Below, one piece after another: positions 1-64,000 of a DNA stretch of 64,000 nt. Within the stretch, counting starts at the first letter, position 1, and each line of letters opens with the position of its first letter. A model generated the notes under the pieces. It was not told where the DNA came from. It saw nothing but the letters and a program-made list of their open reading frames with translations, and ran no database searches. The position numbers and the translations under genes were made by a program. The stretch comes from Subtercola boreus (GTDB lineage Bacteria > Actinomycetota > Actinomycetes > Actinomycetales > Microbacteriaceae): the NCBI RefSeq assembly GCF_003399645.1, contig NZ_NBXD01000030.1, forward strand, positions 124,001 through 188,000. Direction: 5' to 3'.

Positions 1-706
1 AGCGATGGGGCAGCGAGAGCAGCTGCATGCCGACCACCCCCTCGGCCTCGAGCGCCTCACCCTCGGCCTGCATGCGGCCCATCGCCAACTCACGGGCGTC
101 GTAGAGCGCCTCGGTGAACTGCGTGATCTCGACGTTTGCACCGATGTTGTTGAGCGACGACATCACGCCCTGGTGGGCGATGTGGTAGACGCAGGTGCCC
201 ATCACGAGGCCGAGCGGCGCGTAGCCCGCCTGGATGAGCGTCCAGAAGTCCTGGCCCGACAGGTCTGAGGTGAACGGCAGCCCCTTGTTGTTGCGCCAGA
301 CGCCGTTCGCGGGCGGCTGTTCGGCCACGACGGCCGTTCCGACCGCCACGAACTCGGCCAGGTCGTTGCCGTATTCCTTGAACTCGATCTCGAGACGCAC
401 GCCGACGATGCCGTCGGCACCGAGGGCATCCGCCTCGGCCTCCATGCGCGTCATCGCGAGCTCGCGGGCGTGGTACATGGCCGCGCTCAGCTTGTCGAGC
501 TCCATGTTCTTGCCCCACCGCCGGGCCTGGATGCCGACGTGGTAGACACTCGAACCGAGCACCAGCCCCACCGGCCTGAACCCCGCCTGCCGCACGAGGA
601 GGAACTCATTGACCGAGAGGTCGGAGGTGAAGAGGTGCTTCTTGCCGTCGGCCAACCGGGCCCTGGCATCGGCGGGAATCGAGACATGTGAGAGCGGATC
701 GCTCAT
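1..706 (-). CDS. YbjQ-like heavy-metal-binding-domain protein, two tandem domains, C-terminus off the window
   Basis: This open frame starts with ATG at 706 and runs off the left edge with no stop, so at least 235 residues are present. It holds two copies of one domain. Each begins with a FTSDLS stretch, then has a hydrophobic GLVLGSSVYHVG / GLVMGTCVYHIA strand, then an ARELAMxRMxAEAxALxAxGxVG segment. The last pattern is typical of the YbjQ/DUF74 family, which forms oligomeric rings of unclear function. The start overlaps the stop of the upstream gene by ATGA, so the two are co-transcribed and probably co-translated. Function beyond the family is unknown. Confidence 0.75.
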   Translation of the reverse strand, partial: MSDPLSHVSIPADARARLADGKKHLFTSDLSVNEFLLVRQAGFRPVGLVLGSSVYHVGIQARRWGKNMELDKLSAAMYHARELAMTRMEAEADALGADGIVGVRLEIEFKEYGNDLAEFVAVGTAVVAEQPPANGVWRNNKGLPFTSDLSGQDFWTLIQAGYAPLGLVMGTCVYHIAHQGVMSSLNNIGANVEITQFTEALYDARELAMGRMQAEGEALEAEGVVGMQLLSLPHR

Positions 707-1632
707 CAGAGCTTCCTTTCGTCGCTGAGCGGGAGGATCGTGAGCACCGAGGGCGGCGCGGTGTTGCGACGGAAGCGCGGGATGGGCACCAGCGTGGTTC
801 CGACGGTCACCGCTTCGGCGTGGAAGTCCTTGCCCTCCTGCCCGCCGCAGGGGGTCTCGAACTCGTGCAGGGTCATGTCGGTGACCACGAGTTCGGCCCC
901 TCCGGTGTGGGTCGCATGAGCCGCCAGTCGAACCCGCGACTCGTGCCTCGCGGACTGGATGAGCTGCGACATCCCGCTCACCTCGCCGTTGACCCAGCTC
1001 GTGCGCTGCTGGCGCAACTGCCAGTCCTCGTGCTTGGTCGAGATGGAGATGCCGAGCACGATCTCCTTCGGCTGGAACCCCGACAGGATGCTCGAGGCGG
1101 TGTCTTCGGCGTTCAGATTCGTGTGCCAGACCTCCCCCGCAACGGTGGGAAACGGCACCTTCAGCGGGTCGATGGAACGCACCGCGGTGCCGAGCGCCGT
1201 GAATTCCCAGGTCGCGCCGGCGAGGTGGGAGCGCCTGATCTGCACCCCGACCACGCCGTGCGCACCGAGCGCGCGGGCTTCGGCGAGCATCCGCTGCAGC
1301 GCCCCGTTCCAGCCCGTCTCGTAGGCCTTCGTGTACGGGGCGAATCCGCTGTACGCGCCACCGCGGCCCGAGGTGATGATGGGCGAGACGGATGCCGCGC
1401 CCAGGAATGCGCCGAGACCGCCGGTCGGTAGACCCCGCCAGCCGCACCCGGTGCCGGCCCAGCCCATGTTCATCACGAGGCATCCGAAGACTTCGCCGAC
1501 GGGCACGAGCCCTGCGCTCTGCACGCTCGCGGCAGCGGGGGCCGAGAGCAGGGAGCCCGCGGTGCGGCTGGCGCGCTGTCGCTCGACCCGCTCGTGCGCC
1601 GCGCGGGGCAGACCACCGACCCAATCGTTCAT
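706..1632 (-). CDS. YbjQ-like heavy-metal-binding-domain protein
   Basis: This roughly 308-residue protein is related to the gene downstream of it. The segment ALQRMLAEARALGAHGVVGV matches the ARELAMxRMxAEAxALGADGIVGV segment there. The N-terminal part (about residues 30-90) is rich in Gly, Ala and Trp and looks like a loop or a membrane-associated stretch. I chose the ATG at 1632. An in-frame TTG at 1644 would add four residues. It forms a two-gene operon with the downstream YbjQ-like gene through a 4-base ATGA overlap. It has no recognised catalytic motif, and its role is unknown. Confidence 0.7.
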   Translation of the reverse strand: MNDWVGGLPRAAHERVERQRASRTAGSLLSAPAAASVQSAGLVPVGEVFGCLVMNMGWAGTGCGWRGLPTGGLGAFLGAASVSPIITSGRGGAYSGFAPYTKAYETGWNGALQRMLAEARALGAHGVVGVQIRRSHLAGATWEFTALGTAVRSIDPLKVPFPTVAGEVWHTNLNAEDTASSILSGFQPKEIVLGISISTKHEDWQLRQQRTSWVNGEVSGMSQLIQSARHESRVRLAAHATHTGGAELVVTDMTLHEFETPCGGQEGKDFHAEAVTVGTTLVPIPRFRRNTAPPSVLTILPLSDERKL

Positions 1633-1689
1633 GCGATCATCCAAGCACGCCCGAGGTGACCGCTGACCCCGGTGTTTCTGAGAGAACGT

Positions 1690-1790
1690 TCAGCTCTCGG
1701 GGCGGGCCACGAGTTCGAGGTCGATTTTCGTCGGGGTCATGCAGCGACAGGACGACCACGCCGAAGTCGGGCAGCGGAGACCTCCCCCGT
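1690..1790 (-). pseudogene. C-terminal remnant of a VOC/glyoxalase-family protein with a frameshift
   Basis: On the minus strand one frame reads PDFGVVVLSLHDPDE and the +1 frame then reads IDLELVARPES followed by a stop. Joined, they give HDPDEIDLELVA, the usual end of a vicinal-oxygen-chelate (glyoxalase/bleomycin-resistance) protein. The join requires removal of one base in a run of four A. No N-terminal part of such a gene is visible upstream. This is therefore either a decayed fragment or a fragment plus a sequencing error. Family assignment rests on this short motif only. Confidence 0.45.
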
Positions 1791-1842
1791 GCTGAGTAAT
1801 CGCGTGACATCGCCACCCTCACAACGGCGGATGCAGAGCGCC

Positions 1843-2256
1843 TCAGAGCGCCTCGACCGCCCCGCCGGGCGACGCTACGTAGACCTCCAACCGCAGGTCG
1901 CGCGCCGCCTGCGCGAGCCACGCGGGGTCGCGGAAGAAGCGGCCCATCGGCTCGCTCACGCAGAGCGCGATGCGGGCTTCGGCGAACAGGGTCGCGCGCA
2001 GCCAGACGAGTTTGAGAGCATCCGCCATCGCCTTGTTGCGCTGCGACGACTTCACCGCGCCCGTCGCCGAGATGCACTGGACCAGCAGGCTCTCAGCGGT
2101 GTCGACGCCGTCGATCTCGACGCGCACCCCCTCGGGCAGGGTGACGAGCCGCTGGGCGAGGGGGGTGCCGAGGTGGGCGGCGAGCGCCGAGAGCAGCGCG
2201 GCAGCAGGGTCGGGGGCGGCGGGCGCTGCGGGGTCGAGATCGAGTGGAACGGTCAT
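1843..2256 (-). CDS. hypothetical protein, 137 aa
   Basis: I do not recognise a family. The protein has a Pro/Ala-rich start (residues 1-20), a central segment DGVDTAESLLVQCISATGAV, then RNKAMADALKLVWLRATLFA and a C-terminal SEPMGRFFRDPAWLAQAARDLRLEV. It looks soluble and globular with mixed alpha/beta content and no signal peptide. The ATG start is backed by a -10-like TAGAGT (2263-2268 on the minus strand) ending six bases upstream, which suggests a leaderless transcript. It faces the same way as the SMR exporter upstream but is separated from it by 45 bp. Confidence 0.7.
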   Translation of the reverse strand: MTVPLDLDPAAPAAPDPAAALLSALAAHLGTPLAQRLVTLPEGVRVEIDGVDTAESLLVQCISATGAVKSSQRNKAMADALKLVWLRATLFAEARIALCVSEPMGRFFRDPAWLAQAARDLRLEVYVASPGGAVEAL

Positions 2257-2262
2257 CCGTCG

Positions 2263-2268
2263 ACTCTA
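2263..2268 (-). promoter_or_regulatory. -10 box of a leaderless promoter (137-aa gene)
   Basis: TAGAGT lies exactly six bases before the ATG at 2256 and no Shine-Dalgarno is present. It sits inside an imperfect inverted repeat, TCGAC-N5-GTCGA. Confidence 0.45.
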
Positions 2269-2301
2269 GGTCGAGCGTGTTTCGCGGCGGTTTCGGGCAT
2301 C

Positions 2302-2643
2302 CTACTCGTGCTTGCCGCCGAGCTCGAGCAACAGCACGCCACCGAACACGAGGGCGATGCCGATCAGCTGCACGACAGTCAGGAACTCCTTGAACACCAG
2401 CCAGCTGATCAGCGTGACGAGCACGACGCCGGCGCCCGCCCAGATCGCATAGGCGATTCCGAGGGGAACTCCGCGTGACAGCGTGAAGCTCAGCATGACG
2501 AACGACAGGATGTAACCCACCACGACGATGATGTAGGCCCACCAGCGGTTTGCGAATGTCGCACCCTCACCCGACGTGAACTTCAGAAATGTCGTCGCGA
2601 CGACCTCGGAGGCGATCGCGAGCGCCAGGAAGATGTACCCCAC
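2302..2643 (-). CDS. SMR-family small multidrug efflux protein (EmrE/QacE type)
   Basis: This 113-residue, four-helix membrane protein is the usual length for the small multidrug resistance family, which exchanges cationic compounds for protons as an antiparallel dimer. The family signature is clear: the membrane glutamate in ALAIASEVVATTFLK (about residue 13) that binds both proton and drug, the PLGIAYAIWAGAGVV segment in helix 3, and a hydrophobic helix 4 ending LLLELGGKHE. The start is GTG, with a TAGGCT -10 box seven bases upstream (2651-2656), so it is probably leaderless. It is divergent from an MFS exporter. The substrate cannot be told. Confidence 0.93.
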   Translation of the reverse strand: MGYIFLALAIASEVVATTFLKFTSGEGATFANRWWAYIIVVVGYILSFVMLSFTLSRGVPLGIAYAIWAGAGVVLVTLISWLVFKEFLTVVQLIGIALVFGGVLLLELGGKHE

Positions 2644-2650
2644 GCGCGCC

Positions 2651-2677
2651 AGCCTAGTGGGGGCGAGTGTTTAGGCT
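2651..2677. promoter_or_regulatory. divergent leaderless promoters of the SMR and MFS exporters
   Basis: The same -10 hexamer TAGGCT occurs on each strand: 2651-2656 (minus, seven bases before the SMR GTG) and 2672-2677 (plus, six bases before the MFS GTG). The two boxes are only 15 bp apart, so the polymerases would compete for this stretch. Confidence 0.5.
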
Positions 2678-2683
2678 GGGGCG

Positions 2684-3943
2684 GTGGTGCGAAACAGATC
2701 CGAGGCGAAGGTCGAGCCGGCGTGGAGCGGGCACGAGAAGGGCAGTCCCGCCTACCGGCGCCTGCTCGCCGCGCTGTTCTTCGCCGGCATCGCCACGTTC
2801 GCCCAGCTCTACTCGCCACAACCGGCCCTGCCTGAGATCGCCGATGATTTCGGCATCGGGGCGGCCTCTGCGGCGCTCGTCGTCTCGGCCTCGACGATCG
2901 GGCTCGCGGTGGGCGTCATCCCGTGGTCGGTGGTCGCGGATCGCATCGGGCGACTGCGCTCCATGTCGGTCGCGGTCATCGCCGCCTCGGTGCTGGGGTT
3001 GCTCGTTCCTTTCGCCCCGACGATCGAGGTGTTGCTGGCCGGGCGCTTTCTCGAGGGAATGATGGTCGGTGGCGTGCCGTCGATCGCCATCGCCTACCTC
3101 AGCGAAGAGGTCATCGCCGCGCACGCTGCCCGGGCCGCGGGAACCTATGTGGCAGGCACGACGATCGGCGGCCTGCTCGGGCGCCTCGTCGCAGGCCCGC
3201 TCGCCGAGCTGGCGGGCTGGCGCACCGGCGTCTTCACGGTGGCGGTGCTGTGCAGCGTTTCGGCGGTGATCTTCATCCGGCTCGCCCCGACACCGCTCGG
3301 CTTCATACCGCGGGCGCTGCGGGCCCCCGGCACCGATCTGCCGCTCGCCCGCCGTCTCGCGGTGAACCTGCGCTCACCACGGCAGCTGGTGCTCTACGCC
3401 CAGGCGTTCCTTCTCATGGGGGCGTTCGTCGCGCTGTACAACTACCTCGGCTTTCGACTCGTCGCCGCCCCGTTCTGGCTGCCGCCCGCAGTCGTCAGCC
3501 TGGTCTTCATCGCCTACCTCGCCGGAACGTGGTCATCATCACAGGCGGGTGTGCTGGCGAGCCGCGTCGGGCGCCGTCCCGTGCTGCTCGTTTCGATCGG
3601 TGTCATGGTCGCAGGCGTCGCCCTGACACTGTCCCCCCTCCTCGTGCCCGTACTCGCAGGCCTGGTGCTGGCCACCGCCGGGTTCTTCGGGGCGCACTCC
3701 GTCGCCTCCGGCTGGACAGCAGCCGACGCTACGCTCGGGCGCGCCCAGGCCTCGTCGCTCTACAACCTCTTCTACTACGGCGGTTCCAGCCTCTTCGGCT
3801 GGCTCGGCGGCCTGTTCTTCGAAACTTCGGGCTGGACGGCGACGGCCATCATGATCGGCGCCCTCGCAGTGGCGGCAGGGTGCCTGGCCGGCGCGGGCCT
3901 CGGCGGTGCCGAGGTGCGCACGACGCCGGGGGGCGACGGATGA
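2684..3943 (+). CDS. MFS transporter, YnfM/Bcr-like drug exporter type
   Basis: This is a 419-residue major facilitator protein with about 12 membrane helices. The loop between helices 2 and 3 carries VVADRIGRLRSMSV, the classical MFS motif A. The N-terminal half resembles exporters of the AraJ/YnfM kind: SPQPALPEIADDF after helix 1 and GRFLEGMMVGGVPSIAIAYL in helix 4. The start is GTG at 2684, six bases after TAGGCT. The stop abuts the stop of the convergent rRNA/tRNA methylase gene with no gap. The substrate is unknown; a drug or metabolite exporter is likely. Confidence 0.9.
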   Translation: MVRNRSEAKVEPAWSGHEKGSPAYRRLLAALFFAGIATFAQLYSPQPALPEIADDFGIGAASAALVVSASTIGLAVGVIPWSVVADRIGRLRSMSVAVIAASVLGLLVPFAPTIEVLLAGRFLEGMMVGGVPSIAIAYLSEEVIAAHAARAAGTYVAGTTIGGLLGRLVAGPLAELAGWRTGVFTVAVLCSVSAVIFIRLAPTPLGFIPRALRAPGTDLPLARRLAVNLRSPRQLVLYAQAFLLMGAFVALYNYLGFRLVAAPFWLPPAVVSLVFIAYLAGTWSSSQAGVLASRVGRRPVLLVSIGVMVAGVALTLSPLLVPVLAGLVLATAGFFGAHSVASGWTAADATLGRAQASSLYNLFYYGGSSLFGWLGGLFFETSGWTATAIMIGALAVAAGCLAGAGLGGAEVRTTPGGDG

Positions 3944-4582
3944 TCAGCCGAAGCTCACGTGCTGCAACACCCAGGCATGCATGGCGACGGCTGCCGCGGC
4001 CGAGGCGTTCATCGACCGGGTCGAGCCGAACTGGCTGATCTCGACGATGGACTCAGCCGACGAAGTCGCCGCGGGTGAGAGCCCCGGCCCCTCCTGCCCG
4101 AAGAGCAGCACGCAGCGCTCGGGGAACGAGAACGTCTCGATGATCACGCTGCCGGGAACGTTGTCGATCGCGATGATCGGCAGGGCATCCCGTGCGGCGA
4201 AGGCCACGAAGTCGGCCACCGTCTCGTGGTGCTGGATGTGCTGGTAACGGTCGGTCACCATGGCACCGCGACGGTTCCACCGCTTGCGACCGATCACATG
4301 AACGGTGTCAGCGCCGAACGCATTCGCGCTGCGCACGATCGACCCGATGTTCATGTCGTGCTGCCAGTTCTCGATCGCGACGTGGAACGGATGCCTGTGC
4401 AGGTCGAGGTCGGCGACGATGGCGGCCATGCTCCAGTAGCGGTACCGGTCGATCACGTTGCGCGAGTCGCCCCGCTCGAGGAGTTCGGGGTCGTAGAAGC
4501 TCTCCGACGGGAGCGTGCCGACCCAGGGACCGACCCCGTTCGTGGTGAGTTCGAGGGAGGGGTTGTCTCGGGCGTCGGGCAT
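3944..4582 (-). CDS. SpoU/TrmH-family RNA 2'-O-methyltransferase
   Basis: This 212-residue enzyme transfers a methyl group from SAM to a ribose 2'-OH of tRNA or rRNA. All three SPOUT motifs are visible: motif 1 MNIGSIVRSANAFGADTV, motif 2 LLFGQEGPGLS, and motif 3 QFGSTRSMNASAAAAVAMH, which form the knotted SAM site. The protein has an N-terminal extension of about 60 residues before the domain and no L30e-like RNA-binding domain, so it is closer to TrmH than to RlmB. The ATG start lies six bases from a TACCGT -10 box. The exact target nucleotide cannot be deduced. Confidence 0.88.
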   Translation of the reverse strand: MPDARDNPSLELTTNGVGPWVGTLPSESFYDPELLERGDSRNVIDRYRYWSMAAIVADLDLHRHPFHVAIENWQHDMNIGSIVRSANAFGADTVHVIGRKRWNRRGAMVTDRYQHIQHHETVADFVAFAARDALPIIAIDNVPGSVIIETFSFPERCVLLFGQEGPGLSPAATSSAESIVEISQFGSTRSMNASAAAAVAMHAWVLQHVSFG

Positions 4583-4588
4583 TCGTCA

Positions 4589-4594
4589 ACGGTA
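4589..4594 (-). promoter_or_regulatory. -10 box of a leaderless promoter (SpoU methylase)
   Basis: TACCGT on the minus strand ends six bases before the ATG at 4582. No Shine-Dalgarno is seen. Confidence 0.45.
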
Positions 4595-4616
4595 GCGGGT
4601 CACCGCGACATCCATT

Positions 4617-4634
4617 TGTTAGATGCATCGAACA
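4617..4634. promoter_or_regulatory. candidate MntR operator over the mntH promoter
   Basis: This is an 18-bp palindrome, TGTTAGATGCATCGAACA, symmetrical except at one base pair. It covers the likely -35 (CGAACA, 4629-4634). A -10 box TAACAT follows at 4652-4657 with a 17-base spacer, and the mntH ATG begins six bases later, so the mRNA is probably leaderless. Size and symmetry fit DtxR/MntR-family operators. The adjacent convergent gene encodes such a regulator, so manganese-dependent repression is the natural reading. Confidence 0.65.
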
Positions 4635-4663
4635 TTTCCTCCGAACTGCGCTAACATTGCCGG

Positions 4664-6019
4664 ATGACAGCGACCAAGACGTCTGCGGGCACAGGTTCGA
4701 CGGCGAACATGCCCGCCGCCCGTGCACCCCGGCTGTTCTTTCTGCTCGGTCCGGCCTTCGTAGCGGCCATCGCCTACGTCGACCCCGGCAATGTCGCTGC
4801 CAACCTGACGGCCGGTGCACGATACGGATACCTCCTGGTGTGGGTGCTGGTCGTGGCGAACGGCATGGCCATGATCATCCAGTACCAGTCGGCGAAGCTC
4901 GGCATCGTCACGGGCCGCAGTCTCCCGGAGCTGCTCGGCGAGCGCATGAGCACACGCAGCCGCCGCGCGTTCTGGGTGCAGGCCGAGCTCGTGGCCGCGG
5001 CCACCGACCTCGCCGAGGTCATCGGCGGTGCGATCGCCCTGCAGCTGCTGTTCGGGCTTCCGCTGCTCGTCGGCGGGGTCATCGTGGGGGTGATCTCGAT
5101 GGGTATCCTCGCGGTGCAGTCGCAGCGTGGGCAGCGGCCGTTCGAAACGGTCATCATCACGCTGCTCGCGATCATCGCCGCGGGGTTCCTGGCCGGTCTG
5201 GTGGTGAGCCCGGTGAGCCTGGGCGGTGTGGCCGAAGGGCTCGTCCCCCGGTTCGACGGTGGCGACACCGTGCTGCTGGCGGCCGGGATGCTCGGGGCCA
5301 CGGTCATGCCGCACGCGATCTACCTGCACTCCTCCCTCGCGCGCGACCGGCACGGGGCGTCGCTCGGGGCACACCGCGGCGCGCTGGGGGCGTCGCTTCC
5401 GTTGGTGGAACGTGAGGGGCTGGTGCGCACCGAGTTCGTGCCGACGCCCGGCCTCACGGCGGGCATCCGGCGCCTGCTGCTCGCGACGCGATGGGACGTC
5501 GTGGTGGCACTTCTGCTGGCCGGTGCGGTGAACATCTCGATGCTGCTGATCGCGGCAGCGAACCTGGGCGGCGTCGACGGAACCGACACCATCGCGGGCG
5601 CCCATACCGCGATCACCGCAGCGCTCGGCCCGGTGATCGGCGTGATCTTCGCGGTCGGGCTCCTGGCGTCAGGTCTCGCGTCGACCTCGGTCGGCTCCTA
5701 CGCCGGCGCGACGATCATGTCGGGGCTTCTGCACGTGCGCATACCGCTGCTCGCGCGGCGGGTGGCGACGCTGATTCCAGCGCTGATCATCCTCGGAATC
5801 GGCGTGAACCCCACCTGGGCCCTCGTGCTGTCGCAGGTCTTCCTGAGCCTCGGCATTCCGTTCGCGCTCATTCCCCTGTTCCGTCTGACGGGCGACCGGA
5901 TGCTCATGGGGCCCTTCGCGGATCGCCTGCCCCTGCGCATCCTCTGCTGGGCCGTCGCGACCCTCATCGTGACTCTCAACGTGGCGCTGATCGTGCTGAC
6001 GATCACCGGAGCCGGCTGA
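4664..6019 (+). CDS. mntH: NRAMP-family Mn2+/H+ symporter MntH
   Basis: This 451-residue, roughly 11-helix transporter imports manganese (and other divalent metals) with protons. The metal-binding residues of the family are present: DPGN in helix 1 (residues 40-43) and MPHAIYLHS in helix 6 (215-223). The start is ATG at 4664 with no Shine-Dalgarno but with TAACAT six bases upstream, which fits a leaderless transcript. A palindrome over the -35 region is the likely MntR site. It converges with mntR, leaving only 9 bp between stops. Length and topology are normal for the family. Confidence 0.95.
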   Translation: MTATKTSAGTGSTANMPAARAPRLFFLLGPAFVAAIAYVDPGNVAANLTAGARYGYLLVWVLVVANGMAMIIQYQSAKLGIVTGRSLPELLGERMSTRSRRAFWVQAELVAAATDLAEVIGGAIALQLLFGLPLLVGGVIVGVISMGILAVQSQRGQRPFETVIITLLAIIAAGFLAGLVVSPVSLGGVAEGLVPRFDGGDTVLLAAGMLGATVMPHAIYLHSSLARDRHGASLGAHRGALGASLPLVEREGLVRTEFVPTPGLTAGIRRLLLATRWDVVVALLLAGAVNISMLLIAAANLGGVDGTDTIAGAHTAITAALGPVIGVIFAVGLLASGLASTSVGSYAGATIMSGLLHVRIPLLARRVATLIPALIILGIGVNPTWALVLSQVFLSLGIPFALIPLFRLTGDRMLMGPFADRLPLRILCWAVATLIVTLNVALIVLTITGAG

Positions 6020-6028
6020 CGCCGAAAG

Positions 6029-6709
6029 TCAGGACGCGGCCGGGCTGACCCACACCGCATCGGAGGCACGCTCGCCCAGCTCGACGGGGTCACCCCGCTC
6101 GCCGAGCCGCACCGCGACGTCACCCGCGAAAGTGCGGTGTTCGTCGACGGTCAGCCGGACATCCAGAACTACACCCTTCTCGGCCACGTACCGCAACAGG
6201 GCCGGGTCGGAGTCGGAGATACGCGAGACGACGAGCGGGAGCCCCGGCAGAGCGTCGCTCAACCGAACGGCGTCCGGGCGGCGAGGGCGGCCATCGGCCG
6301 TGGGGATGGGGTCACCGTGGGGATCTCGCGCGGGGAAGCCGAGTTGGCGGTCGATGCGATCGATGAGGGTGTCGGAGACAGCGTGTTCGAGAACCTCGGC
6401 CTCGTCGTGCACCTCGTCCCAGGAATAGCCGAGCATCTCCACCAGGAAAGTCTCGACCAGACGGTGCCGGCGCACCATGCCGATGGCGACGGAGCGCCCG
6501 GCGTCGGTGAGCTCGATGCTGCCATAGGGCTCGTGCTCGATCATTCCGAGAGCCGCGAGCTTGCGAATGCCATCGGAGACGGTCGCCGTACTCACGCCCG
6601 TGCGCTCGGCGAGCTGTTTCACCGAGACGGGTTCGGGGGCCCATTCGGAGGCGGCCCAGATGACCTTCAGGTAGTCCTGGGCAGCGTTGGTGAGGTTCGG
6701 CGCGGCCAT
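6029..6709 (-). CDS. mntR: DtxR-family manganese-dependent regulator MntR
   Basis: This 226-residue protein has the DtxR layout: an N-terminal winged helix (VSVKQLAERTGVSTATVSDG as the HTH, about residues 28-47), a dimerisation and metal domain (about 70-130), and a C-terminal FeoA/SH3-like domain (about 150-226). The metal ligands are of the Mn type. Position 12 is Asp where DtxR/IdeR has Met10, and position 105 is Glu where DtxR has Cys102, followed by Glu108-His109. The ATG at 6709 was chosen over upstream in-frame starts because it fits family length and follows TACACT by six bases. It likely represses mntH. Confidence 0.88.
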   Translation of the reverse strand: MAAPNLTNAAQDYLKVIWAASEWAPEPVSVKQLAERTGVSTATVSDGIRKLAALGMIEHEPYGSIELTDAGRSVAIGMVRRHRLVETFLVEMLGYSWDEVHDEAEVLEHAVSDTLIDRIDRQLGFPARDPHGDPIPTADGRPRRPDAVRLSDALPGLPLVVSRISDSDPALLRYVAEKGVVLDVRLTVDEHRTFAGDVAVRLGERGDPVELGERASDAVWVSPAAS

Positions 6710-6715
6710 GCCGAC

Positions 6716-6721
6716 AGTGTA
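6716..6721 (-). promoter_or_regulatory. -10 box of a leaderless promoter (mntR)
   Basis: TACACT on the minus strand ends six bases before the mntR ATG (6709). It supports this start over the longer reading frame. Confidence 0.45.
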
Positions 6722-6810
6722 TCGGCGGGGCGATTTCGGGAGCTGGGGTGTGCCGCGCAGGCACAAACCGTCTCGGATCTCAATCCCTGCCCGCCGATCA
6801 TTAGCAGACA

Positions 6811-6816
6811 TAAACT
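6811..6816 (+). promoter_or_regulatory. -10 box of a leaderless promoter (81-aa gene)
   Basis: TAAACT ends six bases before the GTG at 6823. It argues that the short downstream frame is really transcribed and translated. Confidence 0.45.
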
Positions 6817-6822
6817 TTCGTT

Positions 6823-7068
6823 GTGGCTCAGACAATGAAGACAGGCAACAACGGTGCAGCGAACACGCGCATCGTGCATCACAACGGAAACCAGTACCTC
6901 GCGACGGCCGAGATGGCCGAGATCTTTCTCGCCAAGGCCGTCGGCATCACCGAACAGGGCGACACGCAGCTCGTTCCGCTGCTGCACAGTCAAGGCGTCG
7001 ATCTGCTGCTGATCTCGCCCGCGACGGTGTTCGCTGTCGCGATCATCGAAGTGGGGCGCGCGGCCTGA
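6823..7068 (+). CDS. small hypothetical protein, 81 aa
   Basis: I do not recognise a family. The protein has a polar start, a central GNQYLATAEMAEIFLAKAVG segment predicted helical, then TQLVPLLHSQGVDLLLISPATVFAVAI, which looks like alternating strand and helix in a soluble fold. The GTG at 6823 is supported by TAAACT exactly six bases upstream. An ATG at 6835 is the alternative. It is divergent from mntR and precedes the zinc peptidase on the same strand by 71 bp, where that gene has its own -10 box. Confidence 0.6.
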   Translation: MAQTMKTGNNGAANTRIVHHNGNQYLATAEMAEIFLAKAVGITEQGDTQLVPLLHSQGVDLLLISPATVFAVAIIEVGRAA

Positions 7069-7127
7069 CCGCGAATACCGGCTGGCCGGTGCGGGTACAA
7101 GGGCACGCACCGCGACGCGGTACCCAG

Positions 7128-7133
7128 TAGCGT
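7128..7133 (+). promoter_or_regulatory. -10 box of a leaderless promoter (zinc metallopeptidase)
   Basis: TAGCGT ends six bases before the ATG at 7140. No Shine-Dalgarno is present. Confidence 0.45.
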
Positions 7134-7139
7134 CTCAGC

Positions 7140-8018
7140 ATGACGTTCAACGACAATTCGAAGCTCGACACGAGCCGGGTCTCCAAGCGGGGCAAGACCG
7201 GTATCGCGGTCGGCGGCGGTGGCGCCGTGGTCGTGATCGGGCTCTTCCTGCTCTCACAGGTGCTCGGGGTCGACCTGACGGGGTTGGCCGGCGGGACAAC
7301 GTCGCAGAGCTCGTCGACGGAGGAGGCGCTCGACTGCCAGACCGGTGCAGACGCCAACGCACGCGTCGAATGCCTGATGGTGGGGGCATCCAACTCGCTG
7401 GATTCGTACTGGCAGAAAGAGGCTCCCCAACTCGGTGTGACCTACCAGTCGCCGGCCGACTTCGTGCTCTTCGACGGCTCGACCAGTACAGGATGCGGCC
7501 AGGCCTCGAGCGCCACCGGACCGTTCTACTGCCCGCCCGACCAGACTATCTACGTCGACACGTCGTTCTTCGACGAACTGCGCAACCAGTTCGGCGCCAC
7601 AGGAGGCACCCTCAGCGAGATGTACGTGGTCGCGCATGAGTGGGGTCACCACATCCAACAGATTGCGGGCACGTTCGCGCAGACCGACCGCAGCGGCACC
7701 GGAGCCGCCTCGGATTCCGTGCGCACCGAGCTGCAGGCGGACTGCTACGCCGGCGCGTGGGCAGCATCCGCCTCGCAGACGACCGACGTCGACGGCAATA
7801 CGTTCCTCAAGCCCATCACGCAGCAGCAGATCGCGGATGCCCTCAACGCCGCGTCGGCGATCGGCGACGACCGCATCCAGCAGCAGAGCGGTGGAGCGGT
7901 GAACTCCGAGAGCTGGACGCACGGATCGAGCGAACAGCGGCAGCGCTGGTTCACGAACGGGTTCAGCGGAGGGGCGGGCAACTGCGACACGTTCGCCGCC
8001 GCGGACGGCGCCCTCTGA
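7140..8018 (+). CDS. membrane-anchored neutral zinc metallopeptidase (YpfJ/PF04228 family)
   Basis: This 292-residue protein has a short basic cytoplasmic tail, one membrane helix (about residues 21-42), a Ser/Thr linker and an extracytoplasmic peptidase domain. The zinc-binding motif HEWGH is at residues 166-170, preceded by LSEMYVVA. A downstream RTELQADCYAGAWA carries the Glu/Asp residues of the third ligand region. Four cysteines in the domain could pair. The family is widespread, but its substrates are poorly known. The ATG start follows a TAGCGT box by six bases. It is a single gene, probably its own transcription unit. Confidence 0.88.
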   Translation: MTFNDNSKLDTSRVSKRGKTGIAVGGGGAVVVIGLFLLSQVLGVDLTGLAGGTTSQSSSTEEALDCQTGADANARVECLMVGASNSLDSYWQKEAPQLGVTYQSPADFVLFDGSTSTGCGQASSATGPFYCPPDQTIYVDTSFFDELRNQFGATGGTLSEMYVVAHEWGHHIQQIAGTFAQTDRSGTGAASDSVRTELQADCYAGAWAASASQTTDVDGNTFLKPITQQQIADALNAASAIGDDRIQQQSGGAVNSESWTHGSSEQRQRWFTNGFSGGAGNCDTFAAADGAL

Positions 8019-8090
8019 CCCCGACGCCGGCGCCCAACCACCTCATGGACGACCCGCAGTAGCCTAGGGATGAGCACCTGAAGGAGCGCC

Positions 8091-8891
8091 ATGTCCCGTC
8101 GTGACGAAATCGAATGCTGGCTGACCGACATGGACGGCGTGCTCGTCCATGAGAACCAGGCCCTGCCCGGCGCCGCCGAGCTGCTTCAGCAGTGGCGCGA
8201 CGAGGGTAAGCCCTACCTCGTTCTGACGAACAACTCGATGTTCACCCCGCGTGACCTCAGTGCGCGGCTGCTGGCGTCGGGCCTGACCGTTCCGGAGGAG
8301 TCCATCTGGACCTCGGCGCTCGCCACTGCCGCCTTTCTGAAGTCGCAGCAGCCGGGCGGGTCGGCATTCGTCATCGGCGAGGCCGGCATCACGACGGCGC
8401 TGCACGAAGCGGGCTTCATCCTCACCGACACGAACCCCGACTACGTGGTCGTCGGGGAGACGCGGAACTACTCCTTCGAGGCCATCACGCGCGCCATCCG
8501 CCTCATCTCTGCCGGCGCGCGGTTCATTGTCACGAATCCGGATGCGACCGGGCCGAGCGCTGAGGGCCCGCTGCCCGCAACGGGTGCTGTCGCGGCGCTT
8601 ATCACCAAGGCCTGCGGCAAGGAGCCCTATGTCGTGGGCAAGCCGAACCCGATGATGTTCCGATCGGCGCTGAACAAGATCGGTGCCCACTCCGAGAACA
8701 CCGGAATGATCGGCGACCGGATGGACACCGATGTCGTGGCCGGTATCGAGGCGGGCCTGCACACGATCCTGGTGCTCACGGGTATCAGCGACCAGGCCGA
8801 GATCGCGCGGTACCCGTTCCGGCCCGACGAGATCCTGAAGGGCGTCTACGAGCTGCTGGCGCCGGAGCCCGTCGAGTCCGACGAGATCTGA
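8091..8891 (+). CDS. HAD-superfamily IIA phosphatase, NagD-like
   Basis: This 266-residue hydrolase has the HAD motifs: motif I DMDGVL (residues 13-18) with the nucleophile Asp, motif II VLTNNS, a lysine in VVGKPNP, and motif III MIGDRMDTDVVAG. The large cap between motifs II and III is of type C2a, as in NagD and p-nitrophenylphosphatases. The family dephosphorylates small metabolites such as UMP, GMP or sugar phosphates. The ATG has a good AAGGAG ribosome site, unlike most neighbours. The substrate is not deducible. Confidence 0.88.
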   Translation: MSRRDEIECWLTDMDGVLVHENQALPGAAELLQQWRDEGKPYLVLTNNSMFTPRDLSARLLASGLTVPEESIWTSALATAAFLKSQQPGGSAFVIGEAGITTALHEAGFILTDTNPDYVVVGETRNYSFEAITRAIRLISAGARFIVTNPDATGPSAEGPLPATGAVAALITKACGKEPYVVGKPNPMMFRSALNKIGAHSENTGMIGDRMDTDVVAGIEAGLHTILVLTGISDQAEIARYPFRPDEILKGVYELLAPEPVESDEI

Positions 8892-8913
8892 TCAGCGGCG
8901 GGGCAGCGGCAGC

Positions 8914-10725
8914 CTACTTCGGCGACAGCGCCGGCGCGCTGGTTCGAACCACCGTGGCGTACCCGCTGCGGCTTCCCTCGACGGTCACCGTGACCTTTGT
9001 GCCGAGGTCGGCGGACGTGACGAGGTAGGTCGCCTGGCTGGCGCCGGTGATCTCGACGCCGTTGCGCTTCCACTGGTAGTGGTAGGTGATCGGCGCGGGC
9101 GTCCAGTCCCCGGTCACAGCAGTGAGCGTCTTGCCGGGCGCGAGCGCCCCACCGATCTTCGGCACCACCGGCGAAATGGTGCCACCGGTGACCGTGGCCG
9201 TGGGTGCGCTGGTCTTCGTGACCGAGGTGTAGCCGCTCTTCGCTCCCGTCACGCTCACCGTGAGCACCTGCTCGGCGTCGGCGTTCGTGACGGCGTAGGT
9301 CTTGTTCGTCGCTCCGGCGATGGGTGCCCGGCCACGCATCCACTGGTAGGTGAGAGCCACCGGGGCGGGGCTCCAGGTGCCGGTCAGCGCGTTCAGGGTC
9401 GAGCCGACCTTCGCCGTGCCCGCAATGGTCGGAACCGGCGTGGCCGTCAGGGCCCTCGCCGTGACCGCCGCCGTTGCGGCGCTCACCATCGTGACGGCGT
9501 ATGAGGCCTTCGAACCGGTCACGGCGACGCTCATCGTCTTGCCGAGGTCGCCGGGCGCAATGACGTAGCTGCTCGCGGTGGCACCGCCGATGTCGAACCC
9601 GTTGCTGCGCCACTGGTAGGCGAGCGCGACAGGGGCTGGGCCCCACGCTCCCGCACTGGCGGTGAGGGTCTCACCGAGCCGCGGCGTTCCCGAGACGGTC
9701 GGGGTGGGTGCCGTGAGTCCACCCCGCGTGACGGTCTGCGTGAAGTGGCCGCTGAACGAGATGACGTTGCCGCCCGGCCTCGTGTCGGTGTCTGCCCAGA
9801 TGAGTTGGCCGACGCCATCCGATCGCCAGGTGAAGCCGCCCGCATCCGCGCGCCCGTTGGCCTGCGAGAGAGCCGAGAGCTGCACCGCCACGGGATCGAG
9901 CCGTGCGTTCCGCACGACCGGCAGCGCCTGGGGCACGTCGACGGCGATCGGCGACAACTGCACCGACTGGTTCTCGAGGTTGACGGTGGCCGCCGACGAC
10001 CCGAGCGGAACAGCGCCCGTCACCCGGTTGTACGAGAGGTTCAGCAGCGTCACCGTCGACAGGCGGGAGGTGAACTGGATGTCGCTGAGGAGGTTGAAGC
10101 TGAGATTCAGCTCCCGCAGAACGGCGCCCGGCGTGAACGACGGTGCCGAAGCGATCGAGTTGTGCGACAGGTCGAGGAAGTCGAGATCGTTGAGGGTGGA
10201 GAGGTCGCCCACCGAACCGATCGAGTTGTACGGCACTCTGAGCGTCTGCAGCGAGAAGAGGCTGCGGAGCACGCTGATGCCCTGGATGCGGTTGTAGCCC
10301 GCATCCAGATTCTCGAGCGCGCTGAGCCCGGCGAGGCTGCCCAGGTCGGCGAGCTCGTTCTGGGAGAGGTCGAGCTCGACGAGCGCCTTCAGCTTCGAGA
10401 GGGAGGGCAGCACGGCGATCGAATTGCTGCTCAGGTCGAGGCTGGTCAGCGCTGTCGCCTGGGCGAGCGGCGTCACATCTGTGATGCCCGCCCCCGAGCA
10501 GTCGAGCCCCACGATGCCCTGCAGGTCGGCGAGGGTGACGTCGGGCCCGGGCAGGCCCAGAGTAGCGAGAACGCAGGCCTTCAGCTTCGCATCGGCAAAC
10601 GGAACCACCGGGCTTGCCGCGACCGCCGGTGTGACCGCCCCGAAGACGGCGATGCCGGCCAGCACGAGGGAGGTGGCTGCTGCTGCGAGGCGCCTACGGC
10701 GGCTGAGGGTGACTCTGGGTGACAT
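8914..10725 (-). CDS. secreted leucine-rich-repeat protein with three C-terminal Ig-like repeats
   Basis: This 603-residue protein has a Sec signal peptide (about 1-37, cleavage near PAVAAS). An internalin-like LRR array follows (about 60-255) with units such as LTSLDLSSNSI and LVELDLSQNEL. A linker leads to three copies of an about 82-residue domain (about 341-422, 430-512, 519-603). Each copy has the pattern GxTLxAxxGxWxPAPVxxxYQW, typical of actinobacterial surface Ig-like modules. There is no LPXTG motif or C-terminal membrane helix, so it is probably released or held non-covalently. An AGGAG ribosome site precedes the ATG. A role in adhesion or substrate binding is inferred. Confidence 0.85.
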   Translation of the reverse strand: MSPRVTLSRRRRLAAAATSLVLAGIAVFGAVTPAVAASPVVPFADAKLKACVLATLGLPGPDVTLADLQGIVGLDCSGAGITDVTPLAQATALTSLDLSSNSIAVLPSLSKLKALVELDLSQNELADLGSLAGLSALENLDAGYNRIQGISVLRSLFSLQTLRVPYNSIGSVGDLSTLNDLDFLDLSHNSIASAPSFTPGAVLRELNLSFNLLSDIQFTSRLSTVTLLNLSYNRVTGAVPLGSSAATVNLENQSVQLSPIAVDVPQALPVVRNARLDPVAVQLSALSQANGRADAGGFTWRSDGVGQLIWADTDTRPGGNVISFSGHFTQTVTRGGLTAPTPTVSGTPRLGETLTASAGAWGPAPVALAYQWRSNGFDIGGATASSYVIAPGDLGKTMSVAVTGSKASYAVTMVSAATAAVTARALTATPVPTIAGTAKVGSTLNALTGTWSPAPVALTYQWMRGRAPIAGATNKTYAVTNADAEQVLTVSVTGAKSGYTSVTKTSAPTATVTGGTISPVVPKIGGALAPGKTLTAVTGDWTPAPITYHYQWKRNGVEITGASQATYLVTSADLGTKVTVTVEGSRSGYATVVRTSAPALSPK

Positions 10726-10819
10726 CTGCTGCTCCTGATCGGCCCGGCGGGCTCGTTCAGCTTATTGAGCATTCGCCACTTTCTGCAAGCAGTAGGTGAG
10801 AATTCGACAACTTCTTCAC

Positions 10820-12736
10820 TTACACGCCTGACGTACCGCCACCGCCGCCTCCTCCCCCGGAGAATCCGCCGCCTCCCGATCCGCCGAACGAACTGCTGCT
10901 AGAACTCGAGGCGAGGCTCGTGCTGACGGCTCCCGAGAGCGAACCGATGCTCGACACGAACAGGGCGGAGTTGAAGGCACCGACGTTGCCGCCGTACCAG
11001 TCGGGCTGGGTACCCAGGCTCTCGTAATACGTGCCCAGCACTTCGGACCACTCCTTCTCGAGGTCGAGCAGCACGGCGAACGGCAGCAGCTTCTCGTAGA
11101 TTCTGACGACCTGGCCCCGGTCGGGGGCGGACACCCGCGTCTTCAGGGCGCCCTCCGGGCTCTGCAGCATCTCGAAACGATCCTTCTCAGCCAGCCGGAT
11201 GTAGAGCTTCAGACCCGAGAGGTAGTCACGCAGCTCGGCGCCCTTCGCCGTGAACGGCTTTCGGAAGCCGACGAGGAACACCACGATGACCGCGAGGATG
11301 GAGACGACGATCACGACGATCGGGCCGGCCCCGCCGTAGGCGCCGTCGAGAGCCGCAATCCCCGAAACGAAGGCCCCGACGGTCGCGGCGATGCTCCCGA
11401 GAAGGCACAGCCACGTGACGAAGTACGTGCCGCCGCCGCGTACGTATCCCTCTGTCTCGGCGCCCTTGCGGGCCTCCGTCATCAATCCCGCGATTCCCTG
11501 GGCGAGTGCGGTGTCGCGCTTCGTCAGCTGCTTCCACGCGCCGGAGGCGAGAGGCTCGCCGAACAGCTGTTTCGCGAGGGCGAGCTCGGCGGGGTCGAGC
11601 CCCTGGGCCGTCACGAAGCGCAGCCAGTACGCCGCGTCACCCCGCCCCTCGGCGGGCTGCTCCACGATCTGGATGTTGCGACGCACCGCCAGGCTCACGA
11701 ACGCCGCCGCGGGGCCGCGCTGGGTCTGCCTGGCGATCACCGAGGCGAGCAGCAGGTTCACACCGGGCGGAGGGGTGTACTCGGCGATGATCGTCGGACG
11801 ACCGGGGGCGTTCTTCAGCCGCACCGCGCGATTGACGATGGCGCCGATCGCGAAGAGCAGCGCGATCGACATGAAGACCAGCGCCGCGATCGCGGCACCG
11901 GAGGCGAAGAACGTGCTGTCGCGGGCGGTAAAGGTGCCGGGAGCGAACCCGATGACGACCGAGACGTTCTCACGCGCGGCGAGTTGCCGCGGTGCCGTGC
12001 TGAACGCGGTGCCGCCGCCGGAACCGGCCGCCGACGAGATGTCGCAGCGGGCCGTCGAATCGAGGGGGCCGTAGTAGCAGGCAGTCGACCCGCTGAGGCT
12101 CGACGACAGTTCGGCGGGCACATGCACCGTCGCGGTCGCCCGGGCGACCGGCTGTTCGGCGGCGGTGCCGATCGTGTCCCAGTAGAACTCGTCGTCGTCG
12201 GTGTCGGCGAAGTAGTCGGTGACGTACTTCTGGGTGAAGGTGAGAACGTAGGTCTGCTGCCCGTGCACGTAGTCATCGCCGGCCAGAGTCACGGCGAGCA
12301 GGTCGTCCTCGGACTCCGTCGAGTACGGCCGCGCACCGCCGGCGCCGTCGGTGACCGACACGAGGGTCAGGTCGGTCGGATGCTCGTGGTACTTCTCGGG
12401 GAGGTACCGGATGAACCCGCGGTTCTGGTCGGCATCCGGGAACTGCGCGACGACGGTCTCGACGGTCGTCAAGGTCGAGTGGCCTTCGGCGTCGCTTCCG
12501 AGCGTGTAGTCGCCGTCGAAGCTGGTAAAGGTGAAATCGTTGAGACCCGTGCGCGAATCGTGGGCGGGGGGCGCGGGGGCCGCCGCCGGTGGGTTCGCAC
12601 TCGTCGCAGCTGCTGCGGTGACCGCGCTCCCCAACACCGGCGCACCCACTAGGGCTGCGAACAGCAGCCCGCCGAGAAAGGCACGACGGGCAGACGCTCG
12701 CCGCTGTCGTCGCTTGCGCACGCGCGGGCCTCGCAT
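10820..12736 (-). CDS. DUF2207 membrane protein with glycine-rich C-terminus
   Basis: This protein of about 638 residues has the DUF2207 layout: a signal or membrane anchor near the N-terminus (GGLLFAALVGAPVLGSAVTA), an extracytoplasmic beta-rich domain (about 65-260), a membrane helix near 280-300, a cytoplasmic region, and two more helices near 430-480. It ends in a Ser run and then a long Gly-rich tail, common in this family and possibly membrane- or partner-binding. I chose the ATG at 12736 because GAAGGA lies eight bases upstream. An in-frame ATG at 12745 sits too close to it. The function of the family is unknown. Confidence 0.85.
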   Translation of the reverse strand: MRGPRVRKRRQRRASARRAFLGGLLFAALVGAPVLGSAVTAAAATSANPPAAAPAPPAHDSRTGLNDFTFTSFDGDYTLGSDAEGHSTLTTVETVVAQFPDADQNRGFIRYLPEKYHEHPTDLTLVSVTDGAGGARPYSTESEDDLLAVTLAGDDYVHGQQTYVLTFTQKYVTDYFADTDDDEFYWDTIGTAAEQPVARATATVHVPAELSSSLSGSTACYYGPLDSTARCDISSAAGSGGGTAFSTAPRQLAARENVSVVIGFAPGTFTARDSTFFASGAAIAALVFMSIALLFAIGAIVNRAVRLKNAPGRPTIIAEYTPPPGVNLLLASVIARQTQRGPAAAFVSLAVRRNIQIVEQPAEGRGDAAYWLRFVTAQGLDPAELALAKQLFGEPLASGAWKQLTKRDTALAQGIAGLMTEARKGAETEGYVRGGGTYFVTWLCLLGSIAATVGAFVSGIAALDGAYGGAGPIVVIVVSILAVIVVFLVGFRKPFTAKGAELRDYLSGLKLYIRLAEKDRFEMLQSPEGALKTRVSAPDRGQVVRIYEKLLPFAVLLDLEKEWSEVLGTYYESLGTQPDWYGGNVGAFNSALFVSSIGSLSGAVSTSLASSSSSSSFGGSGGGGFSGGGGGGGGTSGV

Positions 12737-12772
12737 CCTGAGCATCCTTCGGTTCGATGCCCTCCCCCGAAC

Positions 12773-13405
12773 CTACCCGCTGACGGCGGGCGCGGCAAAG
12801 CTGCCCAGGAGCGGCAGCGAACTCGAGCGACTCACGAAGCAGTAGTAGGTGCGCTGCCCTGCTTTCCACTGCGCCTCGTTCACCGGGTAGCCGGCCTGCC
12901 AGACAACATCCGGGTACGCGCCCAGGATGCTCGAATCGACGTTCTCCGGTTTCTGGCACAACAGGTTGAGCGTCTCGGAGAGTGCGGCCTGCCCAGGATA
13001 GGCGGCCGTTGCGTCAGTGCTCAGCGAGCCGGCGCCCATGACCTGCGCGCCGTGCGGAACCTGGCAGTCGACAACCGTGAACCGCTGCTGCCAGGCAGAC
13101 GTGAAGGGTGCGATGCACTCCCCGCCTCTCAGCTCGAACCACTCGAACGTTCCGGCGAGCTGCGGGCCCGCGGTGGAGGTCGGCGCGGGCGTCGGGGTGG
13201 GGGTGGGCGTCGCGCTCGTCGCTGCAGGGTGGGCCAGCGACGCCGGGGCCGGGTTCAGGATGCCCGGCAGACGCGTTCCGGCGAAGAACAGTGCCGCCAG
13301 AACGACGAGGGCCAGCACCCCGGCCACAACACGCCGCCGCGCGCGCCGGCGCCGCCGGTCATCCGGAACCGCGGTCGTCTCGCCCGGGGTCGCTTCGGGG
13401 CTCAC
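12773..13405 (-). CDS. membrane-anchored protein with a septum-formation-like domain
   Basis: This 210-residue protein has a short cytoplasmic part rich in Arg, one membrane helix (RVVAGVLALVVLAALFFAGT), a Pro/Thr linker (TPTPTPTPAPTST) and an extracytoplasmic domain with LRGGECIAPFTSAW and VVDCQVPHGAQVMG. The last two segments match the Septum_form pattern GxC...VxCxxPHxxxV found in many actinobacterial envelope proteins. The GTG at 13405 is chosen because it lies just after the pyrE stop (11 bp gap) and gives a normal N-terminus. It is probably co-transcribed with pyrE. The link to septation is only a family name. Confidence 0.75.
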   Translation of the reverse strand: MSPEATPGETTAVPDDRRRRRARRRVVAGVLALVVLAALFFAGTRLPGILNPAPASLAHPAATSATPTPTPTPAPTSTAGPQLAGTFEWFELRGGECIAPFTSAWQQRFTVVDCQVPHGAQVMGAGSLSTDATAAYPGQAALSETLNLLCQKPENVDSSILGAYPDVVWQAGYPVNEAQWKAGQRTYYCFVSRSSSLPLLGSFAAPAVSG

Positions 13406-13416
13406 CGGCGCCCGTG

Positions 13417-13965
13417 CTAGCTCAGGCCGAGGTCGTCGAGGCCGATGGCGTAGAAGTAGGGGTAGCCGGCCGACTCGATGCGCTCGCGCGCCTCGGTGTT
13501 GCGATCGACGACGACCGCCACGCCCACCACGATCGCTCCGACCTTCTCGAGCGCCTCGATGGCTTTCAGCGGCGATCCGCCCGTGGTCGAGGTGTCTTCG
13601 ATGACCACAACGCGCTTTCCTTCGAGGTCGGGGCCCTCCACCTGCTTGCCGCGGCCGTGGTCCTTCGGCTCCTTGCGCACCACGAAGGCGTCGTAGGTCG
13701 CGCCGCGCGCCGCACCCTGGTGCAGGATGGCCGCCGCCACTGGGTCGGCACCCATCGTGAGGCCGCCGACCGCGAACACGTCGGGAATCGCGGCGATCAC
13801 CTCGAGCATGACCTGCCCGATCAGCGGCGCGACGCGGTGGTCGAGGCTCACCTTGCGGAGGTCGACATAGTAGGTCGCCTTCTTCCCGCTGGTGAGGGTG
13901 AAGTCGCCGTGGAACACGGCCTCCTCGGAGATGTACCTGATGAGCTGGTCGCGAGCGTCGGTCAT
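13417..13965 (-). CDS. pyrE: orotate phosphoribosyltransferase
   Basis: This 182-residue enzyme joins orotate and PRPP to make orotidine monophosphate in pyrimidine synthesis. The PRPP-binding motif VVVIEDTSTTGGSPLKAI is complete, and the catalytic-loop lysines and the TSGKKATYYVDLRKV segment are present. Length is normal. The ATG start follows a TAAACT -10 box by six bases, so it is probably leaderless. It is divergent from exonuclease III, with 53 bp between starts, and is the only pyrimidine-synthesis gene seen here apart from dcd. Confidence 0.95.
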   Translation of the reverse strand: MTDARDQLIRYISEEAVFHGDFTLTSGKKATYYVDLRKVSLDHRVAPLIGQVMLEVIAAIPDVFAVGGLTMGADPVAAAILHQGAARGATYDAFVVRKEPKDHGRGKQVEGPDLEGKRVVVIEDTSTTGGSPLKAIEALEKVGAIVVGVAVVVDRNTEARERIESAGYPYFYAIGLDDLGLS

Positions 13966-13971
13966 GCCGCC

Positions 13972-14011
13972 AGTTTAAGCGGCCGGCCACCCCTGGGCAG
14001 CCAAATAGACT
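13972..14011. promoter_or_regulatory. divergent leaderless promoters of pyrE and xth
   Basis: TAAACT (minus strand, 13972-13977) ends six bases before the pyrE ATG, and TAGACT (plus, 14006-14011) ends seven bases before the xth ATG. Neither gene has a Shine-Dalgarno. Confidence 0.5.
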
Positions 14012-14018
14012 GGGGCGC

Positions 14019-14858
14019 ATGCGTGTTGCGACCTGGAATGTGAACTCGATCAGGGCCCGCGTCGGCCGCGTCACCGAGTGGCTGGTGCGCGAAGACATCG
14101 ACGTTCTGGCCATGCAGGAGATCAAGTGCAAGGAGTTGCAGTTTCCGTTCGAGCCCTTCACGGCCGCCGGCTACGACGTCACCCTGCACGGGTTGAACCA
14201 GTGGAACGGTGTCGCGTTCGCGAGCCGACTGCCGTTGGAGGACGTCGCGGTCGGCTTCGAGGGAGTGCCCGGCTTCGGCAAACCCGATGCCGAGGGCGCG
14301 CTCCCGACCGAGGCCCGCGCCCTGGGCGTGACCGTCGACGGAGTGCGGCTCTGGAGCCTGTACGTTCCGAACGGCAGGGATCTGGAGAATCCGCACTACG
14401 ACTACAAGCTGGCCTGGCTGAAGCAGCTGGCGGCTGACACCCGGGCGTGGCTGGCCGAGCATCCGTCGACCCCCCTCGCGCTCATGGGCGACTGGAACAT
14501 CGCGCCCCTCGACAGCGATGTGTGGGACCTCGCGGTCTTCGAGAACTCGACCCACGTGTCGGCCCCCGAGCGTGCCGCGTTCGCCGAGTTCGAAGACCTG
14601 GGACTCACCGATGTGGTGCGCCCGCTCGTGCCGACCGGCTACACCTACTGGGACTACAAACAGCTGCGCTTTCCGCGGAACGAAGGCATGCGCATCGACT
14701 TCATCATGGGGTCGAAGGAGTTCGCGTCGCTGGTTCAGGATGCCCGGATCGACCGCAGCGAACGAAAAGGTGTGGCACCGAGCGACCATGTTCCCGTGGT
14801 GGTCGACCTCGACCTGGGGCCGGGCGAAGACGACGACCGGCCGATGATCTTCGGCTGA
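14019..14858 (+). CDS. xth: exodeoxyribonuclease III (AP endonuclease)
   Basis: This 279-residue enzyme of the exonuclease/endonuclease/phosphatase fold cuts DNA at abasic sites in base-excision repair. Visible motifs are MRVATWNVNSIRAR at the N-terminus, VLAMQEIKCKE with the metal-binding Glu, MGDWNIAP with the Asp/Asn pair, and a C-terminal PSDHVPVVVDLD with the catalytic His. Length fits bacterial XthA. It is probably leaderless. Confidence 0.93.
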   Translation: MRVATWNVNSIRARVGRVTEWLVREDIDVLAMQEIKCKELQFPFEPFTAAGYDVTLHGLNQWNGVAFASRLPLEDVAVGFEGVPGFGKPDAEGALPTEARALGVTVDGVRLWSLYVPNGRDLENPHYDYKLAWLKQLAADTRAWLAEHPSTPLALMGDWNIAPLDSDVWDLAVFENSTHVSAPERAAFAEFEDLGLTDVVRPLVPTGYTYWDYKQLRFPRNEGMRIDFIMGSKEFASLVQDARIDRSERKGVAPSDHVPVVVDLDLGPGEDDDRPMIFG

Positions 14859-14895
14859 GGCGCAGACAGCTGGTGCGGGACGCCCACCGAGGGCG

Positions 14896-15996
14896 TCAGA
14901 GGTCGAGGCGCCAGGCGCCCTCGTAGCCGATCGGCACGAAGCCCATCGCTTCGTTCACCCGCAGCATGAAGCGGTTCTCCTCGGCGTTCCAGGTCAGAAT
15001 CGACGGATGACCGGGGGCTTCGCTCTGCAGATGGTCGAGGTTCGCGAGCTTCACCAGGGTGCCGGGACGGTGTCCGCGGTGCTCGCGGAGCACGAGCGTG
15101 TCCTGCTGACCGACGGGCCTCGAGGTGTCGAGTGGCACGGCGAGTTGATTGAAGGCCACGAGCCGTCCGGTCGCGCGGTGCTCGACGGCGGCGGTGAAGG
15201 TGACGCGCGGTCCGTCGTTCTCCCGGCGCTCGTGGTCGGCCAACCGTTCGACCGTCCACACGTCTTCGGGCTCGTCGAGACCGGCCGTGGGAGCATCCGT
15301 CGACATGCGGGTGAGCATCAGCGCGACGTCGCCGAGCCAGCGCTCGAGCGTCGCACCCCGCCAGAGATGAACGTCGTACTCGGCCGAAGCGGCGGCCCGG
15401 GCATCCTGGCGAAGGCCCCCATCGCCCAGAGGGTCGGCGGGCAGGGCCAGGCGGCTCGCTCGCTCGACCTGCTCGAGCCGGTAGCCGCGCGCGAGGAGAA
15501 AGCGCACCTCACGGTTGTCTGACGGCACCGATCCGTAGCCGGTCGGCGGAACGAGGCGGCGCTCGGGGAGGGCGTCAGTGTCGGTGTTATCCGCGCTGTG
15601 CGTCGACGAGACCACGTAGGTCAACAGCCGCGACTCGCCGAGGCCGCGGGCGTGCTGCTCCACCGTCTCGGCGAGGGCCCGACCGATGCCGCGCTGCTCG
15701 AAGAGGGGATGCACGTCGACATCGAGCCAACCGACCTCGGCCGCTGTCCGGAGCTGAGTCTCATGGATCGCCCGGCCCACGATCCGCCCGTCGACCCGCG
15801 CCACCCAGAGCACCTTGGGCGCGTGTTCGTCGTGCCAGTTCGGAAAGAGCTCCTCTGCTGAGTATTCGACTTCCGCCGTGCCGTAGGCGCGCACCTCGCT
15901 GGCGTTTCGAACAGCGACGCCCTCGCGGAAGTCCGCGCCGCCCGGGCCGTCGAGCGTCGGCGGTATCTCCAGCCGTTCGATCGAGAATCCGGTCAC
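14896..15996 (-). CDS. tandem GNAT N-acetyltransferase
   Basis: This 366-residue protein has two GNAT-like halves. The N-terminal half (about 45-180) carries the acetyl-CoA loop VHPLFEQRGIGRALAETV. The C-terminal half (about 240-366) has VAFNQLAVP and REHRGHRPGTLVKLANL, with a weaker CoA loop, and the ending NEAMGFVPIGYEGAW. Two-domain GNATs of this length occur across actinobacteria, and MshD is one example, but the segments seen do not identify it as MshD. The GTG start has a run of G upstream. The substrate is unknown. Confidence 0.8.
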   Translation of the reverse strand: MTGFSIERLEIPPTLDGPGGADFREGVAVRNASEVRAYGTAEVEYSAEELFPNWHDEHAPKVLWVARVDGRIVGRAIHETQLRTAAEVGWLDVDVHPLFEQRGIGRALAETVEQHARGLGESRLLTYVVSSTHSADNTDTDALPERRLVPPTGYGSVPSDNREVRFLLARGYRLEQVERASRLALPADPLGDGGLRQDARAAASAEYDVHLWRGATLERWLGDVALMLTRMSTDAPTAGLDEPEDVWTVERLADHERRENDGPRVTFTAAVEHRATGRLVAFNQLAVPLDTSRPVGQQDTLVLREHRGHRPGTLVKLANLDHLQSEAPGHPSILTWNAEENRFMLRVNEAMGFVPIGYEGAWRLDL

Positions 15997-16104
15997 GATG
16001 CACCCCCCGTCGAGGTCGAAAGCGGTCTCTCAAGCGTAGCCGGGCACCCGCGGACCGGCTATGCCTCGCGGGGCGGGCGCGGTCTTCGGTCTGACGCCAT
16101 GGGT

Positions 16105-16647
16105 TCAGTGGGTGAAGACCACCTTGAGGGTGACGATCACGATACTGACCGCCGCGAGAGCGAACCCCGCCCAGAGCACTCCGGCCGGTGAGCGGTTGTC
16201 GGAGAGGCGCTCGACCTCGATGCCCGTCAGGGCGATCCGCACGACGAGTATTCCGCCCGCCACGAGCTGGGCGAGGAATGGCGGCAACACTCCGAGAGCG
16301 CCGAGCACCAGCACGATCACCGGCAGCACACCCGAGCTGAGGATCGGCAGGGCATCCCGCAGCTCTGTGCTGAGATGCAGTTTCACCTCGGCGTCTGAGC
16401 GACCGATCTGCTGGCCGATGCCGTGCGAGACGACGTGCGCGAGGAAGGTCGTGACGGTCGTCGCTGCCACGACGACCACGGCTTCGCCGTGCAGGATTGC
16501 GTCGTCTGAGACGGCGACGACCGCCGCAAGCACCAGAATGTTGCCGTAAAGATAGGCCGCGACGCGGCTCCGGATGCTCGGCAGCGACAACTCGCCGGAG
16601 CTCCGCAGCCAGCGGGGCAGGCGAGGACTGTGCGGGGTATCGGTCAC
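16105..16647 (-). CDS. integral membrane protein of unknown function
   Basis: This 180-residue protein has about four membrane helices: LYGNILVLAAVVAV, VVVVAATTVTTFLAHVV, LPVIVLVLGALGV and VLWAGFALAAVSIVIV. A cytoplasmic, charged loop (GRSDAEVKLHLSTELRDA) separates the pairs. I do not recognise a family. The GTG start follows TACATT by six bases, so it is probably leaderless. It lies 37 bp from the end of the AEC transporter gene on the same strand. Confidence 0.7.
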   Translation of the reverse strand: MTDTPHSPRLPRWLRSSGELSLPSIRSRVAAYLYGNILVLAAVVAVSDDAILHGEAVVVVAATTVTTFLAHVVSHGIGQQIGRSDAEVKLHLSTELRDALPILSSGVLPVIVLVLGALGVLPPFLAQLVAGGILVVRIALTGIEVERLSDNRSPAGVLWAGFALAAVSIVIVTLKVVFTH

Positions 16648-16653
16648 CCGCCC

Positions 16654-16659
16654 AATGTA
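16654..16659 (-). promoter_or_regulatory. -10 box of a leaderless promoter (180-aa membrane protein)
   Basis: TACATT on the minus strand ends six bases before the GTG at 16647. Confidence 0.4.
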
Positions 16660-16684
16660 ACGCGCTGCGGGGTGTGTCTCGGGA

Positions 16685-17605
16685 TCAGGGCGCGAGGAGT
16701 GCGGCGATGACGAGCAGTACGGGGATGGAGCTGATCGTCGTGAGCAGCACGATGTCGCGAGCGAGCGCCACGCCGACCTCGTAGCGATGGGCGTAGTTGA
16801 AGATGTTCTGAGCTGTGGGCAGTGCCGCGAGCACGACGACGCCGAAGAGGTGGATGCCGTCGAGCTGGAATGCCCGCCCGAGAATGTATGCCACCAGCGG
16901 CATCACGACGCTCTTCAGCACTGTCGCGACCACGATCTCGCGGCGGTCGGATCCGGCGGCGAGCGGGCGCTGGCCCGACAGCGACATTCCGAAGGTGATG
17001 AGCACGACCGGTACCGCCGCGCCCCCGATCAGAACGAACGGCTCGAGCAGGGCATCCGGTAGGTGCCACCCGCTCAGCGCGATGAAAAAACCGGCGAGCG
17101 ACCCCAGGATGATCGGGTTGCGCACCGGCTGCATGAGGATGGTCTTCATCGAGACACTGCCCCGCGTCGAGACGTCGAGCAGCGTGAGGGTGATCGGGGC
17201 CAGGATGATCAACTGGAACATGAGCAGCGGAGCGACGAACTGCGCGCTACCCAGAACGTAGACCGCCACGGGCAGGCCGATGTTGTTCGCGTTGACGTAG
17301 GAGGCGCCGGCGGCACCGATCACGGTCTCGGCGAGGGGGCGGCGAAAGAAGACCTTCGAGACGATCAGGTAGAGCCCGGCGGAGACGGCGACGCAGATGA
17401 TCGTGACCACGAGGAACGACGAGAAGATCACGCTGAGGTCGGCCCGGGCGATGACCGTGAACAGCAGGGCGGGGCTCGCGACGAAGAACACGAACCGGTT
17501 CAGCGAGGTCGGGGCATCGGCGGGCAGGATCTTCGCCCGCTGCACCACATAGCCGACGAGGATGATGAACCCGATGATCGCGAAGCCGACCAGCACGCCA
17601 CTCAT
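16685..17605 (-). CDS. AEC-family (auxin efflux carrier) transporter
   Basis: This 306-residue protein has about 10 membrane helices in two inverted halves, the usual AEC layout. Family segments are NRFVFFVASPALLF in the first half, SYVNANNIGLPVAVYVLG with the conserved Asn-Asn-Gly-Pro pattern at the crossing helix, and TAQNIFNYAHRYEVGV near the end. Bacterial AEC proteins move organic acids such as malate or malonate. The substrate here cannot be told. It follows the acyltransferase gene on the same strand with a 73-bp gap. Confidence 0.9.
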   Translation of the reverse strand: MSGVLVGFAIIGFIILVGYVVQRAKILPADAPTSLNRFVFFVASPALLFTVIARADLSVIFSSFLVVTIICVAVSAGLYLIVSKVFFRRPLAETVIGAAGASYVNANNIGLPVAVYVLGSAQFVAPLLMFQLIILAPITLTLLDVSTRGSVSMKTILMQPVRNPIILGSLAGFFIALSGWHLPDALLEPFVLIGGAAVPVVLITFGMSLSGQRPLAAGSDRREIVVATVLKSVVMPLVAYILGRAFQLDGIHLFGVVVLAALPTAQNIFNYAHRYEVGVALARDIVLLTTISSIPVLLVIAALLAP

Positions 17606-17678
17606 GCGCGGCCGCCGGCGAGAGCTGCGCGGTTCGCGGGGGCGCCTGCGCCCCGGCAGGCGCGCCGGCGGAGCGCGT

Positions 17679-19949
17679 TCAGCGGTTCAGGGCCGCGTCG
17701 AGCGCGGTCTTGAAGTACGGCGCCAGCGTCATCGCGAATGTGTTGGTCAGGTGGTCCTGGTCGCGGTAGACGTTCGCCCCACCGATCACGGCCAGGCAGT
17801 CGTCGGCCGTGCAGAACGTGTCGGTGAAGTCGAGCAGCGTCACGTTCTGGCCGTCGGCGGCGGAAGCGGCCGCAGCGAGGGCGACCGGCTCGTCGGCGAC
17901 GAGGCCGTCGGCGCGGGGTTTCGTGCAGTCCGCCGGGTCGGAGGTGCGCAGGCATTTGTTCGGGTCGTCGGACCACGACGGGTTGTCGACCATCGTGATG
18001 ACGGGAGTGCCGGTCGCGGTGACCTGCTTCCACGCTGCGGCGAACCCGGTGGCGAGCGCCCGGCCCTCGACCGAGGTGCCCGGCGCGGTCTCGTCGGCGA
18101 GCGACGCAGTGAAGACGGCGTCGTAGGGCCGGGCATCCTGCAGCTCGGCCGTGAGATTCGAGCGCCAAGTGTTGCAGGAGATCGAGAAGGCGTCGGCGCC
18201 GGTCATGGCCTCGGTGTTCCAGGCGCAGCCGCCCTTGATGTAGGTCGTGAGCGCCCAGCCGTTCTCGTCGGCGAGCTTCATGAACGGGCCGAGCAGCGCG
18301 TAGGCGTGGCTGTCGCCGACCAGGGCGATGCGCTTCGCGGCCGGGTCGGTCGAGCCGAAGTGGCACGCGAAGAGGTTGGAATCGTTGAGCGTGACCAGGC
18401 ACTCGGGGTGCGTCGGCCGGTCGGCGTTGCCGAAGCCGGGCGACGGGATGATCGTGTCGGCCAGTGCCGGGTTGGTGCACCCGGGCGTGGTGACCGCGGC
18501 CTGACCGGATTGCACGCCGAAGATGACCTGCTGCAGGGCGCCGGTGATGACGGGAGACGGCCCGGCGGCGGCACCGAAGCACTCCGGCGGATTCGCCACC
18601 GTACTCACGAGCTCGCTGGCGGCCGCCTCGTACTTCGGCTGCTGCACGGCCGAGACGCCACCGATGACAAGGCTCGCCACGGCCATCGCCGCGATCATGA
18701 AGCCGAAGGTGAAGCGGGGCTTACGCAGGGTCCAGAAGCTCCAGCGACGGGTGGGGTCTTCGACGAACCTCTTCGTCAGCCAGGCGAGGACGAAGCAGAT
18801 CGCCAGCAGGGCGATGCGGTTGTAGATCGACAGGCCCCAGCCCGGAACGTAGGGTGCGATGACGATCAGCGGCCAGTGCCAGAGGTAGAGCGAGTAGGAG
18901 ATGTCTCCGATGAAACGCGGCACCCGACTGCCGAGCACGCTCGCGGCATCGAGCCGGCGCTCCGCCCGGTGGGAGGCGATGATGGCGGCGGTGCCGAGCA
19001 CGGGGAGCAGGGCGGCCCAGCCCGGGAAGGGCGTGTTGCGGTCGTAGACGAAGGCCGCACCGATGACGGCGATAACGCCTGCGTAGCCGAGCAGGTTGCT
19101 CTGCCAGACGCGGGCCGGCCGGAGGCGCGGCAGCAGCGCCAGCAGGGCCCCGATGCCGAACTCCCAGACGCGGGTGAAGGTGACGAAGTAGGCAGAGGCG
19201 GGGTCGTTCTGGGTGAACACCACCGAGAGCACGAACGAGGCGACGGTGGCGAGCGCCACGAGGGTGATCATCGCGTTCCACCGATCGCGCCCGACGGCGT
19301 GGCCGCCCGCGGCGATGCCCGCTGCCAGCCCCTGCGACGTGCCCGCGCCCGCCGCCCCAGCCGCACCGACCGAACCCCGAGAACGGCGCCGCGCGAACCG
19401 CCGGACGCCGAACGCCGACGCCCCCAGCAGAAGGATGGGCCAGACGAGGTAGAACTGCTCCTCGAGCGACAGCGACCAGTAGTGCTGCACCAGCGACGCA
19501 TCGTTCGACGCCGCGAGGTAGTCGACCGAGTTCGCTGCGAGCGCCCAGTTCTCGACGTAGAACGTGCTCGCCAGGATCTCCCTGACGTTCTCGGCAAGCG
19601 CGCTCAGCGGCATCACCGCGAGGGTCGCCACCGCACTGAAGAGCAGCACCAGAAGCGCCGCCGGCAGCAGGCGCCGCACCCGTTTCGCCCAGAACGTGGG
19701 CAGCCTGATGCGGTCGGTTCGCTCGAGCTCCCGCGACAGCTGCTGGGTAATGAGGAACCCGGAGATGACGAAGAACACGTCGACGCCGATGTACCCGCCC
19801 GTGAGCCGGCCGGGCCAGAAGTGATAGATGACGACGAGCAGCACGGCGATGGCCCGAAGACCCTGGATGTGCGGCAGGAAGTGCGCCGAGACACCGGTCG
19901 CTCGGGCAGCGCTCGCGGGGATGGTGCTGCTGGTGCTCGTCGATTTCAT
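17679..19949 (-). CDS. OafA/YrhL-type acyltransferase with C-terminal SGNH domain
   Basis: This 756-residue membrane enzyme probably O-acylates a cell-surface glycan. The N-terminal acyltransferase-3 domain (about 25-420) has the starting motif PHIQGLRAIAVLLVVIYHF with the catalytic His, then the VFFVISGFLI helix, YWSLSLEEQFYLVWP and SYSLYLWHWPLIV. The C-terminal SGNH part has IALVGDSHAYALLGP (nucleophile Ser) and a late RDQDHLTN with the catalytic Asp/His. The ATG at 19949 is chosen because the domain starts soon after. The longer reading frame overlaps the divergent gene. TAGCAT lies eight bases upstream. Confidence 0.9.
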   Translation of the reverse strand: MKSTSTSSTIPASAARATGVSAHFLPHIQGLRAIAVLLVVIYHFWPGRLTGGYIGVDVFFVISGFLITQQLSRELERTDRIRLPTFWAKRVRRLLPAALLVLLFSAVATLAVMPLSALAENVREILASTFYVENWALAANSVDYLAASNDASLVQHYWSLSLEEQFYLVWPILLLGASAFGVRRFARRRSRGSVGAAGAAGAGTSQGLAAGIAAGGHAVGRDRWNAMITLVALATVASFVLSVVFTQNDPASAYFVTFTRVWEFGIGALLALLPRLRPARVWQSNLLGYAGVIAVIGAAFVYDRNTPFPGWAALLPVLGTAAIIASHRAERRLDAASVLGSRVPRFIGDISYSLYLWHWPLIVIAPYVPGWGLSIYNRIALLAICFVLAWLTKRFVEDPTRRWSFWTLRKPRFTFGFMIAAMAVASLVIGGVSAVQQPKYEAAASELVSTVANPPECFGAAAGPSPVITGALQQVIFGVQSGQAAVTTPGCTNPALADTIIPSPGFGNADRPTHPECLVTLNDSNLFACHFGSTDPAAKRIALVGDSHAYALLGPFMKLADENGWALTTYIKGGCAWNTEAMTGADAFSISCNTWRSNLTAELQDARPYDAVFTASLADETAPGTSVEGRALATGFAAAWKQVTATGTPVITMVDNPSWSDDPNKCLRTSDPADCTKPRADGLVADEPVALAAAASAADGQNVTLLDFTDTFCTADDCLAVIGGANVYRDQDHLTNTFAMTLAPYFKTALDAALNR

Positions 19950-20060
19950 ATGGCCCCATGCTACTTTGCGCGTTCTGCACGGAACCTCCGGCGCCACGAC
20001 CGGTGCAGAACTTTGCAGCGCATCGTGGCTGTGGAGGAGCGGAGGTTGCATACTCCTCTT

Positions 20061-20507
20061 ATGGCATTCCGTACGACGCTCCTTCTGAGCGGCAAGACCG
20101 CAACCGGCATCGTCGTCCCCACCGAGGTGTACAACGCTCTCGGGCCGGCCAAGCGCCACGCCGTCGCCGTGACCATCAACGGCTACACCTACCGCAGCAC
20201 CATCACGCCCTACCGCGGCCAGATCATGCTTCCGGTCAGCGCTGAGGTCAGGAAGGGCGCCGGAATTGCTCCCGGCGAAGAGTTTGACGTCGACATCGTG
20301 CTCGACGACCAGCCGCGCGAGGTCACCGTTCCCGACGACTTCGGCGCCGCCCTCGACTCCGCACCCGCCGCCCGAACCTTCTTCGAGTCGCTCTCCTACT
20401 CCAACAAGCGCGGCTTCACCCTGCCGCTCGACGAGGCCAAGACCCCCGAGACCAGGCAGCGACGCCTCGACAAAGCCATCGAGACCCTTTCGTCTGGAAA
20501 GCTGTAG
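20061..20507 (+). CDS. DUF1905 / YdeI (OmpD-associated)-like protein
   Basis: This 148-residue protein combines an N-terminal DUF1905 barrel (GIVVPTEVYNALGPAKRHAV, then YRGQIMLPVSAEVRKGAGI, ending FDVDIVLDD) with a C-terminal YdeI/OmdA helical segment (FFESLSYSNKRGF, then KTPETRQRRLDKAIETL). The family is annotated as bacteriocin-protection or OmpD-associated, but its molecular role is not established. The ATG at 20061 is divergent from the acyltransferase, with 111 bp between starts. The next gene follows after 5 bp and is likely in the same transcript. Confidence 0.85.
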   Translation: MAFRTTLLLSGKTATGIVVPTEVYNALGPAKRHAVAVTINGYTYRSTITPYRGQIMLPVSAEVRKGAGIAPGEEFDVDIVLDDQPREVTVPDDFGAALDSAPAARTFFESLSYSNKRGFTLPLDEAKTPETRQRRLDKAIETLSSGKL

Positions 20508-20512
20508 GCCCG

Positions 20513-20914
20513 GTGTCTGACACAACCGAACCCCGGGCATCCGGAATCACCGGCTGGCTCGCCCGCTACCGCACCGCCTGGGAGTCGAACGAGCCTGCCG
20601 ACATCCGCGCCCTCTTCACCCCCGACGCCGATTACCGCACCGAGCCCTACTCGACCCCCTGGCACGGCCACGACGAGATCGTCGCGGGCTGGCTCGGCGC
20701 CGAGGATGCCGCCGGCTCGACCTCCTTCACCTGGAACGTCCTGCGGGCCCCCGACTCGTACGTGCCCGACGATCTCGCCCTCGTGCAGGCGACGACCGTC
20801 TACGCCGGCGGACCCACCTACAGCAACCTGTGGCTGATCAGGCTGGCTCCGGATGATCGGGCCACCGACTTCACCGAATGGTGGATGGAACACCCGAACG
20901 AGGCACCGAAATGA
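20513..20914 (+). CDS. SnoaL-like / NTF2-fold protein
   Basis: This 133-residue protein has the NTF2-like pattern: WLARYRTAWESNEPADIRALFTPDADYRTEPY at the start is a helix followed by the edge strand, and WHGHDEIVAGWL follows. Such proteins are often hydrolases or isomerases of small molecules or serve as binding modules. No catalytic set can be assigned with confidence. The GTG start lies 5 bp after the DUF1905 gene. The stop overlaps the next ATG (ATGA), so three genes probably form one operon. Confidence 0.8.
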   Translation: MSDTTEPRASGITGWLARYRTAWESNEPADIRALFTPDADYRTEPYSTPWHGHDEIVAGWLGAEDAAGSTSFTWNVLRAPDSYVPDDLALVQATTVYAGGPTYSNLWLIRLAPDDRATDFTEWWMEHPNEAPK

Positions 20915-21336
20915 CCGGGGTCGACGCGACCGGCGTGCCGGTCTTCGCGAAGAAAGACAGCGGATCGGGCAAACTCAACGACTTCAGCTACGACATGCGG
21001 CCCAAGAACGGGCGGGTGACCGTTCAGCTGGCAGGGAGCGATCCGCACCAGGAGGCCATCGGCGACGTTCTGGCGAAAGGCCCGGGCGAACTGGTGGTGT
21101 TCATCGGCCGGCGAACCGCCGAAGAAGAGCGAACGGATGCGCCTGTCGCCGTGCGCTTCTTCGTCGACTCGCGCATGACGCCGATCGTGGGGTACATGCC
21201 GCGTGGGCTCGAGGCCGTGGCGCTCGACACGCTCTCGCGGCTGGAGGAGCTGGGGCGGTCGACGCGCATCCCGGCCGAGATCGTGAAGACGCGGAGCGGC
21301 CTGCGCGTGAACCTGCTGTTCGGCCTGACCCGCTGA
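20911..21336 (+). CDS. hypothetical protein, 141 aa
   Basis: I do not recognise a family. The ATG at 20911 is chosen for its 4-base overlap with the preceding stop. An in-frame start at 20878 would lie well inside the upstream gene. The protein is soluble with strand-rich segments (RVTVQLAGSDPHQEAIGDVL, LVVFIGRRTA, VAVRFFVDSRMTPIVGYMPR) and a C-terminal helix-strand pair ending SGLRVNLLFGLTR. It is the last gene of the DUF1905 operon. Confidence 0.7.
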   Translation: MTGVDATGVPVFAKKDSGSGKLNDFSYDMRPKNGRVTVQLAGSDPHQEAIGDVLAKGPGELVVFIGRRTAEEERTDAPVAVRFFVDSRMTPIVGYMPRGLEAVALDTLSRLEELGRSTRIPAEIVKTRSGLRVNLLFGLTR

Positions 21337-21373
21337 GCTCACAGCAGGCAGCACGCAGCACGCAGCACGCAGA

Positions 21374-21434
21374 AATTCAGGCGATACGCTGCGCCGAGCA
21401 CCCTGCAGACCCGCCCGCGTGACTGACCTGAATT
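21374..21434. repeat. inverted repeat AATTCAGG...CCTGAATT, copy A
   Basis: Perfect 8-bp arms (21374-21381 and 21427-21434) flank a 45-bp GC-rich spacer in the gap between the 141-aa gene and the DUF6421 gene. Just upstream the heptamer GCAGCAC is repeated in tandem (about 21351-21370). A second pair with the same core arms and similar spacing lies inside crtYf. Confidence 0.4.
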
Positions 21435-21620
21435 GCGGCCACCCGCGGCGCCGGGCGGGCGTCGCTGACGCAACGAACCGCCGCGCGGGGCCCGAAAGGC
21501 GCTCGATAGTCGCCCGGGCCTGCGGAAAGCACGGCGTGAATCCTCTTATGCTCGTCGGCAAGCGGGGGCGAGCCACGCCCCAGCCCCACCCCAGCAGGTC
21601 CCACGCGAACGGAGGTTCTC

Positions 21621-23066
21621 CTGTCCAAGCCCGCGCTCGAAAGCGTCTCGGCCCGTGACGCCATCATCGGCGAGCCGGAGGTCGTCGAAGACTCCCGCAC
21701 CGCCGCCGAGACCCCCGCAGCGGGCCTTCCCGCCGCCGCCCAGCCGCACTGGCTCACCCTGAAGAACGCGATCGTCTGCCTGCAGGGCCACCAGCTGAAG
21801 GACGGATCGGCCGATCCGCTCGCCAGCCGCGACGACCTGGCCGCTCTCGTCTCGCAGGTGACGACCGAACTGCGCATGCTCGCCACGTTCTTCGAGCACG
21901 ACGCCGGCTACCTCCACGCGAGCGCCGCCGACTTCGAGCGCTGGGCCGCCGGTGACTTCGCCGTGCCCGACTTTCTCGACTCGCTGACGGCCTTCCAGCC
22001 CCAGCAGCACCGGGTCGACGGCCTGCAGCACGTCGTCGTGTTTCCGATGTACACCCAGAACGGCAGCGCCGACCGGCTGTTCGAGGCCGTCGCCGTCGAG
22101 GTGATCTGGCCCGAGTTCGTGGCCCGGCTCGAGGAGACCGACTACTCGAACGCGCTGTTCGTGCCGATTCGCTTTCTCGACTTCACGCCCGGGTACGACA
22201 CGAACTCGGCGGTGCTCTTTCCCGAGACCATCGCGATGCGAACGGTACCGAGCTTCACCTGGGGCGCGATCTTCGCCGACCGCGAGGCCGCCCGCTTCCG
22301 GCTCGTCGTCACCGCAGCGGCCGAGACGACCCGGCTCGAGCTCCCCGCTGACGCACGGGTTCTGCTGGCCGACCAGCACCTCGCCGAAGAGACCTTCGTG
22401 ATGTGGGACCTGATTCACGACCGCACCCACATGCGCGGCGATCTGCCGTTCGATCCGTTCATGATCAAACAGCGCATGCCGTTCTTTCTCTATTCGCTCG
22501 AAGAACTGCGGTGCGACCTGACAGCATTCCGCGAGGCCGTGCGCATCGAGCGCGAGGCGCTGTACTCCCCGCACACGGTCGAGACGGCGAAACGCGTGCA
22601 GTACGCGATCCTCTTCGACCGCATCTTCCGTTTCGCCATCACCGGAACCCGCGTGCGCAACTACGACGGGCTCGGCGGCCAGCTGCTGTTCGCATGGCTG
22701 CACCAGCAGCGCGTGCTGCACTGGACCGACACGCGCCTCAGCATCGACTGGGAGCACGTCGCCGGCGCTGTCATCGCCCTCGGCGAGTCGATCGACGACC
22801 TCTACTGGCGCTCGATCGACCGGCCCAAGACGGCGCACTGGCTCGCTGCCTACGCGCTGGTCTCGTCGACGCTCACCCCGAACCCCGCGTCGGTGTGGGC
22901 GAAGGGTCCGGATGCTCTGCCGCTCGATGGGCCGCCGAGAGGCCTCACCGACCAGGTGCTCCCCGACGAGTTCCCGCTGTCGATGTTCTACGAGGCCCTG
23001 GAGAAGAAGATGAACGGCGTGATCGAGTCGACGAAGGGCATCACCGGCCAGACCGTGCTCGGCTGA
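21621..23066 (+). CDS. DUF6421-family protein, probably with a CTG start
   Basis: This protein of about 481 residues belongs, by its overall sequence, to the uncharacterised DUF6421 group. The frame after an in-frame stop at 21537 has no ATG, GTG or TTG before GTG 21858. Yet protein-like sequence (HWLTLKNAIVCLQGHQLKD) precedes 21858. The CTG at 21621 is five bases after a perfect GGAGG and is the best start. Segments such as DHxHMRGDLPFDPFMIKQRM-like RTHMRGDLPFDPFMIKQRMP and LSMFYEALEKKMNG are soluble. The function is unknown. TATGCT at 21547-21552 may be its -10 box. Confidence 0.75.
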   Translation: MSKPALESVSARDAIIGEPEVVEDSRTAAETPAAGLPAAAQPHWLTLKNAIVCLQGHQLKDGSADPLASRDDLAALVSQVTTELRMLATFFEHDAGYLHASAADFERWAAGDFAVPDFLDSLTAFQPQQHRVDGLQHVVVFPMYTQNGSADRLFEAVAVEVIWPEFVARLEETDYSNALFVPIRFLDFTPGYDTNSAVLFPETIAMRTVPSFTWGAIFADREAARFRLVVTAAAETTRLELPADARVLLADQHLAEETFVMWDLIHDRTHMRGDLPFDPFMIKQRMPFFLYSLEELRCDLTAFREAVRIEREALYSPHTVETAKRVQYAILFDRIFRFAITGTRVRNYDGLGGQLLFAWLHQQRVLHWTDTRLSIDWEHVAGAVIALGESIDDLYWRSIDRPKTAHWLAAYALVSSTLTPNPASVWAKGPDALPLDGPPRGLTDQVLPDEFPLSMFYEALEKKMNGVIESTKGITGQTVLG

Positions 23067-23087
23067 CGAACCGGTGGGGGTGTGGGT

Positions 23088-23132
23088 GGCCGCATCCCCG
23101 CCGGCCGCATCCCCGCCGGCCGCATCCCCGCC
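23088..23132. repeat. 15-bp tandem repeat, three perfect copies
   Basis: GGCCGCATCCCCGCC occurs three times head to tail just after the DUF6421 gene and just past the stop of the small membrane-protein gene on the other strand. It is non-coding in my reading. Confidence 0.9.
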
Positions 23133-23138
23133 GGGCGC

Positions 23139-23300
23139 CTAGGGCGAGAGCGGCTGCGCAGGGATGTCGCGGGGCGGGCTCTCAGGGCCGGCCGGCGCCC
23201 CCGGGATGACCTGCGACACGGCCAGGTAGATGACCAGGGCGATCGCGGCGAGCACCACCAGCGAGCCGATGAAGAACACGCCCGACTTCAGATTGCGCAC
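23139..23300 (-). CDS. 53-aa single-helix membrane protein
   Basis: This short minus-strand gene has a GTG start at 23300, four bases after GGGAGG. The product starts MRNLKSGVFF, has one membrane helix (about residues 8-31, GSLVVLAAIALVIYLAVS), and ends in a Pro-rich tail (about 32-53). The positive-inside rule puts the N-terminus in the cytoplasm. The 339-bp gap between the DUF6421 and threonine-aldolase-like genes otherwise holds only the tandem repeat. No family can be named, and the call rests on frame quality, ribosome site and a clean helix. Confidence 0.6.
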   Translation of the reverse strand: MRNLKSGVFFIGSLVVLAAIALVIYLAVSQVIPGAPAGPESPPRDIPAQPLSP

Positions 23301-23405
23301 ACTGCCTCCCGCATTGACGAAAAGGCGCCCGGCACCCCCACACCTACGAACTATGCCCTACCCGTGAACCCCCGCGCACCCGCCGTGCGCGAAACTGGAG
23401 ACGTG

Positions 23406-24476
23406 ATGAACTTCGACCCCGCCCTGCGCCTGCACGATCCCGCCCTGCGCGGCTTCGCCTCCGACAACTATGCGGGCGTGCATCCGCTCATCGTCGAGGC
23501 GATCGCCGCGGCGAACGAGGGCCACCAGATCGCCTACGGCGAAGACGTCTACACCGCGCGCCTGCAGCAGGTGATGAAGCAGCACTTCGGTGAGGCAGCC
23601 GAGGCGTTCCCCGTCTTCAACGGCACCGGTGCGAACGTGCTCAGCCTGCAGTCGATGCTGCCGCGCTGGGGAGCCGTCGTGTGCGCCCAGACCGCGCACA
23701 TCAACACCGACGAGAACGCCGCCCCTGAACGCATCGCGGGGCTCAAGCTGCTCACCGTCGAGACGCCCGACGGCAAGCTCACGCCCGAGCTCATCGACCG
23801 CGAGGCCTGGGGCTGGGGTGACGAGCACCGCGCCCAGCCGCTCGCCGTCTCCATCACCCAGACCACCGAACTCGGCACGCTCTACACCGTCGACGACGTC
23901 AGGGCCATCGCCGAGCACGTGCACGCACGCGGTATGACGTTGCACATGGACGGTGCGCGCCTTTCGAACGCGGCGGCCGCCCTCGGGGTTCCGCTCCGCG
24001 ACTTCACGACCGACGCCGGTGTCGACATGCTCTCGTACGGTGGAACCAAGAACGGCCTGCTGTACGGCGAGTGCGTCGTCGTACTCAACCCCGCAGCATC
24101 CGTGGGCCTGACCTACCTCCGCAAGATGAACATGCAACTGGCGAGCAAGATGCGTTTCGTCAGCGCCCAGCTCGTCGCACTGCTCGACTCGGGGCTCTGG
24201 CTCGAATCGGCCACGCACGCGAATGCGATGGCCGCGCGGCTGCAGGCGGCGGTCGAACGGATGCCCGGGGTCACCCTCACGCGGCCCGCCCAGGCCAACG
24301 CGGTGTTCGCCATCCTCCCTCCCGGGGTTGCCGATCGCCTCCGCGAGGTGTTCCGCTTCTACGACTGGGACAACGCCACGGGCGAAGTGCGGTGGATGTG
24401 CGCGTTCGACACCACCGAGGCCGATGTCGACGCCTTCGTGGCCGCCCTCGCCACCCTCCTCGCCGACGCTGCGTGA
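23406..24476 (+). CDS. threonine-aldolase-like PLP enzyme (beta-eliminating lyase family)
   Basis: This 356-residue fold-type-I PLP enzyme resembles low-specificity L-threonine aldolases, which split threonine into glycine and acetaldehyde. Visible features are FASDNYAGVHP at the N-terminus, FPVFNGTGANVLSLQ at the cofactor phosphate site, MTLHMDGARLSNAA with the PLP Asp, and DMLSYGGTKNGLLYGE with the Schiff-base Lys. The ATG at 23406 follows GGAG by seven bases. A GTG sits directly before it. A related tryptophanase- or tyrosine-lyase-like activity cannot be excluded. Confidence 0.85.
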   Translation: MNFDPALRLHDPALRGFASDNYAGVHPLIVEAIAAANEGHQIAYGEDVYTARLQQVMKQHFGEAAEAFPVFNGTGANVLSLQSMLPRWGAVVCAQTAHINTDENAAPERIAGLKLLTVETPDGKLTPELIDREAWGWGDEHRAQPLAVSITQTTELGTLYTVDDVRAIAEHVHARGMTLHMDGARLSNAAAALGVPLRDFTTDAGVDMLSYGGTKNGLLYGECVVVLNPAASVGLTYLRKMNMQLASKMRFVSAQLVALLDSGLWLESATHANAMAARLQAAVERMPGVTLTRPAQANAVFAILPPGVADRLREVFRFYDWDNATGEVRWMCAFDTTEADVDAFVAALATLLADAA

Positions 24477-24574
24477 ACCATACGTTCGCATGGAATACCG
24501 GGGCGCCTAGGATGGTTGAGTACCGCGAAGGACAATGGCGCCCTAATGACACCCCCACTGACAGGAGCAACGCC

Positions 24575-25162
24575 ATGACCTTCACCGACACCACGACCCG
24601 CACCGCCGAAACGAGCGCACCGATTCTCGAGGTGCTTGCCGGGCGTTGGAGCCCGCGCTCGTTCGACAAGACCGCCGAGGTCAGCGAGACCGTGCTCACG
24701 AGTGCACTCGAAGCCGCACGCTGGTCGGCGTCGGCCTCGAACACCCAACCGTGGAAGTTCATCGTCGGCCGCCGCGGAACCCCGGTGTTCGACCTCATCA
24801 ACAAGAACCTGATGGTCTTCAACCAGGCGTGGACGCCGAATGCCAGCGTGCTGATCGTGAACGTGGCCGAGGTGGTCGACGAGACCGGCAAGGCCCGCCG
24901 CTGGGGCATGTACGACCTCGGCCAGGCGGTCGCCAGCCTGACGGTGCAGGCGCACGCCGACGGCCTGCACGTTCACCAGATGGGCGGCATCGAGGTCGAG
25001 GGGCTCCGTGAGGCGTTCGACCTCGGCGAGCGCTGGGAGCCGTTGACCGTGACCGCTCTCGGTGTGCTGGCGCCGGCCGAGAACCTGCCCGACGAGAAGA
25101 CCCGCGCCCGCGAGGTCGCGCCGCGCGAGCGCAAGCCGCTCAGCGAGATCGTCGTCTCGTAG
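24575..25162 (+). CDS. nitroreductase-family flavoprotein
   Basis: This 195-residue protein has the nitroreductase fold. RWSPRSFD near the start binds the FMN phosphate, EAARWSASASNTQPWKFIV carries the SxxNxQPW flavin motif, and a late MGGIEVEGLREAFDL and GVLAPAENLPD fit the family. Such enzymes reduce quinones, nitro compounds or enones with NAD(P)H. The start is ATG at 24575 with AGGAG nine bases upstream. It converges with the MarR gene, leaving 12 bp between stops. The substrate is unknown. Confidence 0.88.
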   Translation: MTFTDTTTRTAETSAPILEVLAGRWSPRSFDKTAEVSETVLTSALEAARWSASASNTQPWKFIVGRRGTPVFDLINKNLMVFNQAWTPNASVLIVNVAEVVDETGKARRWGMYDLGQAVASLTVQAHADGLHVHQMGGIEVEGLREAFDLGERWEPLTVTALGVLAPAENLPDEKTRAREVAPRERKPLSEIVVS

Positions 25163-25174
25163 GTCGTCGCCGCG

Positions 25175-25618
25175 TCAGCGCGCGCTTATCGACTCCGTGA
25201 CCTGGCGAAGCGCTGCGCTGAGCGTTTCGAGTTCGCCGGGGTCGATGCCCTCGACCGCGACGCTCAACATCTCATTCAGGCCTGCGTGCATGTCCCGCAT
25301 GGTCTCGTGCCCCCGGCCGGAGAGCGTCAGGTACAGACTGCGCCGGTCTCCGGGATGAGCCTCTCGCTGGAGCAGACCGGCGGCGATGAGGCGGTCCGAG
25401 AGCCCGGTGATCGCTCCGTTCGTCACGCCGAGGTCGCTCGCCAGCTGCTTCGGAGTGATCTCCCGGGTCTCTGCCACCGCGAAGAGAGCCCGGAATTCGA
25501 TGCTCGACAGGCCGTGGTCGGCAGCCGCCCGCAGCCTACTGGCCTCCATGGCCCGAATGAAGGGGATCACGGCACCGGGAAAGCCCATCAGTTCGTATCG
25601 CGCATCCCCGTCGTTCAT
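25175..25618 (-). CDS. MarR-family transcriptional regulator
   Basis: This 147-residue winged-helix protein has the MarR layout: an N-terminal dimer helix, SSIEFRALFAVAETREITPK, the recognition region QLASDLGVTNGAITGLSDRL (about residues 59-78), and the wing HPGDRRSLYLTLSG with the typical DxR. The ATG follows GGAGG. It is divergent from the rhodopsin operon and the 196-bp gap holds an AT-rich palindrome, so control of that operon is likely. In Corynebacterium a divergent MarR protein (CrtR) controls carotenoid genes in response to isoprenoid diphosphates, a useful parallel but not proof. Confidence 0.9.
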   Translation of the reverse strand: MNDGDARYELMGFPGAVIPFIRAMEASRLRAAADHGLSSIEFRALFAVAETREITPKQLASDLGVTNGAITGLSDRLIAAGLLQREAHPGDRRSLYLTLSGRGHETMRDMHAGLNEMLSVAVEGIDPGELETLSAALRQVTESISAR

Positions 25619-25728
25619 GCACCCTCCGGCCGGTGCTCCTGCACCCTGTGTCTGTCAATGGCCCCACGACGGTGTCTGCGCACCGCGCCAAATGATACTC
25701 GACCAACCTCCACAGGGGTAGCCATATA

Positions 25729-25743
25729 TTTTAGTTTGTAAAA
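25729..25743. promoter_or_regulatory. candidate MarR operator upstream of the rhodopsin operon
   Basis: TTTTA-GTTTG-TAAAA is a perfect 5-bp inverted repeat with a 5-bp centre. It sits in the only strongly AT-rich stretch of the gap between the MarR gene and the rhodopsin gene, 72 bp before the rhodopsin start. MarR proteins typically bind AT-rich palindromes of about this size. Confidence 0.4.
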
Positions 25744-25814
25744 GATTTAGCGTCTGAATTACAGTCGAAGCTCCGGTAACCAACCGGCGACGCGACTCTC
25801 TCTGGAGGATTCCT

Positions 25815-26678
25815 GTGATTCCCGACACCCTGTCGAACGGGCAGTTCGAAACCGTCTACAACTTTCTGTCACTCGTGATCGCATCGCAGCTGTTCACGGC
25901 GGTGTTCCTTCTTATCTCGTTGCCGCGCATCCTTCCCCGGTACAGGCAGGCGATCACCGTGGCGATCATCGTCTGCGGTATTGCCGCCTATCACTACTTC
26001 CGCATCTTCGACTCGTTCAAGGGCGCGTTCGTCACCGACTCGGTCGGGGGAACCGGCACCTACACCCAGGCCATGGGCGAGGGTTTCAATGAGGGGTACC
26101 GGTACGTCGACTGGCTGCTGACCGTTCCGCTCCTGCTGGTCGAGCTCATCGCCGTGCTCGCCCTGACGCGCAAGATCCAGTCCAAGCTCCTCATCCGTCT
26201 CGTTCCCGCCGCGGCGCTCATGATCGCTCTCGGATACCCCGGCGAGATCAGCGGGGACAACGGCCTCCGCGGACTGTTCGGCATCCTGTCGACCATTCCG
26301 TTCGCCTACATTCTGTTCGTGCTGTTCACGCAGCTGAGCAAGTCCCTCGTGAACCAGCCGGCCGGAGTGCGTGGAACGCTGGGGCGTCTTCGTTTCCTGC
26401 TGCTGCTCAGCTGGGGCGTCTACCCGATCGCGTACCTGCTGCCCCTGCTGAACATCGCCGGCTCCGACGCCTGGGTGGCCAAGCAGGTCGGCTACTCGGT
26501 CGCTGACATCGTCGCCAAGGCGGTCTATGCGCTGATCATCTTCCACGTCGCCCGCATCAAGTCGTACGATGACGACCACGAATTCGCGGCGATCGAAACG
26601 TCTCGCGACGAGGTTCCCGACGAGCTGCGCGCCACTGGACACGACAGCGCGCGCACGTCCGCTCCGAAGGTGCGCTGA
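25815..26678 (+). CDS. light-driven proton-pumping rhodopsin (xanthorhodopsin/actinorhodopsin type)
   Basis: This 287-residue protein has seven membrane helices and binds retinal. Helix C reads YRYVDWLLTVPLLLVEL. It gives D99 (proton acceptor), T103 and E110 (proton donor), the DTE set of outward proton pumps, with L107 at the green-tuning site. H60 in helix B fits the His that pairs with the acceptor Asp. K235 in helix G (DIVAKAVYAL) holds retinal. G156 in helix E (LFGILSTIP) aligns with the glycine that leaves room for a carotenoid antenna in xanthorhodopsin. The GTG start follows GGAGG by six bases. It is first in an operon with crtY and blh. Confidence 0.95.
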   Translation: MIPDTLSNGQFETVYNFLSLVIASQLFTAVFLLISLPRILPRYRQAITVAIIVCGIAAYHYFRIFDSFKGAFVTDSVGGTGTYTQAMGEGFNEGYRYVDWLLTVPLLLVELIAVLALTRKIQSKLLIRLVPAAALMIALGYPGEISGDNGLRGLFGILSTIPFAYILFVLFTQLSKSLVNQPAGVRGTLGRLRFLLLLSWGVYPIAYLLPLLNIAGSDAWVAKQVGYSVADIVAKAVYALIIFHVARIKSYDDDHEFAAIETSRDEVPDELRATGHDSARTSAPKVR

Positions 26679-26681
26679 CCC

Positions 26682-27962
26682 GTGACACTCTCCTCGACGA
26701 CAGCCCATCTGCCACGAGGGGCTGTCGTCGAGGTTCCCCCGGAGCTGCTCCTGCCCGCCGGATCCACCGCGAACGGCGCAATCGGTCTGCACGACTACGT
26801 CATTCTCGGGGGAGGCTGCGCCGGGCTCTCCGCCGCCATCGCGCTCCTCGACGCGGGCGCTTCCGGCTCGATCCTGATCGTCGACTCACGTGTCGACTAC
26901 CGGGATGACCGCACGTGGTGCTTCTGGGATGTGGAACCGACGCCGTTCACACATCTCGCACGGGGTCGCTGGAACTCGTGGGAAGTGCGAAGCGCTGGCT
27001 CCCGCGCAGTCTCATCCCCCTCCGCCGGTCGAACCGCCTATGTGAGCATCGCGGCGAACGATTTCTACCTGTACGCCCTCGATCGTCTGGTCACAGCCGG
27101 CACCGTGAGGCTCCTGTTCGGCGAACCGGCTGAAGCCTACGTCGACACCGAAGACGAGGTCATCGTCACAACCGCCCGACACTCGCTCCGAGCCAGGCAG
27201 GTCATCGACGCCCGCGGGCTCGGCATGAGCGGGGTCGACAGAGCGCGGTCGAAGACCTCGGGGACCTCCTTGCCCCAGGCGTTCGTCGGCCTGCACATCG
27301 TGGCCGATCATCCGGTGTTCGATGAGGACTCGTGCCTGCTGATGGACTTCACGGTCGACCAGTCATGCGGACTGCGGTTCATGTACGTCGTTCCGGTCAG
27401 CGCGACCGAAGCCCTCGTCGAGAACGTCTTCCTCACCGAAACAGGGCTGAGTGAGGCGGCGTATGTGGCCGGTATCGAGCTGTATCTCGCTCGGTCGTTC
27501 GGGCTCGAGGCTCACCAGTACCGAGTGCTCTCCCGCGAGCGGGGGTGCATCCCGATGACCGACAGTGCCTTCGACAACCGCCCCTCCCCCCGGGTCACCC
27601 TGCTCGGGACTCTCGGCGGGGCGACCCGGCCGAGTACGGGGTACACCTTCCTCCGAATCCAACGCAGCTGCCGGGCCGCGGCGGCGCGGTTGGTGAACGG
27701 ATCGGAGCGGGGCGGCGAGAGCGACCCGTGCTCGCTCCTGGACTCCATCTTCCTGCGGTTCCTCCGAGACCATCCCGAGCGAGCACCCCGGGTTTTCCAT
27801 CGCATGTTCGACGCCGTCGACCCGAACGCACTGGTACGTTTTCTCTCCGACCAGAGCGATTGGCGCGACATCGCGCGGCTGATCATCGCCCTGCCGAAGA
27901 TCTGGTTCTTGGCCGCGGCTCTGAAGGTGCTCGTCGGGAGGCTCGGGAACGTGGCCCGGTGA
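26682..27962 (+). CDS. crtY: lycopene beta-cyclase CrtY
   Basis: This 426-residue FAD/NAD-dependent enzyme cyclises both ends of lycopene to give beta-carotene. The N-terminal dinucleotide motif is DYVILGGGCAGLSAAIAL (38-55), and the CrtY signature DDRTWCFWD is at 75-83. The late GTLGGATRPSTGYTF carries the conserved second FAD/substrate segment. The GTG start is 3 bp after the rhodopsin stop. Its end overlaps the blh start (GTGA). The order rhodopsin-crtY-blh means the beta-carotene is made for retinal. It is unrelated to the CrtYe/CrtYf cyclase encoded at 50 kb. Confidence 0.93.
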   Translation: MTLSSTTAHLPRGAVVEVPPELLLPAGSTANGAIGLHDYVILGGGCAGLSAAIALLDAGASGSILIVDSRVDYRDDRTWCFWDVEPTPFTHLARGRWNSWEVRSAGSRAVSSPSAGRTAYVSIAANDFYLYALDRLVTAGTVRLLFGEPAEAYVDTEDEVIVTTARHSLRARQVIDARGLGMSGVDRARSKTSGTSLPQAFVGLHIVADHPVFDEDSCLLMDFTVDQSCGLRFMYVVPVSATEALVENVFLTETGLSEAAYVAGIELYLARSFGLEAHQYRVLSRERGCIPMTDSAFDNRPSPRVTLLGTLGGATRPSTGYTFLRIQRSCRAAAARLVNGSERGGESDPCSLLDSIFLRFLRDHPERAPRVFHRMFDAVDPNALVRFLSDQSDWRDIARLIIALPKIWFLAAALKVLVGRLGNVAR

Positions 27963-29134
27963 GAACGCCGGGTGGCGACCTCGCCGTATGGCAGCTGGCG
28001 CGACGTCAGCTCTTCCTCCCGGTCGGCGTGCTGTTCGCCTGTCTCTCGATCGTCAGCGGCCTGGGCGTGCAGATCCCCGAACTCGTCCAGCTCCTGCCGT
28101 TCGCCGTGGGCCTGATCGTTCTGGGCCTTCCCCATGGCGCGTTGGACCACCTCGTACCGGCCCGGCTCGCGGGTCGACCCGCGACCTGGCGTACGATCGC
28201 GCCGGTCGTCGTGCTCTACGGGGTTCTCGGTGCGGTTGTGCTCGGGCTCTGGTGGGCGGCCCCTGGCCTCGCCTTCGTGTTCTTCATCGGGCTGACCTGG
28301 TTCCACTGGGGCCAGGGTGACCTGTTCGTCGTCACCCGCTGGAGGCAGGGTGCCGAGCCCGACCCCGGCTCTCCGCGGCTCCTCACACTCCAGCGGGCGG
28401 CAGATGCCGCAACCCTCGTTCTGCGGGGCGCCCTGCCGATGCTGGTGCCGCTGGTGGCCTTTCCGCAGACGTACCTGGCGACGGCGGCGAGCGCGGCGAA
28501 CCTCTTCGCTCCCGCCGGAGCGACTCCCGAGTCGGCGACGTCGAGCTGGACCGTGGTCACCGTGGCCGCTCTCACGTCAGAATCCGGCCGGGTCGCCATC
28601 GCTGTCGTGCTGGGTGCGGGAGTGCTCGGCACGATCATCCTGACCCGCCTGCAGGTGGCTCGGGTGGACGGTGAAGCGGCTGGGTCTCGGCTGCACATCG
28701 CGGGTCTTCGGGCGTGGCGGTGGGAGAGCATCGAGACGCTCGTTCTCGCGGTGTTCTTCAGCACCGTGCCGCCCGTGCTCGCGGTGGGCCTGTACTTCTG
28801 CCTGTGGCACTCCCTTCGCCACGTGGTGCGCCTCTGCCTGCTCGATGAGGCCCTGCGGGCGCCGCTGGCGGAGGGGCGGTTCCCCGTGGCCTTTGCCCGG
28901 TTCACCCGCCAGGCGGCCCCCGTCACCCTCATCGCCCTCGCGCTTCTGGTCGCGCTGTACGCCCTTGTTCCCCACCCGGAAGCCGACCCGACGTCGCTGC
29001 TCGGGCTGTATCTCGTGCTCATCTCCGCCCTGACCCTCCCACACGTGGTGATCGTTGCGCTGATGGACAGGGTGCAGGAGCGGGGCGCGAAGGTCGCCGC
29101 GAGCGGGATGATCGCCCTGCGCGATCGCGCTTGA
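27959..29134 (+). CDS. blh: Brp/Blh-family beta-carotene 15,15'-dioxygenase (retinal synthesis)
   Basis: This polytopic membrane protein of about 391 residues cleaves beta-carotene in the middle to give two retinals. The histidines that hold the iron in this family are visible: LPHGALDHLVP (H59, H64), TWFHWGQGD (H116) and LWHSLRHVV (H284, H288), with a further LPHVVIV (H362). I chose the GTG at 27959, overlapping the crtY stop as GTGA. The open frame extends further upstream only as crtY shadow. The central part (about 130-260) is longer than in many Blh proteins. It is the last gene of the rhodopsin operon. Confidence 0.92.
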   Translation: MRTPGGDLAVWQLARRQLFLPVGVLFACLSIVSGLGVQIPELVQLLPFAVGLIVLGLPHGALDHLVPARLAGRPATWRTIAPVVVLYGVLGAVVLGLWWAAPGLAFVFFIGLTWFHWGQGDLFVVTRWRQGAEPDPGSPRLLTLQRAADAATLVLRGALPMLVPLVAFPQTYLATAASAANLFAPAGATPESATSSWTVVTVAALTSESGRVAIAVVLGAGVLGTIILTRLQVARVDGEAAGSRLHIAGLRAWRWESIETLVLAVFFSTVPPVLAVGLYFCLWHSLRHVVRLCLLDEALRAPLAEGRFPVAFARFTRQAAPVTLIALALLVALYALVPHPEADPTSLLGLYLVLISALTLPHVVIVALMDRVQERGAKVAASGMIALRDRA

Positions 29135-29179
29135 TGACGACCCGTGACGCCGCTGCACGAGCGGCCGCGCGGCGGCGGG

Positions 29180-29185
29180 TAGCGT
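29180..29185 (+). promoter_or_regulatory. -10 box of a leaderless promoter (acs)
   Basis: TAGCGT ends six bases before the GTG at 29192, the same spacing and hexamer as at the zinc peptidase gene. Confidence 0.45.
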
Positions 29186-29191
29186 GAGACG

Positions 29192-31261
29192 GTGCCTTTG
29201 ACCATCGAGAACCTCCTGAGCGAGAACCGCGTCTATCCACCGCCTGCGGGCTTCGCCGAAGCGGCCAACGTGGACGCCGGCGAGTACGACCGCGCGGCGG
29301 CCGACCCCGTGGCCTTCTGGGAGCGCCAGGCCGGGCGCCTCGACTGGGCCGAGCGCTGGCACACCGCGCACACGTGGGAGCCGGCCCTTCCGCTCGACGG
29401 GCCGCTCGCCGGGCCGGGCGCCGAGCCGGGCGCCGACGGGCAACCGCTGCTGAGCATCCCCGCGGCCGAGTGGTTCGTGGGTGGCCGGCTGAACGTCGCC
29501 GTGAACTGCGTCGACCGGCACGTCGATGCCGGGCAGGGCGACACTGTCGCCATCCATTTCGAGGGAGAACCCGGCGACCGCGAGACAATCACCTACGCCG
29601 ACCTGCAGCGCCGCGTGGCGCGGGCCGCGAACGCCCTCGAAGCTCTCGGCATCGTGGCGGGCGACCGCGTGGTCGTGTACCTTCCGGTCATTCCCGAGAC
29701 CATCGTCATCACGCTCGCCATCGCCCACATCGGCGCGATCCACTCGCTCGTGTTCGGCGGCTTCTCGGCCGAGGCGCTGAAGTTCCGCGTCGAAGACACC
29801 GGTGCGAAGCTGCTGGTCACGAGCGACGGGCAGTTCCGGCGGGGTGCCGCCGTCGCGGTCAAGGCGAACGCCGACGAGGCGGTCAGCGCCAGCGCCACCA
29901 TCGAGCACGTGCTCGTCGTGCGCCGCACGGGCGACCTCACTCCCGACATCCCGTGGCAGCAGGGCCGTGACGTGTGGTTCCACGACGCGATCGCCGCGGC
30001 TCCCGACACCCACGCGGCGCAGAACTTCGACTCCGAGCATCCGCTCTTCATCATCTACACAAGCGGAACCACCGGGCGACCGAAGGGCGTCGTGCACACC
30101 AGCGCCGGCTACCTCACCCAGGCGAGCTGGAGCCACTGGGCCGCCTTCGACGCCAAACCCACAGACGTCTACTGGTGCACCGCCGACCTCGCCTGGGTCA
30201 CCGCACACACTTACGTTCTCTATGGCCCGTTCTCGAACGGCGCGACGAGCGTCATCTACGAGGGCACGCCGAACACCCCGCACACCGGCAGGCACTTCGA
30301 GATCATCGAACGCTACGGCGTCACCACGTACTACACGGCGCCGACACTCATCCGCACGTTCATGACGTGGTTTCCGGATGGTCTCCCGCCCCGGTTCGAC
30401 CTGTCGACCCTGCGCCTGCTGGGCACGGTCGGCGAGGCCATCAACCCCGAGGCGTGGGTGTGGTTCCACCAGAACGTCGGCGGAGGGCGGGCGCCGATCG
30501 TCGACACCTGGTGGCAGTCCGAGACGGGGGCGGCCGTCATCGCCCCCCTGCCCGGCGTCACGGTGCTGAAACCCGGCTCGGCGACGTTCGCGCTACCCGG
30601 CATCACCGTGCGCATCGTCGACGAACAGGGCGTGCAGGTGCCGAACGGGTCGGGCGGGTACCTCGTGATCGACGGCACCTGGCCCGCGATGGCGCGTGGC
30701 GTCTGGGGCGACCCGCAGCGGTTTCGCGACTCGTACTGGAAGAAGTACGCCGCCCAGGGCTACTTCTTCGCGGGCGACGGGGCGAAGTACGACGCAGACG
30801 GGTACATCTGGCTGCTCGGACGGGTCGACGACGTCATCAACGTCTCGGGCCACCGTCTCTCGACGATCGAGATCGAGTCGGCCCTGGTGTCGCATCCGTC
30901 GGTCGGCGAGGCCGGCGTCGTGGGTGTGACCGACCCGGTGACGGGCGAGGCGATCGCTGCGTTCGTGATCCCGTCGCGCGATGTGGCCGTTCAGGATGCT
31001 GGGGACCCCGCGTTCTGGGCCTCCCTCGAGTCGGAGCTCAGCGCCCTGCTGCGGGCCCACGTCAGCCGCGAGATCGGCCCCATCGCGAAGCCGCGTGACC
31101 TCATCGTGGTTCCGGATCTGCCCAAGACCCGCTCGGGCAAGATCATGCGGCGCCTGCTCGGTGACCTCGTCGACGGCCGAACCCTCGGCGACACCACCTC
31201 GCTGCAGGACGAATCCGTGCCCTCCCGAATAGCGGCCATCCTGGGGGCGAGAGGACGCTGA
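29192..31261 (+). CDS. acsA: acetyl-CoA synthetase (AMP-forming)
   Basis: This 689-residue enzyme activates acetate to acetyl-CoA through acetyl-AMP. The adenylation motifs are complete: IYTSGTTGRPKGVVHTSAGY (P-loop), WWQSETGAAV, and the C-terminal KTRSGKIMRRLL with the catalytic lysine that is acetylated for control in many bacteria. An N-terminal ACS domain precedes them. Length is slightly above the usual 650, due to a loop near residues 65-85. A propionyl-CoA synthetase is a less likely alternative. It converges with clpB. Confidence 0.9.
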   Translation: MPLTIENLLSENRVYPPPAGFAEAANVDAGEYDRAAADPVAFWERQAGRLDWAERWHTAHTWEPALPLDGPLAGPGAEPGADGQPLLSIPAAEWFVGGRLNVAVNCVDRHVDAGQGDTVAIHFEGEPGDRETITYADLQRRVARAANALEALGIVAGDRVVVYLPVIPETIVITLAIAHIGAIHSLVFGGFSAEALKFRVEDTGAKLLVTSDGQFRRGAAVAVKANADEAVSASATIEHVLVVRRTGDLTPDIPWQQGRDVWFHDAIAAAPDTHAAQNFDSEHPLFIIYTSGTTGRPKGVVHTSAGYLTQASWSHWAAFDAKPTDVYWCTADLAWVTAHTYVLYGPFSNGATSVIYEGTPNTPHTGRHFEIIERYGVTTYYTAPTLIRTFMTWFPDGLPPRFDLSTLRLLGTVGEAINPEAWVWFHQNVGGGRAPIVDTWWQSETGAAVIAPLPGVTVLKPGSATFALPGITVRIVDEQGVQVPNGSGGYLVIDGTWPAMARGVWGDPQRFRDSYWKKYAAQGYFFAGDGAKYDADGYIWLLGRVDDVINVSGHRLSTIEIESALVSHPSVGEAGVVGVTDPVTGEAIAAFVIPSRDVAVQDAGDPAFWASLESELSALLRAHVSREIGPIAKPRDLIVVPDLPKTRSGKIMRRLLGDLVDGRTLGDTTSLQDESVPSRIAAILGARGR

Positions 31262-31319
31262 GTGCCCGTCTGACCGGGATCCGGAGCAGTCGGCGTCCTC
31301 CCCGCCAGGGTGCGGCGGG

Positions 31320-33485
31320 TCAGACCTCGTCGGGAACCAGCACCACCGGGCCGACCGTGAGGCCGAGGCCGTCGTCGGCGAGACCGACGTAGACGGTGTC
31401 GCCGTCGCGGATGGTGCCCGAAAGCAGCGCCATCGAGAGTCGGTCGTCGATCTCCTTCTGCATCAGCCGGCGAAGCGGCCGGGCCCCGTACGACGGGTCG
31501 TACCCCTGCTCTGCCAGCCAGGAACGGGCATCCGGAGTCACCGCCAGCGAGAGGTTGCGCTCCGACACCCGCCGGGCGAGCCGGTCGACGTAGAGAGACA
31601 CGATCTGCGCCAGGTCGTCGTGCGTGAGCGCCGTGAACACCAGGATGTCGTCGAGCCGGTTGATGAACTCGGGCTTGAACGCCTGGCGCACGACCTGCAG
31701 CACGGCGGACTCCCGTGCCCCATCGCCGAGCGACGGATCGACGAGGTACTGCGACCCGAGGTTCGACGTCAGAATCAGGATGGTGTTCCTGAAGTCGACC
31801 GTGCGGCCCTGTCCGTCGGTCAGCCGGCCGTCGTCGAGCACCTGCAGCAGCACGTCGAACACCTCGGGGTGGGCCTTCTCGATCTCGTCCATCAGCACCA
31901 CGGAGTACGGCCGGCGCCGCACAGCTTCGGTCAGCTGCCCGCCCTGCTCGTACCCGATGTACCCGGGAGGGGCACCGAGCAGCCGGGCGACCGAGTGCTT
32001 CTCGCCGTACTCGCTCATGTCGATGCGGATCATGGCGCGCTCGTCGTCGAACAGGAACTCGGCGAGCGCCTTCGCGAGCTCGGTCTTGCCCACACCCGTC
32101 GGCCCGAGAAAGAGGAACGAGCCGGTCGGCCGGTTCGGGTCGGAGATGCCGGCCCGCGTGCGGCGCACCGCGTCGGCGACGGCACGAACGGCGGGCCGCT
32201 GGCCGATCAGCCGCTTGCCGAGCTCCGCCTCGAGGTTCAGCAGCTTCTGGGTCTCGCCCTGGGTGAGCCTGTCGACGGGAATACCTGTCCATGCCGCGAT
32301 GACGGAGGCGATCTCGGCCTCGGTCACCTGGTCGCTCACCATGCGCTCGTCGGGGTTCTGCTCGGCACTCTCGGCCTCGCGCAGCTTCCGCTCGATGACC
32401 GGGATCTCCCCGTAGAGCAACTTGGAGGCGCGCTCGAGGTTGCCCTCACGCTGCGCCTTCTCACTCGACATGCGGGCGGCGTCGAGCTGCGTCTTGAGCT
32501 CGCCGACCCGGTTCAGGATGGCGCGTTCGTGGTCCCAGCGCTCCTGCAGTACAGCGAGCTCCTCTGAGCGGCCGGCCAGGTCGGCCCGCAGCTTCTCGAG
32601 ACGCTGACGGCTCGCGTCGTCCTTCTCCTTGTTGAGGGCGAGCTCTTCGAGCTTCAGCCGGTCGACACTGCGGCGCAGCTCATCGATCTCGACGGGAGCC
32701 GAGTCGATCTCCATACGCAGCCGCGACGCCGCCTCGTCGATGAGGTCGATCGCCTTGTCGGGCAGCTGGCGGCCCGAGATGTAGCGGTTCGAGAGGGATG
32801 CCGCGGCCACGAGGGCCGCATCCGCGATCGACACCTTGTGGTGTGCTTCGTACCGCTCTTTGAGACCGCGCAGGATCGCGATGGTGTCTTCGACGGTCGG
32901 CTCGCCCACGAACACCTGCTGGAACCGGCGCTCGAGCGCCGCGTCTTTCTCGACGTACTCGCGATATTCGTTGAGCGTGGTTGCGCCGATCAGGCGCAGT
33001 TCGCCGCGGGCGAGCATCGGTTTCAGCATGTTCGAGGCCGCGACAGATCCCTCGCCGCCGCCCGCGCCCATCAGGGTGTGCAGTTCGTCGACGAACGTGA
33101 TGATCTGGCCGTCGGCGTCGTTGATCTCCTTGAGCACGGCCTTCAGCCGCTCTTCGAACTCGCCGCGGTACTTCGCACCGGCGACGAGAGCGGCGAGATC
33201 GAGTGAGACGAGCTGCTTGCCCTTCAGCGAATCGGCGACGTCGCCCGCGACGATGCGCTGCGCGAGCCCCTCGACGACAGCCGTCTTGCCGACACCGGGC
33301 TCGCCGATGAGCACGGGATTGTTCTTGGTGCGGCGGGTCAGCACCTGGCTGACGCGCCTGATCTCGGCGTCTCGCCCAATCACCGGGTCGAGCTTGCCGC
33401 TGGCGGCGATCTTCGTCAGATTGACGCCATACTTCTCGAGGGCGCTCTGCTCCTCGACGTTCTGCTGACCGCTCTGCGGCTGCAT
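31320..33485 (-). CDS. clpB: ATP-dependent disaggregase ClpB, lacking the N-domain
   Basis: This 721-residue Hsp100 chaperone works with DnaK to pull apart aggregates. It has two AAA+ rings: the first with [10 protein letters not shown] (61-70), the second with [19 protein letters not shown] coiled-coil middle domain (about 265-385) marks ClpB rather than ClpA/C. The usual N-terminal Clp_N repeats (about 145 residues) are missing; residues 1-30 lead straight into the first AAA+ domain. The second pore loop GYIGYEQGG is intact. A HAIR operator upstream places it under HspR, like dnaK. Confidence 0.94.
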
Positions 33486-33526
33486 CGGAGTGTGTCCCTT
33501 TCATCGTACTGACGGAGGCTCGTAAA

Positions 33527-33547
33527 CTTGAGCCCACCTAACTCAAG
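33527..33547. promoter_or_regulatory. HAIR operator (HspR site) of clpB
   Basis: CTTGAGC-N7-ACTCAAG matches the HspR consensus CTTGAGT-N7-ACTCAAG at 13 of 14 positions. On the clpB strand a TAAACT box runs into it, as at dnaK, so HspR binding would cover the -10 and start of transcription. Confidence 0.9.
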
Positions 33548-33615
33548 TTTAGCGGGGAATGCGCGCCCACGCCACCAGTTCCCTGCCGATCCCAGCGCGA
33601 ACCGGTGCTTCGACA

Positions 33616-33621
33616 TACAGT
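33616..33621 (+). promoter_or_regulatory. -10 box of a leaderless promoter (mannosyltransferase-like gene)
   Basis: TACAGT ends seven bases before the GTG at 33629 and supports that start over the in-frame GTG at 33605. Confidence 0.4.
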
Positions 33622-33628
33622 ATTGACA

Positions 33629-35179
33629 GTGAGAAATATTCTGAGGCGCGAACTCGGGTCCCCCCTTCTGATGGGGTTGGTGGGCTCGTTCTTCATCGTG
33701 CTCGGTTCTCTCGCCGTCGGCTGGCTCGGGCCCGGTTCGAACGTGCGCAACTGGGAGCCCATCCAGGCCATCCGCAGCAATGACCTGCTCGTGCACATCT
33801 CCACCTTCGTGGTGATCGGCGCCGGCCTCCTGCTCGTCATCGCCTGGCTGAAGCTCGGCTCATCGCTCCGACAGAAGCCCGCGGATGCCCTGCGGCGGGT
33901 CATCGTCGCCTCCATCGTCTGGGCAGTGCCCCTCGCCGTCGCCGTACCGCTGTATTCGCGTGACCTCTTCGCCTACGTCGGCCAGGGCCGGCTCATGGCG
34001 GGCGGCTTCAACCCCTACCTCGACGGCATCTCCGCCATCCAGGGCTGGTTCAATATCGGGGTCGACCCGATGTGGGCGAACGCGAAGACCCCGTACGGCC
34101 CCATCTACCTGTGGCTCGAGCAGCTCACCGTGATGGCCTCGGGCGACTCCCCCATCATCGCCGTCGGCCTGTTCCGCCTGGTGGCAATCGTCAGTGTCGC
34201 GGTGATGGCGTTCTACGCCTACCGCATCGCCGTGCTGCGTTCCGTCGACCCCTCGAAGGTGCTGTGGCTCGTTCTGGCCAGCCCCGTCGTTCTGTTCAAC
34301 TTCGTCGTGGCCGGCCACAACGACGCACTGATGCTCGCCTTCCTCGTCGCGGGCGTCTACTACGCGCTGCAGAAGCACCCGATCATCGCCGTGCTGCTGG
34401 TGACCGCATCGATCGGCGTGAAACCCATCGCGGTCATCGCGCTGCCCATCGTCGGCATCATCTGGGCGGGCCAGAACCGCACCATGCGAAGCACCGTGAA
34501 GTACTGGGTGATCACCGTCGTCGTCTCGGCGGCCGTGCTGGGGGTGCTCGGCTTCGCGCTCAACATCGGCTTCGGCTGGGTTCTCACCCTCGCGACGCCC
34601 GGGTCGGTCTCGCACTGGTACGCACCGGTCAACATCCTGGCCATTGCGATGGGCGGGGCGTTCGGTGCGTTCGGGCTCGACGGCGAGCTGCCGGCGAACA
34701 TCGTGAAATACGTGGCGGTCGGGGCGATGGTGGTCGTCGTCGCCTGGGTGATGCTCACGAAGCGCAACATCGACCCGGTGATGCGCCTCGCGCTGGGGTT
34801 CACAGCCACGGTCATCCTGTCGCCGGTCATCCACCCCTGGTATGCGGCGTGGTGCATCATCCTCTTCGCGATCGTGGGCATCCGTGAGGGCCTCGCCACG
34901 CATCTGGCCGTCTCGGCGTCGATCTTCTTCGCGTGCGTGAGTATCGCCGAGGGCATGGACATCTCCGACTCGGTGCAGGGCGACATCCTGGGCTACGTGA
35001 TCCGCACCGTGTTCATCACGGGCGGCGGGGTGGCGCTGATCGTGGCGTACTGCATCCACGAGGAGCTCTCGGTGCGGCTCATCGGGCAGCGGGTGCGCGA
35101 GTACCGCGAGCGCCGCACCCTGGCGAAGCTGCAGCGGGCGGCCGCGGGCGCTGTCGCGAAGCACCGCACCCCGGCCTGA
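33629..35179 (+). CDS. MptA/MptB-like polyprenol-phosphomannose mannosyltransferase
   Basis: This membrane protein of about 516 residues has 12 or more helices and the GT-C features of the actinobacterial MptA/MptB group, which extends alpha-1,6-mannan of lipoglycans from polyprenol-phosphomannose. The extracytoplasmic loop after the second helix pair reads SRDLFAYVGQGRLMAGGFNPY, the typical acidic-motif loop. TPYGPIYLWLEQ and SPVIHPWYAAW follow. A basic, helical C-terminal tail (about 480-516) is cytoplasmic. It is divergent from clpB and has no sugar-transfer neighbours here. The acceptor is unknown. Confidence 0.8.
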   Translation: MRNILRRELGSPLLMGLVGSFFIVLGSLAVGWLGPGSNVRNWEPIQAIRSNDLLVHISTFVVIGAGLLLVIAWLKLGSSLRQKPADALRRVIVASIVWAVPLAVAVPLYSRDLFAYVGQGRLMAGGFNPYLDGISAIQGWFNIGVDPMWANAKTPYGPIYLWLEQLTVMASGDSPIIAVGLFRLVAIVSVAVMAFYAYRIAVLRSVDPSKVLWLVLASPVVLFNFVVAGHNDALMLAFLVAGVYYALQKHPIIAVLLVTASIGVKPIAVIALPIVGIIWAGQNRTMRSTVKYWVITVVVSAAVLGVLGFALNIGFGWVLTLATPGSVSHWYAPVNILAIAMGGAFGAFGLDGELPANIVKYVAVGAMVVVVAWVMLTKRNIDPVMRLALGFTATVILSPVIHPWYAAWCIILFAIVGIREGLATHLAVSASIFFACVSIAEGMDISDSVQGDILGYVIRTVFITGGGVALIVAYCIHEELSVRLIGQRVREYRERRTLAKLQRAAAGAVAKHRTPA

Positions 35180-35294
35180 GCTCGGGCACGCGCACGCGGC
35201 ACGGGCACGAGCTCGGACAATCGACGCAAATCTGGGCATCCTCCGCAGCATGCGGCGAGGATGACCGCTTTCGTGTCGGTGCCGTCGCCGTCGG

Positions 35295-36176
35295 CTACAG
35301 CCCGAGCTTCTTCACCCAGTACGACAGGAACGCGGCACCGGCCTCGTCGTGGATGAGGTCGCCCTCGATCACCACCGGATAGGGCTTCTCGAGCACCCCG
35401 TCGGCCGGTCGCACATCGACGTGCGCCACGTCGTACCCGGCTGCATAGAGATAGTCGGCCATCTTGTAGTCGCTGCGCGAGTCTCCGACCGACCGCCACA
35501 GGTCGGGCAGGCCACCCTGGCTCTCGAAGTGGGCGAGGGCGCGCTCGGCGCCGCGATCCTTGTCGAGCAGAACCGATTCGACGTCGGAGGAGATGATCGT
35601 CGGGTCGATGCGGAACGGAACCTCACCGGCCGCATCGGGCACCTCCCTGTCGCCATAGCGAACCCCGAGCCCCCGCTCGACGAGAGCATCGAACGCCACG
35701 TCGTTGTACTCGAGCTGCAGGGGCTGGTACTCGGCCATCGTCAGCGTCGTGAGCTGCTCGACCGACACCATGGCGAGCTTGCCCTCATCGAAGAACATCG
35801 AATCGGCGTAGCGCTTTCCGACCATCGATCGGATGTGGTCGCGGAACTCCCCGGGCAGCGCCACGGTCCGATCGACCTCGATCTCACCCGGGCCATCGGC
35901 GCCGAGCGCGAACCACACCGCACCCTTCTCGCAGACCACGAACATCCGCCCCCCGTCTTGCAGGGCGGAGTCGAGCCCGGCCGCGCGAAGCGGCGCCACG
36001 ACCTCTTCGAGCACGAAATCTGCGGAGCGACCCGTGATGAAGGCGATCGGAACACCGCCGGCCACCAGGGTCAGCAGGTCGCTCAGGATGCTCGGAATGG
36101 CGATCGACCGCGAAACGGGCGACGCGATCGGTCCGTCGATGTCGAGCAGCAGGCCGAGTGCGGGGGTGTTCGTCAT
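35295..36176 (-). CDS. HAD-superfamily phosphatase, sucrose/trehalose-phosphatase-like
   Basis: This 293-residue protein has HAD motif I as LLLDIDGPIASP (nucleophile Asp), motif II in IAFITGRSADF, and the late motif SVGDSRSDYKMADYL with the metal Asp pair, as in Cof/TPP-type (C2b cap) phosphatases. It could act on a sugar phosphate. No trehalose or sucrose gene is near. The ATG at 36176 is chosen because motif I begins a dozen residues later. It lies beyond a strong terminator after hspR, so it is probably a separate unit. Confidence 0.82.
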   Translation of the reverse strand: MTNTPALGLLLDIDGPIASPVSRSIAIPSILSDLLTLVAGGVPIAFITGRSADFVLEEVVAPLRAAGLDSALQDGGRMFVVCEKGAVWFALGADGPGEIEVDRTVALPGEFRDHIRSMVGKRYADSMFFDEGKLAMVSVEQLTTLTMAEYQPLQLEYNDVAFDALVERGLGVRYGDREVPDAAGEVPFRIDPTIISSDVESVLLDKDRGAERALAHFESQGGLPDLWRSVGDSRSDYKMADYLYAAGYDVAHVDVRPADGVLEKPYPVVIEGDLIHDEAGAAFLSYWVKKLGL

Positions 36177-36248
36177 GCCCCCATTCTCGCAAAGGTCACG
36201 CACGCCCCCTCACCCGCGCGCCCGCCCCCCGCTCCCCTTCCCCCTCGG

Positions 36249-36300
36249 GTTTTGCGCAAAAGCACCCACACGGAACGTCGTGGGTGCTTTTGCGCAAAAC
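36249..36300. terminator. strong bidirectional hairpin after the dnaK operon
   Basis: Perfect 21-bp arms (36249-36269 and 36280-36300) flank a 10-base loop. The inner arm is GCACCCAC/GTGGGTGC, followed on either strand by TTTTGCGCAAAA, itself a 12-bp palindrome present once in each arm. The core stem followed by four T works as an intrinsic terminator in both directions. It lies 43 bp past the hspR stop. Confidence 0.85.
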
Positions 36301-36342
36301 AGGCGAAGGGGGCCTGGGCGGCTCGGGGGCTAGGGGATGGGG

Positions 36343-36762
36343 CTAGGGGCGCCAGACCACCACTTCGGTGCGGCGCTGGGTGCGGGTACCGTTCTTGAGC
36401 GAGACGATCTCGCCCTCGGCCCCGGCCGCGAACACGCGGCGGCCCGGCCGGTTGAGCAGCTCGTCGGCGAGCGCCGTCTCGAGTTCGCGCACCCGCTTCG
36501 CGAGTTGCTGGTTGACGTTCTCGAGCTCCAGGATGCGGCGGATCCCCTCGAGGGTGATGCCCTCTGCACCGAGTCGCGCGATCTCGCGCAGCTGCATCAC
36601 ATCGCGCAGGGAGTACCGACGGGATTTGCCTGCGGTGCGCCGCGGCACCACCAGCGCGAGCCGGTCGTACTGACGGAGGGTCTGCGGGTGCATCTCGGCG
36701 AGCTCGGCCGCGACGGCGATCGCGAAGATCGGTGCGTTCTCGTCTACGGGTGCATCCATCAC
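36343..36762 (-). CDS. hspR: heat-shock repressor HspR (MerR family)
   Basis: This 139-residue regulator has a MerR-type winged helix: FAIAVAAELAEMHPQTLRQY is the HTH, and RTAGKSRRYSLRDVMQLREI is the wing and third helix. A coiled coil (about 75-105, ILELENVNQQLAKRVRELET) follows. HspR represses dnaK and clpB through HAIR sites with DnaK as co-repressor. It is the last gene of dnaK-grpE-dnaJ-hspR, the usual actinobacterial order, 81 bp after dnaJ. A strong hairpin follows. Confidence 0.93.
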   Translation of the reverse strand: MMDAPVDENAPIFAIAVAAELAEMHPQTLRQYDRLALVVPRRTAGKSRRYSLRDVMQLREIARLGAEGITLEGIRRILELENVNQQLAKRVRELETALADELLNRPGRRVFAAGAEGEIVSLKNGTRTQRRTEVVVWRP

Positions 36763-36843
36763 CGGCCTCCGGTCGTCATCGAAATGCCCGACGTGCGCTG
36801 CGCGGCCCCCGTTGCCGGGCGGCCCTCGCAGCGCACGCGGGCA

Positions 36844-37851
36844 CTACTCCTGCGCTTTCGCGAGCAGTTCTGCCCGCGGGTTCTCGTTCGGCTCGAGGGC
36901 GTGGAAGGCCACCAGGGCCTCGCGCGCCTCGTCGGTGAGGTGCGACGGCACCGCCACCTGAACGACGGCGAGCAGGTCGCCCACACCCTTCGGGGTGTCG
37001 ACGCCGCGGCCCTTGACCCGCAGCACACGACCGCTGGGCGTGCCCGGGCCGACGCGCAGCTTCACGGGGTCGCCGCCGAGGGTGGGAACCTCGATGGTCG
37101 CACCGAGCGTCGCCTCGACGAACGTCACGGGCACGGTGACCCGGAGGTTCAGGCCGTCCCGTTCGAACACAGGGTGCTTGCGCACTGACACCGTGAGAAC
37201 GATGTCGCCGGCCTCGCCGCCATCCTGGCTCTGCTCACCCTTGCCGCGCAGCTTGATCTTCTGGCCGTCGGAGACGCCCGCTGGGATCTTCACCGTGATG
37301 GTCGCGCCGTCGGCCGTCTGCAACTTGATCGTGTCGCCCTTGGTGGCGGTGAGGAAGTCGACGGTGGTGCGCGCCGTGACGTCGCGGCCCCGGGTCGGGC
37401 CACCGAAACCTCGGTACCCGCCGGTCGGCTGTCCGAACCCGCGGCTCTGGCCGCCGAACATGCCGCCCAGCAGGTCTTCGTAGCCGGCCTGCTGGTAGCT
37501 GTAGTTGGAGCCGGCGCTGCCGCCCGCCCCACCGCGTGCGCCGCCGAACATACCGCCGAAGACGTCTTCGAAGCCGCCCGACTGGCCCTGGCCGCCCGCC
37601 GTGAAGCGAGCACCGGAACCCATCGCACGGATCTGGTCGTACTCCTTGCGCTGTTCAGGGTCAGCGAGAACCGAGTTGGCCTCGCTGATCTCCTTGAACT
37701 TCGCCTCGGCGGCAGCGTCACCCGGATTGGAGTCGGGGTGGTACTGCCGCGCGAGCTTGCGATACTGCTTCTTCAGGTCGGCCGCAGAAACGTCTTTCGA
37801 TACACCGAGTACCGAGTAGAAGTCTTTGTCGAACCAGTCCTGGCTAGCCAT
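36844..37851 (-). CDS. dnaJ: DnaJ-type co-chaperone
   Basis: This 335-residue Hsp40 stimulates DnaK. The J-domain (about 8-75) has the HPD motif in YRKLARQYHPDSNPGDAAAE. A long Gly/Phe-rich region with GGMFGG repeats follows (about 90-155), then the two beta-barrel substrate domains. There is no CxxCxGxG zinc-finger region, so it is a class II (DnaJ2/CbpA-like) protein, as is usual beside hspR in actinobacteria. Its start overlaps the grpE stop by 8 bp. Confidence 0.92.
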   Translation of the reverse strand: MASQDWFDKDFYSVLGVSKDVSAADLKKQYRKLARQYHPDSNPGDAAAEAKFKEISEANSVLADPEQRKEYDQIRAMGSGARFTAGGQGQSGGFEDVFGGMFGGARGGAGGSAGSNYSYQQAGYEDLLGGMFGGQSRGFGQPTGGYRGFGGPTRGRDVTARTTVDFLTATKGDTIKLQTADGATITVKIPAGVSDGQKIKLRGKGEQSQDGGEAGDIVLTVSVRKHPVFERDGLNLRVTVPVTFVEATLGATIEVPTLGGDPVKLRVGPGTPSGRVLRVKGRGVDTPKGVGDLLAVVQVAVPSHLTDEAREALVAFHALEPNENPRAELLAKAQE

Positions 37852-38503
37852 TCGGCACCGCTACGACGACCTTGGCCGCACGGAGCAGGGTCGAGCCGAG
37901 GTAGTACCCCGTCTCGACGACGTCGGCGATCGTCTCGACCTCCACACCCGGTGTCGGCTGCTGGAAGATCGCCTCGTGCTCCTTCGGATCGAAGGGCTCT
38001 CCGACCGCTCCGAAGGGTTTCAGCCCGAGCCGCTCGACTCCGACGCGGAGCTTGCCCGCGATGGAGGCGAAGGGACCCTCAGCGAGGTCGCCGTGCTTCT
38101 CAGCCCGGTCGAGATCGTCGAGCACAGGAAGGAGGATCTTGACGACATCTCCCACGGTGCGCTCCCGCTCGACCTCGCGGTTCGCCTCGGTGCGCTTGCG
38201 GTAGTTCGCGTATTCGGCGGTGATGCGCTGGAGATCGGCAAGCCGTTCGGCAGCGAGCTCATCGGCTGCACCCGAGCTGACGGCGTCGAGAAAGCTCAGG
38301 TCTTCGTCGCTCAGGCCGCCCTCGGTGGAGCCGCCCTCGGTCGAGGTCTCGACATCGGGGCCCTCGGCCTCGATGAACGCACCGTCTTCGACCGGCTCAC
38401 CCGTTGCCGGGTCTGAGGAGAAAGCCTCAGACCCGGCGGGGATGTGCTGGCCCGACTCGTCATCGCCGGGGGTGTTCTCGCCCCGTGACTTGTCTCTGGC
38501 CAT
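37844..38503 (-). CDS. grpE: nucleotide exchange factor GrpE
   Basis: This 219-residue protein releases ADP from DnaK. A disordered acidic N-terminus (about 1-65) precedes the long dimer helix (DELAAERLADLQRITAEY, then ANYRKRTEANREVERE) and the beta domain with the family motif HEAIFQQPTPGVEVETIADV near the C-terminus, where most GrpE have VxxVxQxGY. It starts 2 bp after dnaK and overlaps dnaJ. Length is normal for actinobacteria. Confidence 0.95.
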   Translation of the reverse strand: MARDKSRGENTPGDDESGQHIPAGSEAFSSDPATGEPVEDGAFIEAEGPDVETSTEGGSTEGGLSDEDLSFLDAVSSGAADELAAERLADLQRITAEYANYRKRTEANREVERERTVGDVVKILLPVLDDLDRAEKHGDLAEGPFASIAGKLRVGVERLGLKPFGAVGEPFDPKEHEAIFQQPTPGVEVETIADVVETGYYLGSTLLRAAKVVVAVPNG

Positions 38504-38505
38504 GA

Positions 38506-40434
<1,929 letters not shown>

Positions 40435-40439
40435 TCAGA

Positions 40440-40486
40440 GTTGAGTCTCTTAGCCTCAAGTTTACAGAAGGCCCTTTCGGTGTCAA
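40440..40486 (-). promoter_or_regulatory. dnaK promoter with overlapping HAIR operator
   Basis: On the minus strand the -35 is TTGACA (40481-40486) and the -10 is TAAACT (40459-40464), with a 16-base spacer. A HAIR element, read on the plus strand as GTTGAGT-N7-CCTCAAG (40440-40460), starts within the -10 box and covers the transcription start, the expected place for HspR repression. Confidence 0.85.
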
Positions 40487-40501
40487 GTCGGATCAGCAAA
40501 A

Positions 40502-40522
40502 CCTGAGTCGATCCGGCTCAAC
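40502..40522. promoter_or_regulatory. second HAIR-like element upstream of dnaK
   Basis: CCTGAGT-N7-GCTCAAC keeps the N7 spacing and most HAIR bases. It lies just upstream of the dnaK -35 and overlaps the 3' end of the preceding isomerase gene. Paired HAIR sites are common at actinobacterial dnaK promoters. Confidence 0.5.
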
Positions 40523-41297
40523 TCTCAGGTTGGTGCAGGGAAGCAGCCTCGTCGAGGATCACGCCGAGAGCGGCGGGGTCGTGGGCGAAGCGGCCGAGGA
40601 AGATGCCGTCGACCGCCCGGCCGAGGGTGGTGAGCAGCCCGGGGCCGGCGCTGCCCCCGTAGATGACCCTGCCGTCGTCGAGGCGCTCGTCGGCGTCGAG
40701 ATGGTCGCGGAGCGCCCGGCAGACGGCGACGATGTGGCCAGCGGGCGCAGGCTGGGCAGCTCCGATCGCCCAGTGCGGCTCGTAGGCGACGATGACCGCA
40801 CTTCCACGAGGAGTGCCCTGCAGGGCACTGTCGAGCTGGCGGATGACCTCGGCCGCAGCATCCGGAGCCGTGCCCTCGACCGCCTCACCCAGGCAGAGCA
40901 CCGGCGTGATGCCGTTGCGGAGGGCGGCCTGCGTCTTCGCAGCTGTCACCTCCTCGGTCTCACCGAACAGGCGACGGCGTTCGGCGTGCCCGACCTCTGC
41001 CAGCGTGCAGCCGATCTCCGCGAGCATCGGGGCGCTGACCTCACCGGTGAACGCTCCGCTGTCGTCGGTCGCGACATCCTGTGCCCCGATGCGCACCGGC
41101 GTGCCCGAAAGCATGCGCACCACCTCGGGAAGCGTGGGGTACGACGGGATGACGAAGAGCTCGACCGTCCCGTCGGTGACGGCCGGATGCGACGAGGCCA
41201 GGCCCGCCATCGCTTCGGCGTACTCGATGGTTCTCGCGAAAGAGAAGTACATCTTCGTACTGACGCCGATGGTGAGGGCGGGCCCGGTGTTCGTCAT
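40518..41297 (-). CDS. lerI: triose-phosphate-isomerase-family L-erythrulose 1-phosphate isomerase
   Basis: This 259-residue TIM-family protein has the catalytic set: K15 in STKMYF, H104 in EVGHAERR and E173 in AYEPHWAIGA. It is not the glycolytic enzyme type: the start is shorter and the operon is devoted to C4 sugar phosphates. In the L-erythrulose pathway LerI turns L-erythrulose 1-phosphate into D-erythrulose 4-phosphate, equivalent to EryH in erythritol use. The ATG at 41297 is chosen by family alignment. It is last in the operon, 49 bp after the transporter. The specific function is inferred from context. Confidence 0.72.
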   Translation of the reverse strand: MTNTGPALTIGVSTKMYFSFARTIEYAEAMAGLASSHPAVTDGTVELFVIPSYPTLPEVVRMLSGTPVRIGAQDVATDDSGAFTGEVSAPMLAEIGCTLAEVGHAERRRLFGETEEVTAAKTQAALRNGITPVLCLGEAVEGTAPDAAAEVIRQLDSALQGTPRGSAVIVAYEPHWAIGAAQPAPAGHIVAVCRALRDHLDADERLDDGRVIYGGSAGPGLLTTLGRAVDGIFLGRFAHDPAALGVILDEAASLHQPES

Positions 41298-41346
41298 GGA
41301 TCGATTCTCGCGTCTTTTCGAAGGGCCTGGGTCGGAGGACCTGCTG

Positions 41347-42738
41347 CTAGTGCACGCCCGCGCCGAACGACGCGGCGTCGACACCCGACGCGTCGACGCG
41401 TTCGGTGCGACGGGCGAGGACGACCATCAGCAGGGCCGACAGAAGCATGAACGCGCCGACGACGAACATCGGAACGACGTAGCTGCCCGTCCAGTCCTTC
41501 AACGCACCCGTGATGAACGGGGCGCTGAACCCGGCGAGGTTGCCGATCGTGTTGATCAGCGCGATACCGGCCGCCGCAGCGACACCCGTGAGGAACTGGG
41601 TCGGCACCGTCCAGAAGTTCGGCAGGGCCGCGAAGATCGCGCAGGCGGTCACGGTGATGATGGCGATGGTCGCCACCGGCGAACCGGCGAGCAGGGCGAG
41701 CGGGATGCTCACACCACCCACGAGCGCGGGAACGGCGATGTGCCACGTCTTCACTCCCCGGCGCGTCGCGTCCCTCGACCAGAGCCACAGCACGATCGCG
41801 GCCGGCACATACGGGATCGCCGTGATGAGCCCCTTCTGGATGAAGTCGAACTTGACGCCCGCCGTGGCCTGGAAGCCGTCGATGATCGTGGGCAGGAAGA
41901 AGGCCAGGGCGTAGAGGCCGTAGATGAAGCCGAAGTAGATGAAGGCGAGCATCCAGACCCGTCCGGTGCGCAGTGCGCTGAATGTGCTCGACTTCTTGCC
42001 TCCCGCCTGGATCTTGATGGCCTCGGTCTTCTCCTTGACGACGTTCTCGTCATCGAGAGCCGTGAGCAGCCAGGTGCGCTCAGGGCCCGTCAACCACTTC
42101 GCCTCTTTCGGGCTGGTGAGGTAGAACCACGCGATGATGCCCACGATGATGGCCGGGATGGCGACGACGAGGTACATGAAGCGCCAGCCCTCGAGGCCGA
42201 ACACGCCGTGGGTCTGCAGCAGCACTCCGGCGAGCGGGGCACCCACGACACTGGTGAGCGGCTGCGCCAGGTAGAACAGAGCGAGGATCTTCGAGCGGTG
42301 CTGCGACGGCACCCAGAGGCTCAGAAAGAGGATGGCGCCCGGGAAGAACCCGGCCTCGGCCACACCGAGCAGAAAGCGCAGGATGGCGAGCTGCTCGAAG
42401 TTCTGCACCCAGGTGAACAGGGCGGCGACGATGCCCCACGAGACCATGATGCGGGCGAGCCAGCGCCTCGCGCCGAACCGTACCAGCGCCACATTCGAGG
42501 GGACCTCGAGCAGGATGTAGCCGATGAAGAACACGCCCGAGGCGAACCCGAACTGGGCCGCAGTGAGCCCGAGGTCGTCGTTCATGCCGTTCGGCGCGGC
42601 GAAACCGACCGCGGTGCGGTCGAGGTAGTTGATGAAGAACATCAGCGCGACGAACGGCACGACGCGCGTGGCGACCTTGCGGATCGTCGATTTCTCCAGG
42701 GCGGACTGCTCTGGTTGGGGAGTGGCGACAGTGCTCAC
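41347..42738 (-). CDS. MFS transporter, anion:cation symporter type (probable D-apionate uptake)
   Basis: This 463-residue, 12-helix transporter resembles the ACS group (sugar-acid and tartrate importers such as TtuB/GudP). It has NYLDRTAVGFAAPNGMNDDL after helix 1 and VGVAEAGFFPGAILFLSLWV in helix 4, both family signatures. A central loop (about 215-235) is charged. It lies 10 bp after the dehydrogenase gene inside the catabolic operon. The substrate is therefore probably the pathway's sugar acid, inferred as D-apionate. Confidence 0.85.
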   Translation of the reverse strand: MSTVATPQPEQSALEKSTIRKVATRVVPFVALMFFINYLDRTAVGFAAPNGMNDDLGLTAAQFGFASGVFFIGYILLEVPSNVALVRFGARRWLARIMVSWGIVAALFTWVQNFEQLAILRFLLGVAEAGFFPGAILFLSLWVPSQHRSKILALFYLAQPLTSVVGAPLAGVLLQTHGVFGLEGWRFMYLVVAIPAIIVGIIAWFYLTSPKEAKWLTGPERTWLLTALDDENVVKEKTEAIKIQAGGKKSSTFSALRTGRVWMLAFIYFGFIYGLYALAFFLPTIIDGFQATAGVKFDFIQKGLITAIPYVPAAIVLWLWSRDATRRGVKTWHIAVPALVGGVSIPLALLAGSPVATIAIITVTACAIFAALPNFWTVPTQFLTGVAAAAGIALINTIGNLAGFSAPFITGALKDWTGSYVVPMFVVGAFMLLSALLMVVLARRTERVDASGVDAASFGAGVH

Positions 42739-42748
42739 GGTGTCATTC

Positions 42749-43612
42749 CTAACGTTCGATGGTGTCGAGGTGCAGCATCCGGCTGAGAACGAGGTCGAGC
42801 TCGTCGTCGCGGAAGATCTTCTTCCAGTCGTCTTTCACGATGGACTCGCGGCCGTAGTCCATGGCGATCAGGCAGGCGTCGGAGAAGGGGTTGTCGCCGT
42901 TCAGCGAGTTCGCCAGGGCGACCTGGGTGTGGCCGAGAAGGATGGCGCGGGCAGCGGGGTAGGGCACGCCCATGGTGTTGACGGCCTCGTCGAGCGACTC
43001 TTTGAGCAGCCCCCCGATCATGCAGGCGATGGTCTCGACGAGGGTCGGCTCGAGCTGGGCGAGCTGCTTGACCGTGACCCAGTGCACATCCACGACGGGC
43101 GCGTAGATGACCTTGATGGTCGCCTCGGCGATGGCCCGCTTCGACTCGTCGTCGCTCTCGATCGCGGCGACGACATCCTGCGGCGCCGCGATGCCTCCGA
43201 ACGTGTCGGCGTACTCCTCGGGTGTGTGGCGCTCGAGGAAGACCGAGGGGTGGCAGGGATGCGCGACAGCGAACACGATGTCGTCGCGCGTGGCGAGCAG
43301 GCCCGCATAGGCGGCGGCCGGGTCGAGCGTCAGCAGCACGGTGCCGGGCTTCAGCAGCGGAACGACCAGCGCGGAGACCGCGGCGAGGGCGAGGTCGGGC
43401 ACGGCCAGCACCACGACGTCGGCGTCTTTCACGGCGTCGGGCGTCTCGGTGATGGTGCGGCCGGCGTCGAGCGTGCGCTGCTGGCCGGCCGGCGAGTTCT
43501 CGCTGTAGAACACGGTGTGATCGGTCTTGGCGAGGTTGTTGGAGACGCGCATCCCCATCTTCCCGCCGGCTCCGATGACCGCGATGGTGAGGCTGTCGGT
43601 GAGTGTCGTCAT
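42749..43612 (-). CDS. apnO: 6-phosphogluconate-dehydrogenase-like oxidoreductase, probable D-apionate oxidoisomerase
   Basis: This 287-residue protein has an N-terminal Rossmann domain with AVIGAGGKMGMRVSNNL (11-27) and a helical C-terminal domain. Its segments VFAVAHPCHPSVFLERHTPE and LLKESLDEAVNTMGVP fit the PGDH_C-type family that contains ApnO. ApnO oxidises and isomerises D-apionate to 3-oxo-isoapionate with NAD. Its start overlaps the upstream decarboxylase stop by 4 bp. The five neighbours are exactly the remaining steps of that route, which supports the call, but family members differ in substrate. Confidence 0.68.
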   Translation of the reverse strand: MTTLTDSLTIAVIGAGGKMGMRVSNNLAKTDHTVFYSENSPAGQQRTLDAGRTITETPDAVKDADVVVLAVPDLALAAVSALVVPLLKPGTVLLTLDPAAAYAGLLATRDDIVFAVAHPCHPSVFLERHTPEEYADTFGGIAAPQDVVAAIESDDESKRAIAEATIKVIYAPVVDVHWVTVKQLAQLEPTLVETIACMIGGLLKESLDEAVNTMGVPYPAARAILLGHTQVALANSLNGDNPFSDACLIAMDYGRESIVKDDWKKIFRDDELDLVLSRMLHLDTIER

Positions 43613-44406
43613 ATGGTTCTGCTCCTCAGGTGGTTCAGGGTGTGGGTGTTCCAGGTGTTCTCTTCGCGAACGGTCTCTTCGTAGGAGGCGCCCAGCGGAA
43701 GCCAGTGTTCGATGATCTGGTTGATGCCGCGCTCGTTCGGGCGCACGGTCTCGACGAGGTACTCGTAGTCGAGAAGGCCGGTGCCGAGCGGCGCGCCCTC
43801 CAGAGTGAAACCGACCCAGCCGCCGCGGCGGGTGAAGGCGAAGTCCTTGACATGCACGTTCGCCACGAAAGGCGCCGTGCGGTCGATCACGTCGCGGGGG
43901 TTCTCGAGCAGCGCGACCGTGTTGGCGGGGTCGAGGCAGATGCCGACCCGCGGATGCCCGATCGCCTCGATCAGCGAGACGAGATCGTTCGTCGGCAGCT
44001 GTTCGTATGTCTCGAGCGCGAGCGTCACGCCGGCGTCGTCGTACGCCCGCGTCACGGCGTTCAGGTCGCGCTCGGCCTCGGCGAGGGTGGGGCGGTACCC
44101 GGGCGAGAAGACCATGCTGCGCACGAGCGTCGCGTCGAAGGTCTTCGCGAGCTCGAGGTACCGCAGCAGGTGATCGGGCGAGACGCCCTTCGTGCCGAGT
44201 TCGATGCCCACCCCGAGGTCGCCGGCCCGGAGCGCGACGTCGGCCAGGGCATCCGGGGTCAGCTCATCCAGCGGAGCGTAGTCGCAGATCTGCAGCAGCC
44301 CGACGCCGCGGTCGCTCACGTCGGCGAGCACCCCGGCGAGGTCGAGCCGCCGCGGGTTCGAGGCGTGCAGCTGCCAGAAGTAGGCAAAGGTGCTGAGGCC
44401 GATCAC
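43609..44406 (-). CDS. oiaC: xylose-isomerase-like TIM barrel, probable 3-oxo-isoapionate decarboxylase
   Basis: This 265-residue protein of the AP-endonuclease-2/xylose-isomerase-like family has metal-site segments LALETYEQLP, VGICLDPANTVALL and NVHVKDFAFT on successive strands. In D-apionate degradation a member of this family (OiaC) decarboxylates 3-oxo-isoapionate to L-erythrulose. Its place between the oxidoisomerase and the erythrulose-phosphate genes fits that step. A sugar epimerase or isomerase is the general alternative. It overlaps apnO by 4 bp and follows the RpiB-like gene by 22 bp. Confidence 0.68.
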   Translation of the reverse strand: MIGLSTFAYFWQLHASNPRRLDLAGVLADVSDRGVGLLQICDYAPLDELTPDALADVALRAGDLGVGIELGTKGVSPDHLLRYLELAKTFDATLVRSMVFSPGYRPTLAEAERDLNAVTRAYDDAGVTLALETYEQLPTNDLVSLIEAIGHPRVGICLDPANTVALLENPRDVIDRTAPFVANVHVKDFAFTRRGGWVGFTLEGAPLGTGLLDYEYLVETVRPNERGINQIIEHWLPLGASYEETVREENTWNTHTLNHLRSRTI

Positions 44407-44428
44407 GAGACAGGCTTCCGGATGCTCA

Positions 44429-44899
44429 TCAGCAGCTGCCCGTGTTCTCGTACTCGCTCAGCACGGCGACCTTCTCCGCGCTGGCGCTCGACTCGTCGAA
44501 GCGGTAGGTCAGCCACTCGCGCACGAGGCGGCGGGCCAGCTCGATGCCGATGACGCGCTGGCCCATGGTGAGCACCTGGGCATTGTTGCTGAGCACGGCA
44601 CGCTCGACCGAGAAGCTGTCATGGGCGGTGACGGCGCGGATGCCGGCGACCTTGTTCGCCGAGATGGCGACGCCGAGGCCGGTACCGCAGAAGATCAGAG
44701 CGCGGTCGGCCCTGCCCGAAGCCACGAGTTCAGCGGCAGCGATGGCCACGCGCGGGTAGGCGGTGTGGCCGTCGGCATCGACGCCGACGTCTTCGACACT
44801 CGCGACGAGGGGGTTGGTCTCGAGATCCTTCTTCAGGATCTCCTTGTAGTCGAAGCCGGCGTCGTCGGAGCCGAGGGCGATGCGGAGTGGTTCGGTCAT
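44429..44899 (-). CDS. derI: RpiB/LacAB-family D-erythrulose 4-phosphate isomerase
   Basis: This 156-residue isomerase has the RpiB motifs: [13 protein letters not shown] at the start, [15 protein letters not shown] with catalytic Cys71, and [22 protein letters not shown]. DerI (EryI) converts D-erythrulose 4-phosphate to D-erythrose 4-phosphate, which enters the pentose phosphate pathway. A ribose-5-phosphate isomerase is possible by sequence alone, but operon context argues for the C4 substrate. Its start overlaps the kinase stop (ATGA). Confidence 0.72.
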
Positions 44900-46677
44900 G
44901 CGGGGTCTCCTTGCAGGGTGGTGTCACGGTGGGCAGCAGCGGCCGGCACGGTCGCCGAGTGGGCGGTGAGCACGTCGGCGACCACGGTCACGATGAGGGC
45001 GAGAGAGTGCGCGCCGGCGTCGGGGGTGCCGAGGCTCTTCTCGGCGTGCGGGCGGGCGCGGCCCATGCGCGGCAGCAGGGCGGCGGTCGCGGCTGCGGCC
45101 TCAGTGGCGGCCGTGGCGGCGAGGGTCCAGGCGGCGGCGAGGGATGCTCCGCCGGCTATCTCGCGGCTGAGAACGTCGCTGAACGGAACGAGCGCATCGA
45201 CCATCGTCTTGTCGCCGACTTCGGCACCGAAGGTGAGGATGCCGTTCTTCGCGGCCAGCACACCGGCTGCGACAGATGCTGCGGTGGGCTTCGCGGTGTC
45301 GCCGAGCTCGGTGCCGACGGCCGTCAGCGCGACGCCCCAGAGGGCTCCGGATGTTCCGCCGGCGCGATCGGACCACGCATCGGCCGCACGCCGGAGCAGG
45401 GTCTCGGCCCCCGCACCGGCTTCGAGCACCGTGAGGGCTGCGGCGGTCGCGGCACGCGAGCCCCGCAGCATCCCGATGCCGTGGTCACCATCACCCGCCA
45501 CGGCGTCGATGCGACCGAGCTCGTCGGCGTTGTCGGTGACGACCGCCTGCAGCGCTTCGAGGGCCAGCTGGGCCAACCGGGCACCCGCCTGCGATTCGGC
45601 GGAGGCGTCGGGGATGGACACCTCGACCTCGGCTTCGACCTCTGCGGCATCGAGCTGTTCGGCGACCCGCACCGAGCCCTTGCGATAGGCCGGAGTATCG
45701 GCGGGAGCCCGCCAGAAGCGCTCGAGTTCGTCGTCGAGCCAGAACAGGGTGAGGGAGGCCCCGGCCATGTCGAAGCTGGTGACGAGCTCGCCCACCTCGG
45801 GTTCGACGATCGTGACCCCGGCCTCGTCGAGCAGGCGCGCGACGCCCCGGTAGACCACGAAGAGTTCTTCGTACTTCACGGCTCCGAGGCCGTTCAGGAT
45901 GAGCCCGACACGCTGGCCCTCGGCCTGCGAGATGCCGTCAGGGAGTTCGGCGAGCAACGCTTCGACGAACTGGGTCGCCAACCCGTCGGCGGTGGGCACG
46001 TCGGTCTCGCCGATACCGGGTTCACCGTGGATGCCCATTCCCACGGCCATCCGCCCCTCGGGAACGGTGAAGAGGGGGTCGGTGGCTCCGGGCAGGCTGC
46101 AGCCCGAGAACGCGACCCCGAACGAGCGGGTGCGCTCGTTCGCGAGCTCGGCCACCCGCACGACCTCGTCGAGCGGGTAGCCCTCTTGCGCCGCGGCGGC
46201 GGCGGACTTGAAGACGGTCAGGTCGCCGGCGATGCCACGGCGCTTCTGCTTCTCGGCGACACTCGCGCTGGAGATGTCATCGGTCACCACGACGGTGCGT
46301 GTCGGCACGCCGGCGGCGGTGAGGGCATCCTGGGCCTGGCTGAAGTGTAGAACGTCACCGGCGTAGTTGCCGTAGCTGAGCAGCACCCCGCCTCCCCGGT
46401 GGGCTGCGCGGGCGACGGTCTCGACCTGGTGAGCCGACGGTGAGGCGAAGAGGTTGCCCATGGCCGCGCCGCTGGCGAGACCCTGCCCGACGGGCCCGCC
46501 GAACGCGGGGTAGTGGCCCGAACCTCCGCCGATGACGAGCGCGACCTGGTTCTCGGGGGTCTTCGTGCTGCGGACGACGCCACCGGTGACGCGCCTGACC
46601 TGGTTCTGATTGGCGGCGACGAAACCGTCGATCATCTCATCGGCGAAGTCGGCCGGATCGTTGTACAGGCGTGTCAT
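44896..46677 (-). CDS. lerK: DhaK-DhaL fusion kinase, probable L-erythrulose 1-kinase
   Basis: This 593-residue kinase fuses a DhaK domain (about 1-330) and a DhaL domain (about 385-593), as in ATP-dependent dihydroxyacetone kinases. [12 protein letters not shown] (50-61) and H217 in MGIHGEPG, which binds the keto group covalently, are present. DhaL has [13 protein letters not shown] with the Mg/ATP Asp residues. In this operon the likely substrate is L-erythrulose (LerK). Dihydroxyacetone is the alternative. The ATG at 46677 is chosen; a longer frame begins at 46728. It is first in the operon. Confidence 0.78.
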
Positions 46678-46729
46678 GGGGGGTAGCAACTCCAGCGGTG
46701 CAGGGGGTGGGCGACGGTGGCTGGGCACA

Positions 46730-46749
46730 ACTATAGCTCAACCGGTTGA
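46730..46749. promoter_or_regulatory. lerK promoter with palindromic GntR-type operator
   Basis: TCAACCGGTTGA (46738-46749) is a perfect 12-bp palindrome. On the minus strand the -10 TATAGT (46730-46735) lies just downstream of it, so a protein bound there would block the promoter of the six-gene operon. The FadR-type regulator gene begins 51 bp away in the other direction. Confidence 0.7.
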
Positions 46750-46787
46750 CCAATTTGCAAGCGATCGGAGAAACTTTCTTTCGTTGA

Positions 46788-46793
46788 TAGCCT
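46788..46793 (+). promoter_or_regulatory. -10 box of a leaderless promoter (FadR-type regulator)
   Basis: TAGCCT ends six bases before the ATG at 46800. No Shine-Dalgarno is present. Confidence 0.45.
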
Positions 46794-46799
46794 GACGAC

Positions 46800-47567
46800 A
46801 TGCCGGCCTACCCAGACCAACCCACTTCGCAGATCAGCTCGGCGCTGGGGTCGATCGCCACGGGCAGTGCGGTCTCGGCCGTGGCGAAACGGCTGCTCGA
46901 CCTGTTCATGAGCGGCGACATCGAGGTGGGCACACGCCTTCCCCCCGAGCGCGAACTGGCGGCACGCCTGCAGATCGGGCGATCGGCGGTGCGCGAGGCG
47001 CTGGCGGCGCTCGAGATCCTCGGCGTGGTCGACGTACGCCCGGGCAGCGGAACATACCTGCGCGGCACGACCTCGGAGCTGCTGCCCGAGACGCTGAGCT
47101 GGGGTCTGATGATCGGCGAACCGCGCACCCGCGACCTCATCCAGGTGCGCGGGGCCCTCGAGGTGTTCGCCGCGCAGATAGCGGCCGCGGCGATCTCCGA
47201 CGAATCGCTCGCCCGACTGAAGCAGCACCTCCAGACCATGCACGATGCGGGCGAGAACCGCACCCGGTTCATCGAGGCCGACCTGAAGTTCCACCTCGAG
47301 ATCGCGAAGAGTGCGGGCAACAAGGTGCTGATCGACCTGTTGCAGAGCATCCGCTCACTGCTGCGCATCTGGGTGGAGCGCGGGCTGCAGGCGAGCGCCG
47401 ACGCCGACAGCGCCCTCGCAGAGCACGAGCGCATCTACGAGGCGCTGCGGGTGCGCGATCCGGAACTGGCGAGCGCGGCGATGACCCTGCACATGAAGAC
47501 GGCCGGGGAGCGGCTGGGGCGCACGCTCGACGCGAAGCACGAGGTTCACCCGCCGTTTCTCGCTTGA
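46800..47567 (+). CDS. GntR-family transcriptional regulator, FadR subfamily
   Basis: This 255-residue regulator has the GntR winged helix (TRLPPERELAARLQIGRSAV, then REALAALEILGVVDVRPGSG, about 45-85) and an FCD effector domain. The domain has metal-ligand segments DLKFHLEIAKSAGNKVL and a late LHMKTAGERL. FadR-type proteins commonly sense sugar acids. It is divergent from the lerK operon with a palindrome between, so it is the probable repressor, relieved by a pathway compound. Length is normal. Confidence 0.88.
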   Translation: MPAYPDQPTSQISSALGSIATGSAVSAVAKRLLDLFMSGDIEVGTRLPPERELAARLQIGRSAVREALAALEILGVVDVRPGSGTYLRGTTSELLPETLSWGLMIGEPRTRDLIQVRGALEVFAAQIAAAAISDESLARLKQHLQTMHDAGENRTRFIEADLKFHLEIAKSAGNKVLIDLLQSIRSLLRIWVERGLQASADADSALAEHERIYEALRVRDPELASAAMTLHMKTAGERLGRTLDAKHEVHPPFLA

Positions 47568-47570
47568 ATG

Positions 47571-47576
47571 TACTGT
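47571..47576 (+). promoter_or_regulatory. -10 box of a leaderless promoter (UMF1 transporter)
   Basis: TACTGT ends six bases before the ATG at 47583 and supports that start over the ATG at 47568. Confidence 0.4.
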
Positions 47577-47582
47577 TCTCCC

Positions 47583-48953
47583 ATGACAGGCATTTCGGGT
47601 GCGCCCGACACCGTCTCGGGCGGCGAGGGCTCGGCACGGGCATCCACAGCAGACGACCGCGTGATACCGGGGCGTCGCATCATCGCCTGGGCCCTCTGGG
47701 ACTGGGGCGGGGCCGCCTTCAACGCGGTCGTCACGACCTTCGTGTTCACGGTGTACCTCACCGGCAACGCAACGAACCACCCGTTCGGCGACGAGGCTTT
47801 CGTCTCGGCCCAGCTCGGCTGGACGCTGGGGGTCGCGGGGGTCGTCGTCGCCCTGCTGGCGCCCGTGACAGGCCAGCGCTCCGACACGTCGGGCAACCGC
47901 AAGCTCTGGCTCGGTGTGAACACGTACATCGTCGTGCTGATCATCGCGCTGCTCTTCTTCGTGCAGGCGACGCCGGAATACCTGTGGCTCGGGCTGCTAC
48001 TGCTGGCCGTGGGGTCGGTGTTCTTCCAATTCGCCGAGGTGAACTACAACGCCATGCTCTCGAGCGTCTCGACGAGGCGCACCATCGGCAAGGTCAGCGC
48101 TTTCGGCTGGTCGATGGGGTATTTCGGCGGCATCGTGCTGCTGCTGATCGTCTACTTCGGTTTCATCCACCCCGACGTGGGGCTGTTCGGCGTGACGAGC
48201 GCGAACGGCCTTTCGGTGCGGGTGTCGATGCTCATCGCCGCCCTGTGGTTCGGGGTGTTCGCGCTGCCGGTACTGCTCGCGGTGCCCGAACTGGTGCCCA
48301 ACGGGTCTGCGGCCCGAGCGAAGGTAGGCTTCTTCGCCTCCTACGCGCGGCTCGGGCACGACATCGCGGGGCTCTGGCGCACCAACCGCCACACGGTGTA
48401 CTTTCTGATCGCGTCGGCAGTGTTCCGTGATGGGCTGACCGGCGTCTTCACCTTCGGCGGGGTTCTGGCGGCCGGAACCTTCGGTTTCTCGCCGGGCGAG
48501 GTCATCATCTTCGCGATCGCGGCGAACGTCACCGCCGGGGTCTCGACGGTGCTGGTCGGTCGACTGGACGACCGGGTCGGGCCCAAGCCCGTCATCGTCG
48601 TGGCGCTGGTCGGGCTCGTCATCTGCGGGTCGGCCGTCTTCTTCCTGCACGATGCCGGGCAGGCGGCGTTCTGGGTCTTCGGCCTGGCGCTCTGCCTGTT
48701 CGTCGGGCCGGCGCAGTCGGCCAGCCGGTCGTTCCTCGGGCGGGTCATCCCGGCCGGCCGGGAGGGCGAGATCTTCGGGCTCTACGCCACGACCGGCAAG
48801 GCGGCGACGTTCCTCGCGCCGGCGGCCTTCGCCCTGTTCGTGACCCTCGGCGGCGCGCAGTACTGGGGCATCCTCGGCATCGTGCTGGTGCTGCTGGTCG
48901 GGCTGCTGGTACTCATCCCGGTCTCCTCGAAGCAGAAGCAGCTCGCCGACTGA
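47583..48953 (+). CDS. UMF1-type MFS permease (Atg22-like)
   Basis: This membrane protein of about 456 residues has 12 helices. The first reads IIAWALWDWGGAAFNAVVTTFVF, the WALYDWA-type signature of the UMF1/Atg22-like group. SDTSGNRKLWLG follows in the helix 2-3 loop and FAEVNYNAMLSSVSTRRTIG in the middle. The family is often linked to amino-acid or peptide efflux, but its substrates are largely unknown. I chose ATG 47583 for its -10 spacing. ATG 47568 abuts the previous stop. It converges with crtEb. Confidence 0.85.
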   Translation: MTGISGAPDTVSGGEGSARASTADDRVIPGRRIIAWALWDWGGAAFNAVVTTFVFTVYLTGNATNHPFGDEAFVSAQLGWTLGVAGVVVALLAPVTGQRSDTSGNRKLWLGVNTYIVVLIIALLFFVQATPEYLWLGLLLLAVGSVFFQFAEVNYNAMLSSVSTRRTIGKVSAFGWSMGYFGGIVLLLIVYFGFIHPDVGLFGVTSANGLSVRVSMLIAALWFGVFALPVLLAVPELVPNGSAARAKVGFFASYARLGHDIAGLWRTNRHTVYFLIASAVFRDGLTGVFTFGGVLAAGTFGFSPGEVIIFAIAANVTAGVSTVLVGRLDDRVGPKPVIVVALVGLVICGSAVFFLHDAGQAAFWVFGLALCLFVGPAQSASRSFLGRVIPAGREGEIFGLYATTGKAATFLAPAAFALFVTLGGAQYWGILGIVLVLLVGLLVLIPVSSKQKQLAD

Positions 48954-48954
48954 C

Positions 48955-48982
48955 ACGGCTGCCTCCCGCGGCGGTCAGCCGT
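48955..48982. terminator. possible bidirectional hairpin between UMF1 and crtEb
   Basis: ACGGCTG and CAGCCGT form 7-bp arms around a 14-base GC-rich loop in the short convergent gap. No T-run follows, so termination is only suggested. Confidence 0.3.
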
Positions 48983-49841
48983 TGATCAGCACGAACCAGA
49001 TGAGCAGCATCGTGACCAGAAAGCCCGAGACGAAGTTGAGGTAGAGAAACCTCCTCCAACCCACGTTGGCCCGTTCGGCATCCCGGTCGGTGATCGACCA
49101 GTAGGGCAGCACGCTGAACGCGTACGGAAGGGCCAGCAGGCTCGCGAGCGGGCCGGGCCAGCCGGTGAACAGCATCAGGATGCCGCCCAGCACGTAGGCG
49201 AAGAAGGCGAAGCGCACGGTCTGCCGCCCCCCGATCACGGTGGCGATCGACGAGATACCGCCCTCGCGGTCGGCCACGATGTCCTGTACGGCGCCGAAGG
49301 CGTGGCTGGCGATCCCCCAGAGGAAGAACGCGGCGAGGATGGCCCAGAGCGCCGGGGTGAAGGTGGCACCGGCGAGCACGAGGCCGTAGACGGCAGGGCT
49401 CACGAAATGGGTGCTCGAGGTGAGCGAGTCGACGAACGGCCGCTCCTTGAAGCGCAGCTTCGGCGCGCTGTAGGCGATCACCGCGAAGATGCTGATCGCG
49501 AGCACCAGCCAGGAGAGCGGCGAGCCGACGATGACGAGATATGCCAGGAACGGAATATTGGTCGCGGCGGCACTGACGAGCGTCACGCGGTGCAGCGACC
49601 GACTGAGCACCGCGCCCTCGACACCGCCCTTCCGCGGGTTTCGCATGTCGGATTCGTAGTCGAACACGTCGTTGATGCCGTACATCGCGAGGTTGTACGG
49701 CACGAGGAAGTACAGGGTGCCGAACACGAACGTCAGGTCGATCTCACGGGTGGTGAGGAAGTAGCCGGCCGCGAACGGAAAGGCGGTATTGATCCACGAC
49801 AGCGGCCGGGAGGAGAGCACGACCTGGCTGAAGGTGCTCAT
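48975..49841 (-). CDS. crtEb: lycopene elongase (UbiA-family prenyltransferase) CrtEb
   Basis: This 288-residue, roughly eight-helix prenyltransferase adds C5 units to lycopene on the way to C50 carotenoids. The first Asp-rich motif is NDVFDYESD (57-65), and the second is AVQDIVADREGG with the Asp pair, both as in UbiA proteins. It ends the operon idsA-crtB-crtI-crtYe-crtYf-crtEb and overlaps crtYf by 4 bp. The product may be flavuxanthin, which CrtYe/Yf then cyclise to a decaprenoxanthin-like pigment. Confidence 0.92.
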   Translation of the reverse strand: MSTFSQVVLSSRPLSWINTAFPFAAGYFLTTREIDLTFVFGTLYFLVPYNLAMYGINDVFDYESDMRNPRKGGVEGAVLSRSLHRVTLVSAAATNIPFLAYLVIVGSPLSWLVLAISIFAVIAYSAPKLRFKERPFVDSLTSSTHFVSPAVYGLVLAGATFTPALWAILAAFFLWGIASHAFGAVQDIVADREGGISSIATVIGGRQTVRFAFFAYVLGGILMLFTGWPGPLASLLALPYAFSVLPYWSITDRDAERANVGWRRFLYLNFVSGFLVTMLLIWFVLING

Positions 49842-50248
49842 CGGGTGGCTCCCGGTTCAGCCCCGCGCGTGCGCGTATTCAGGCCACGGACGCCGTCGCG
49901 TTCGAGTGGCGGCTCATCCGCCTTGCGGCCTGAATTGTGAGGTGCCTCGGTGGGGCGGCGGGCAGGGAGGAGCGTCCACAGGGCCGGCAGAAGGAGGGCG
50001 GCGCCGATGACGTAGGCGAAGTCCTCGAGCGGGGCGATACCGAGGAACGCGCCGGAGATGAGGCTGCGGTCGTAGCCGACGAGGCCGATGCCGATCATGA
50101 CGTTGTCGAAGACGACACTCACGACGAACAGCACGAGCGCGGTGATCACGACGGGCAGCCGCCGGGGGTGCCGCCTTGCCATGCGCGCGAGCACAGCCAC
50201 CGCGACAGCGATCACCAGGAAGATCGTATTGAGCGACCAGTAGGTCAC
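49838..50248 (-). CDS. crtYf: C50 carotenoid cyclase subunit CrtYf
   Basis: This 136-residue membrane protein has three helices and belongs to the heterodimeric lycopene-cyclase-domain family. The signature IAPLEDFAYVIGAALLLP carries the PxEDF motif. It works with the other subunit to form epsilon rings on the C50 carotenoid. The C-terminal 35 or so residues are polar and unusual (PHNSGRKADEPPLERDG). They are encoded by DNA holding an inverted repeat also found near 21.4 kb. It overlaps both neighbours by 4 bp. Confidence 0.88.
   Translation of the reverse strand: MTYWSLNTIFLVIAVAVAVLARMARRHPRRLPVVITALVLFVVSVVFDNVMIGIGLVGYDRSLISGAFLGIAPLEDFAYVIGAALLLPALWTLLPARRPTEAPHNSGRKADEPPLERDGVRGLNTRTRGAEPGATR
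49877..49935. repeat. inverted repeat ATTCAGGCC...GGCCTGAAT, copy B
   Basis: Perfect 9-bp arms (49877-49885 and 49927-49935) flank 41 bp inside the 3' end of crtYf. The arms share ATTCAGG/CCTGAAT with copy A at 21374-21434. Confidence 0.4.
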
Positions 50249-50616
50249 GGGCGGCCACCTCCGCTTCGCACGGCGCCGGATGCCCGGCCGGTGTCGGTCG
50301 CGCGGGCCCTGCCGAGCATCCGCCCCACCGTCTCGAAGAGGTTCATCGTGAGATAGCAGAGCAGGGTCAGAAAGAAGACCTCCTCCAGCGGCAACTCGGG
50401 GCCGACGAGGATGCCCGTCATGAACGAGGTCTCGCCACGGAAGAAGATGCCTGCGGTGATACCCGACACGTCCCAGGCGAGGAAGAACAGCACGCCCACG
50501 ACGAGCACGATCGCGGCACGTCGGGCGTCCTGCCAGAAGAACAGGCGAAAGCGCCGGTCGAGCATGACCATCCCGGTGAGGGCGACGAGCAGCGCGAGCA
50601 GGTAGAGGATGCCCAT
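50245..50616 (-). CDS. crtYe: C50 carotenoid cyclase subunit CrtYe
   Basis: This 123-residue membrane protein has three helices and the same lycopene-cyclase domain as CrtYf. GPELPLEEVFFLTLLCYL carries the PxEE motif that the family uses for ring closure. MLDRRFRLFFWQDARRA is the typical first cytoplasmic loop. It follows crtI by 31 bp, the only gap in this operon, and overlaps crtYf by ATGA. Confidence 0.9.
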   Translation of the reverse strand: MGILYLLALLVALTGMVMLDRRFRLFFWQDARRAAIVLVVGVLFFLAWDVSGITAGIFFRGETSFMTGILVGPELPLEEVFFLTLLCYLTMNLFETVGRMLGRARATDTGRASGAVRSGGGRP

Positions 50617-50647
50617 CAGCGGCTGCGCGGTGTCGGGGTGGCGGGGG

Positions 50648-52672
50648 TCACAGTGGTTCCGGGAGGGCCGTGGTGGAGGTGTCGCCGCGCAGGCGCTTGA
50701 TCACGAGTTCGGCGCTGATCAGGCACATCGGCAGGCCGATGCCGGGGATCGTGGATCCACCCGCGTAGTAGAGCCCGCCGACCTTCTTGCTCACGTTGCC
50801 CGCGCGAAAGAATGCACTCTGTGCGAGCGTGTGCGCCGGCCCGAGGGCGGTGCCGTTCCACGTGTTGAGGTCGTTCGCGAAGTCGGCGGGGCCGATGGTC
50901 CGCCGCACGGTGATGCGGGAGGCGAGGTCGGGGATGCCCGCCCACTCCCCGATCTGCGCGATGGCCTCATCGGCGATCGCCTCGACCCGGGCGTCGCCGC
51001 CACCGTCTTCCCCGCCCGATCCGATACCGGGGTCGGCGGGGATCGGTACGAGCACGAACAGGTTCTCGCTGCCCTCGGGCGCCACCTCCGGATCGGTCGC
51101 GCTGGGACGGCAGACGTAGATCGACGCCGGACTCGGAACCGAGGTCGTCGCCTTCCGCCCGATACCGACGGCCTTGGCCAGACCGGCCACGACGCCGCCC
51201 CTGCCGAAGATCTTCTCGAAGTCGGCCTTCCACGACTTGGTGAAGAACAGCGTGTGGTGGGCGAGCTCGGGCACCGCACCCGAGACGCCCAGGTAGATGA
51301 GGACGGCGCTCGGGCCGGCCGTCTTCTTCGCCCAGTACTTCTCGGGGTAGGTCTGCAGCTCCGGGAGGAGCATGGTGGTCTCGACGTGGCGGAGGTCGGT
51401 GGCGGCGACCACGATATCGGCGTCGATCGAGTGAGCGGCGCCGGTGCTGTCGAGATACTGCACGCCCGAGACGCGGGCAGGCGTGCGGTCGGCGGGTGCG
51501 ACCCCGGATGCCGCGGCCCTCCCCCGGGCGGCGGCCGGGGTCGGCGCGGTCGGGGTCGGCGCGGTCGGGGTCGCGGAGGTGGGAGCTGGGGCGGCGGCCC
51601 ACGTCGCGTCGGGCGCACTCTCGGCCTCCCCCTCGAGCACCCGGCGCAGCTCGTCGCGGTCGACCACATTGGTGTCGAACTCGGTGGTGTCGTAGTCGTA
51701 CGGGCCGGGTGCGGGCTCCGGGTGCGCGGCCGCCTCCACCCCGTCATCGGTGGTGACGATGCGCGACACCGCAGCGCCCGTGACGATCGTGACCCCGGCC
51801 GACTCGGCGAGCTGGCGGATGCTCTCGATCACCCGGGCGAGGCCGCCCTGCGGGTAGAGCACACCGTCTTCGAGGTCGAGATGGCTCATCAGGTGGTACA
51901 TGCTCGGAGTGGAATACGGCGACGACCCGAGGAACACGGCCGGGTAACCGAGGATCTGCTGCAGCCGCGGATCACGCACGGTGCGACCGGCGAGACTGCT
52001 CAGCGACTCGAGCAACAGCCGAACGAGGCGGGGCGAGCGCTTCAGCACCGGCCCCTTCACCAGCGGTCGGAAGTCTTCGAACGTCGAATAGAGGAAATAC
52101 TCCTTGGCGAGTTCGTAGGTCTCGGCGGCAGAGTCGAGGTACCCCGCCATGCGCACGCCCGCGCCGGGTTCCATCGACTCGAAGAGCTCGAGGTTCTCCT
52201 CCCGGGACGCCGCGATGTCGACGGGGTGGAACTCGTCCTGGAACAGCACCCGGTAGCCGGGGTCGAGCTTGGAGAGGTCGAGCTCGGCGTCGGCAGACGA
52301 GCCCATCAGCTTGTAGAAGTGATCGAACACCTCCGGCATCAGGTACCACGACGGGCCGGTGTCGAAGCGGAAGCCGTCTTTCTCCCAGAGCCCGGCGCGC
52401 CCGCCGACCGTCTCCTGCTTCTCGAGAACCGTCACGCTGTAGCCCTCACGTGCGAGGAGTCCCGCCGTGGCGAGTCCACTGATGCCGGCGCCGATCACCA
52501 CGGCCGTCTTGCCCACTCCGGGCCGGCCGGCGGAGGCGGCAGGCTGTGTGGAGGCGCGCTGGTTCTGCAGCACGAAATCTTTCGGCAATCGGTCGATGAC
52601 CTCGGTCTCTCCGTCGACGAGGTCGTCGAAGCTGTTGCCCTGGCTGGGCCCTCGGTCGTGCTCGGAACTCAA
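50648..52672 (-). CDS. crtI: phytoene desaturase CrtI, with N-terminal extension and central insertion
   Basis: This 674-residue flavoenzyme turns phytoene into lycopene. FAD binding is at VVIGAGISGLATAGLLAREG (58-77). RFDTGPSWYLMP and the C-terminal GLYYAGGSTIPGIGLPMCLI are the CrtI signatures. It is well above the usual 490-560 residues. An N-terminal stretch of about 55 residues precedes the FAD motif, and residues about 311-400 are an Ala/Pro/Thr-rich, disordered insertion between conserved segments. It overlaps crtB by 4 bp. Confidence 0.94.
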   Translation of the reverse strand: MSSEHDRGPSQGNSFDDLVDGETEVIDRLPKDFVLQNQRASTQPAASAGRPGVGKTAVVIGAGISGLATAGLLAREGYSVTVLEKQETVGGRAGLWEKDGFRFDTGPSWYLMPEVFDHFYKLMGSSADAELDLSKLDPGYRVLFQDEFHPVDIAASREENLELFESMEPGAGVRMAGYLDSAAETYELAKEYFLYSTFEDFRPLVKGPVLKRSPRLVRLLLESLSSLAGRTVRDPRLQQILGYPAVFLGSSPYSTPSMYHLMSHLDLEDGVLYPQGGLARVIESIRQLAESAGVTIVTGAAVSRIVTTDDGVEAAAHPEPAPGPYDYDTTEFDTNVVDRDELRRVLEGEAESAPDATWAAAPAPTSATPTAPTPTAPTPAAARGRAAASGVAPADRTPARVSGVQYLDSTGAAHSIDADIVVAATDLRHVETTMLLPELQTYPEKYWAKKTAGPSAVLIYLGVSGAVPELAHHTLFFTKSWKADFEKIFGRGGVVAGLAKAVGIGRKATTSVPSPASIYVCRPSATDPEVAPEGSENLFVLVPIPADPGIGSGGEDGGGDARVEAIADEAIAQIGEWAGIPDLASRITVRRTIGPADFANDLNTWNGTALGPAHTLAQSAFFRAGNVSKKVGGLYYAGGSTIPGIGLPMCLISAELVIKRLRGDTSTTALPEPL

Positions 52673-53673
52673 CGGTTCTCCTCGGCTGTAGCGGTGGTGG
52701 TGGATGGTGGGGGGGATGTCGCGGGGCCGGTGCCGCGCGTCGCGGAAGCGAAAGCCGAGGCCGTCGCCGTCGCCGAGGCCGTCGCCGAGTACTCTCGCGG
52801 CAGGCGCCCGGCCGAAGCCGAGGCCGCGATGCGCAGTTTCACGGGGTTCGGCACACGGATGCGCGTCTCGGCCAACACGGCGGCCGGCGTCTCCCAGAGA
52901 CGCCGGGTCAGCTCGCCGAACAGGCCCTGCGCCAGCGCAACGGCACGCCGCGACGTCGACGGCAGCAGCGGCAGGCTCGCCCGGGCGATGCGCAGATCGT
53001 TGTCGATGTCGAGCAGGATCCCACGCTTCGCCTCTTCTCCGAAGGTCTCGACGTTCACCCCGGGGAAGTAGCTGCGACCGAGACCGGCGAAGTCCGCTGC
53101 CAGGTCGCGCAGGAAGTTGATCTTCTGGAACGCGGCACCGAGGTGCCGGGCGCCGTCGACGAGGGCGCTCCGCCGATCATCCGGAATCGTATGCCCCCCG
53201 AGGAATGCAGCGAGGCACATCAGACCCACGACCTCGGCCGAGCCGTAGACATATTCCGTGAACGATTCGGGAGTGTGCTCGGTGGCGGTGAGGTCTGCCC
53301 GCATCGAAGCGTAGAACGGCACGACCAACTCGGGCCCGAACGAGACCTGCCGGGCGGTCAGCGCGAAGGCGTGCACCACGAAGTTCGTGCTGTAGCCGAC
53401 CCGCATCGCCTGAAGAGTCTCGTTCTCGAGCGTGTCGAGCAGGCGGGCGATCTCGTCGGGGCCGAGTTCGGCCGAGGCCGCCACCCCATCGACGACCTCG
53501 TCGGCGAGCCGAACCAGAGCGTAGATGTTGTCGACGTGCCGCCGGATGGGCGCCGACAGCAGCCGTGACGCGAGCCCGAACGACGTCGAGTACCGGCGGA
53601 TCACGATGGCCGCGGTCTCCATGGCGACCCTGTCGTACAGGCGCCGTGCGCGCTCGAGGTCGGCGGTGGTCAT
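52669..53673 (-). CDS. crtB: phytoene synthase CrtB
   Basis: This 334-residue enzyme joins two GGPP molecules to phytoene. The Asp-rich motifs are VRLADEVVDGVA and INFLRDLAADFAGLGRSYFP. RYSTSFGLASRLL near the start matches the family. The last 45 or so residues are low-complexity Ala/Ser/Thr (SATASATATASAFASAT) beyond the normal end of the enzyme. It overlaps crtI and idsA by 4 bp on each side, so translation is coupled. Confidence 0.94.
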   Translation of the reverse strand: MTTADLERARRLYDRVAMETAAIVIRRYSTSFGLASRLLSAPIRRHVDNIYALVRLADEVVDGVAASAELGPDEIARLLDTLENETLQAMRVGYSTNFVVHAFALTARQVSFGPELVVPFYASMRADLTATEHTPESFTEYVYGSAEVVGLMCLAAFLGGHTIPDDRRSALVDGARHLGAAFQKINFLRDLAADFAGLGRSYFPGVNVETFGEEAKRGILLDIDNDLRIARASLPLLPSTSRRAVALAQGLFGELTRRLWETPAAVLAETRIRVPNPVKLRIAASASAGRLPREYSATASATATASAFASATRGTGPATSPPPSTTTATAEENR

Positions 53674-54740
53674 CGCACCCGCCGCAGCACGGCCTCGATC
53701 ACGGGCTGGAACTCGATGCGCGTGGCGTCAGGCAGAGCATCCGAAGCCAGCTCCTCGATCGCCCGGTTCGCGAATTCGTGCGCGAGGTCTTCGGCGTAGG
53801 CGCGGGCCCCGCAACTCTCGAGCTGCGAGCGGACGACGGCCGCCTGCTCGCGGGTCAGGTCGGGCAGCCCGACCCAGCGGGAGATCTCGCTCCATTCGGG
53901 GCAGGCCGAGGCGTAGGCGATCAGAACCGTGCGCTTGCCCTCCCGGAGGTCGCCGATGGTCGTCTTGCCGGTCGACTCCTCGTCGCCGAAGACGCCGAGG
54001 AGATCATCCACGATCTGGTAGGCGATGCCGATGTTGCGCCCGAACGAGGCAAGGGCGCGAACCGCCTCGTCGCTCGCGCCGGCGAGCACGGCTCCCGCCT
54101 CGCAGGGACTCTCGAACGAGTAGACGGCGGTCTTGAGGCGCTCCATGTCGACGATCTCCTCGACCGTCGGGATGGCCTCGCGCTGCGAGAAGTCGACGTC
54201 GAACAGCTCACCGGCGGCCGAGGCGAAGAGTGCCTCGTCGAAGATGTCGTGCAGTCGCCGGCGCATCTCGTCGCCCACCCCGGCCTTGTCGACCATGCGG
54301 AACGCGTTCGAGAGGGCGAGGTCGCCCGCAATGACGGCCACCGACATGCCGCGATGCTCTGCGGCGGGAATCGGGATGCCGGCCGTCTGGGCGAAGTCGC
54401 GGTAGACGCCCGACACGTTGACGCCGCCGCGGCGGATGAAGTCGCGGTCGATGACGTCGTCGTGCACGATCAGTGCCGTGTGCAGCAGCTCGAAGGCCGC
54501 ACCGATGTGGGCCGCTGCCTCGGAATCGGTGCCGCCGAGCGACTCGTAGGCGCCCATGACCATGCCCGGCCGAAAGCGTTTGCCGCCGGCCGTGTTGCGC
54601 TCGAGGGTCTGCCACAGCGTGACATACCGGGGCCCGATAGCCGAGGCGCGGTTCTTGGCTAGGCTGAAGAAGCGGTCGAGCACGTCGTCGACATGTTTCT
54701 GTCGGCGGGTGCTTGCCACCACGAGGTCGTGTGGGTCCAC
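53670..54740 (-). CDS. idsA: geranylgeranyl diphosphate synthase (IdsA/CrtE)
   Basis: This 356-residue trans-prenyl synthase condenses IPP with allylic diphosphates to GGPP. The first Asp-rich motif is HDDVIDRD (DDxxD at 94-98), and the second is YQIVDDLLGVFGDEE. KRFRPGMVMGAYESLGG is the typical substrate region. I chose the GTG at 54740: it starts just before conserved sequence and is six bases from a TACTCT -10 box. It is first in the C50 carotenoid operon and divergent from idi, with 37 bp between starts. Confidence 0.92.
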   Translation of the reverse strand: MDPHDLVVASTRRQKHVDDVLDRFFSLAKNRASAIGPRYVTLWQTLERNTAGGKRFRPGMVMGAYESLGGTDSEAAAHIGAAFELLHTALIVHDDVIDRDFIRRGGVNVSGVYRDFAQTAGIPIPAAEHRGMSVAVIAGDLALSNAFRMVDKAGVGDEMRRRLHDIFDEALFASAAGELFDVDFSQREAIPTVEEIVDMERLKTAVYSFESPCEAGAVLAGASDEAVRALASFGRNIGIAYQIVDDLLGVFGDEESTGKTTIGDLREGKRTVLIAYASACPEWSEISRWVGLPDLTREQAAVVRSQLESCGARAYAEDLAHEFANRAIEELASDALPDATRIEFQPVIEAVLRRVR

Positions 54741-54746
54741 CTTTTG

Positions 54747-54752
54747 AGAGTA
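54747..54752 (-). promoter_or_regulatory. -10 box of a leaderless promoter (idsA, carotenoid operon)
   Basis: TACTCT on the minus strand ends six bases before the GTG at 54740. The promoter must extend into the idi coding start on the other strand. Confidence 0.45.
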
Positions 54753-54777
54753 ACCCACCCAGTGAGAAGAGGGCGCT

Positions 54778-55335
54778 ATGGCTGTCTCAGATGAGCAGGT
54801 CGTGCTACTGTCCGACGCCGGAATACCGATCGGAGTCGCTCCCAAGGCGACCGTGCACACGGCCGACACTCCCCTGCACCTCGCGTTCTCCTGCCACGTG
54901 TTCGACGTCACGGGCCGCGTTCTCGTGACGCGCCGCGCACTGTCGAAGCGCACGTGGCCCGGGGTCTGGACGAACTCGTTCTGCGGGCATCCCGCACCCG
55001 GTGAATCGTTCGAGGGCGCGCTGGAACGCCGCGCGCTCGATGAGCTCGGACTGGGGTCGGGCGCGCTCACGAAGGTCGAGGTGGCGCTGCCCGACTTCCG
55101 CTACCGAGCGGTCGACGCGTCGGGCATCGTCGAGTACGAGATCTGCCCGGTGTACTCGGCGGTGCTGGAGGCTCCGGATGATCTGCAGTTCAGTACCGAC
55201 GAAGTAGTCGAGGTTCAGTGGTGCGAGCCGTCCGCGCTGCTGGCCTCCATCGAGGCGACGCCGTGGGCGTTCAGCCCGTGGCTGACGCTGCAGCTCCCCT
55301 CGCTCATGGCGGCCCGCGCCGAGCTCGCGGCCTGA
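54778..55335 (+). CDS. idi: isopentenyl-diphosphate delta-isomerase, type I
   Basis: This 185-residue Nudix-fold enzyme interconverts IPP and DMAPP, supplying the carotenoid operon. Catalytic Cys69 is in NSFCGHPAPGE. The metal ligands lie in HLAFSCHVFD and in the Nudix-like EGALERRALDELGL, and the catalytic Glu lies in IVEYEICPVY. The ATG has a GAGG-type ribosome site. It is divergent from idsA. Confidence 0.94.
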   Translation: MAVSDEQVVLLSDAGIPIGVAPKATVHTADTPLHLAFSCHVFDVTGRVLVTRRALSKRTWPGVWTNSFCGHPAPGESFEGALERRALDELGLGSGALTKVEVALPDFRYRAVDASGIVEYEICPVYSAVLEAPDDLQFSTDEVVEVQWCEPSALLASIEATPWAFSPWLTLQLPSLMAARAELAA

Positions 55336-55367
55336 GCCCCTTCGCGAGACGAGCGGGGATGGCGTGG

Positions 55368-56126
55368 TCAGACCTGGATGCGGAATCCACCCTCGACAGG
55401 GATGAAGCGCACGTCGGCGAGGCTGTCGACCACGAGGTCGGCATCGAGTTCTGACGCGGAGTGGGTTCCGACGACACCGATGGTCGTGCATCCGGCAGCC
55501 CGGCCTGCGGCGAGCCCCGCGGGGGCGTCTTCGAACACCAGACAGTCGCGCGGATCGACGCCGAGACGCCGGGCGCCCTCCAGGAACGGGTCGGGATTGG
55601 GCTTCCCCAGCGGGGTGTCGTCGATTGTGACGACGGTGGCGGGCGCAGGGATGCCCGAGGCCGCCAGTCGTACCCGAGCCAGATCGCGCGTGCACGAGGT
55701 GACGATCGCGCGGCGCGGGTCGGGCAGGCTGCCGAGGAGTTCGGCAGCACCGCCGAGCGGGGTGACGCCGTCGAGGTCGACGAGCTCGAGTTCGAGGATG
55801 CGCGCGAACGCCTCGTCGACGTGCTCTGGCGCGATGACCGCGGCGACGAGACCGAGGGCGGGCTTGCCGTGCATGCCCTCCCGGAACGCAGGGTCGAGGC
55901 CGTACTCGCGGCCCCAGGTGGTCCATGAGCGGTCGACGGCGGGGGTGGAGTCGATGAGGGTACCGTCCATGTCGAAGAGCGCGGCGCTGAAGACGCGGTG
56001 CCGGATGCTGGTGGCCGGGTCGCGTGGGGCGGGGTCGCGTGGGGCCGGGTCGTGCGGGGCCGGGACGCGTGGGGCGCGGACCGCCTCGGTGGGGTGGTGG
56101 GTGTCGCTGGGGTGGGGCTGGGTCAT
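55368..56126 (-). CDS. HAD-superfamily IA sugar-phosphatase-like hydrolase
   Basis: This 252-residue protein has motif I AALFDMDGTLIDST, motif II IVTSCTRDLAR, the lysine in TPLGKPNPDPFLEG, and the late FEDAPAGLAAGRAAG. This is the layout of beta-phosphoglucomutase-like and glycerol- or 2-deoxyglucose-phosphatases. An N-terminal tail (about 1-42) is Pro/Asp-rich with a short repeated DPAPR unit, matched by a GC-rich tandem pattern in the DNA. The ATG is at 56126. It converges with idi. The substrate is unknown. Confidence 0.85.
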   Translation of the reverse strand: MTQPHPSDTHHPTEAVRAPRVPAPHDPAPRDPAPRDPATSIRHRVFSAALFDMDGTLIDSTPAVDRSWTTWGREYGLDPAFREGMHGKPALGLVAAVIAPEHVDEAFARILELELVDLDGVTPLGGAAELLGSLPDPRRAIVTSCTRDLARVRLAASGIPAPATVVTIDDTPLGKPNPDPFLEGARRLGVDPRDCLVFEDAPAGLAAGRAAGCTTIGVVGTHSASELDADLVVDSLADVRFIPVEGGFRIQV

Positions 56127-56245
56127 CGGGTTCCTCCCCGTCGAGCGTAGCGGCCAGCGCGCGGGGCGGGGCGGCAGGGGGGCGCGTCCGCACGGGAGGC
56201 CATCCGGGTCGCGGGCCGGGTCGGCGCGGGCGGCCGGGGCTGCAC

Positions 56246-57316
56246 TCAGTCGCGGTCGTAGGGGGTCGACTGGTCGAGGGTGAAGTTCCCGTCGGGTTCC
56301 CAGCGCGCCGAGAGCGCGACAGCCGGAACGAGCAGGCCCGTCTGGTCGCGATGGTCGGTCGTCGTGAGAGAGACCTGAAGCCCGCGGGCTGCGACGACAG
56401 CGACGTTCGCGCAGGTCGTGCCGTAGTCCGTGGCGTTGCCGTAAACCACGAGGCACACTTCGTTCGCCGTGTTCACGGCCGCGTAGACCGCGCCCGCGGT
56501 GTACTGGCCGCTACTCAGGGAACGAAAGGATGCCGGCCGCAGATCGACCGGCAGCGGCTCAGGCGGGAGATCTGCCGCCGACTGAGGCTGCGAGAAGATC
56601 GCCGCATACGAGTCGGCACCGATGCCGGGTGGAAAATTCGGGAACGGGGAGGCAGTCAGAGCCGGCGCAGCGGCGGCCGTCGAACTGTCTGCGGCGCCGT
56701 TCTCCCCGGCGGTGCCGTACGACGTACCGGAGCGGTCGGGGGCACTGGTGGAACCGGCCTCCCCCTGGCTCGCCGACCCGGCCGACGACGACCCGGGCCC
56801 CGCTCCCCCACCGAAGACCGCCGCGGCCGCTAAAGCGAGTCCGCCGGCCAGGCAGACCGCGGCCACGATGGCGCCGGCCACGACGAACGTCCGCCTCCGC
56901 CCGTGCTCCGGTCGGGCATCCGGAACCGCCGCATCGACCGCCTCGAGCGTGTCCCGGCGGTCACGTTCGATCATGGCCTCGAACGCCTGGAGCACCTCCA
57001 GCGCCCGGCCCTCGCGCTCCCCCGCGCCGCCGGCCTCGCCCGGTACCCTGCCGCCCGCGCCGCCCGCCTCTCCTCGAACCGCCGACCCACCCGCGTCGGG
57101 CCGGCCGTAGGCGGCGCGCTGCAGACCGGCGAGCGGGGCGAGGGGGGAGGCCGTGCCACTCGGTGCATCCAGCTCCGGATGCTCGAGCCACCACAGCGCG
57201 TCACCGACGTCGTGGCGCCCTGCGTACGCTTCGGCCACGGCCTCCCGGAACGCCGCATCGCGCTCGAAGCGCGCGTACCAGTCGCTCACTCGGCCCTCCG
57301 CTCGTCGTGCTCCCAT
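56246..57316 (-). CDS. single-pass membrane protein of unknown function
   Basis: This protein of up to 356 residues has a cytoplasmic N-terminal helical part (about 10-135), with DWYARFERDAAFREAVAEAY and WWLEHPELDAPSG. A membrane helix (about 142-167) and a long Ser/Gly/Ala linker (about 168-220) follow. The extracytoplasmic domain contains YAAVNTANEVCLVVYGNATDYGTTC with two cysteines likely paired. I do not recognise a family. GTG at 57289 is an alternative start. Its place 106 bp after dcd on the same strand gives no clue to function. Confidence 0.72.
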   Translation of the reverse strand: MGARRAEGRVSDWYARFERDAAFREAVAEAYAGRHDVGDALWWLEHPELDAPSGTASPLAPLAGLQRAAYGRPDAGGSAVRGEAGGAGGRVPGEAGGAGEREGRALEVLQAFEAMIERDRRDTLEAVDAAVPDARPEHGRRRTFVVAGAIVAAVCLAGGLALAAAAVFGGGAGPGSSSAGSASQGEAGSTSAPDRSGTSYGTAGENGAADSSTAAAAPALTASPFPNFPPGIGADSYAAIFSQPQSAADLPPEPLPVDLRPASFRSLSSGQYTAGAVYAAVNTANEVCLVVYGNATDYGTTCANVAVVAARGLQVSLTTTDHRDQTGLLVPAVALSARWEPDGNFTLDQSTPYDRD

Positions 57317-57422
57317 CTTCGCCTGCCGAGCTACGCCGCGCCACCGCGCCCGTCACGACACCGCGCCCGCCGCGCCCGCCGCGCCCCGCCCCGCCCCGGC
57401 GCCGGCGGCGGCACGGGGTGGG

Positions 57423-58226
57423 TCAGCCGTGGCCGCCGAGGGTGGTGGGTTCGGAGGTCGAGGGCCGAGCATCCGGTGCCGTGCCCACCGCAGGAGCCCC
57501 CGTCTCGACCGCATCGGCATCCGGGGCCGCACCCGCGGCGAGACCCCCCGTCTCGAGCGCAACGGCGGCCCGGGCCACCTCGGCTGCCTCGCTCAGCTCG
57601 GCGACGCCCGCCGGGGTACCGGAGTCGTCGGCGGGGGTGGGCGCAGCACCCGACACGTCGGTGCGGTGGAAGTTGAGGTGCGACCGCGACGCCGTGGGGC
57701 CGCGCTGGCCCTGGTAGCGCGAGCTGTAGACGCCCGAGCCGTACGGATGCTCGGCGGGCGAGCTGAGCTGGAAGAAGCAGAGCTGGCCGATCTTCATCCC
57801 CGGCCAGAGTTTGATGGGCAGCGTGGCGACGTTCGAGAGCTCGAGGGTGACGTGGCCGGAGAACCCAGGGTCGATGAAGCCCGCGGTCGAGTGGGTCAGC
57901 AGGCCGAGGCGGCCGAGGGAGCTCTTGCCTTCGAGTCGCGCGGCGATGTCGTCGGGCAGCGTGATGAGCTCGAAGGTGGAGCCGAGAACGAACTCGCCGG
58001 GATGCAGGATGAACGGTTCGTCGGCCTTGGCCTCGATGAGCCGGGTGAGCTCGGGCTGGTCTTCTGCGGGGTCGATGAAGGGGTATTTGTGGTTGTCGAA
58101 CAGCCGGAAGAACCGGTCGAGCCGCACATCGACGCTCGACGGTTGCACCATCGCGGGTTCGTAGGGCGCCAACCCCACGCGCCCACTGTCGAGTTCGGCC
58201 CGGATGTCGCGATCGCTGAGAAGCAC
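57423..58226 (-). CDS. dcd: dCTP deaminase with a long C-terminal tail
   Basis: This 267-residue enzyme deaminates dCTP to dUTP. In many actinobacteria this enzyme also hydrolyses to dUMP. Core motifs are [35 protein letters not shown] and HVTLELSN with the catalytic Glu129. [19 protein letters not shown] closes the active site. The usual enzyme ends near residue 192. Here residues about 195-267 form an Ala/Thr/Pro-rich tail, probably disordered. The GTG start follows TAGGCT by six bases. Confidence 0.93.
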
Positions 58227-58232
58227 GCCGCC

Positions 58233-58238
58233 AGCCTA
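58233..58238 (-). promoter_or_regulatory. -10 box of a leaderless promoter (dcd)
   Basis: TAGGCT on the minus strand ends six bases before the GTG at 58226. Confidence 0.45.
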
Positions 58239-58287
58239 CCGACACGGCGCGACCCGGCACGGTCCGGCGAGGCGGTCCGCACAAGGG

Positions 58288-59862
58288 TCAGTACGACTGC
58301 GGCTGCGTGAAGAGCCCGTTCGGGTCGTACTGCTGCTTGAGGGCTGTCAGGCGCGGCAGATTCGCTCCGAAGTAGGCGGTCTGGGCATCCGGAACCGCCT
58401 GGTCGCAGTAGTTCACGTAGGCCCAGTTCTGCCAGTGGCTCGTCATGGTGCCGCGGAACGAGCGCACGTACGCGTCGAACGGGGCGGGGTCGGCTCCGAC
58501 CGCGAATGTCGCCGTGTACTGCACCGTCATCAGCGCCCTGCGGTGCACGAATGCCGTGGCCAAGGGGTCGATCGTCGAGACGGCGCCGCCGAGGGCATCG
58601 AGCGAGATGCCTCCCTCGGTCATCCCGCCCACGGACTGCGCACCGTTGACGGCAGCAATGAGATCGGAGATACCCGAGGCGTCGAGCGTGGCGTAGGCGA
58701 CATTCGAGGTGGCGGATGAGGGTTCCCGCGTCAGCGCTCCGCCCTCGCCCGTGTTGCACTGTGCGATGGGCGTGTTCTGGCAGCCCGCTTCGATCATCAT
58801 CGCCTCGAGGTAGGTGTGCGGGAACGACTGGTTGTCTGTCGGATCGCCGGTCACACCCGCGAGAAGGGGCGCGAGCAGGCGCTCGAGATCGCCGATGTCA
58901 CCGACGAGGGTGCCCGAGACCGAGACGCTGGGGTCGCCCGCGTGGGTCTCGCCGCCCAGCAGCTTGAGGGTCGACCAGAGGCGGTCATCGGCCCCCGGCG
59001 CCCACCCCTGCCATGACTCGATGACCTCGGATGCTCGGGACCACGGCCATTCGACGTACCAGGTGTTCACGTTCGGCGCCGATTGCGTAGCGAACGTGAG
59101 GCCCGTGACGACGCCGAGCTGGCCCCCTCCGCCACCCCGGCAGGCCCAGAAGAGGTCGGAGTCGGTGCTCTCGCTGGCCTGGTGCACCGTTCCGTCGGCG
59201 GTGACGATCTCGACGGCGGTGAGCTGGTCGCAGGCCAGGCCGAATGATCGCACCAGAACCCCGACGCCGCCGCCGAGGGTCAGGCCGGTGACGCCGACGG
59301 TCGCGCACGATCCGCCCGCCACGGCGCGCCCTGCGGTGCCGACGGCGTCGTAGACCTGCGCGAGCGAGGCCCCCGCGCCGATCTGGGCCGTGGTGCTCTC
59401 GCCCGATCCGCTGAGGGTGACGTCGGTGAGCGTCGCGGTGCTGATGACGAGGGACGGGGCGACGCCGGTTCCGGATGCCCCGCCCGCCGAGTAGCCGATG
59501 TAGTTGTGTCCGCCCGAACGAAGGGCGAGTGGCAGCGCATATTTCGTCGCGAACGCCAGCCCTGCGGCGACGTCGGCGGCGCTGGAGGCTTCGAGGATCG
59601 CCAGCGGCTGCGCGTCGTCGAACCGGGGGTTCTCGGTCAGCTTGACGGTGCCGTAGCCGGCGTCTGCGGGCAGCACCAGGGTGCCCTGCACGGCACTGGC
59701 GAGTTCGTTCCACACCGGCGGGCCGGCCGGAACGACAGTGGGGGTCGGGATGGTGGTCGCCGGCGGAGTGTGATCGGGCCCGGTGCACGCCGAGAGCAGC
59801 GCCGTCACAGCGGTCGTACCGCCTGCCGCGAGAACGAAGTGCCGCCGTGAGACCCCTGACAT
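58288..59862 (-). CDS. Tat-exported FAD-linked oxidoreductase (berberine-bridge-enzyme-like)
   Basis: This 524-residue oxidase has a twin-arginine signal (SRRHFVLAAGG) that ends in a lipobox-like LLSAC, so it is probably an exported lipoprotein. The FAD domain has PLALRSGGHNYIGYS with H119 and VAGGSCATVGVTGLTLGGGV with C186, the His/Cys pair that links FAD at two points in BBE-type oxidases. The C-terminal BBE segment NYCDQ and QQYDPNGLFTQPQSY is complete. Likely substrates are sugars or alcohols, oxidised with O2. It is probably leaderless (TAGTGT six bases upstream). Confidence 0.88.
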   Translation of the reverse strand: MSGVSRRHFVLAAGGTTAVTALLSACTGPDHTPPATTIPTPTVVPAGPPVWNELASAVQGTLVLPADAGYGTVKLTENPRFDDAQPLAILEASSAADVAAGLAFATKYALPLALRSGGHNYIGYSAGGASGTGVAPSLVISTATLTDVTLSGSGESTTAQIGAGASLAQVYDAVGTAGRAVAGGSCATVGVTGLTLGGGVGVLVRSFGLACDQLTAVEIVTADGTVHQASESTDSDLFWACRGGGGGQLGVVTGLTFATQSAPNVNTWYVEWPWSRASEVIESWQGWAPGADDRLWSTLKLLGGETHAGDPSVSVSGTLVGDIGDLERLLAPLLAGVTGDPTDNQSFPHTYLEAMMIEAGCQNTPIAQCNTGEGGALTREPSSATSNVAYATLDASGISDLIAAVNGAQSVGGMTEGGISLDALGGAVSTIDPLATAFVHRRALMTVQYTATFAVGADPAPFDAYVRSFRGTMTSHWQNWAYVNYCDQAVPDAQTAYFGANLPRLTALKQQYDPNGLFTQPQSY

Positions 59863-59868
59863 GCGGCA

Positions 59869-59874
59869 ACACTA
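59869..59874 (-). promoter_or_regulatory. -10 box of a leaderless promoter (FAD oxidoreductase)
   Basis: TAGTGT on the minus strand ends six bases before the ATG at 59862. Confidence 0.4.
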
Positions 59875-59976
59875 TCCCCAGCCGGGCCTCACCCGAACCG
59901 GCGAATGTACATCTGTGACAAAGTCTCGTATTCTTGATGGGAAAGCGACACTTACTCACTAAAAGAAGGACTCCTC

Positions 59977-60237
59977 ATGAGCGGAACACCCTACGCCGGC
60001 GCCAACCCGGTCAAACTCAACACCCTGGCCATCGTGGCGATCATCGGCGGCTTCGTCTTTCCCCTCGCCGGGATCATCTGCGGCGTGATCTCCCTCCGGC
60101 AGATCAAGGAGACGGGCGAGCGCGGGCACGGGCTCGCTCTCGGCGGCATCATCGTCGGAATCGCGGTGATCATCATCGGGCTGCTGGTCGGCATCATCAG
60201 TGCCGTCGCGGGTGCGGCGATGGGCGCCGGGTACTAG
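59977..60237 (+). CDS. DUF4190-domain membrane protein
   Basis: This 86-residue protein has two membrane helices: TLAIVAIIGGFVFPLAGIIC and LALGGIIVGIAVIIIGLLVG. Between them, GVISLRQIKETGERGHG is the conserved DUF4190 loop. It is the typical small actinobacterial form with a short polar N-terminus. The ATG follows AAGGA. The family has no known function. It is divergent from the FAD oxidoreductase and converges with the GNAT-AAA gene. Confidence 0.9.
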   Translation: MSGTPYAGANPVKLNTLAIVAIIGGFVFPLAGIICGVISLRQIKETGERGHGLALGGIIVGIAVIIIGLLVGIISAVAGAAMGAGY

Positions 60238-60248
60238 GCGATCGCGCG

Positions 60249-61535
60249 CTAGAGGCGGGCGATGCTCGTGATGTCCTCGAGGAACGCCTCGGCGACCTCC
60301 GGCGAGACCGTCGCCCGTGTCTGGCGCACCGCGCGCAGGTAGTCGTCGGTGCGGGGGCCGGTGGCAGCGCGTGCTTCGCCCACGGGGTACAGCGCGTTCT
60401 CGAGCGCGTGTTGCGCTGCTTTGTGCGCTGCGTACTCGATGTCGGCGGGTGAGAAGCCTTCTGTCTGCTGCACGAGGGCAGCCACATCGACGTGCGGCAG
60501 GGCCTCGGCGGGAATGTACCGCGACCAGATCGACTCCCGGGCCTTCTCGTCGGGCAGACCGATGGGGATGACGTAGTCGAACCGGCCGTGCCGGAGGAAG
60601 GCCGAGTCGAGCGAGCGGATGAAGTTGGTGGCGCAGACGAGAAGCCGGTTCGGCTGGTCGCGGAACGTCGGAATGATCTTCAGGAGTTCGTTCGTCACGC
60701 CCTGCATCGCTGACGGCGGTTCGCCGCCGCGCTGGACGGCGATCTCCTCGACCTCGTCGATGAAGACCACGGCGTGCTCGAGGTGACTGATCTTCTCGAA
60801 CGTCTCGCGCAGAGCGCCGGCAAGGCCCGCGGGGTCAGAGGCCAGGCGCGAGGGGAAGACCTCGACGAACGACCACTCGAGCCGCGAGGCGATGGCGCGG
60901 GCGAACGTGGTCTTACCGGTGCCGGGGGGCCCGAAGAGCACCACCGCGCTGGGCGGCACGACGCCGAACTGTTCGGCCAGGTCGGCCTTCGCGAGGGGCA
61001 TCACGAGCCGTCGCTCGAGCAGCTCCTTCTCGGTCTGCATTCCGCCGATCGACTCCCAGAGCCCGCGCGGGAGGATGCGTCCGCCGAGCTCGCTGAGCGC
61101 GCTGAGTTCGTTGCGCTGCACCGGGATGCGGCGCTCGAAGTAGAGGAGGTTCTGCTTCGCCTCGAACCCCTGCTCACGCAGCGAGTCGACCCGCAGCGCG
61201 GTGTCGGGAACGAGCACCGACAGCTTCGAGAGCCCGAGCGGCGCCATCCGTTTCTCGAGCGCCTGGAGCAGCTTGCCACCGACTCCCTGTCGCTGGTGCG
61301 CCGCGGCAGTGGAGAGAAAGACGATCCAGCCCTGTGCGTGGGCCGCACGGCCGACCGCAGCACCGATGATGACATCGTCCTGCACCGCGACGACGGCGTG
61401 GTCCGCCTGGCACGAGGCGAGAACCTCGCTGAGTCCGTACACCGGTTCGTACTGGGAGTCGCGCATCTCCGTCCAGAGCGTGAGAACGTCGTCGATGTCG
61501 TCGGAGTGGAAATCCCGGATGGTGAACGAGGCCAT
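60249..61535 (-). CDS. fusion of GNAT acetyltransferase and AAA+ ATPase
   Basis: This protein of about 428 residues joins two enzymes. Residues about 4-136 are a GNAT domain with the acetyl-CoA loop HQRQGVGGKLLQAL (80-93). Residues about 160-420 are a classical AAA domain with Walker A FGPPGTGKTT (201-210), Walker B VVFIDEVEE (256-264), sensor FxxCATN in LLVCATNFI, and an arginine-finger-like SAFLRHGRFD. The AAA lid has FSPADIEYAAHKAA. The ATG at 61535 follows AGGGAAG. A role in acetylation-coupled remodelling is only a guess. Confidence 0.88.
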   Translation of the reverse strand: MASFTIRDFHSDDIDDVLTLWTEMRDSQYEPVYGLSEVLASCQADHAVVAVQDDVIIGAAVGRAAHAQGWIVFLSTAAAHQRQGVGGKLLQALEKRMAPLGLSKLSVLVPDTALRVDSLREQGFEAKQNLLYFERRIPVQRNELSALSELGGRILPRGLWESIGGMQTEKELLERRLVMPLAKADLAEQFGVVPPSAVVLFGPPGTGKTTFARAIASRLEWSFVEVFPSRLASDPAGLAGALRETFEKISHLEHAVVFIDEVEEIAVQRGGEPPSAMQGVTNELLKIIPTFRDQPNRLLVCATNFIRSLDSAFLRHGRFDYVIPIGLPDEKARESIWSRYIPAEALPHVDVAALVQQTEGFSPADIEYAAHKAAQHALENALYPVGEARAATGPRTDDYLRAVRQTRATVSPEVAEAFLEDITSIARL

Positions 61536-61563
61536 GTCAACTTCCCTGTCGATTCGAGTAAGG

Positions 61564-61656
61564 CTACCGTCGCCGGGCACGCCGGAGGAAGTCGGCGACC
61601 ACCGCGGTCACGAACTCCCGCCGTTCATCGAACAGATCGTGCGTTGCACCGGGCAC
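61564..61656 (-). pseudogene. C-terminal remnant of an alpha/beta hydrolase
   Basis: A 30-codon frame reads PGATHDLFDERREFVTAVVA then DFLRRARRR and a stop. This resembles the end of alpha/beta-hydrolase enzymes, with the catalytic His and the last helix. It begins right after the stop of the siderophore-binding-protein gene, in a different frame, and no upstream hydrolase part is present. A deletion has probably joined the two. Assignment rests on a short match. Confidence 0.45.
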
Positions 61657-61657
61657 G

Positions 61658-62677
61658 CTAGAGCTTCTTCGACGACCGGAGAATCTCGGCGAGCTCGGTC
61701 ATGTGCGCGGCCTGGGAGGCGTAGTCGAGGGCGGCACCGTTCCAGGAGTGGATCTGGCCGGCCTGCAGGGCAGGGTCTGAGGCGAACGTGGCCTGCATGA
61801 GCAGGTCGCTCTGCTGGTAGCCCTCGACGTTGACGAGCAGAACGTCACCGCTCATCACCTGGCCCGCGTTCTCCCAGCTGTAGATGTCCCAGTAGTAGTA
61901 GCCGTCGGGGTTCCTGTCGGTGAAGTCGACGCCGAGGCTTTCATAGAGCTCAAGCTCGGGCTCGTCGTTCGGCTTTGCTACGTAGAGGCCGTCTGCGTCG
62001 GCGTAGAGCTGGGTCACCTCGAGGTCGGTCTCCTGTGCAGCGGCAGTGAGGTCGGCGGCAGCGGTGTCGTACTTCGCCTTCGCCGCGGCGACCGTCTGCT
62101 CGCTGGCCCCGAGCGACTCGGCGAGCCTGTTCATGCTCGCGATGACATCGCTGCCTTTGCCGCCGATCTCGATCGCCACCACGGGGGCGATCTTCTCGAT
62201 CTGCGCCTGCTGCTCCGCGTCGGCGAACGCATACAGTGGCCCGGCCAGGTCGAGCGTTCCCTCGCGGTCGGTCGGGTAGATGCCCGTCACGATGAGTTCG
62301 GGTGCTGCTTCGGTGAGGGCTTCGAGGTCGATCTCGCCGTAGCTGTTGCCGACGATCGCCGTGTTCTCTATGTCGTACGACGCGAAGCGAGGGTCGCTCG
62401 CGACATCCGTTCGGCCGAAGATCGCGACGGGGTCGATGCCGTAGCTCAGAAGACCGAGGGCGTAGTCGGCGTAGCTGGCGACCTTCTCGGGGCGCTGGTC
62501 GAGGGTGACCATCTTGCCGGTGTCGTCGGTGTAGCTCCAGGGGCCCGAGGCGACGGAGTCTGCGACAGCAGCGGAGCCGGGGGAGCTCGGGGTGGAGCAA
62601 CCGGCGAGGCCGACGAGCGCGAGTGCGGGGATGAGGAGGAGGGCGGCGGACCGTCTGAGAGAGGGAAGGATTTTCAC
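61658..62677 (-). CDS. iron-siderophore ABC transporter substrate-binding lipoprotein
   Basis: This 339-residue periplasmic-binding-type lipoprotein has a signal peptide with lipobox LVGLAGC. The two lobes are joined by a long helix, as in FecB/FhuD proteins: PEKVASYADYALGLLSYGID starts the first lobe and AAPELIVTGIYPTDREG follows. The start is GTG at 62677, with a -10 TAACCT seven bases upstream and TCGACA as -35, so it is probably leaderless. An IdeR/DtxR box overlaps the -10. ATPase and permease genes lie just upstream on the same strand. Confidence 0.92.
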   Translation of the reverse strand: MKILPSLRRSAALLLIPALALVGLAGCSTPSSPGSAAVADSVASGPWSYTDDTGKMVTLDQRPEKVASYADYALGLLSYGIDPVAIFGRTDVASDPRFASYDIENTAIVGNSYGEIDLEALTEAAPELIVTGIYPTDREGTLDLAGPLYAFADAEQQAQIEKIAPVVAIEIGGKGSDVIASMNRLAESLGASEQTVAAAKAKYDTAAADLTAAAQETDLEVTQLYADADGLYVAKPNDEPELELYESLGVDFTDRNPDGYYYWDIYSWENAGQVMSGDVLLVNVEGYQQSDLLMQATFASDPALQAGQIHSWNGAALDYASQAAHMTELAEILRSSKKL

Positions 62678-62682
62678 ATTAG

Positions 62683-62701
62683 TTAGGTTAGCCTATCCTT
62701 A
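62683..62701. promoter_or_regulatory. IdeR/DtxR iron box
   Basis: TTAGGTTAGCCTATCCTTA matches the 19-bp DtxR/IdeR consensus (TTAGGTTAGCCTAACCTAA) at 17 positions. It covers the -10 (62685-62690) of the substrate-binding-protein gene, six bases before its GTG, so iron-loaded regulator would block transcription. Confidence 0.93.
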
Positions 62702-62744
62702 CTAAGCCTGTCGACCGTCCTCCGGCAACGGACGGGCTCGACGC

Positions 62745-63620
62745 CTACCTGTGCTCGGTGTCCACGGGTACGACGAGCGGCGATCCGCAGCTCGGATCGG
62801 GAATGACGAGAGCCTCGAGATCGAAGGCCTCGCGCAGGATCGCGGGCGTGAGAACCTCCCACGGCGTGCCGTCTGCGATCACCCGTCCGCCGCCGAGAAC
62901 GACGAGTCGGTCGGAGTACCGCCCGGCCAGCGAGAGGTCGTGCAGCACCATGACGACGGTCGCGCCATGTTCGCGGTTGATGCGCCGCACGAGGCGCAGT
63001 ACGTCGAGCTGGTGGCTGAGATCCAGGAACGTGGTGGGCTCGTCGAGCAGGATGGTCGGCGCCTCCTGGGCGAGGATGAGCGCAATCCACGCCCGCTGCA
63101 ACTGCCCGCCCGACAGCGACCCGGCGTCGCGGCCCTCGAGCCCTCGCAGCCCGGTCGCCGCCAGTGCCGCGTCGACCACCGCCGAGTCGTGCGGGGTGAA
63201 CGGTCGCAGCAGGCTCTGGTGCGGGTGCCGCCCGCGCGAGACCAGGTCGCGCACGGTCGTGGCGGAGGGGGTGAGCGGCTTCTGCGGCAGGATCGCCAGC
63301 CGACGCGCCACCTCCCGTGTCGACAGCGAGCGCACCGGATGGCCGTCAAGTTCCACTGTTCCCGCACCCGGGGTGAGCAGGCGACCGAACGCCTTGAGCA
63401 CCGTGGACTTGCCGCTGCCGTTCGCCCCGACCAGCGTGGTCACCCGGCCGCGCTCGATCCGTAGGTCGAGCCCATCGAAGATCACCGACTTCTCATACGA
63501 GAGCGTCACGCGGCGCGCCTCGAGCGCCGCAGAGTCCGCCGCAGAGCCATCCGCAGAGCCAGCCGCAGAGCCCGCCGGCGCCCCGGCCCGGCGGAAACGG
63601 GGGGTGGATGTCGCGGTCAC
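62745..63620 (-). CDS. iron-siderophore ABC transporter ATP-binding protein (FecE/FepC-like)
   Basis: This 291-residue ATPase has Walker A LVGANGSGKSTVLKAF, the Q-loop in LPQKPLTP, signature LSGGQLQRAWIAL, Walker B TILLDEPTTFLDL and the H-loop in VMVLHDLSLA. The order and spacing are of the FecE/FepC group. An N-terminal stretch (about 10-32) is a low-complexity Gly/Ala/Ser repeat. It overlaps the permease stop by 4 bp. Together with the binding protein it imports ferric siderophores. Confidence 0.94.
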   Translation of the reverse strand: MTATSTPRFRRAGAPAGSAAGSADGSAADSAALEARRVTLSYEKSVIFDGLDLRIERGRVTTLVGANGSGKSTVLKAFGRLLTPGAGTVELDGHPVRSLSTREVARRLAILPQKPLTPSATTVRDLVSRGRHPHQSLLRPFTPHDSAVVDAALAATGLRGLEGRDAGSLSGGQLQRAWIALILAQEAPTILLDEPTTFLDLSHQLDVLRLVRRINREHGATVVMVLHDLSLAGRYSDRLVVLGGGRVIADGTPWEVLTPAILREAFDLEALVIPDPSCGSPLVVPVDTEHR

Positions 63621-64000
63621 AGGGTGCTCTCCTTCGTGTTGCGGCGCGTCAGCAGCCGGATGAGGTACGGCGCGCCGACCACGGCCGTGATGATCCCGAC
63701 GGGAATCTCGCCGGGCAGCACTCCCCGCGCGAGCGCGTCGCCGCCCACCACGATGATCGCGCCCACCAGCGCGGAAGCCAGGAGCGGCGGGCGCCCCGAG
63801 CGCGCCACACGCCTGGCGATCTGCGGGGCGACGAAGGCGACGAACTCGATCGGGCCACTCGCCGAGACCGCCGCCGCCGTGAGCAGCACAGCGCAGAGGA
63901 TCACGATCAGCCGATGACGCTGGAGGGCGACGCCCAGCCCTGTCGACACGTCGTCACCGAGCTGGCTGACCTCGAGATTCGTCGACTGCAGCAGCGCGAT
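63617..64000 (-). CDS. iron-siderophore ABC transporter permease (FecCD family), N-terminus off the window
   Basis: The frame is open to the right edge, giving the last 127 residues of a FecCD-type permease. LGDDVSTGLGVALQRHR is the family signature, followed by ASGPIEFVAFVAPQIARRV, which couples to the ATPase, and PGEIPVGIITAVVGAPYLI near the end. It overlaps the ATPase gene by 4 bp. The missing part should hold the first six or so helices. Confidence 0.92.
   Translation of the reverse strand: MALLQSTNLEVSQLGDDVSTGLGVALQRHRLIVILCAVLLTAAAVSASGPIEFVAFVAPQIARRVARSGRPPLLASALVGAIIVVGGDALARGVLPGEIPVGIITAVVGAPYLIRLLTRRNTKESTL

Follow-up and report, generated by a model that had tools for sequence, protein, structure and literature searches.

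What makes bacteria commit to producing a light-driven pump is little known, and the locus described here, in which a MarR-family regulator gene lies divergent from a rhodopsin gene, raises this question in a concrete form: do its phototrophy genes have a switch of their own, separate from the C50 pigment operon, as a preliminary description of the same 64-kb stretch of Subtercola boreus DNA (the window) had proposed?

Gene content of the rhodopsin locus

The rhodopsin, crtY and blh genes form the tight operon that had been described (Table 1). The rhodopsin stop codon TGA (26676-26678) is separated by 3 bp (CCC) from the CrtY start codon GTG at 26682, the CrtY stop TGA (27960-27962) shares a GTGA overlap with the Blh start GTG (27959-27961), and a GGAGGA ribosome-binding site stands before the GTG start codon of the rhodopsin. 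The divergent MarR gene is likewise present, flanked by the rhodopsin gene and a nitroreductase-family gene. Its product carries a MarR domain (PF01047, residues 38-94) that scores 48.5 bits against a cut-off of 24.6, and its AlphaFold model (mean pLDDT 89, from a 13-row alignment) has MarR proteins as PDB matches.

Functionally, the window rhodopsin is predicted to be an outward proton pump of the xanthorhodopsin/actinorhodopsin type. Residues H60, D99, T103, E110, D231 and K235 are present, with the D-T-E set of helix C (D99/T103/E110) and the retinal lysine K235 aligning to 6nwd; the best PDB matches are 9hfk, 6nwd, 9wfa and 3ddl. Its G156 aligns with a glycine of 6nwd (178 by counting) at what we take to be the carotenoid-antenna fenestration position, and by this glycine the protein is predicted to be of the carotenoid-antenna type. 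The D-T-E set, the retinal lysine and the fenestration-position glycine are common to the window rhodopsin, xanthorhodopsin (3ddl), Gloeobacter rhodopsin (6nwd) and, in the available text of PMC8113403, actinorhodopsin ActR-13023.

For the chromophore, Blh scores 204.9 bits with the Brp/Blh dioxygenase family model TIGR03753 (cut-off 95.25), while CrtY does not reach the NCBIfam thresholds set for TIGR01790 and TIGR01789, and we infer that it acts on lycopene to give beta-carotene. In the proposed pathway, CrtY would convert lycopene from the C50 operon to beta-carotene, Blh would cleave beta-carotene to retinal, and the rhodopsin would pump protons in the light. The C50 operon, about 20 kb from the MarR gene, is probably the lycopene source. 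The phototrophy operon that had been called complete does contain pump, CrtY and Blh, but is complete only together with crtE, crtB and crtI of the C50 operon, which would have to supply this substrate. A rhodopsin-cyclase-Blh operon layout is already published: the Antarctic actinobacterium Marisediminicola antarctica has a xanthorhodopsin-lycopene cyclase-Blh cluster, in the same order as in the window, and a separate C50 crt cluster (PMC6669644). In the available text of that paper the sole mention of MarR is at the C50 cluster, and in section 2.2.3 the rhodopsin cluster is given neither a regulator nor an operator. We found no MarR regulator or MarR-operator pair for a proton-pump rhodopsin in the literature searched.

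Table 1. Positions of the rhodopsin locus and of C50-related genes in the window
Feature	Position	Strand	Basis
MarR-family regulator, 147 aa	25175-25618	-	Pfam MarR 8.1e-13
Divergent intergenic region, 196 bp	25619-25814		between MarR and rhodopsin genes
Candidate MarR operator TATTTTAGTTTGTAAAAGA	25727-25745		19-bp palindromic model; core TTTTA-N5-TAAAA 25729-25743
Rhodopsin ribosome-binding site GGAGGA	25804-25809	+	read from sequence
Xanthorhodopsin/actinorhodopsin-type rhodopsin (predicted proton pump), 287 aa	25815-26678	+	Pfam Bac_rhodopsin 1.1e-37
CrtY-type lycopene cyclase, 426 aa	26682-27962	+	Pfam PF05834 Lycopene_cycl 4.5e-49
Blh beta-carotene 15,15'-dioxygenase, 391 aa	27959-29134	+	Pfam PF15461 BCD 7.8e-67
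C50 operon, crtEb/Yf/Ye/I/B/E-like ORFs	48975-~54770	-	ORF inspection
crtEb-like ORF	48978-49841	-	UbiA 8.1e-29 (the one C50 ORF given a profile test)
idi-like ORF	54778-55335	+	ORF inspection

The candidate operator and the recognition helix

The gap between the two divergent genes contains the TTTTA-N5-TAAAA palindrome that had drawn attention to it (TTTTAGTTTGTAAAA), and the centre of this candidate operator lies 79 bp upstream of the rhodopsin start codon. A scan of all 3,670,876 bases of the genome finds the pattern once and the reversed control pattern not at all; a wider regulon for the MarR protein was set aside on this single occurrence of the exact core. The MarR-rhodopsin gaps of relatives have in common a TAACTTACTNAGTAAGTTA-like palindrome, and a 19-bp palindromic model whose training set excluded the window clade gives the window palindrome 16.5 bits, which makes it the best match in the entire window, a score reached by 0/65 MarR-less upstream regions and 0/2000 Markov sequences. 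Six model widths (11, 13, 15, 17, 19 and 21) were all tried, and at widths 15 and 17 the best match in the window is at the same place but weak (P 0.03 and 0.017), shifted to a different register of a motif with 4-bp periodicity. A second model match in the window (59948-59966, 14.9 bits) was rejected as a true site and taken as chance because it is not conserved, the best score upstream of the neighbouring oxidase gene being 3.8 bits in 11 other genomes of the genus.

Among the relatives, the half-site pair ACTTA-N1-TAAGT is found in 13/34 gaps and ACTTA-N5-TAAGT in 11/34, against 0/49 controls for both and at most 4 for any pair across 30 shuffles. The operator model scores 212 versus 31-42 in 20 shuffles; in leave-one-out scoring 25 of the 34 gaps beat all 65 controls and nine do not, and the centre of the best site is 39 to 92 bp upstream of the rhodopsin start in 31 of the 34. 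Near-copies (L004, L006, L044 and L128) were removed before the model, the leave-one-out and the helix/operator counts of 34, whereas the half-site count had its own redundancy filter, also with 34 rows, and drew its 49 controls from the 66 MarR-less regions; model scoring used 65 of the 66, one being too short to score.

Could the palindrome instead be another factor's site or a core-promoter feature, with MarR binding elsewhere or nowhere? The motif is AT-rich, TTGACT-like hexamers overlap the palindrome in some gaps (by eye), and the MarR-less controls have their own recurrent palindrome, TGAAC-N5-GTTCA (7/49), so that sharing a palindrome does not by itself set MarR loci apart. Yet no MarR-less region reaches the window score, palindromy is not required of a plain promoter, and the motif varies with the MarR recognition helix (segment TNGAITGLSDRL in the window), all of which makes this explanation very unlikely. 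Where helix position 67 is T, ACTTA/TAAGT is present in 19/21 gaps, versus 2/13 where it is N, K or G, and TTTAGT/ACTAAA in 0/21 versus 6/13. Recognition helix and operator differ together; since the N/K/G helices are one clade, this link may be a single event, and a GTTCAC/GTGAAC-like site is present at only three of the five loci with a K-type helix.

Thus, we posit, with a probability of roughly three in four, that the phototrophy cassette has a local MarR switch that works by palindrome binding, repression and ligand release. This reading owes its strength to the comparison with relatives, not to the palindrome alone, and the earlier proposal of a switch separate from the C50 operon gains support from the conserved adjacency of the two genes (below), the operator-like palindrome, the held-out match and the joint difference in helix and operator. 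Mechanistically, a MarR dimer would bind the 19-bp palindrome in the gap that separates the MarR and rhodopsin genes and, going by the usual behaviour of MarR proteins, keep the rhodopsin-crtY-blh operon repressed, probably along with the MarR gene itself, until a small ligand made it release the DNA.

Conservation of the MarR-opsin partnership

Among 398 genomes of the family, 30 have a close rhodopsin (E<1e-120), and in 23 of these it has an adjacent divergent MarR gene. A MarR match (E<=1e-22) is found in 24 of the 30, versus 1/368 genomes without a close rhodopsin and 0/28 having only a more distant one; because scoring was confined to the best nine first-look candidates of each genome, weak MarR relatives may have escaped notice, and one rhodopsin counted as MarR-less (G229) sits 559 bases from a contig end. 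Of all 31 MarR matches in these 398 genomes, 23 adjoin a close rhodopsin. For named rhodopsin loci, an adjacent divergent MarR gene is present at 22 of the best 80 of 554, a set that partly overlaps the 398 genomes (L032 is G008).

These counts bear on an alternative in which MarR controls its own gene alone or another target, the rhodopsin operon being a neighbour with its own promoter. Divergent MarR genes often autoregulate, and a search for a sigma-70-like promoter in the gap found none, which leaves no located promoter by which to assign the site to either gene. We nonetheless regard it as quite improbable, given that MarR matches mostly stand beside a close rhodopsin while the genes downstream vary among the nine loci inspected, that the best site keeps its distance to the rhodopsin start, and that a match is so rare where no close rhodopsin is encoded.

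Evolutionarily, the MarR-linkage label needs 4 changes on a rhodopsin tree (n=101; L085, L097 and L137, with short upstream sequence, left out) against about 31 in shuffles, which fits one gain and three losses, and linkage spans three families. MarR is missing from three rhodopsins inside the linked clade (Clavibacter L033, Salinibacterium L045 and Subtercola G003). The linked MarRs fall on one side of a branch with weak support (42/94), and H111 is diagnostic of them, being present in 38/38 rhodopsin-linked MarRs and 0/7 paralogues; in alignment A1, the L032 row (coordinates set by hand) has one extra residue upstream of the start. What is conserved is the pairing of MarR with the opsin, and crtY-blh, part of the operon in 7 of the 23 linked genomes, is a variable add-on, which corrects the earlier description of a switched set of phototrophy genes.

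Possible signal, relation to CrtR and extent of the proposed regulon

The conserved MarR and its candidate operator offer a testable switch in Actinobacteria, several of them in culture (Subtercola, Cryobacterium, Arthrobacter, Microbacterium), and the MarR ligand would reveal the cue that turns phototrophy on. Thiol-redox sensing is unlikely, because the window MarR and 31 of the 38 linked MarRs have no cysteine. We also entertain, as a speculative and rather unlikely idea, that the linked MarR is a chromophore sensor that binds retinal or a direct precursor in a pocket near the invariant H111, the opsin then being made only with retinal. Chromophore sensing would account for the MarR-opsin pair being kept, with crtY-blh optional, in the 10 of 23 linked genomes where neither a Blh nor an RPE65-family match was found; if so, these genomes would scavenge retinal or use an undescribed route. 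That the switch stays with opsins in genomes where known retinal-forming enzymes are missing is relevant to what chromophore these opsins use, or whether they have another role.

A role for the MarR protein as activator, or as a factor that depends on light, in place of ligand-released repression also seems rather unlikely: Pfam sees only a MarR-type domain in its 147 aa, and MarR proteins studied so far mostly repress. The precedent on the other side is CrtR, which is tied to light-inducible carotenoid production in Corynebacterium glutamicum in the available text of PMC6739363, where its DNA binding did not change when light-absorbing molecules were added. CrtR and its actinobacterial orthologues are described, in the portions available, as GGPP-responsive MarR-type repressors of the crt operon (PMC5401885, PMC7432914, PMC6739363), with a GGPP effect that could not be reproduced in PMC6739363. 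Both CrtR and the window MarR are MarR-family proteins encoded divergently from an isoprenoid/carotenoid-related operon, with a small local regulon and a site in the shared intergenic region (both putative in the window), and the precedent drawn earlier serves as an analogy only. We do not favour orthology, given the differences in length, neighbours and site: going by the available text of PMC5401885, CrtR has 195 aa with its HTH at 73-134 and requires a central TTAA core, whereas the window MarR is shorter with its domain at 38-94 and the 19-bp palindrome TATTTTAGTTTGTAAAAGA is without TTAA; the CrtR neighbour is crtE or mmpL in the text available, the window neighbour a rhodopsin. The word 'rhodopsin' has 0 occurrences in the main texts of the three CrtR papers.

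The operator model has no match of at least 13 bits within the C50 operon. In the genomes of nine relatives, a search allowing up to 3 mismatches to the consensus gives 15 places spread over 8 genomes, and 7 of these places are at the rhodopsin gap. The reversed control pattern gives 29 places, so that genome-wide the consensus shows no enrichment. Two of the nine genomes have no consensus match at their own rhodopsin gap: the gap of G269 (L135) does have a model site, and that of G384 (L122) fails the model too.

A search of plasmids for rhodopsins gave only two distant ones, 43% identical, in Polymorphobacter. The S. boreus genome has a second rhodopsin (G000:C30:30499-31494), 32% identical to that of the window, with no operator-model match of at least 13 bits within the 18.7 kb around it. 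This second rhodopsin looks like a CryoRhodopsin, a group found in the same genera, Cryobacterium and Subtercola, in the available text of PMC12227055; the window rhodopsin belongs to a different clade.

Gene content of the cassette

The preliminary description of a MarR gene divergent from a tight rhodopsin-crtY-blh operon was borne out, in both gene set and layout, by Pfam matches and junction sequences. The window spans G000:C30:124001-188000 in a genome of 3.67 Mb.

Coordinates of the MarR gene and the divergent phototrophy operon
Gene	Position	Strand	Basis
MarR	25175-25618	-	Pfam and junction sequences
Rhodopsin	25815-26678	+	Pfam and junction sequences
CrtY	26682-27962	+	Pfam and junction sequences
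Blh	27959-29134	+	Pfam and junction sequences

The top solved-structure matches of the rhodopsin were 9hfk, 6nwd (Gloeobacter), 9wfa and 3ddl (xanthorhodopsin); residues D99, T103, E110, D231 and K235 are present, and in the structure-match alignment G156 falls at the glycine position that we take to be the carotenoid window of antenna rhodopsins. A matching glycine is named for an actinorhodopsin in the available text of PMC8113403, and the order rhodopsin, cyclase, Blh, the same as here, is already published for Marisediminicola antarctica (available text of PMC6669644). The genome encodes a second rhodopsin outside the window (L121, G000:C30:30499-31494) that shares 32% identity with the first and looks like a CryoRhodopsin, and 9 of the 12 genus genomes have distant rhodopsin matches of this second type. 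Elsewhere in the window, a CrtI-like phytoene desaturase ORF (50648-52672) has a long, low-complexity insert rich in Pro, Ala and Thr in mid-protein.

Linkage of MarR and rhodopsin among relatives

Among the best 80 of 554 loci around rhodopsin relatives, a few with little upstream sequence, 22 carry a divergent homologue of the window MarR directly 5' of the rhodopsin, in genera that include Subtercola, Cryobacterium, Frigoribacterium, Glaciihabitans, Salinibacterium, Microbacterium, Arthrobacter, Pseudarthrobacter, Nesterenkonia and Ornithinimicrobium. In a sample of 398 Microbacteriaceae genomes, whose counts cannot be added to these because the two sets overlap partly (locus L032 is genome G008), the rhodopsin was matched at E<=1e-60 in 58 (30 close, at E<1e-120, and 28 distant). 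MarR matches (E<=1e-22, best nine candidates scored per genome) occupy 31 places in 25 of the 398 genomes, with 23 adjoining a close rhodopsin divergently and 8 being weaker matches elsewhere, six of them second copies. Within the genus, MarR was found at E<=1e-25 in five of the six genomes with the rhodopsin and in none of the six without it; the exception, G003 (L116/L230), has no Blh match, and the divergent gene in place of MarR reads, by eye, as Fur-like. When 101 rhodopsins were placed on a quick tree, linkage to MarR took 4 changes to explain, against a mean of about 31 in shuffles; the linked rhodopsins belong to a single 41-member clade (support 87) that includes three MarR-less members. 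The finding is real, and comparison of relatives lends good support to the proposal that this MarR would act as a dedicated phototrophy switch.

Blh is present in 3 of the 12 genus genomes, each time within the rhodopsin operon; among the 23 linked family genomes it is in the operon in 7 (a check that covered the operons of six relatives), nearby in 1, elsewhere in 5 and without a match in 10 (G249 is 82% complete, the other nine at least 93%). No RPE65-family match was found in these ten genomes, the window genome or G003 (0 of 12). Since Blh is optional among linked genomes, what is conserved is the MarR-opsin pair. The available text of PMC7734400 describes functional rhodopsin and retinal in A. 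minutum without known retinal genes, so an unrecognised retinal route is possible in the Blh-less linked genomes. In two freshwater relatives, rhodopsin transcripts go up in the dark (available text of PMC8591293).

A candidate operator and the MarR recognition helix

Two half-site pairs recur across 34 non-redundant gaps between MarR and rhodopsin, ACTTA-N1-TAAGT in 13 and ACTTA-N5-TAAGT in 11, where 30 dinucleotide shuffles gave a maximum of 4 for any pair over all half-sites and spacings; neither occurs in 49 MarR-less upstream regions, in which a different pair, TGAAC-N5-GTTCA, recurs (7 of 49). A palindromic 19-bp model scored 212 on the real gaps versus 31-42 on 20 shuffled sets. With the window left out of training, together with its two relatives of S. 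boreus type, the model placed a 16.5-bit candidate site in the window at 25727-25745 (TATTTTAGTTTGTAAAAGA), centred on the TTTTA-N5-TAAAA palindrome (25729-25743) put forward earlier; the best of 65 MarR-less controls scored 9.7 bits, and none of 2000 Markov sequences reached 16.5. In leave-one-out scoring, 25 of 34 gaps exceeded every control, the nine failures being L041, L046, L050, L052, L058, L122, L124, L125 and L132. This site is the top match across the 64-kb window, and the 764,813 bases of named loci (best 80 of 554) hold 11 matches of at least 16.4 bits, ten in MarR-rhodopsin gaps, which are also training data, and one in locus L099. Six model widths were tried; at 15 and 17 the best place in the window was unchanged, with P only 0.03 and 0.017 because the motif has period 4, which lets the fit slip. 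A second match (59948-59966, 14.9 bits), just 5' of an ORF at 59978 that resembles a small membrane protein, is not conserved in the 11 other genus genomes.

With four near-copies dropped, recognition-helix position 67 divides the gaps into 21 with T and 13 with N, K or G; ACTTA/TAAGT is present in 19 of the 21 versus 2 of the 13, and TTTAGT/ACTAAA in 0 of the 21 versus 6 of the 13, the window being of the N type and carrying TTTAGT. Helix and candidate operator differ together; the 14 MarR-tree rows with N, K or G all fall in one clade, so the covariation may reflect a single event and not 34 separate ones.

The MarR subfamily

The proposed switch is a new subfamily of familiar design; in full-text searches, which covered few subscription papers and no preprints, the available text yielded no MarR regulator or operator for rhodopsin, actinorhodopsin, xanthorhodopsin or proteorhodopsin. 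The MarR has 147 residues and no cysteine, and its AlphaFold model (mean pLDDT 89, from 13 alignment rows) matches MarR proteins at 16-30% identity among the 50 PDB matches listed. In the MarR tree a single branch, weakly supported (42/94), sets the linked MarRs apart, and they are distinguished from seven paralogues by H111 (38/38 versus 0/7, the latter with six Y and one G), F46 (37/38 versus 0/7) and H104 (34/38 versus 1/7). H111 may mark a common ligand or the dimer interface, and the putative ligand is the point of interest. A subfamily of MarR paralogues occurs at L163, L167, L168 and L170 (G369, G306, G109 and G171), in some of the same genomes; no rhodopsin is found at these loci, and ORFs that by eye are ApbE-like or FMN-binding-like adjoin some of them.
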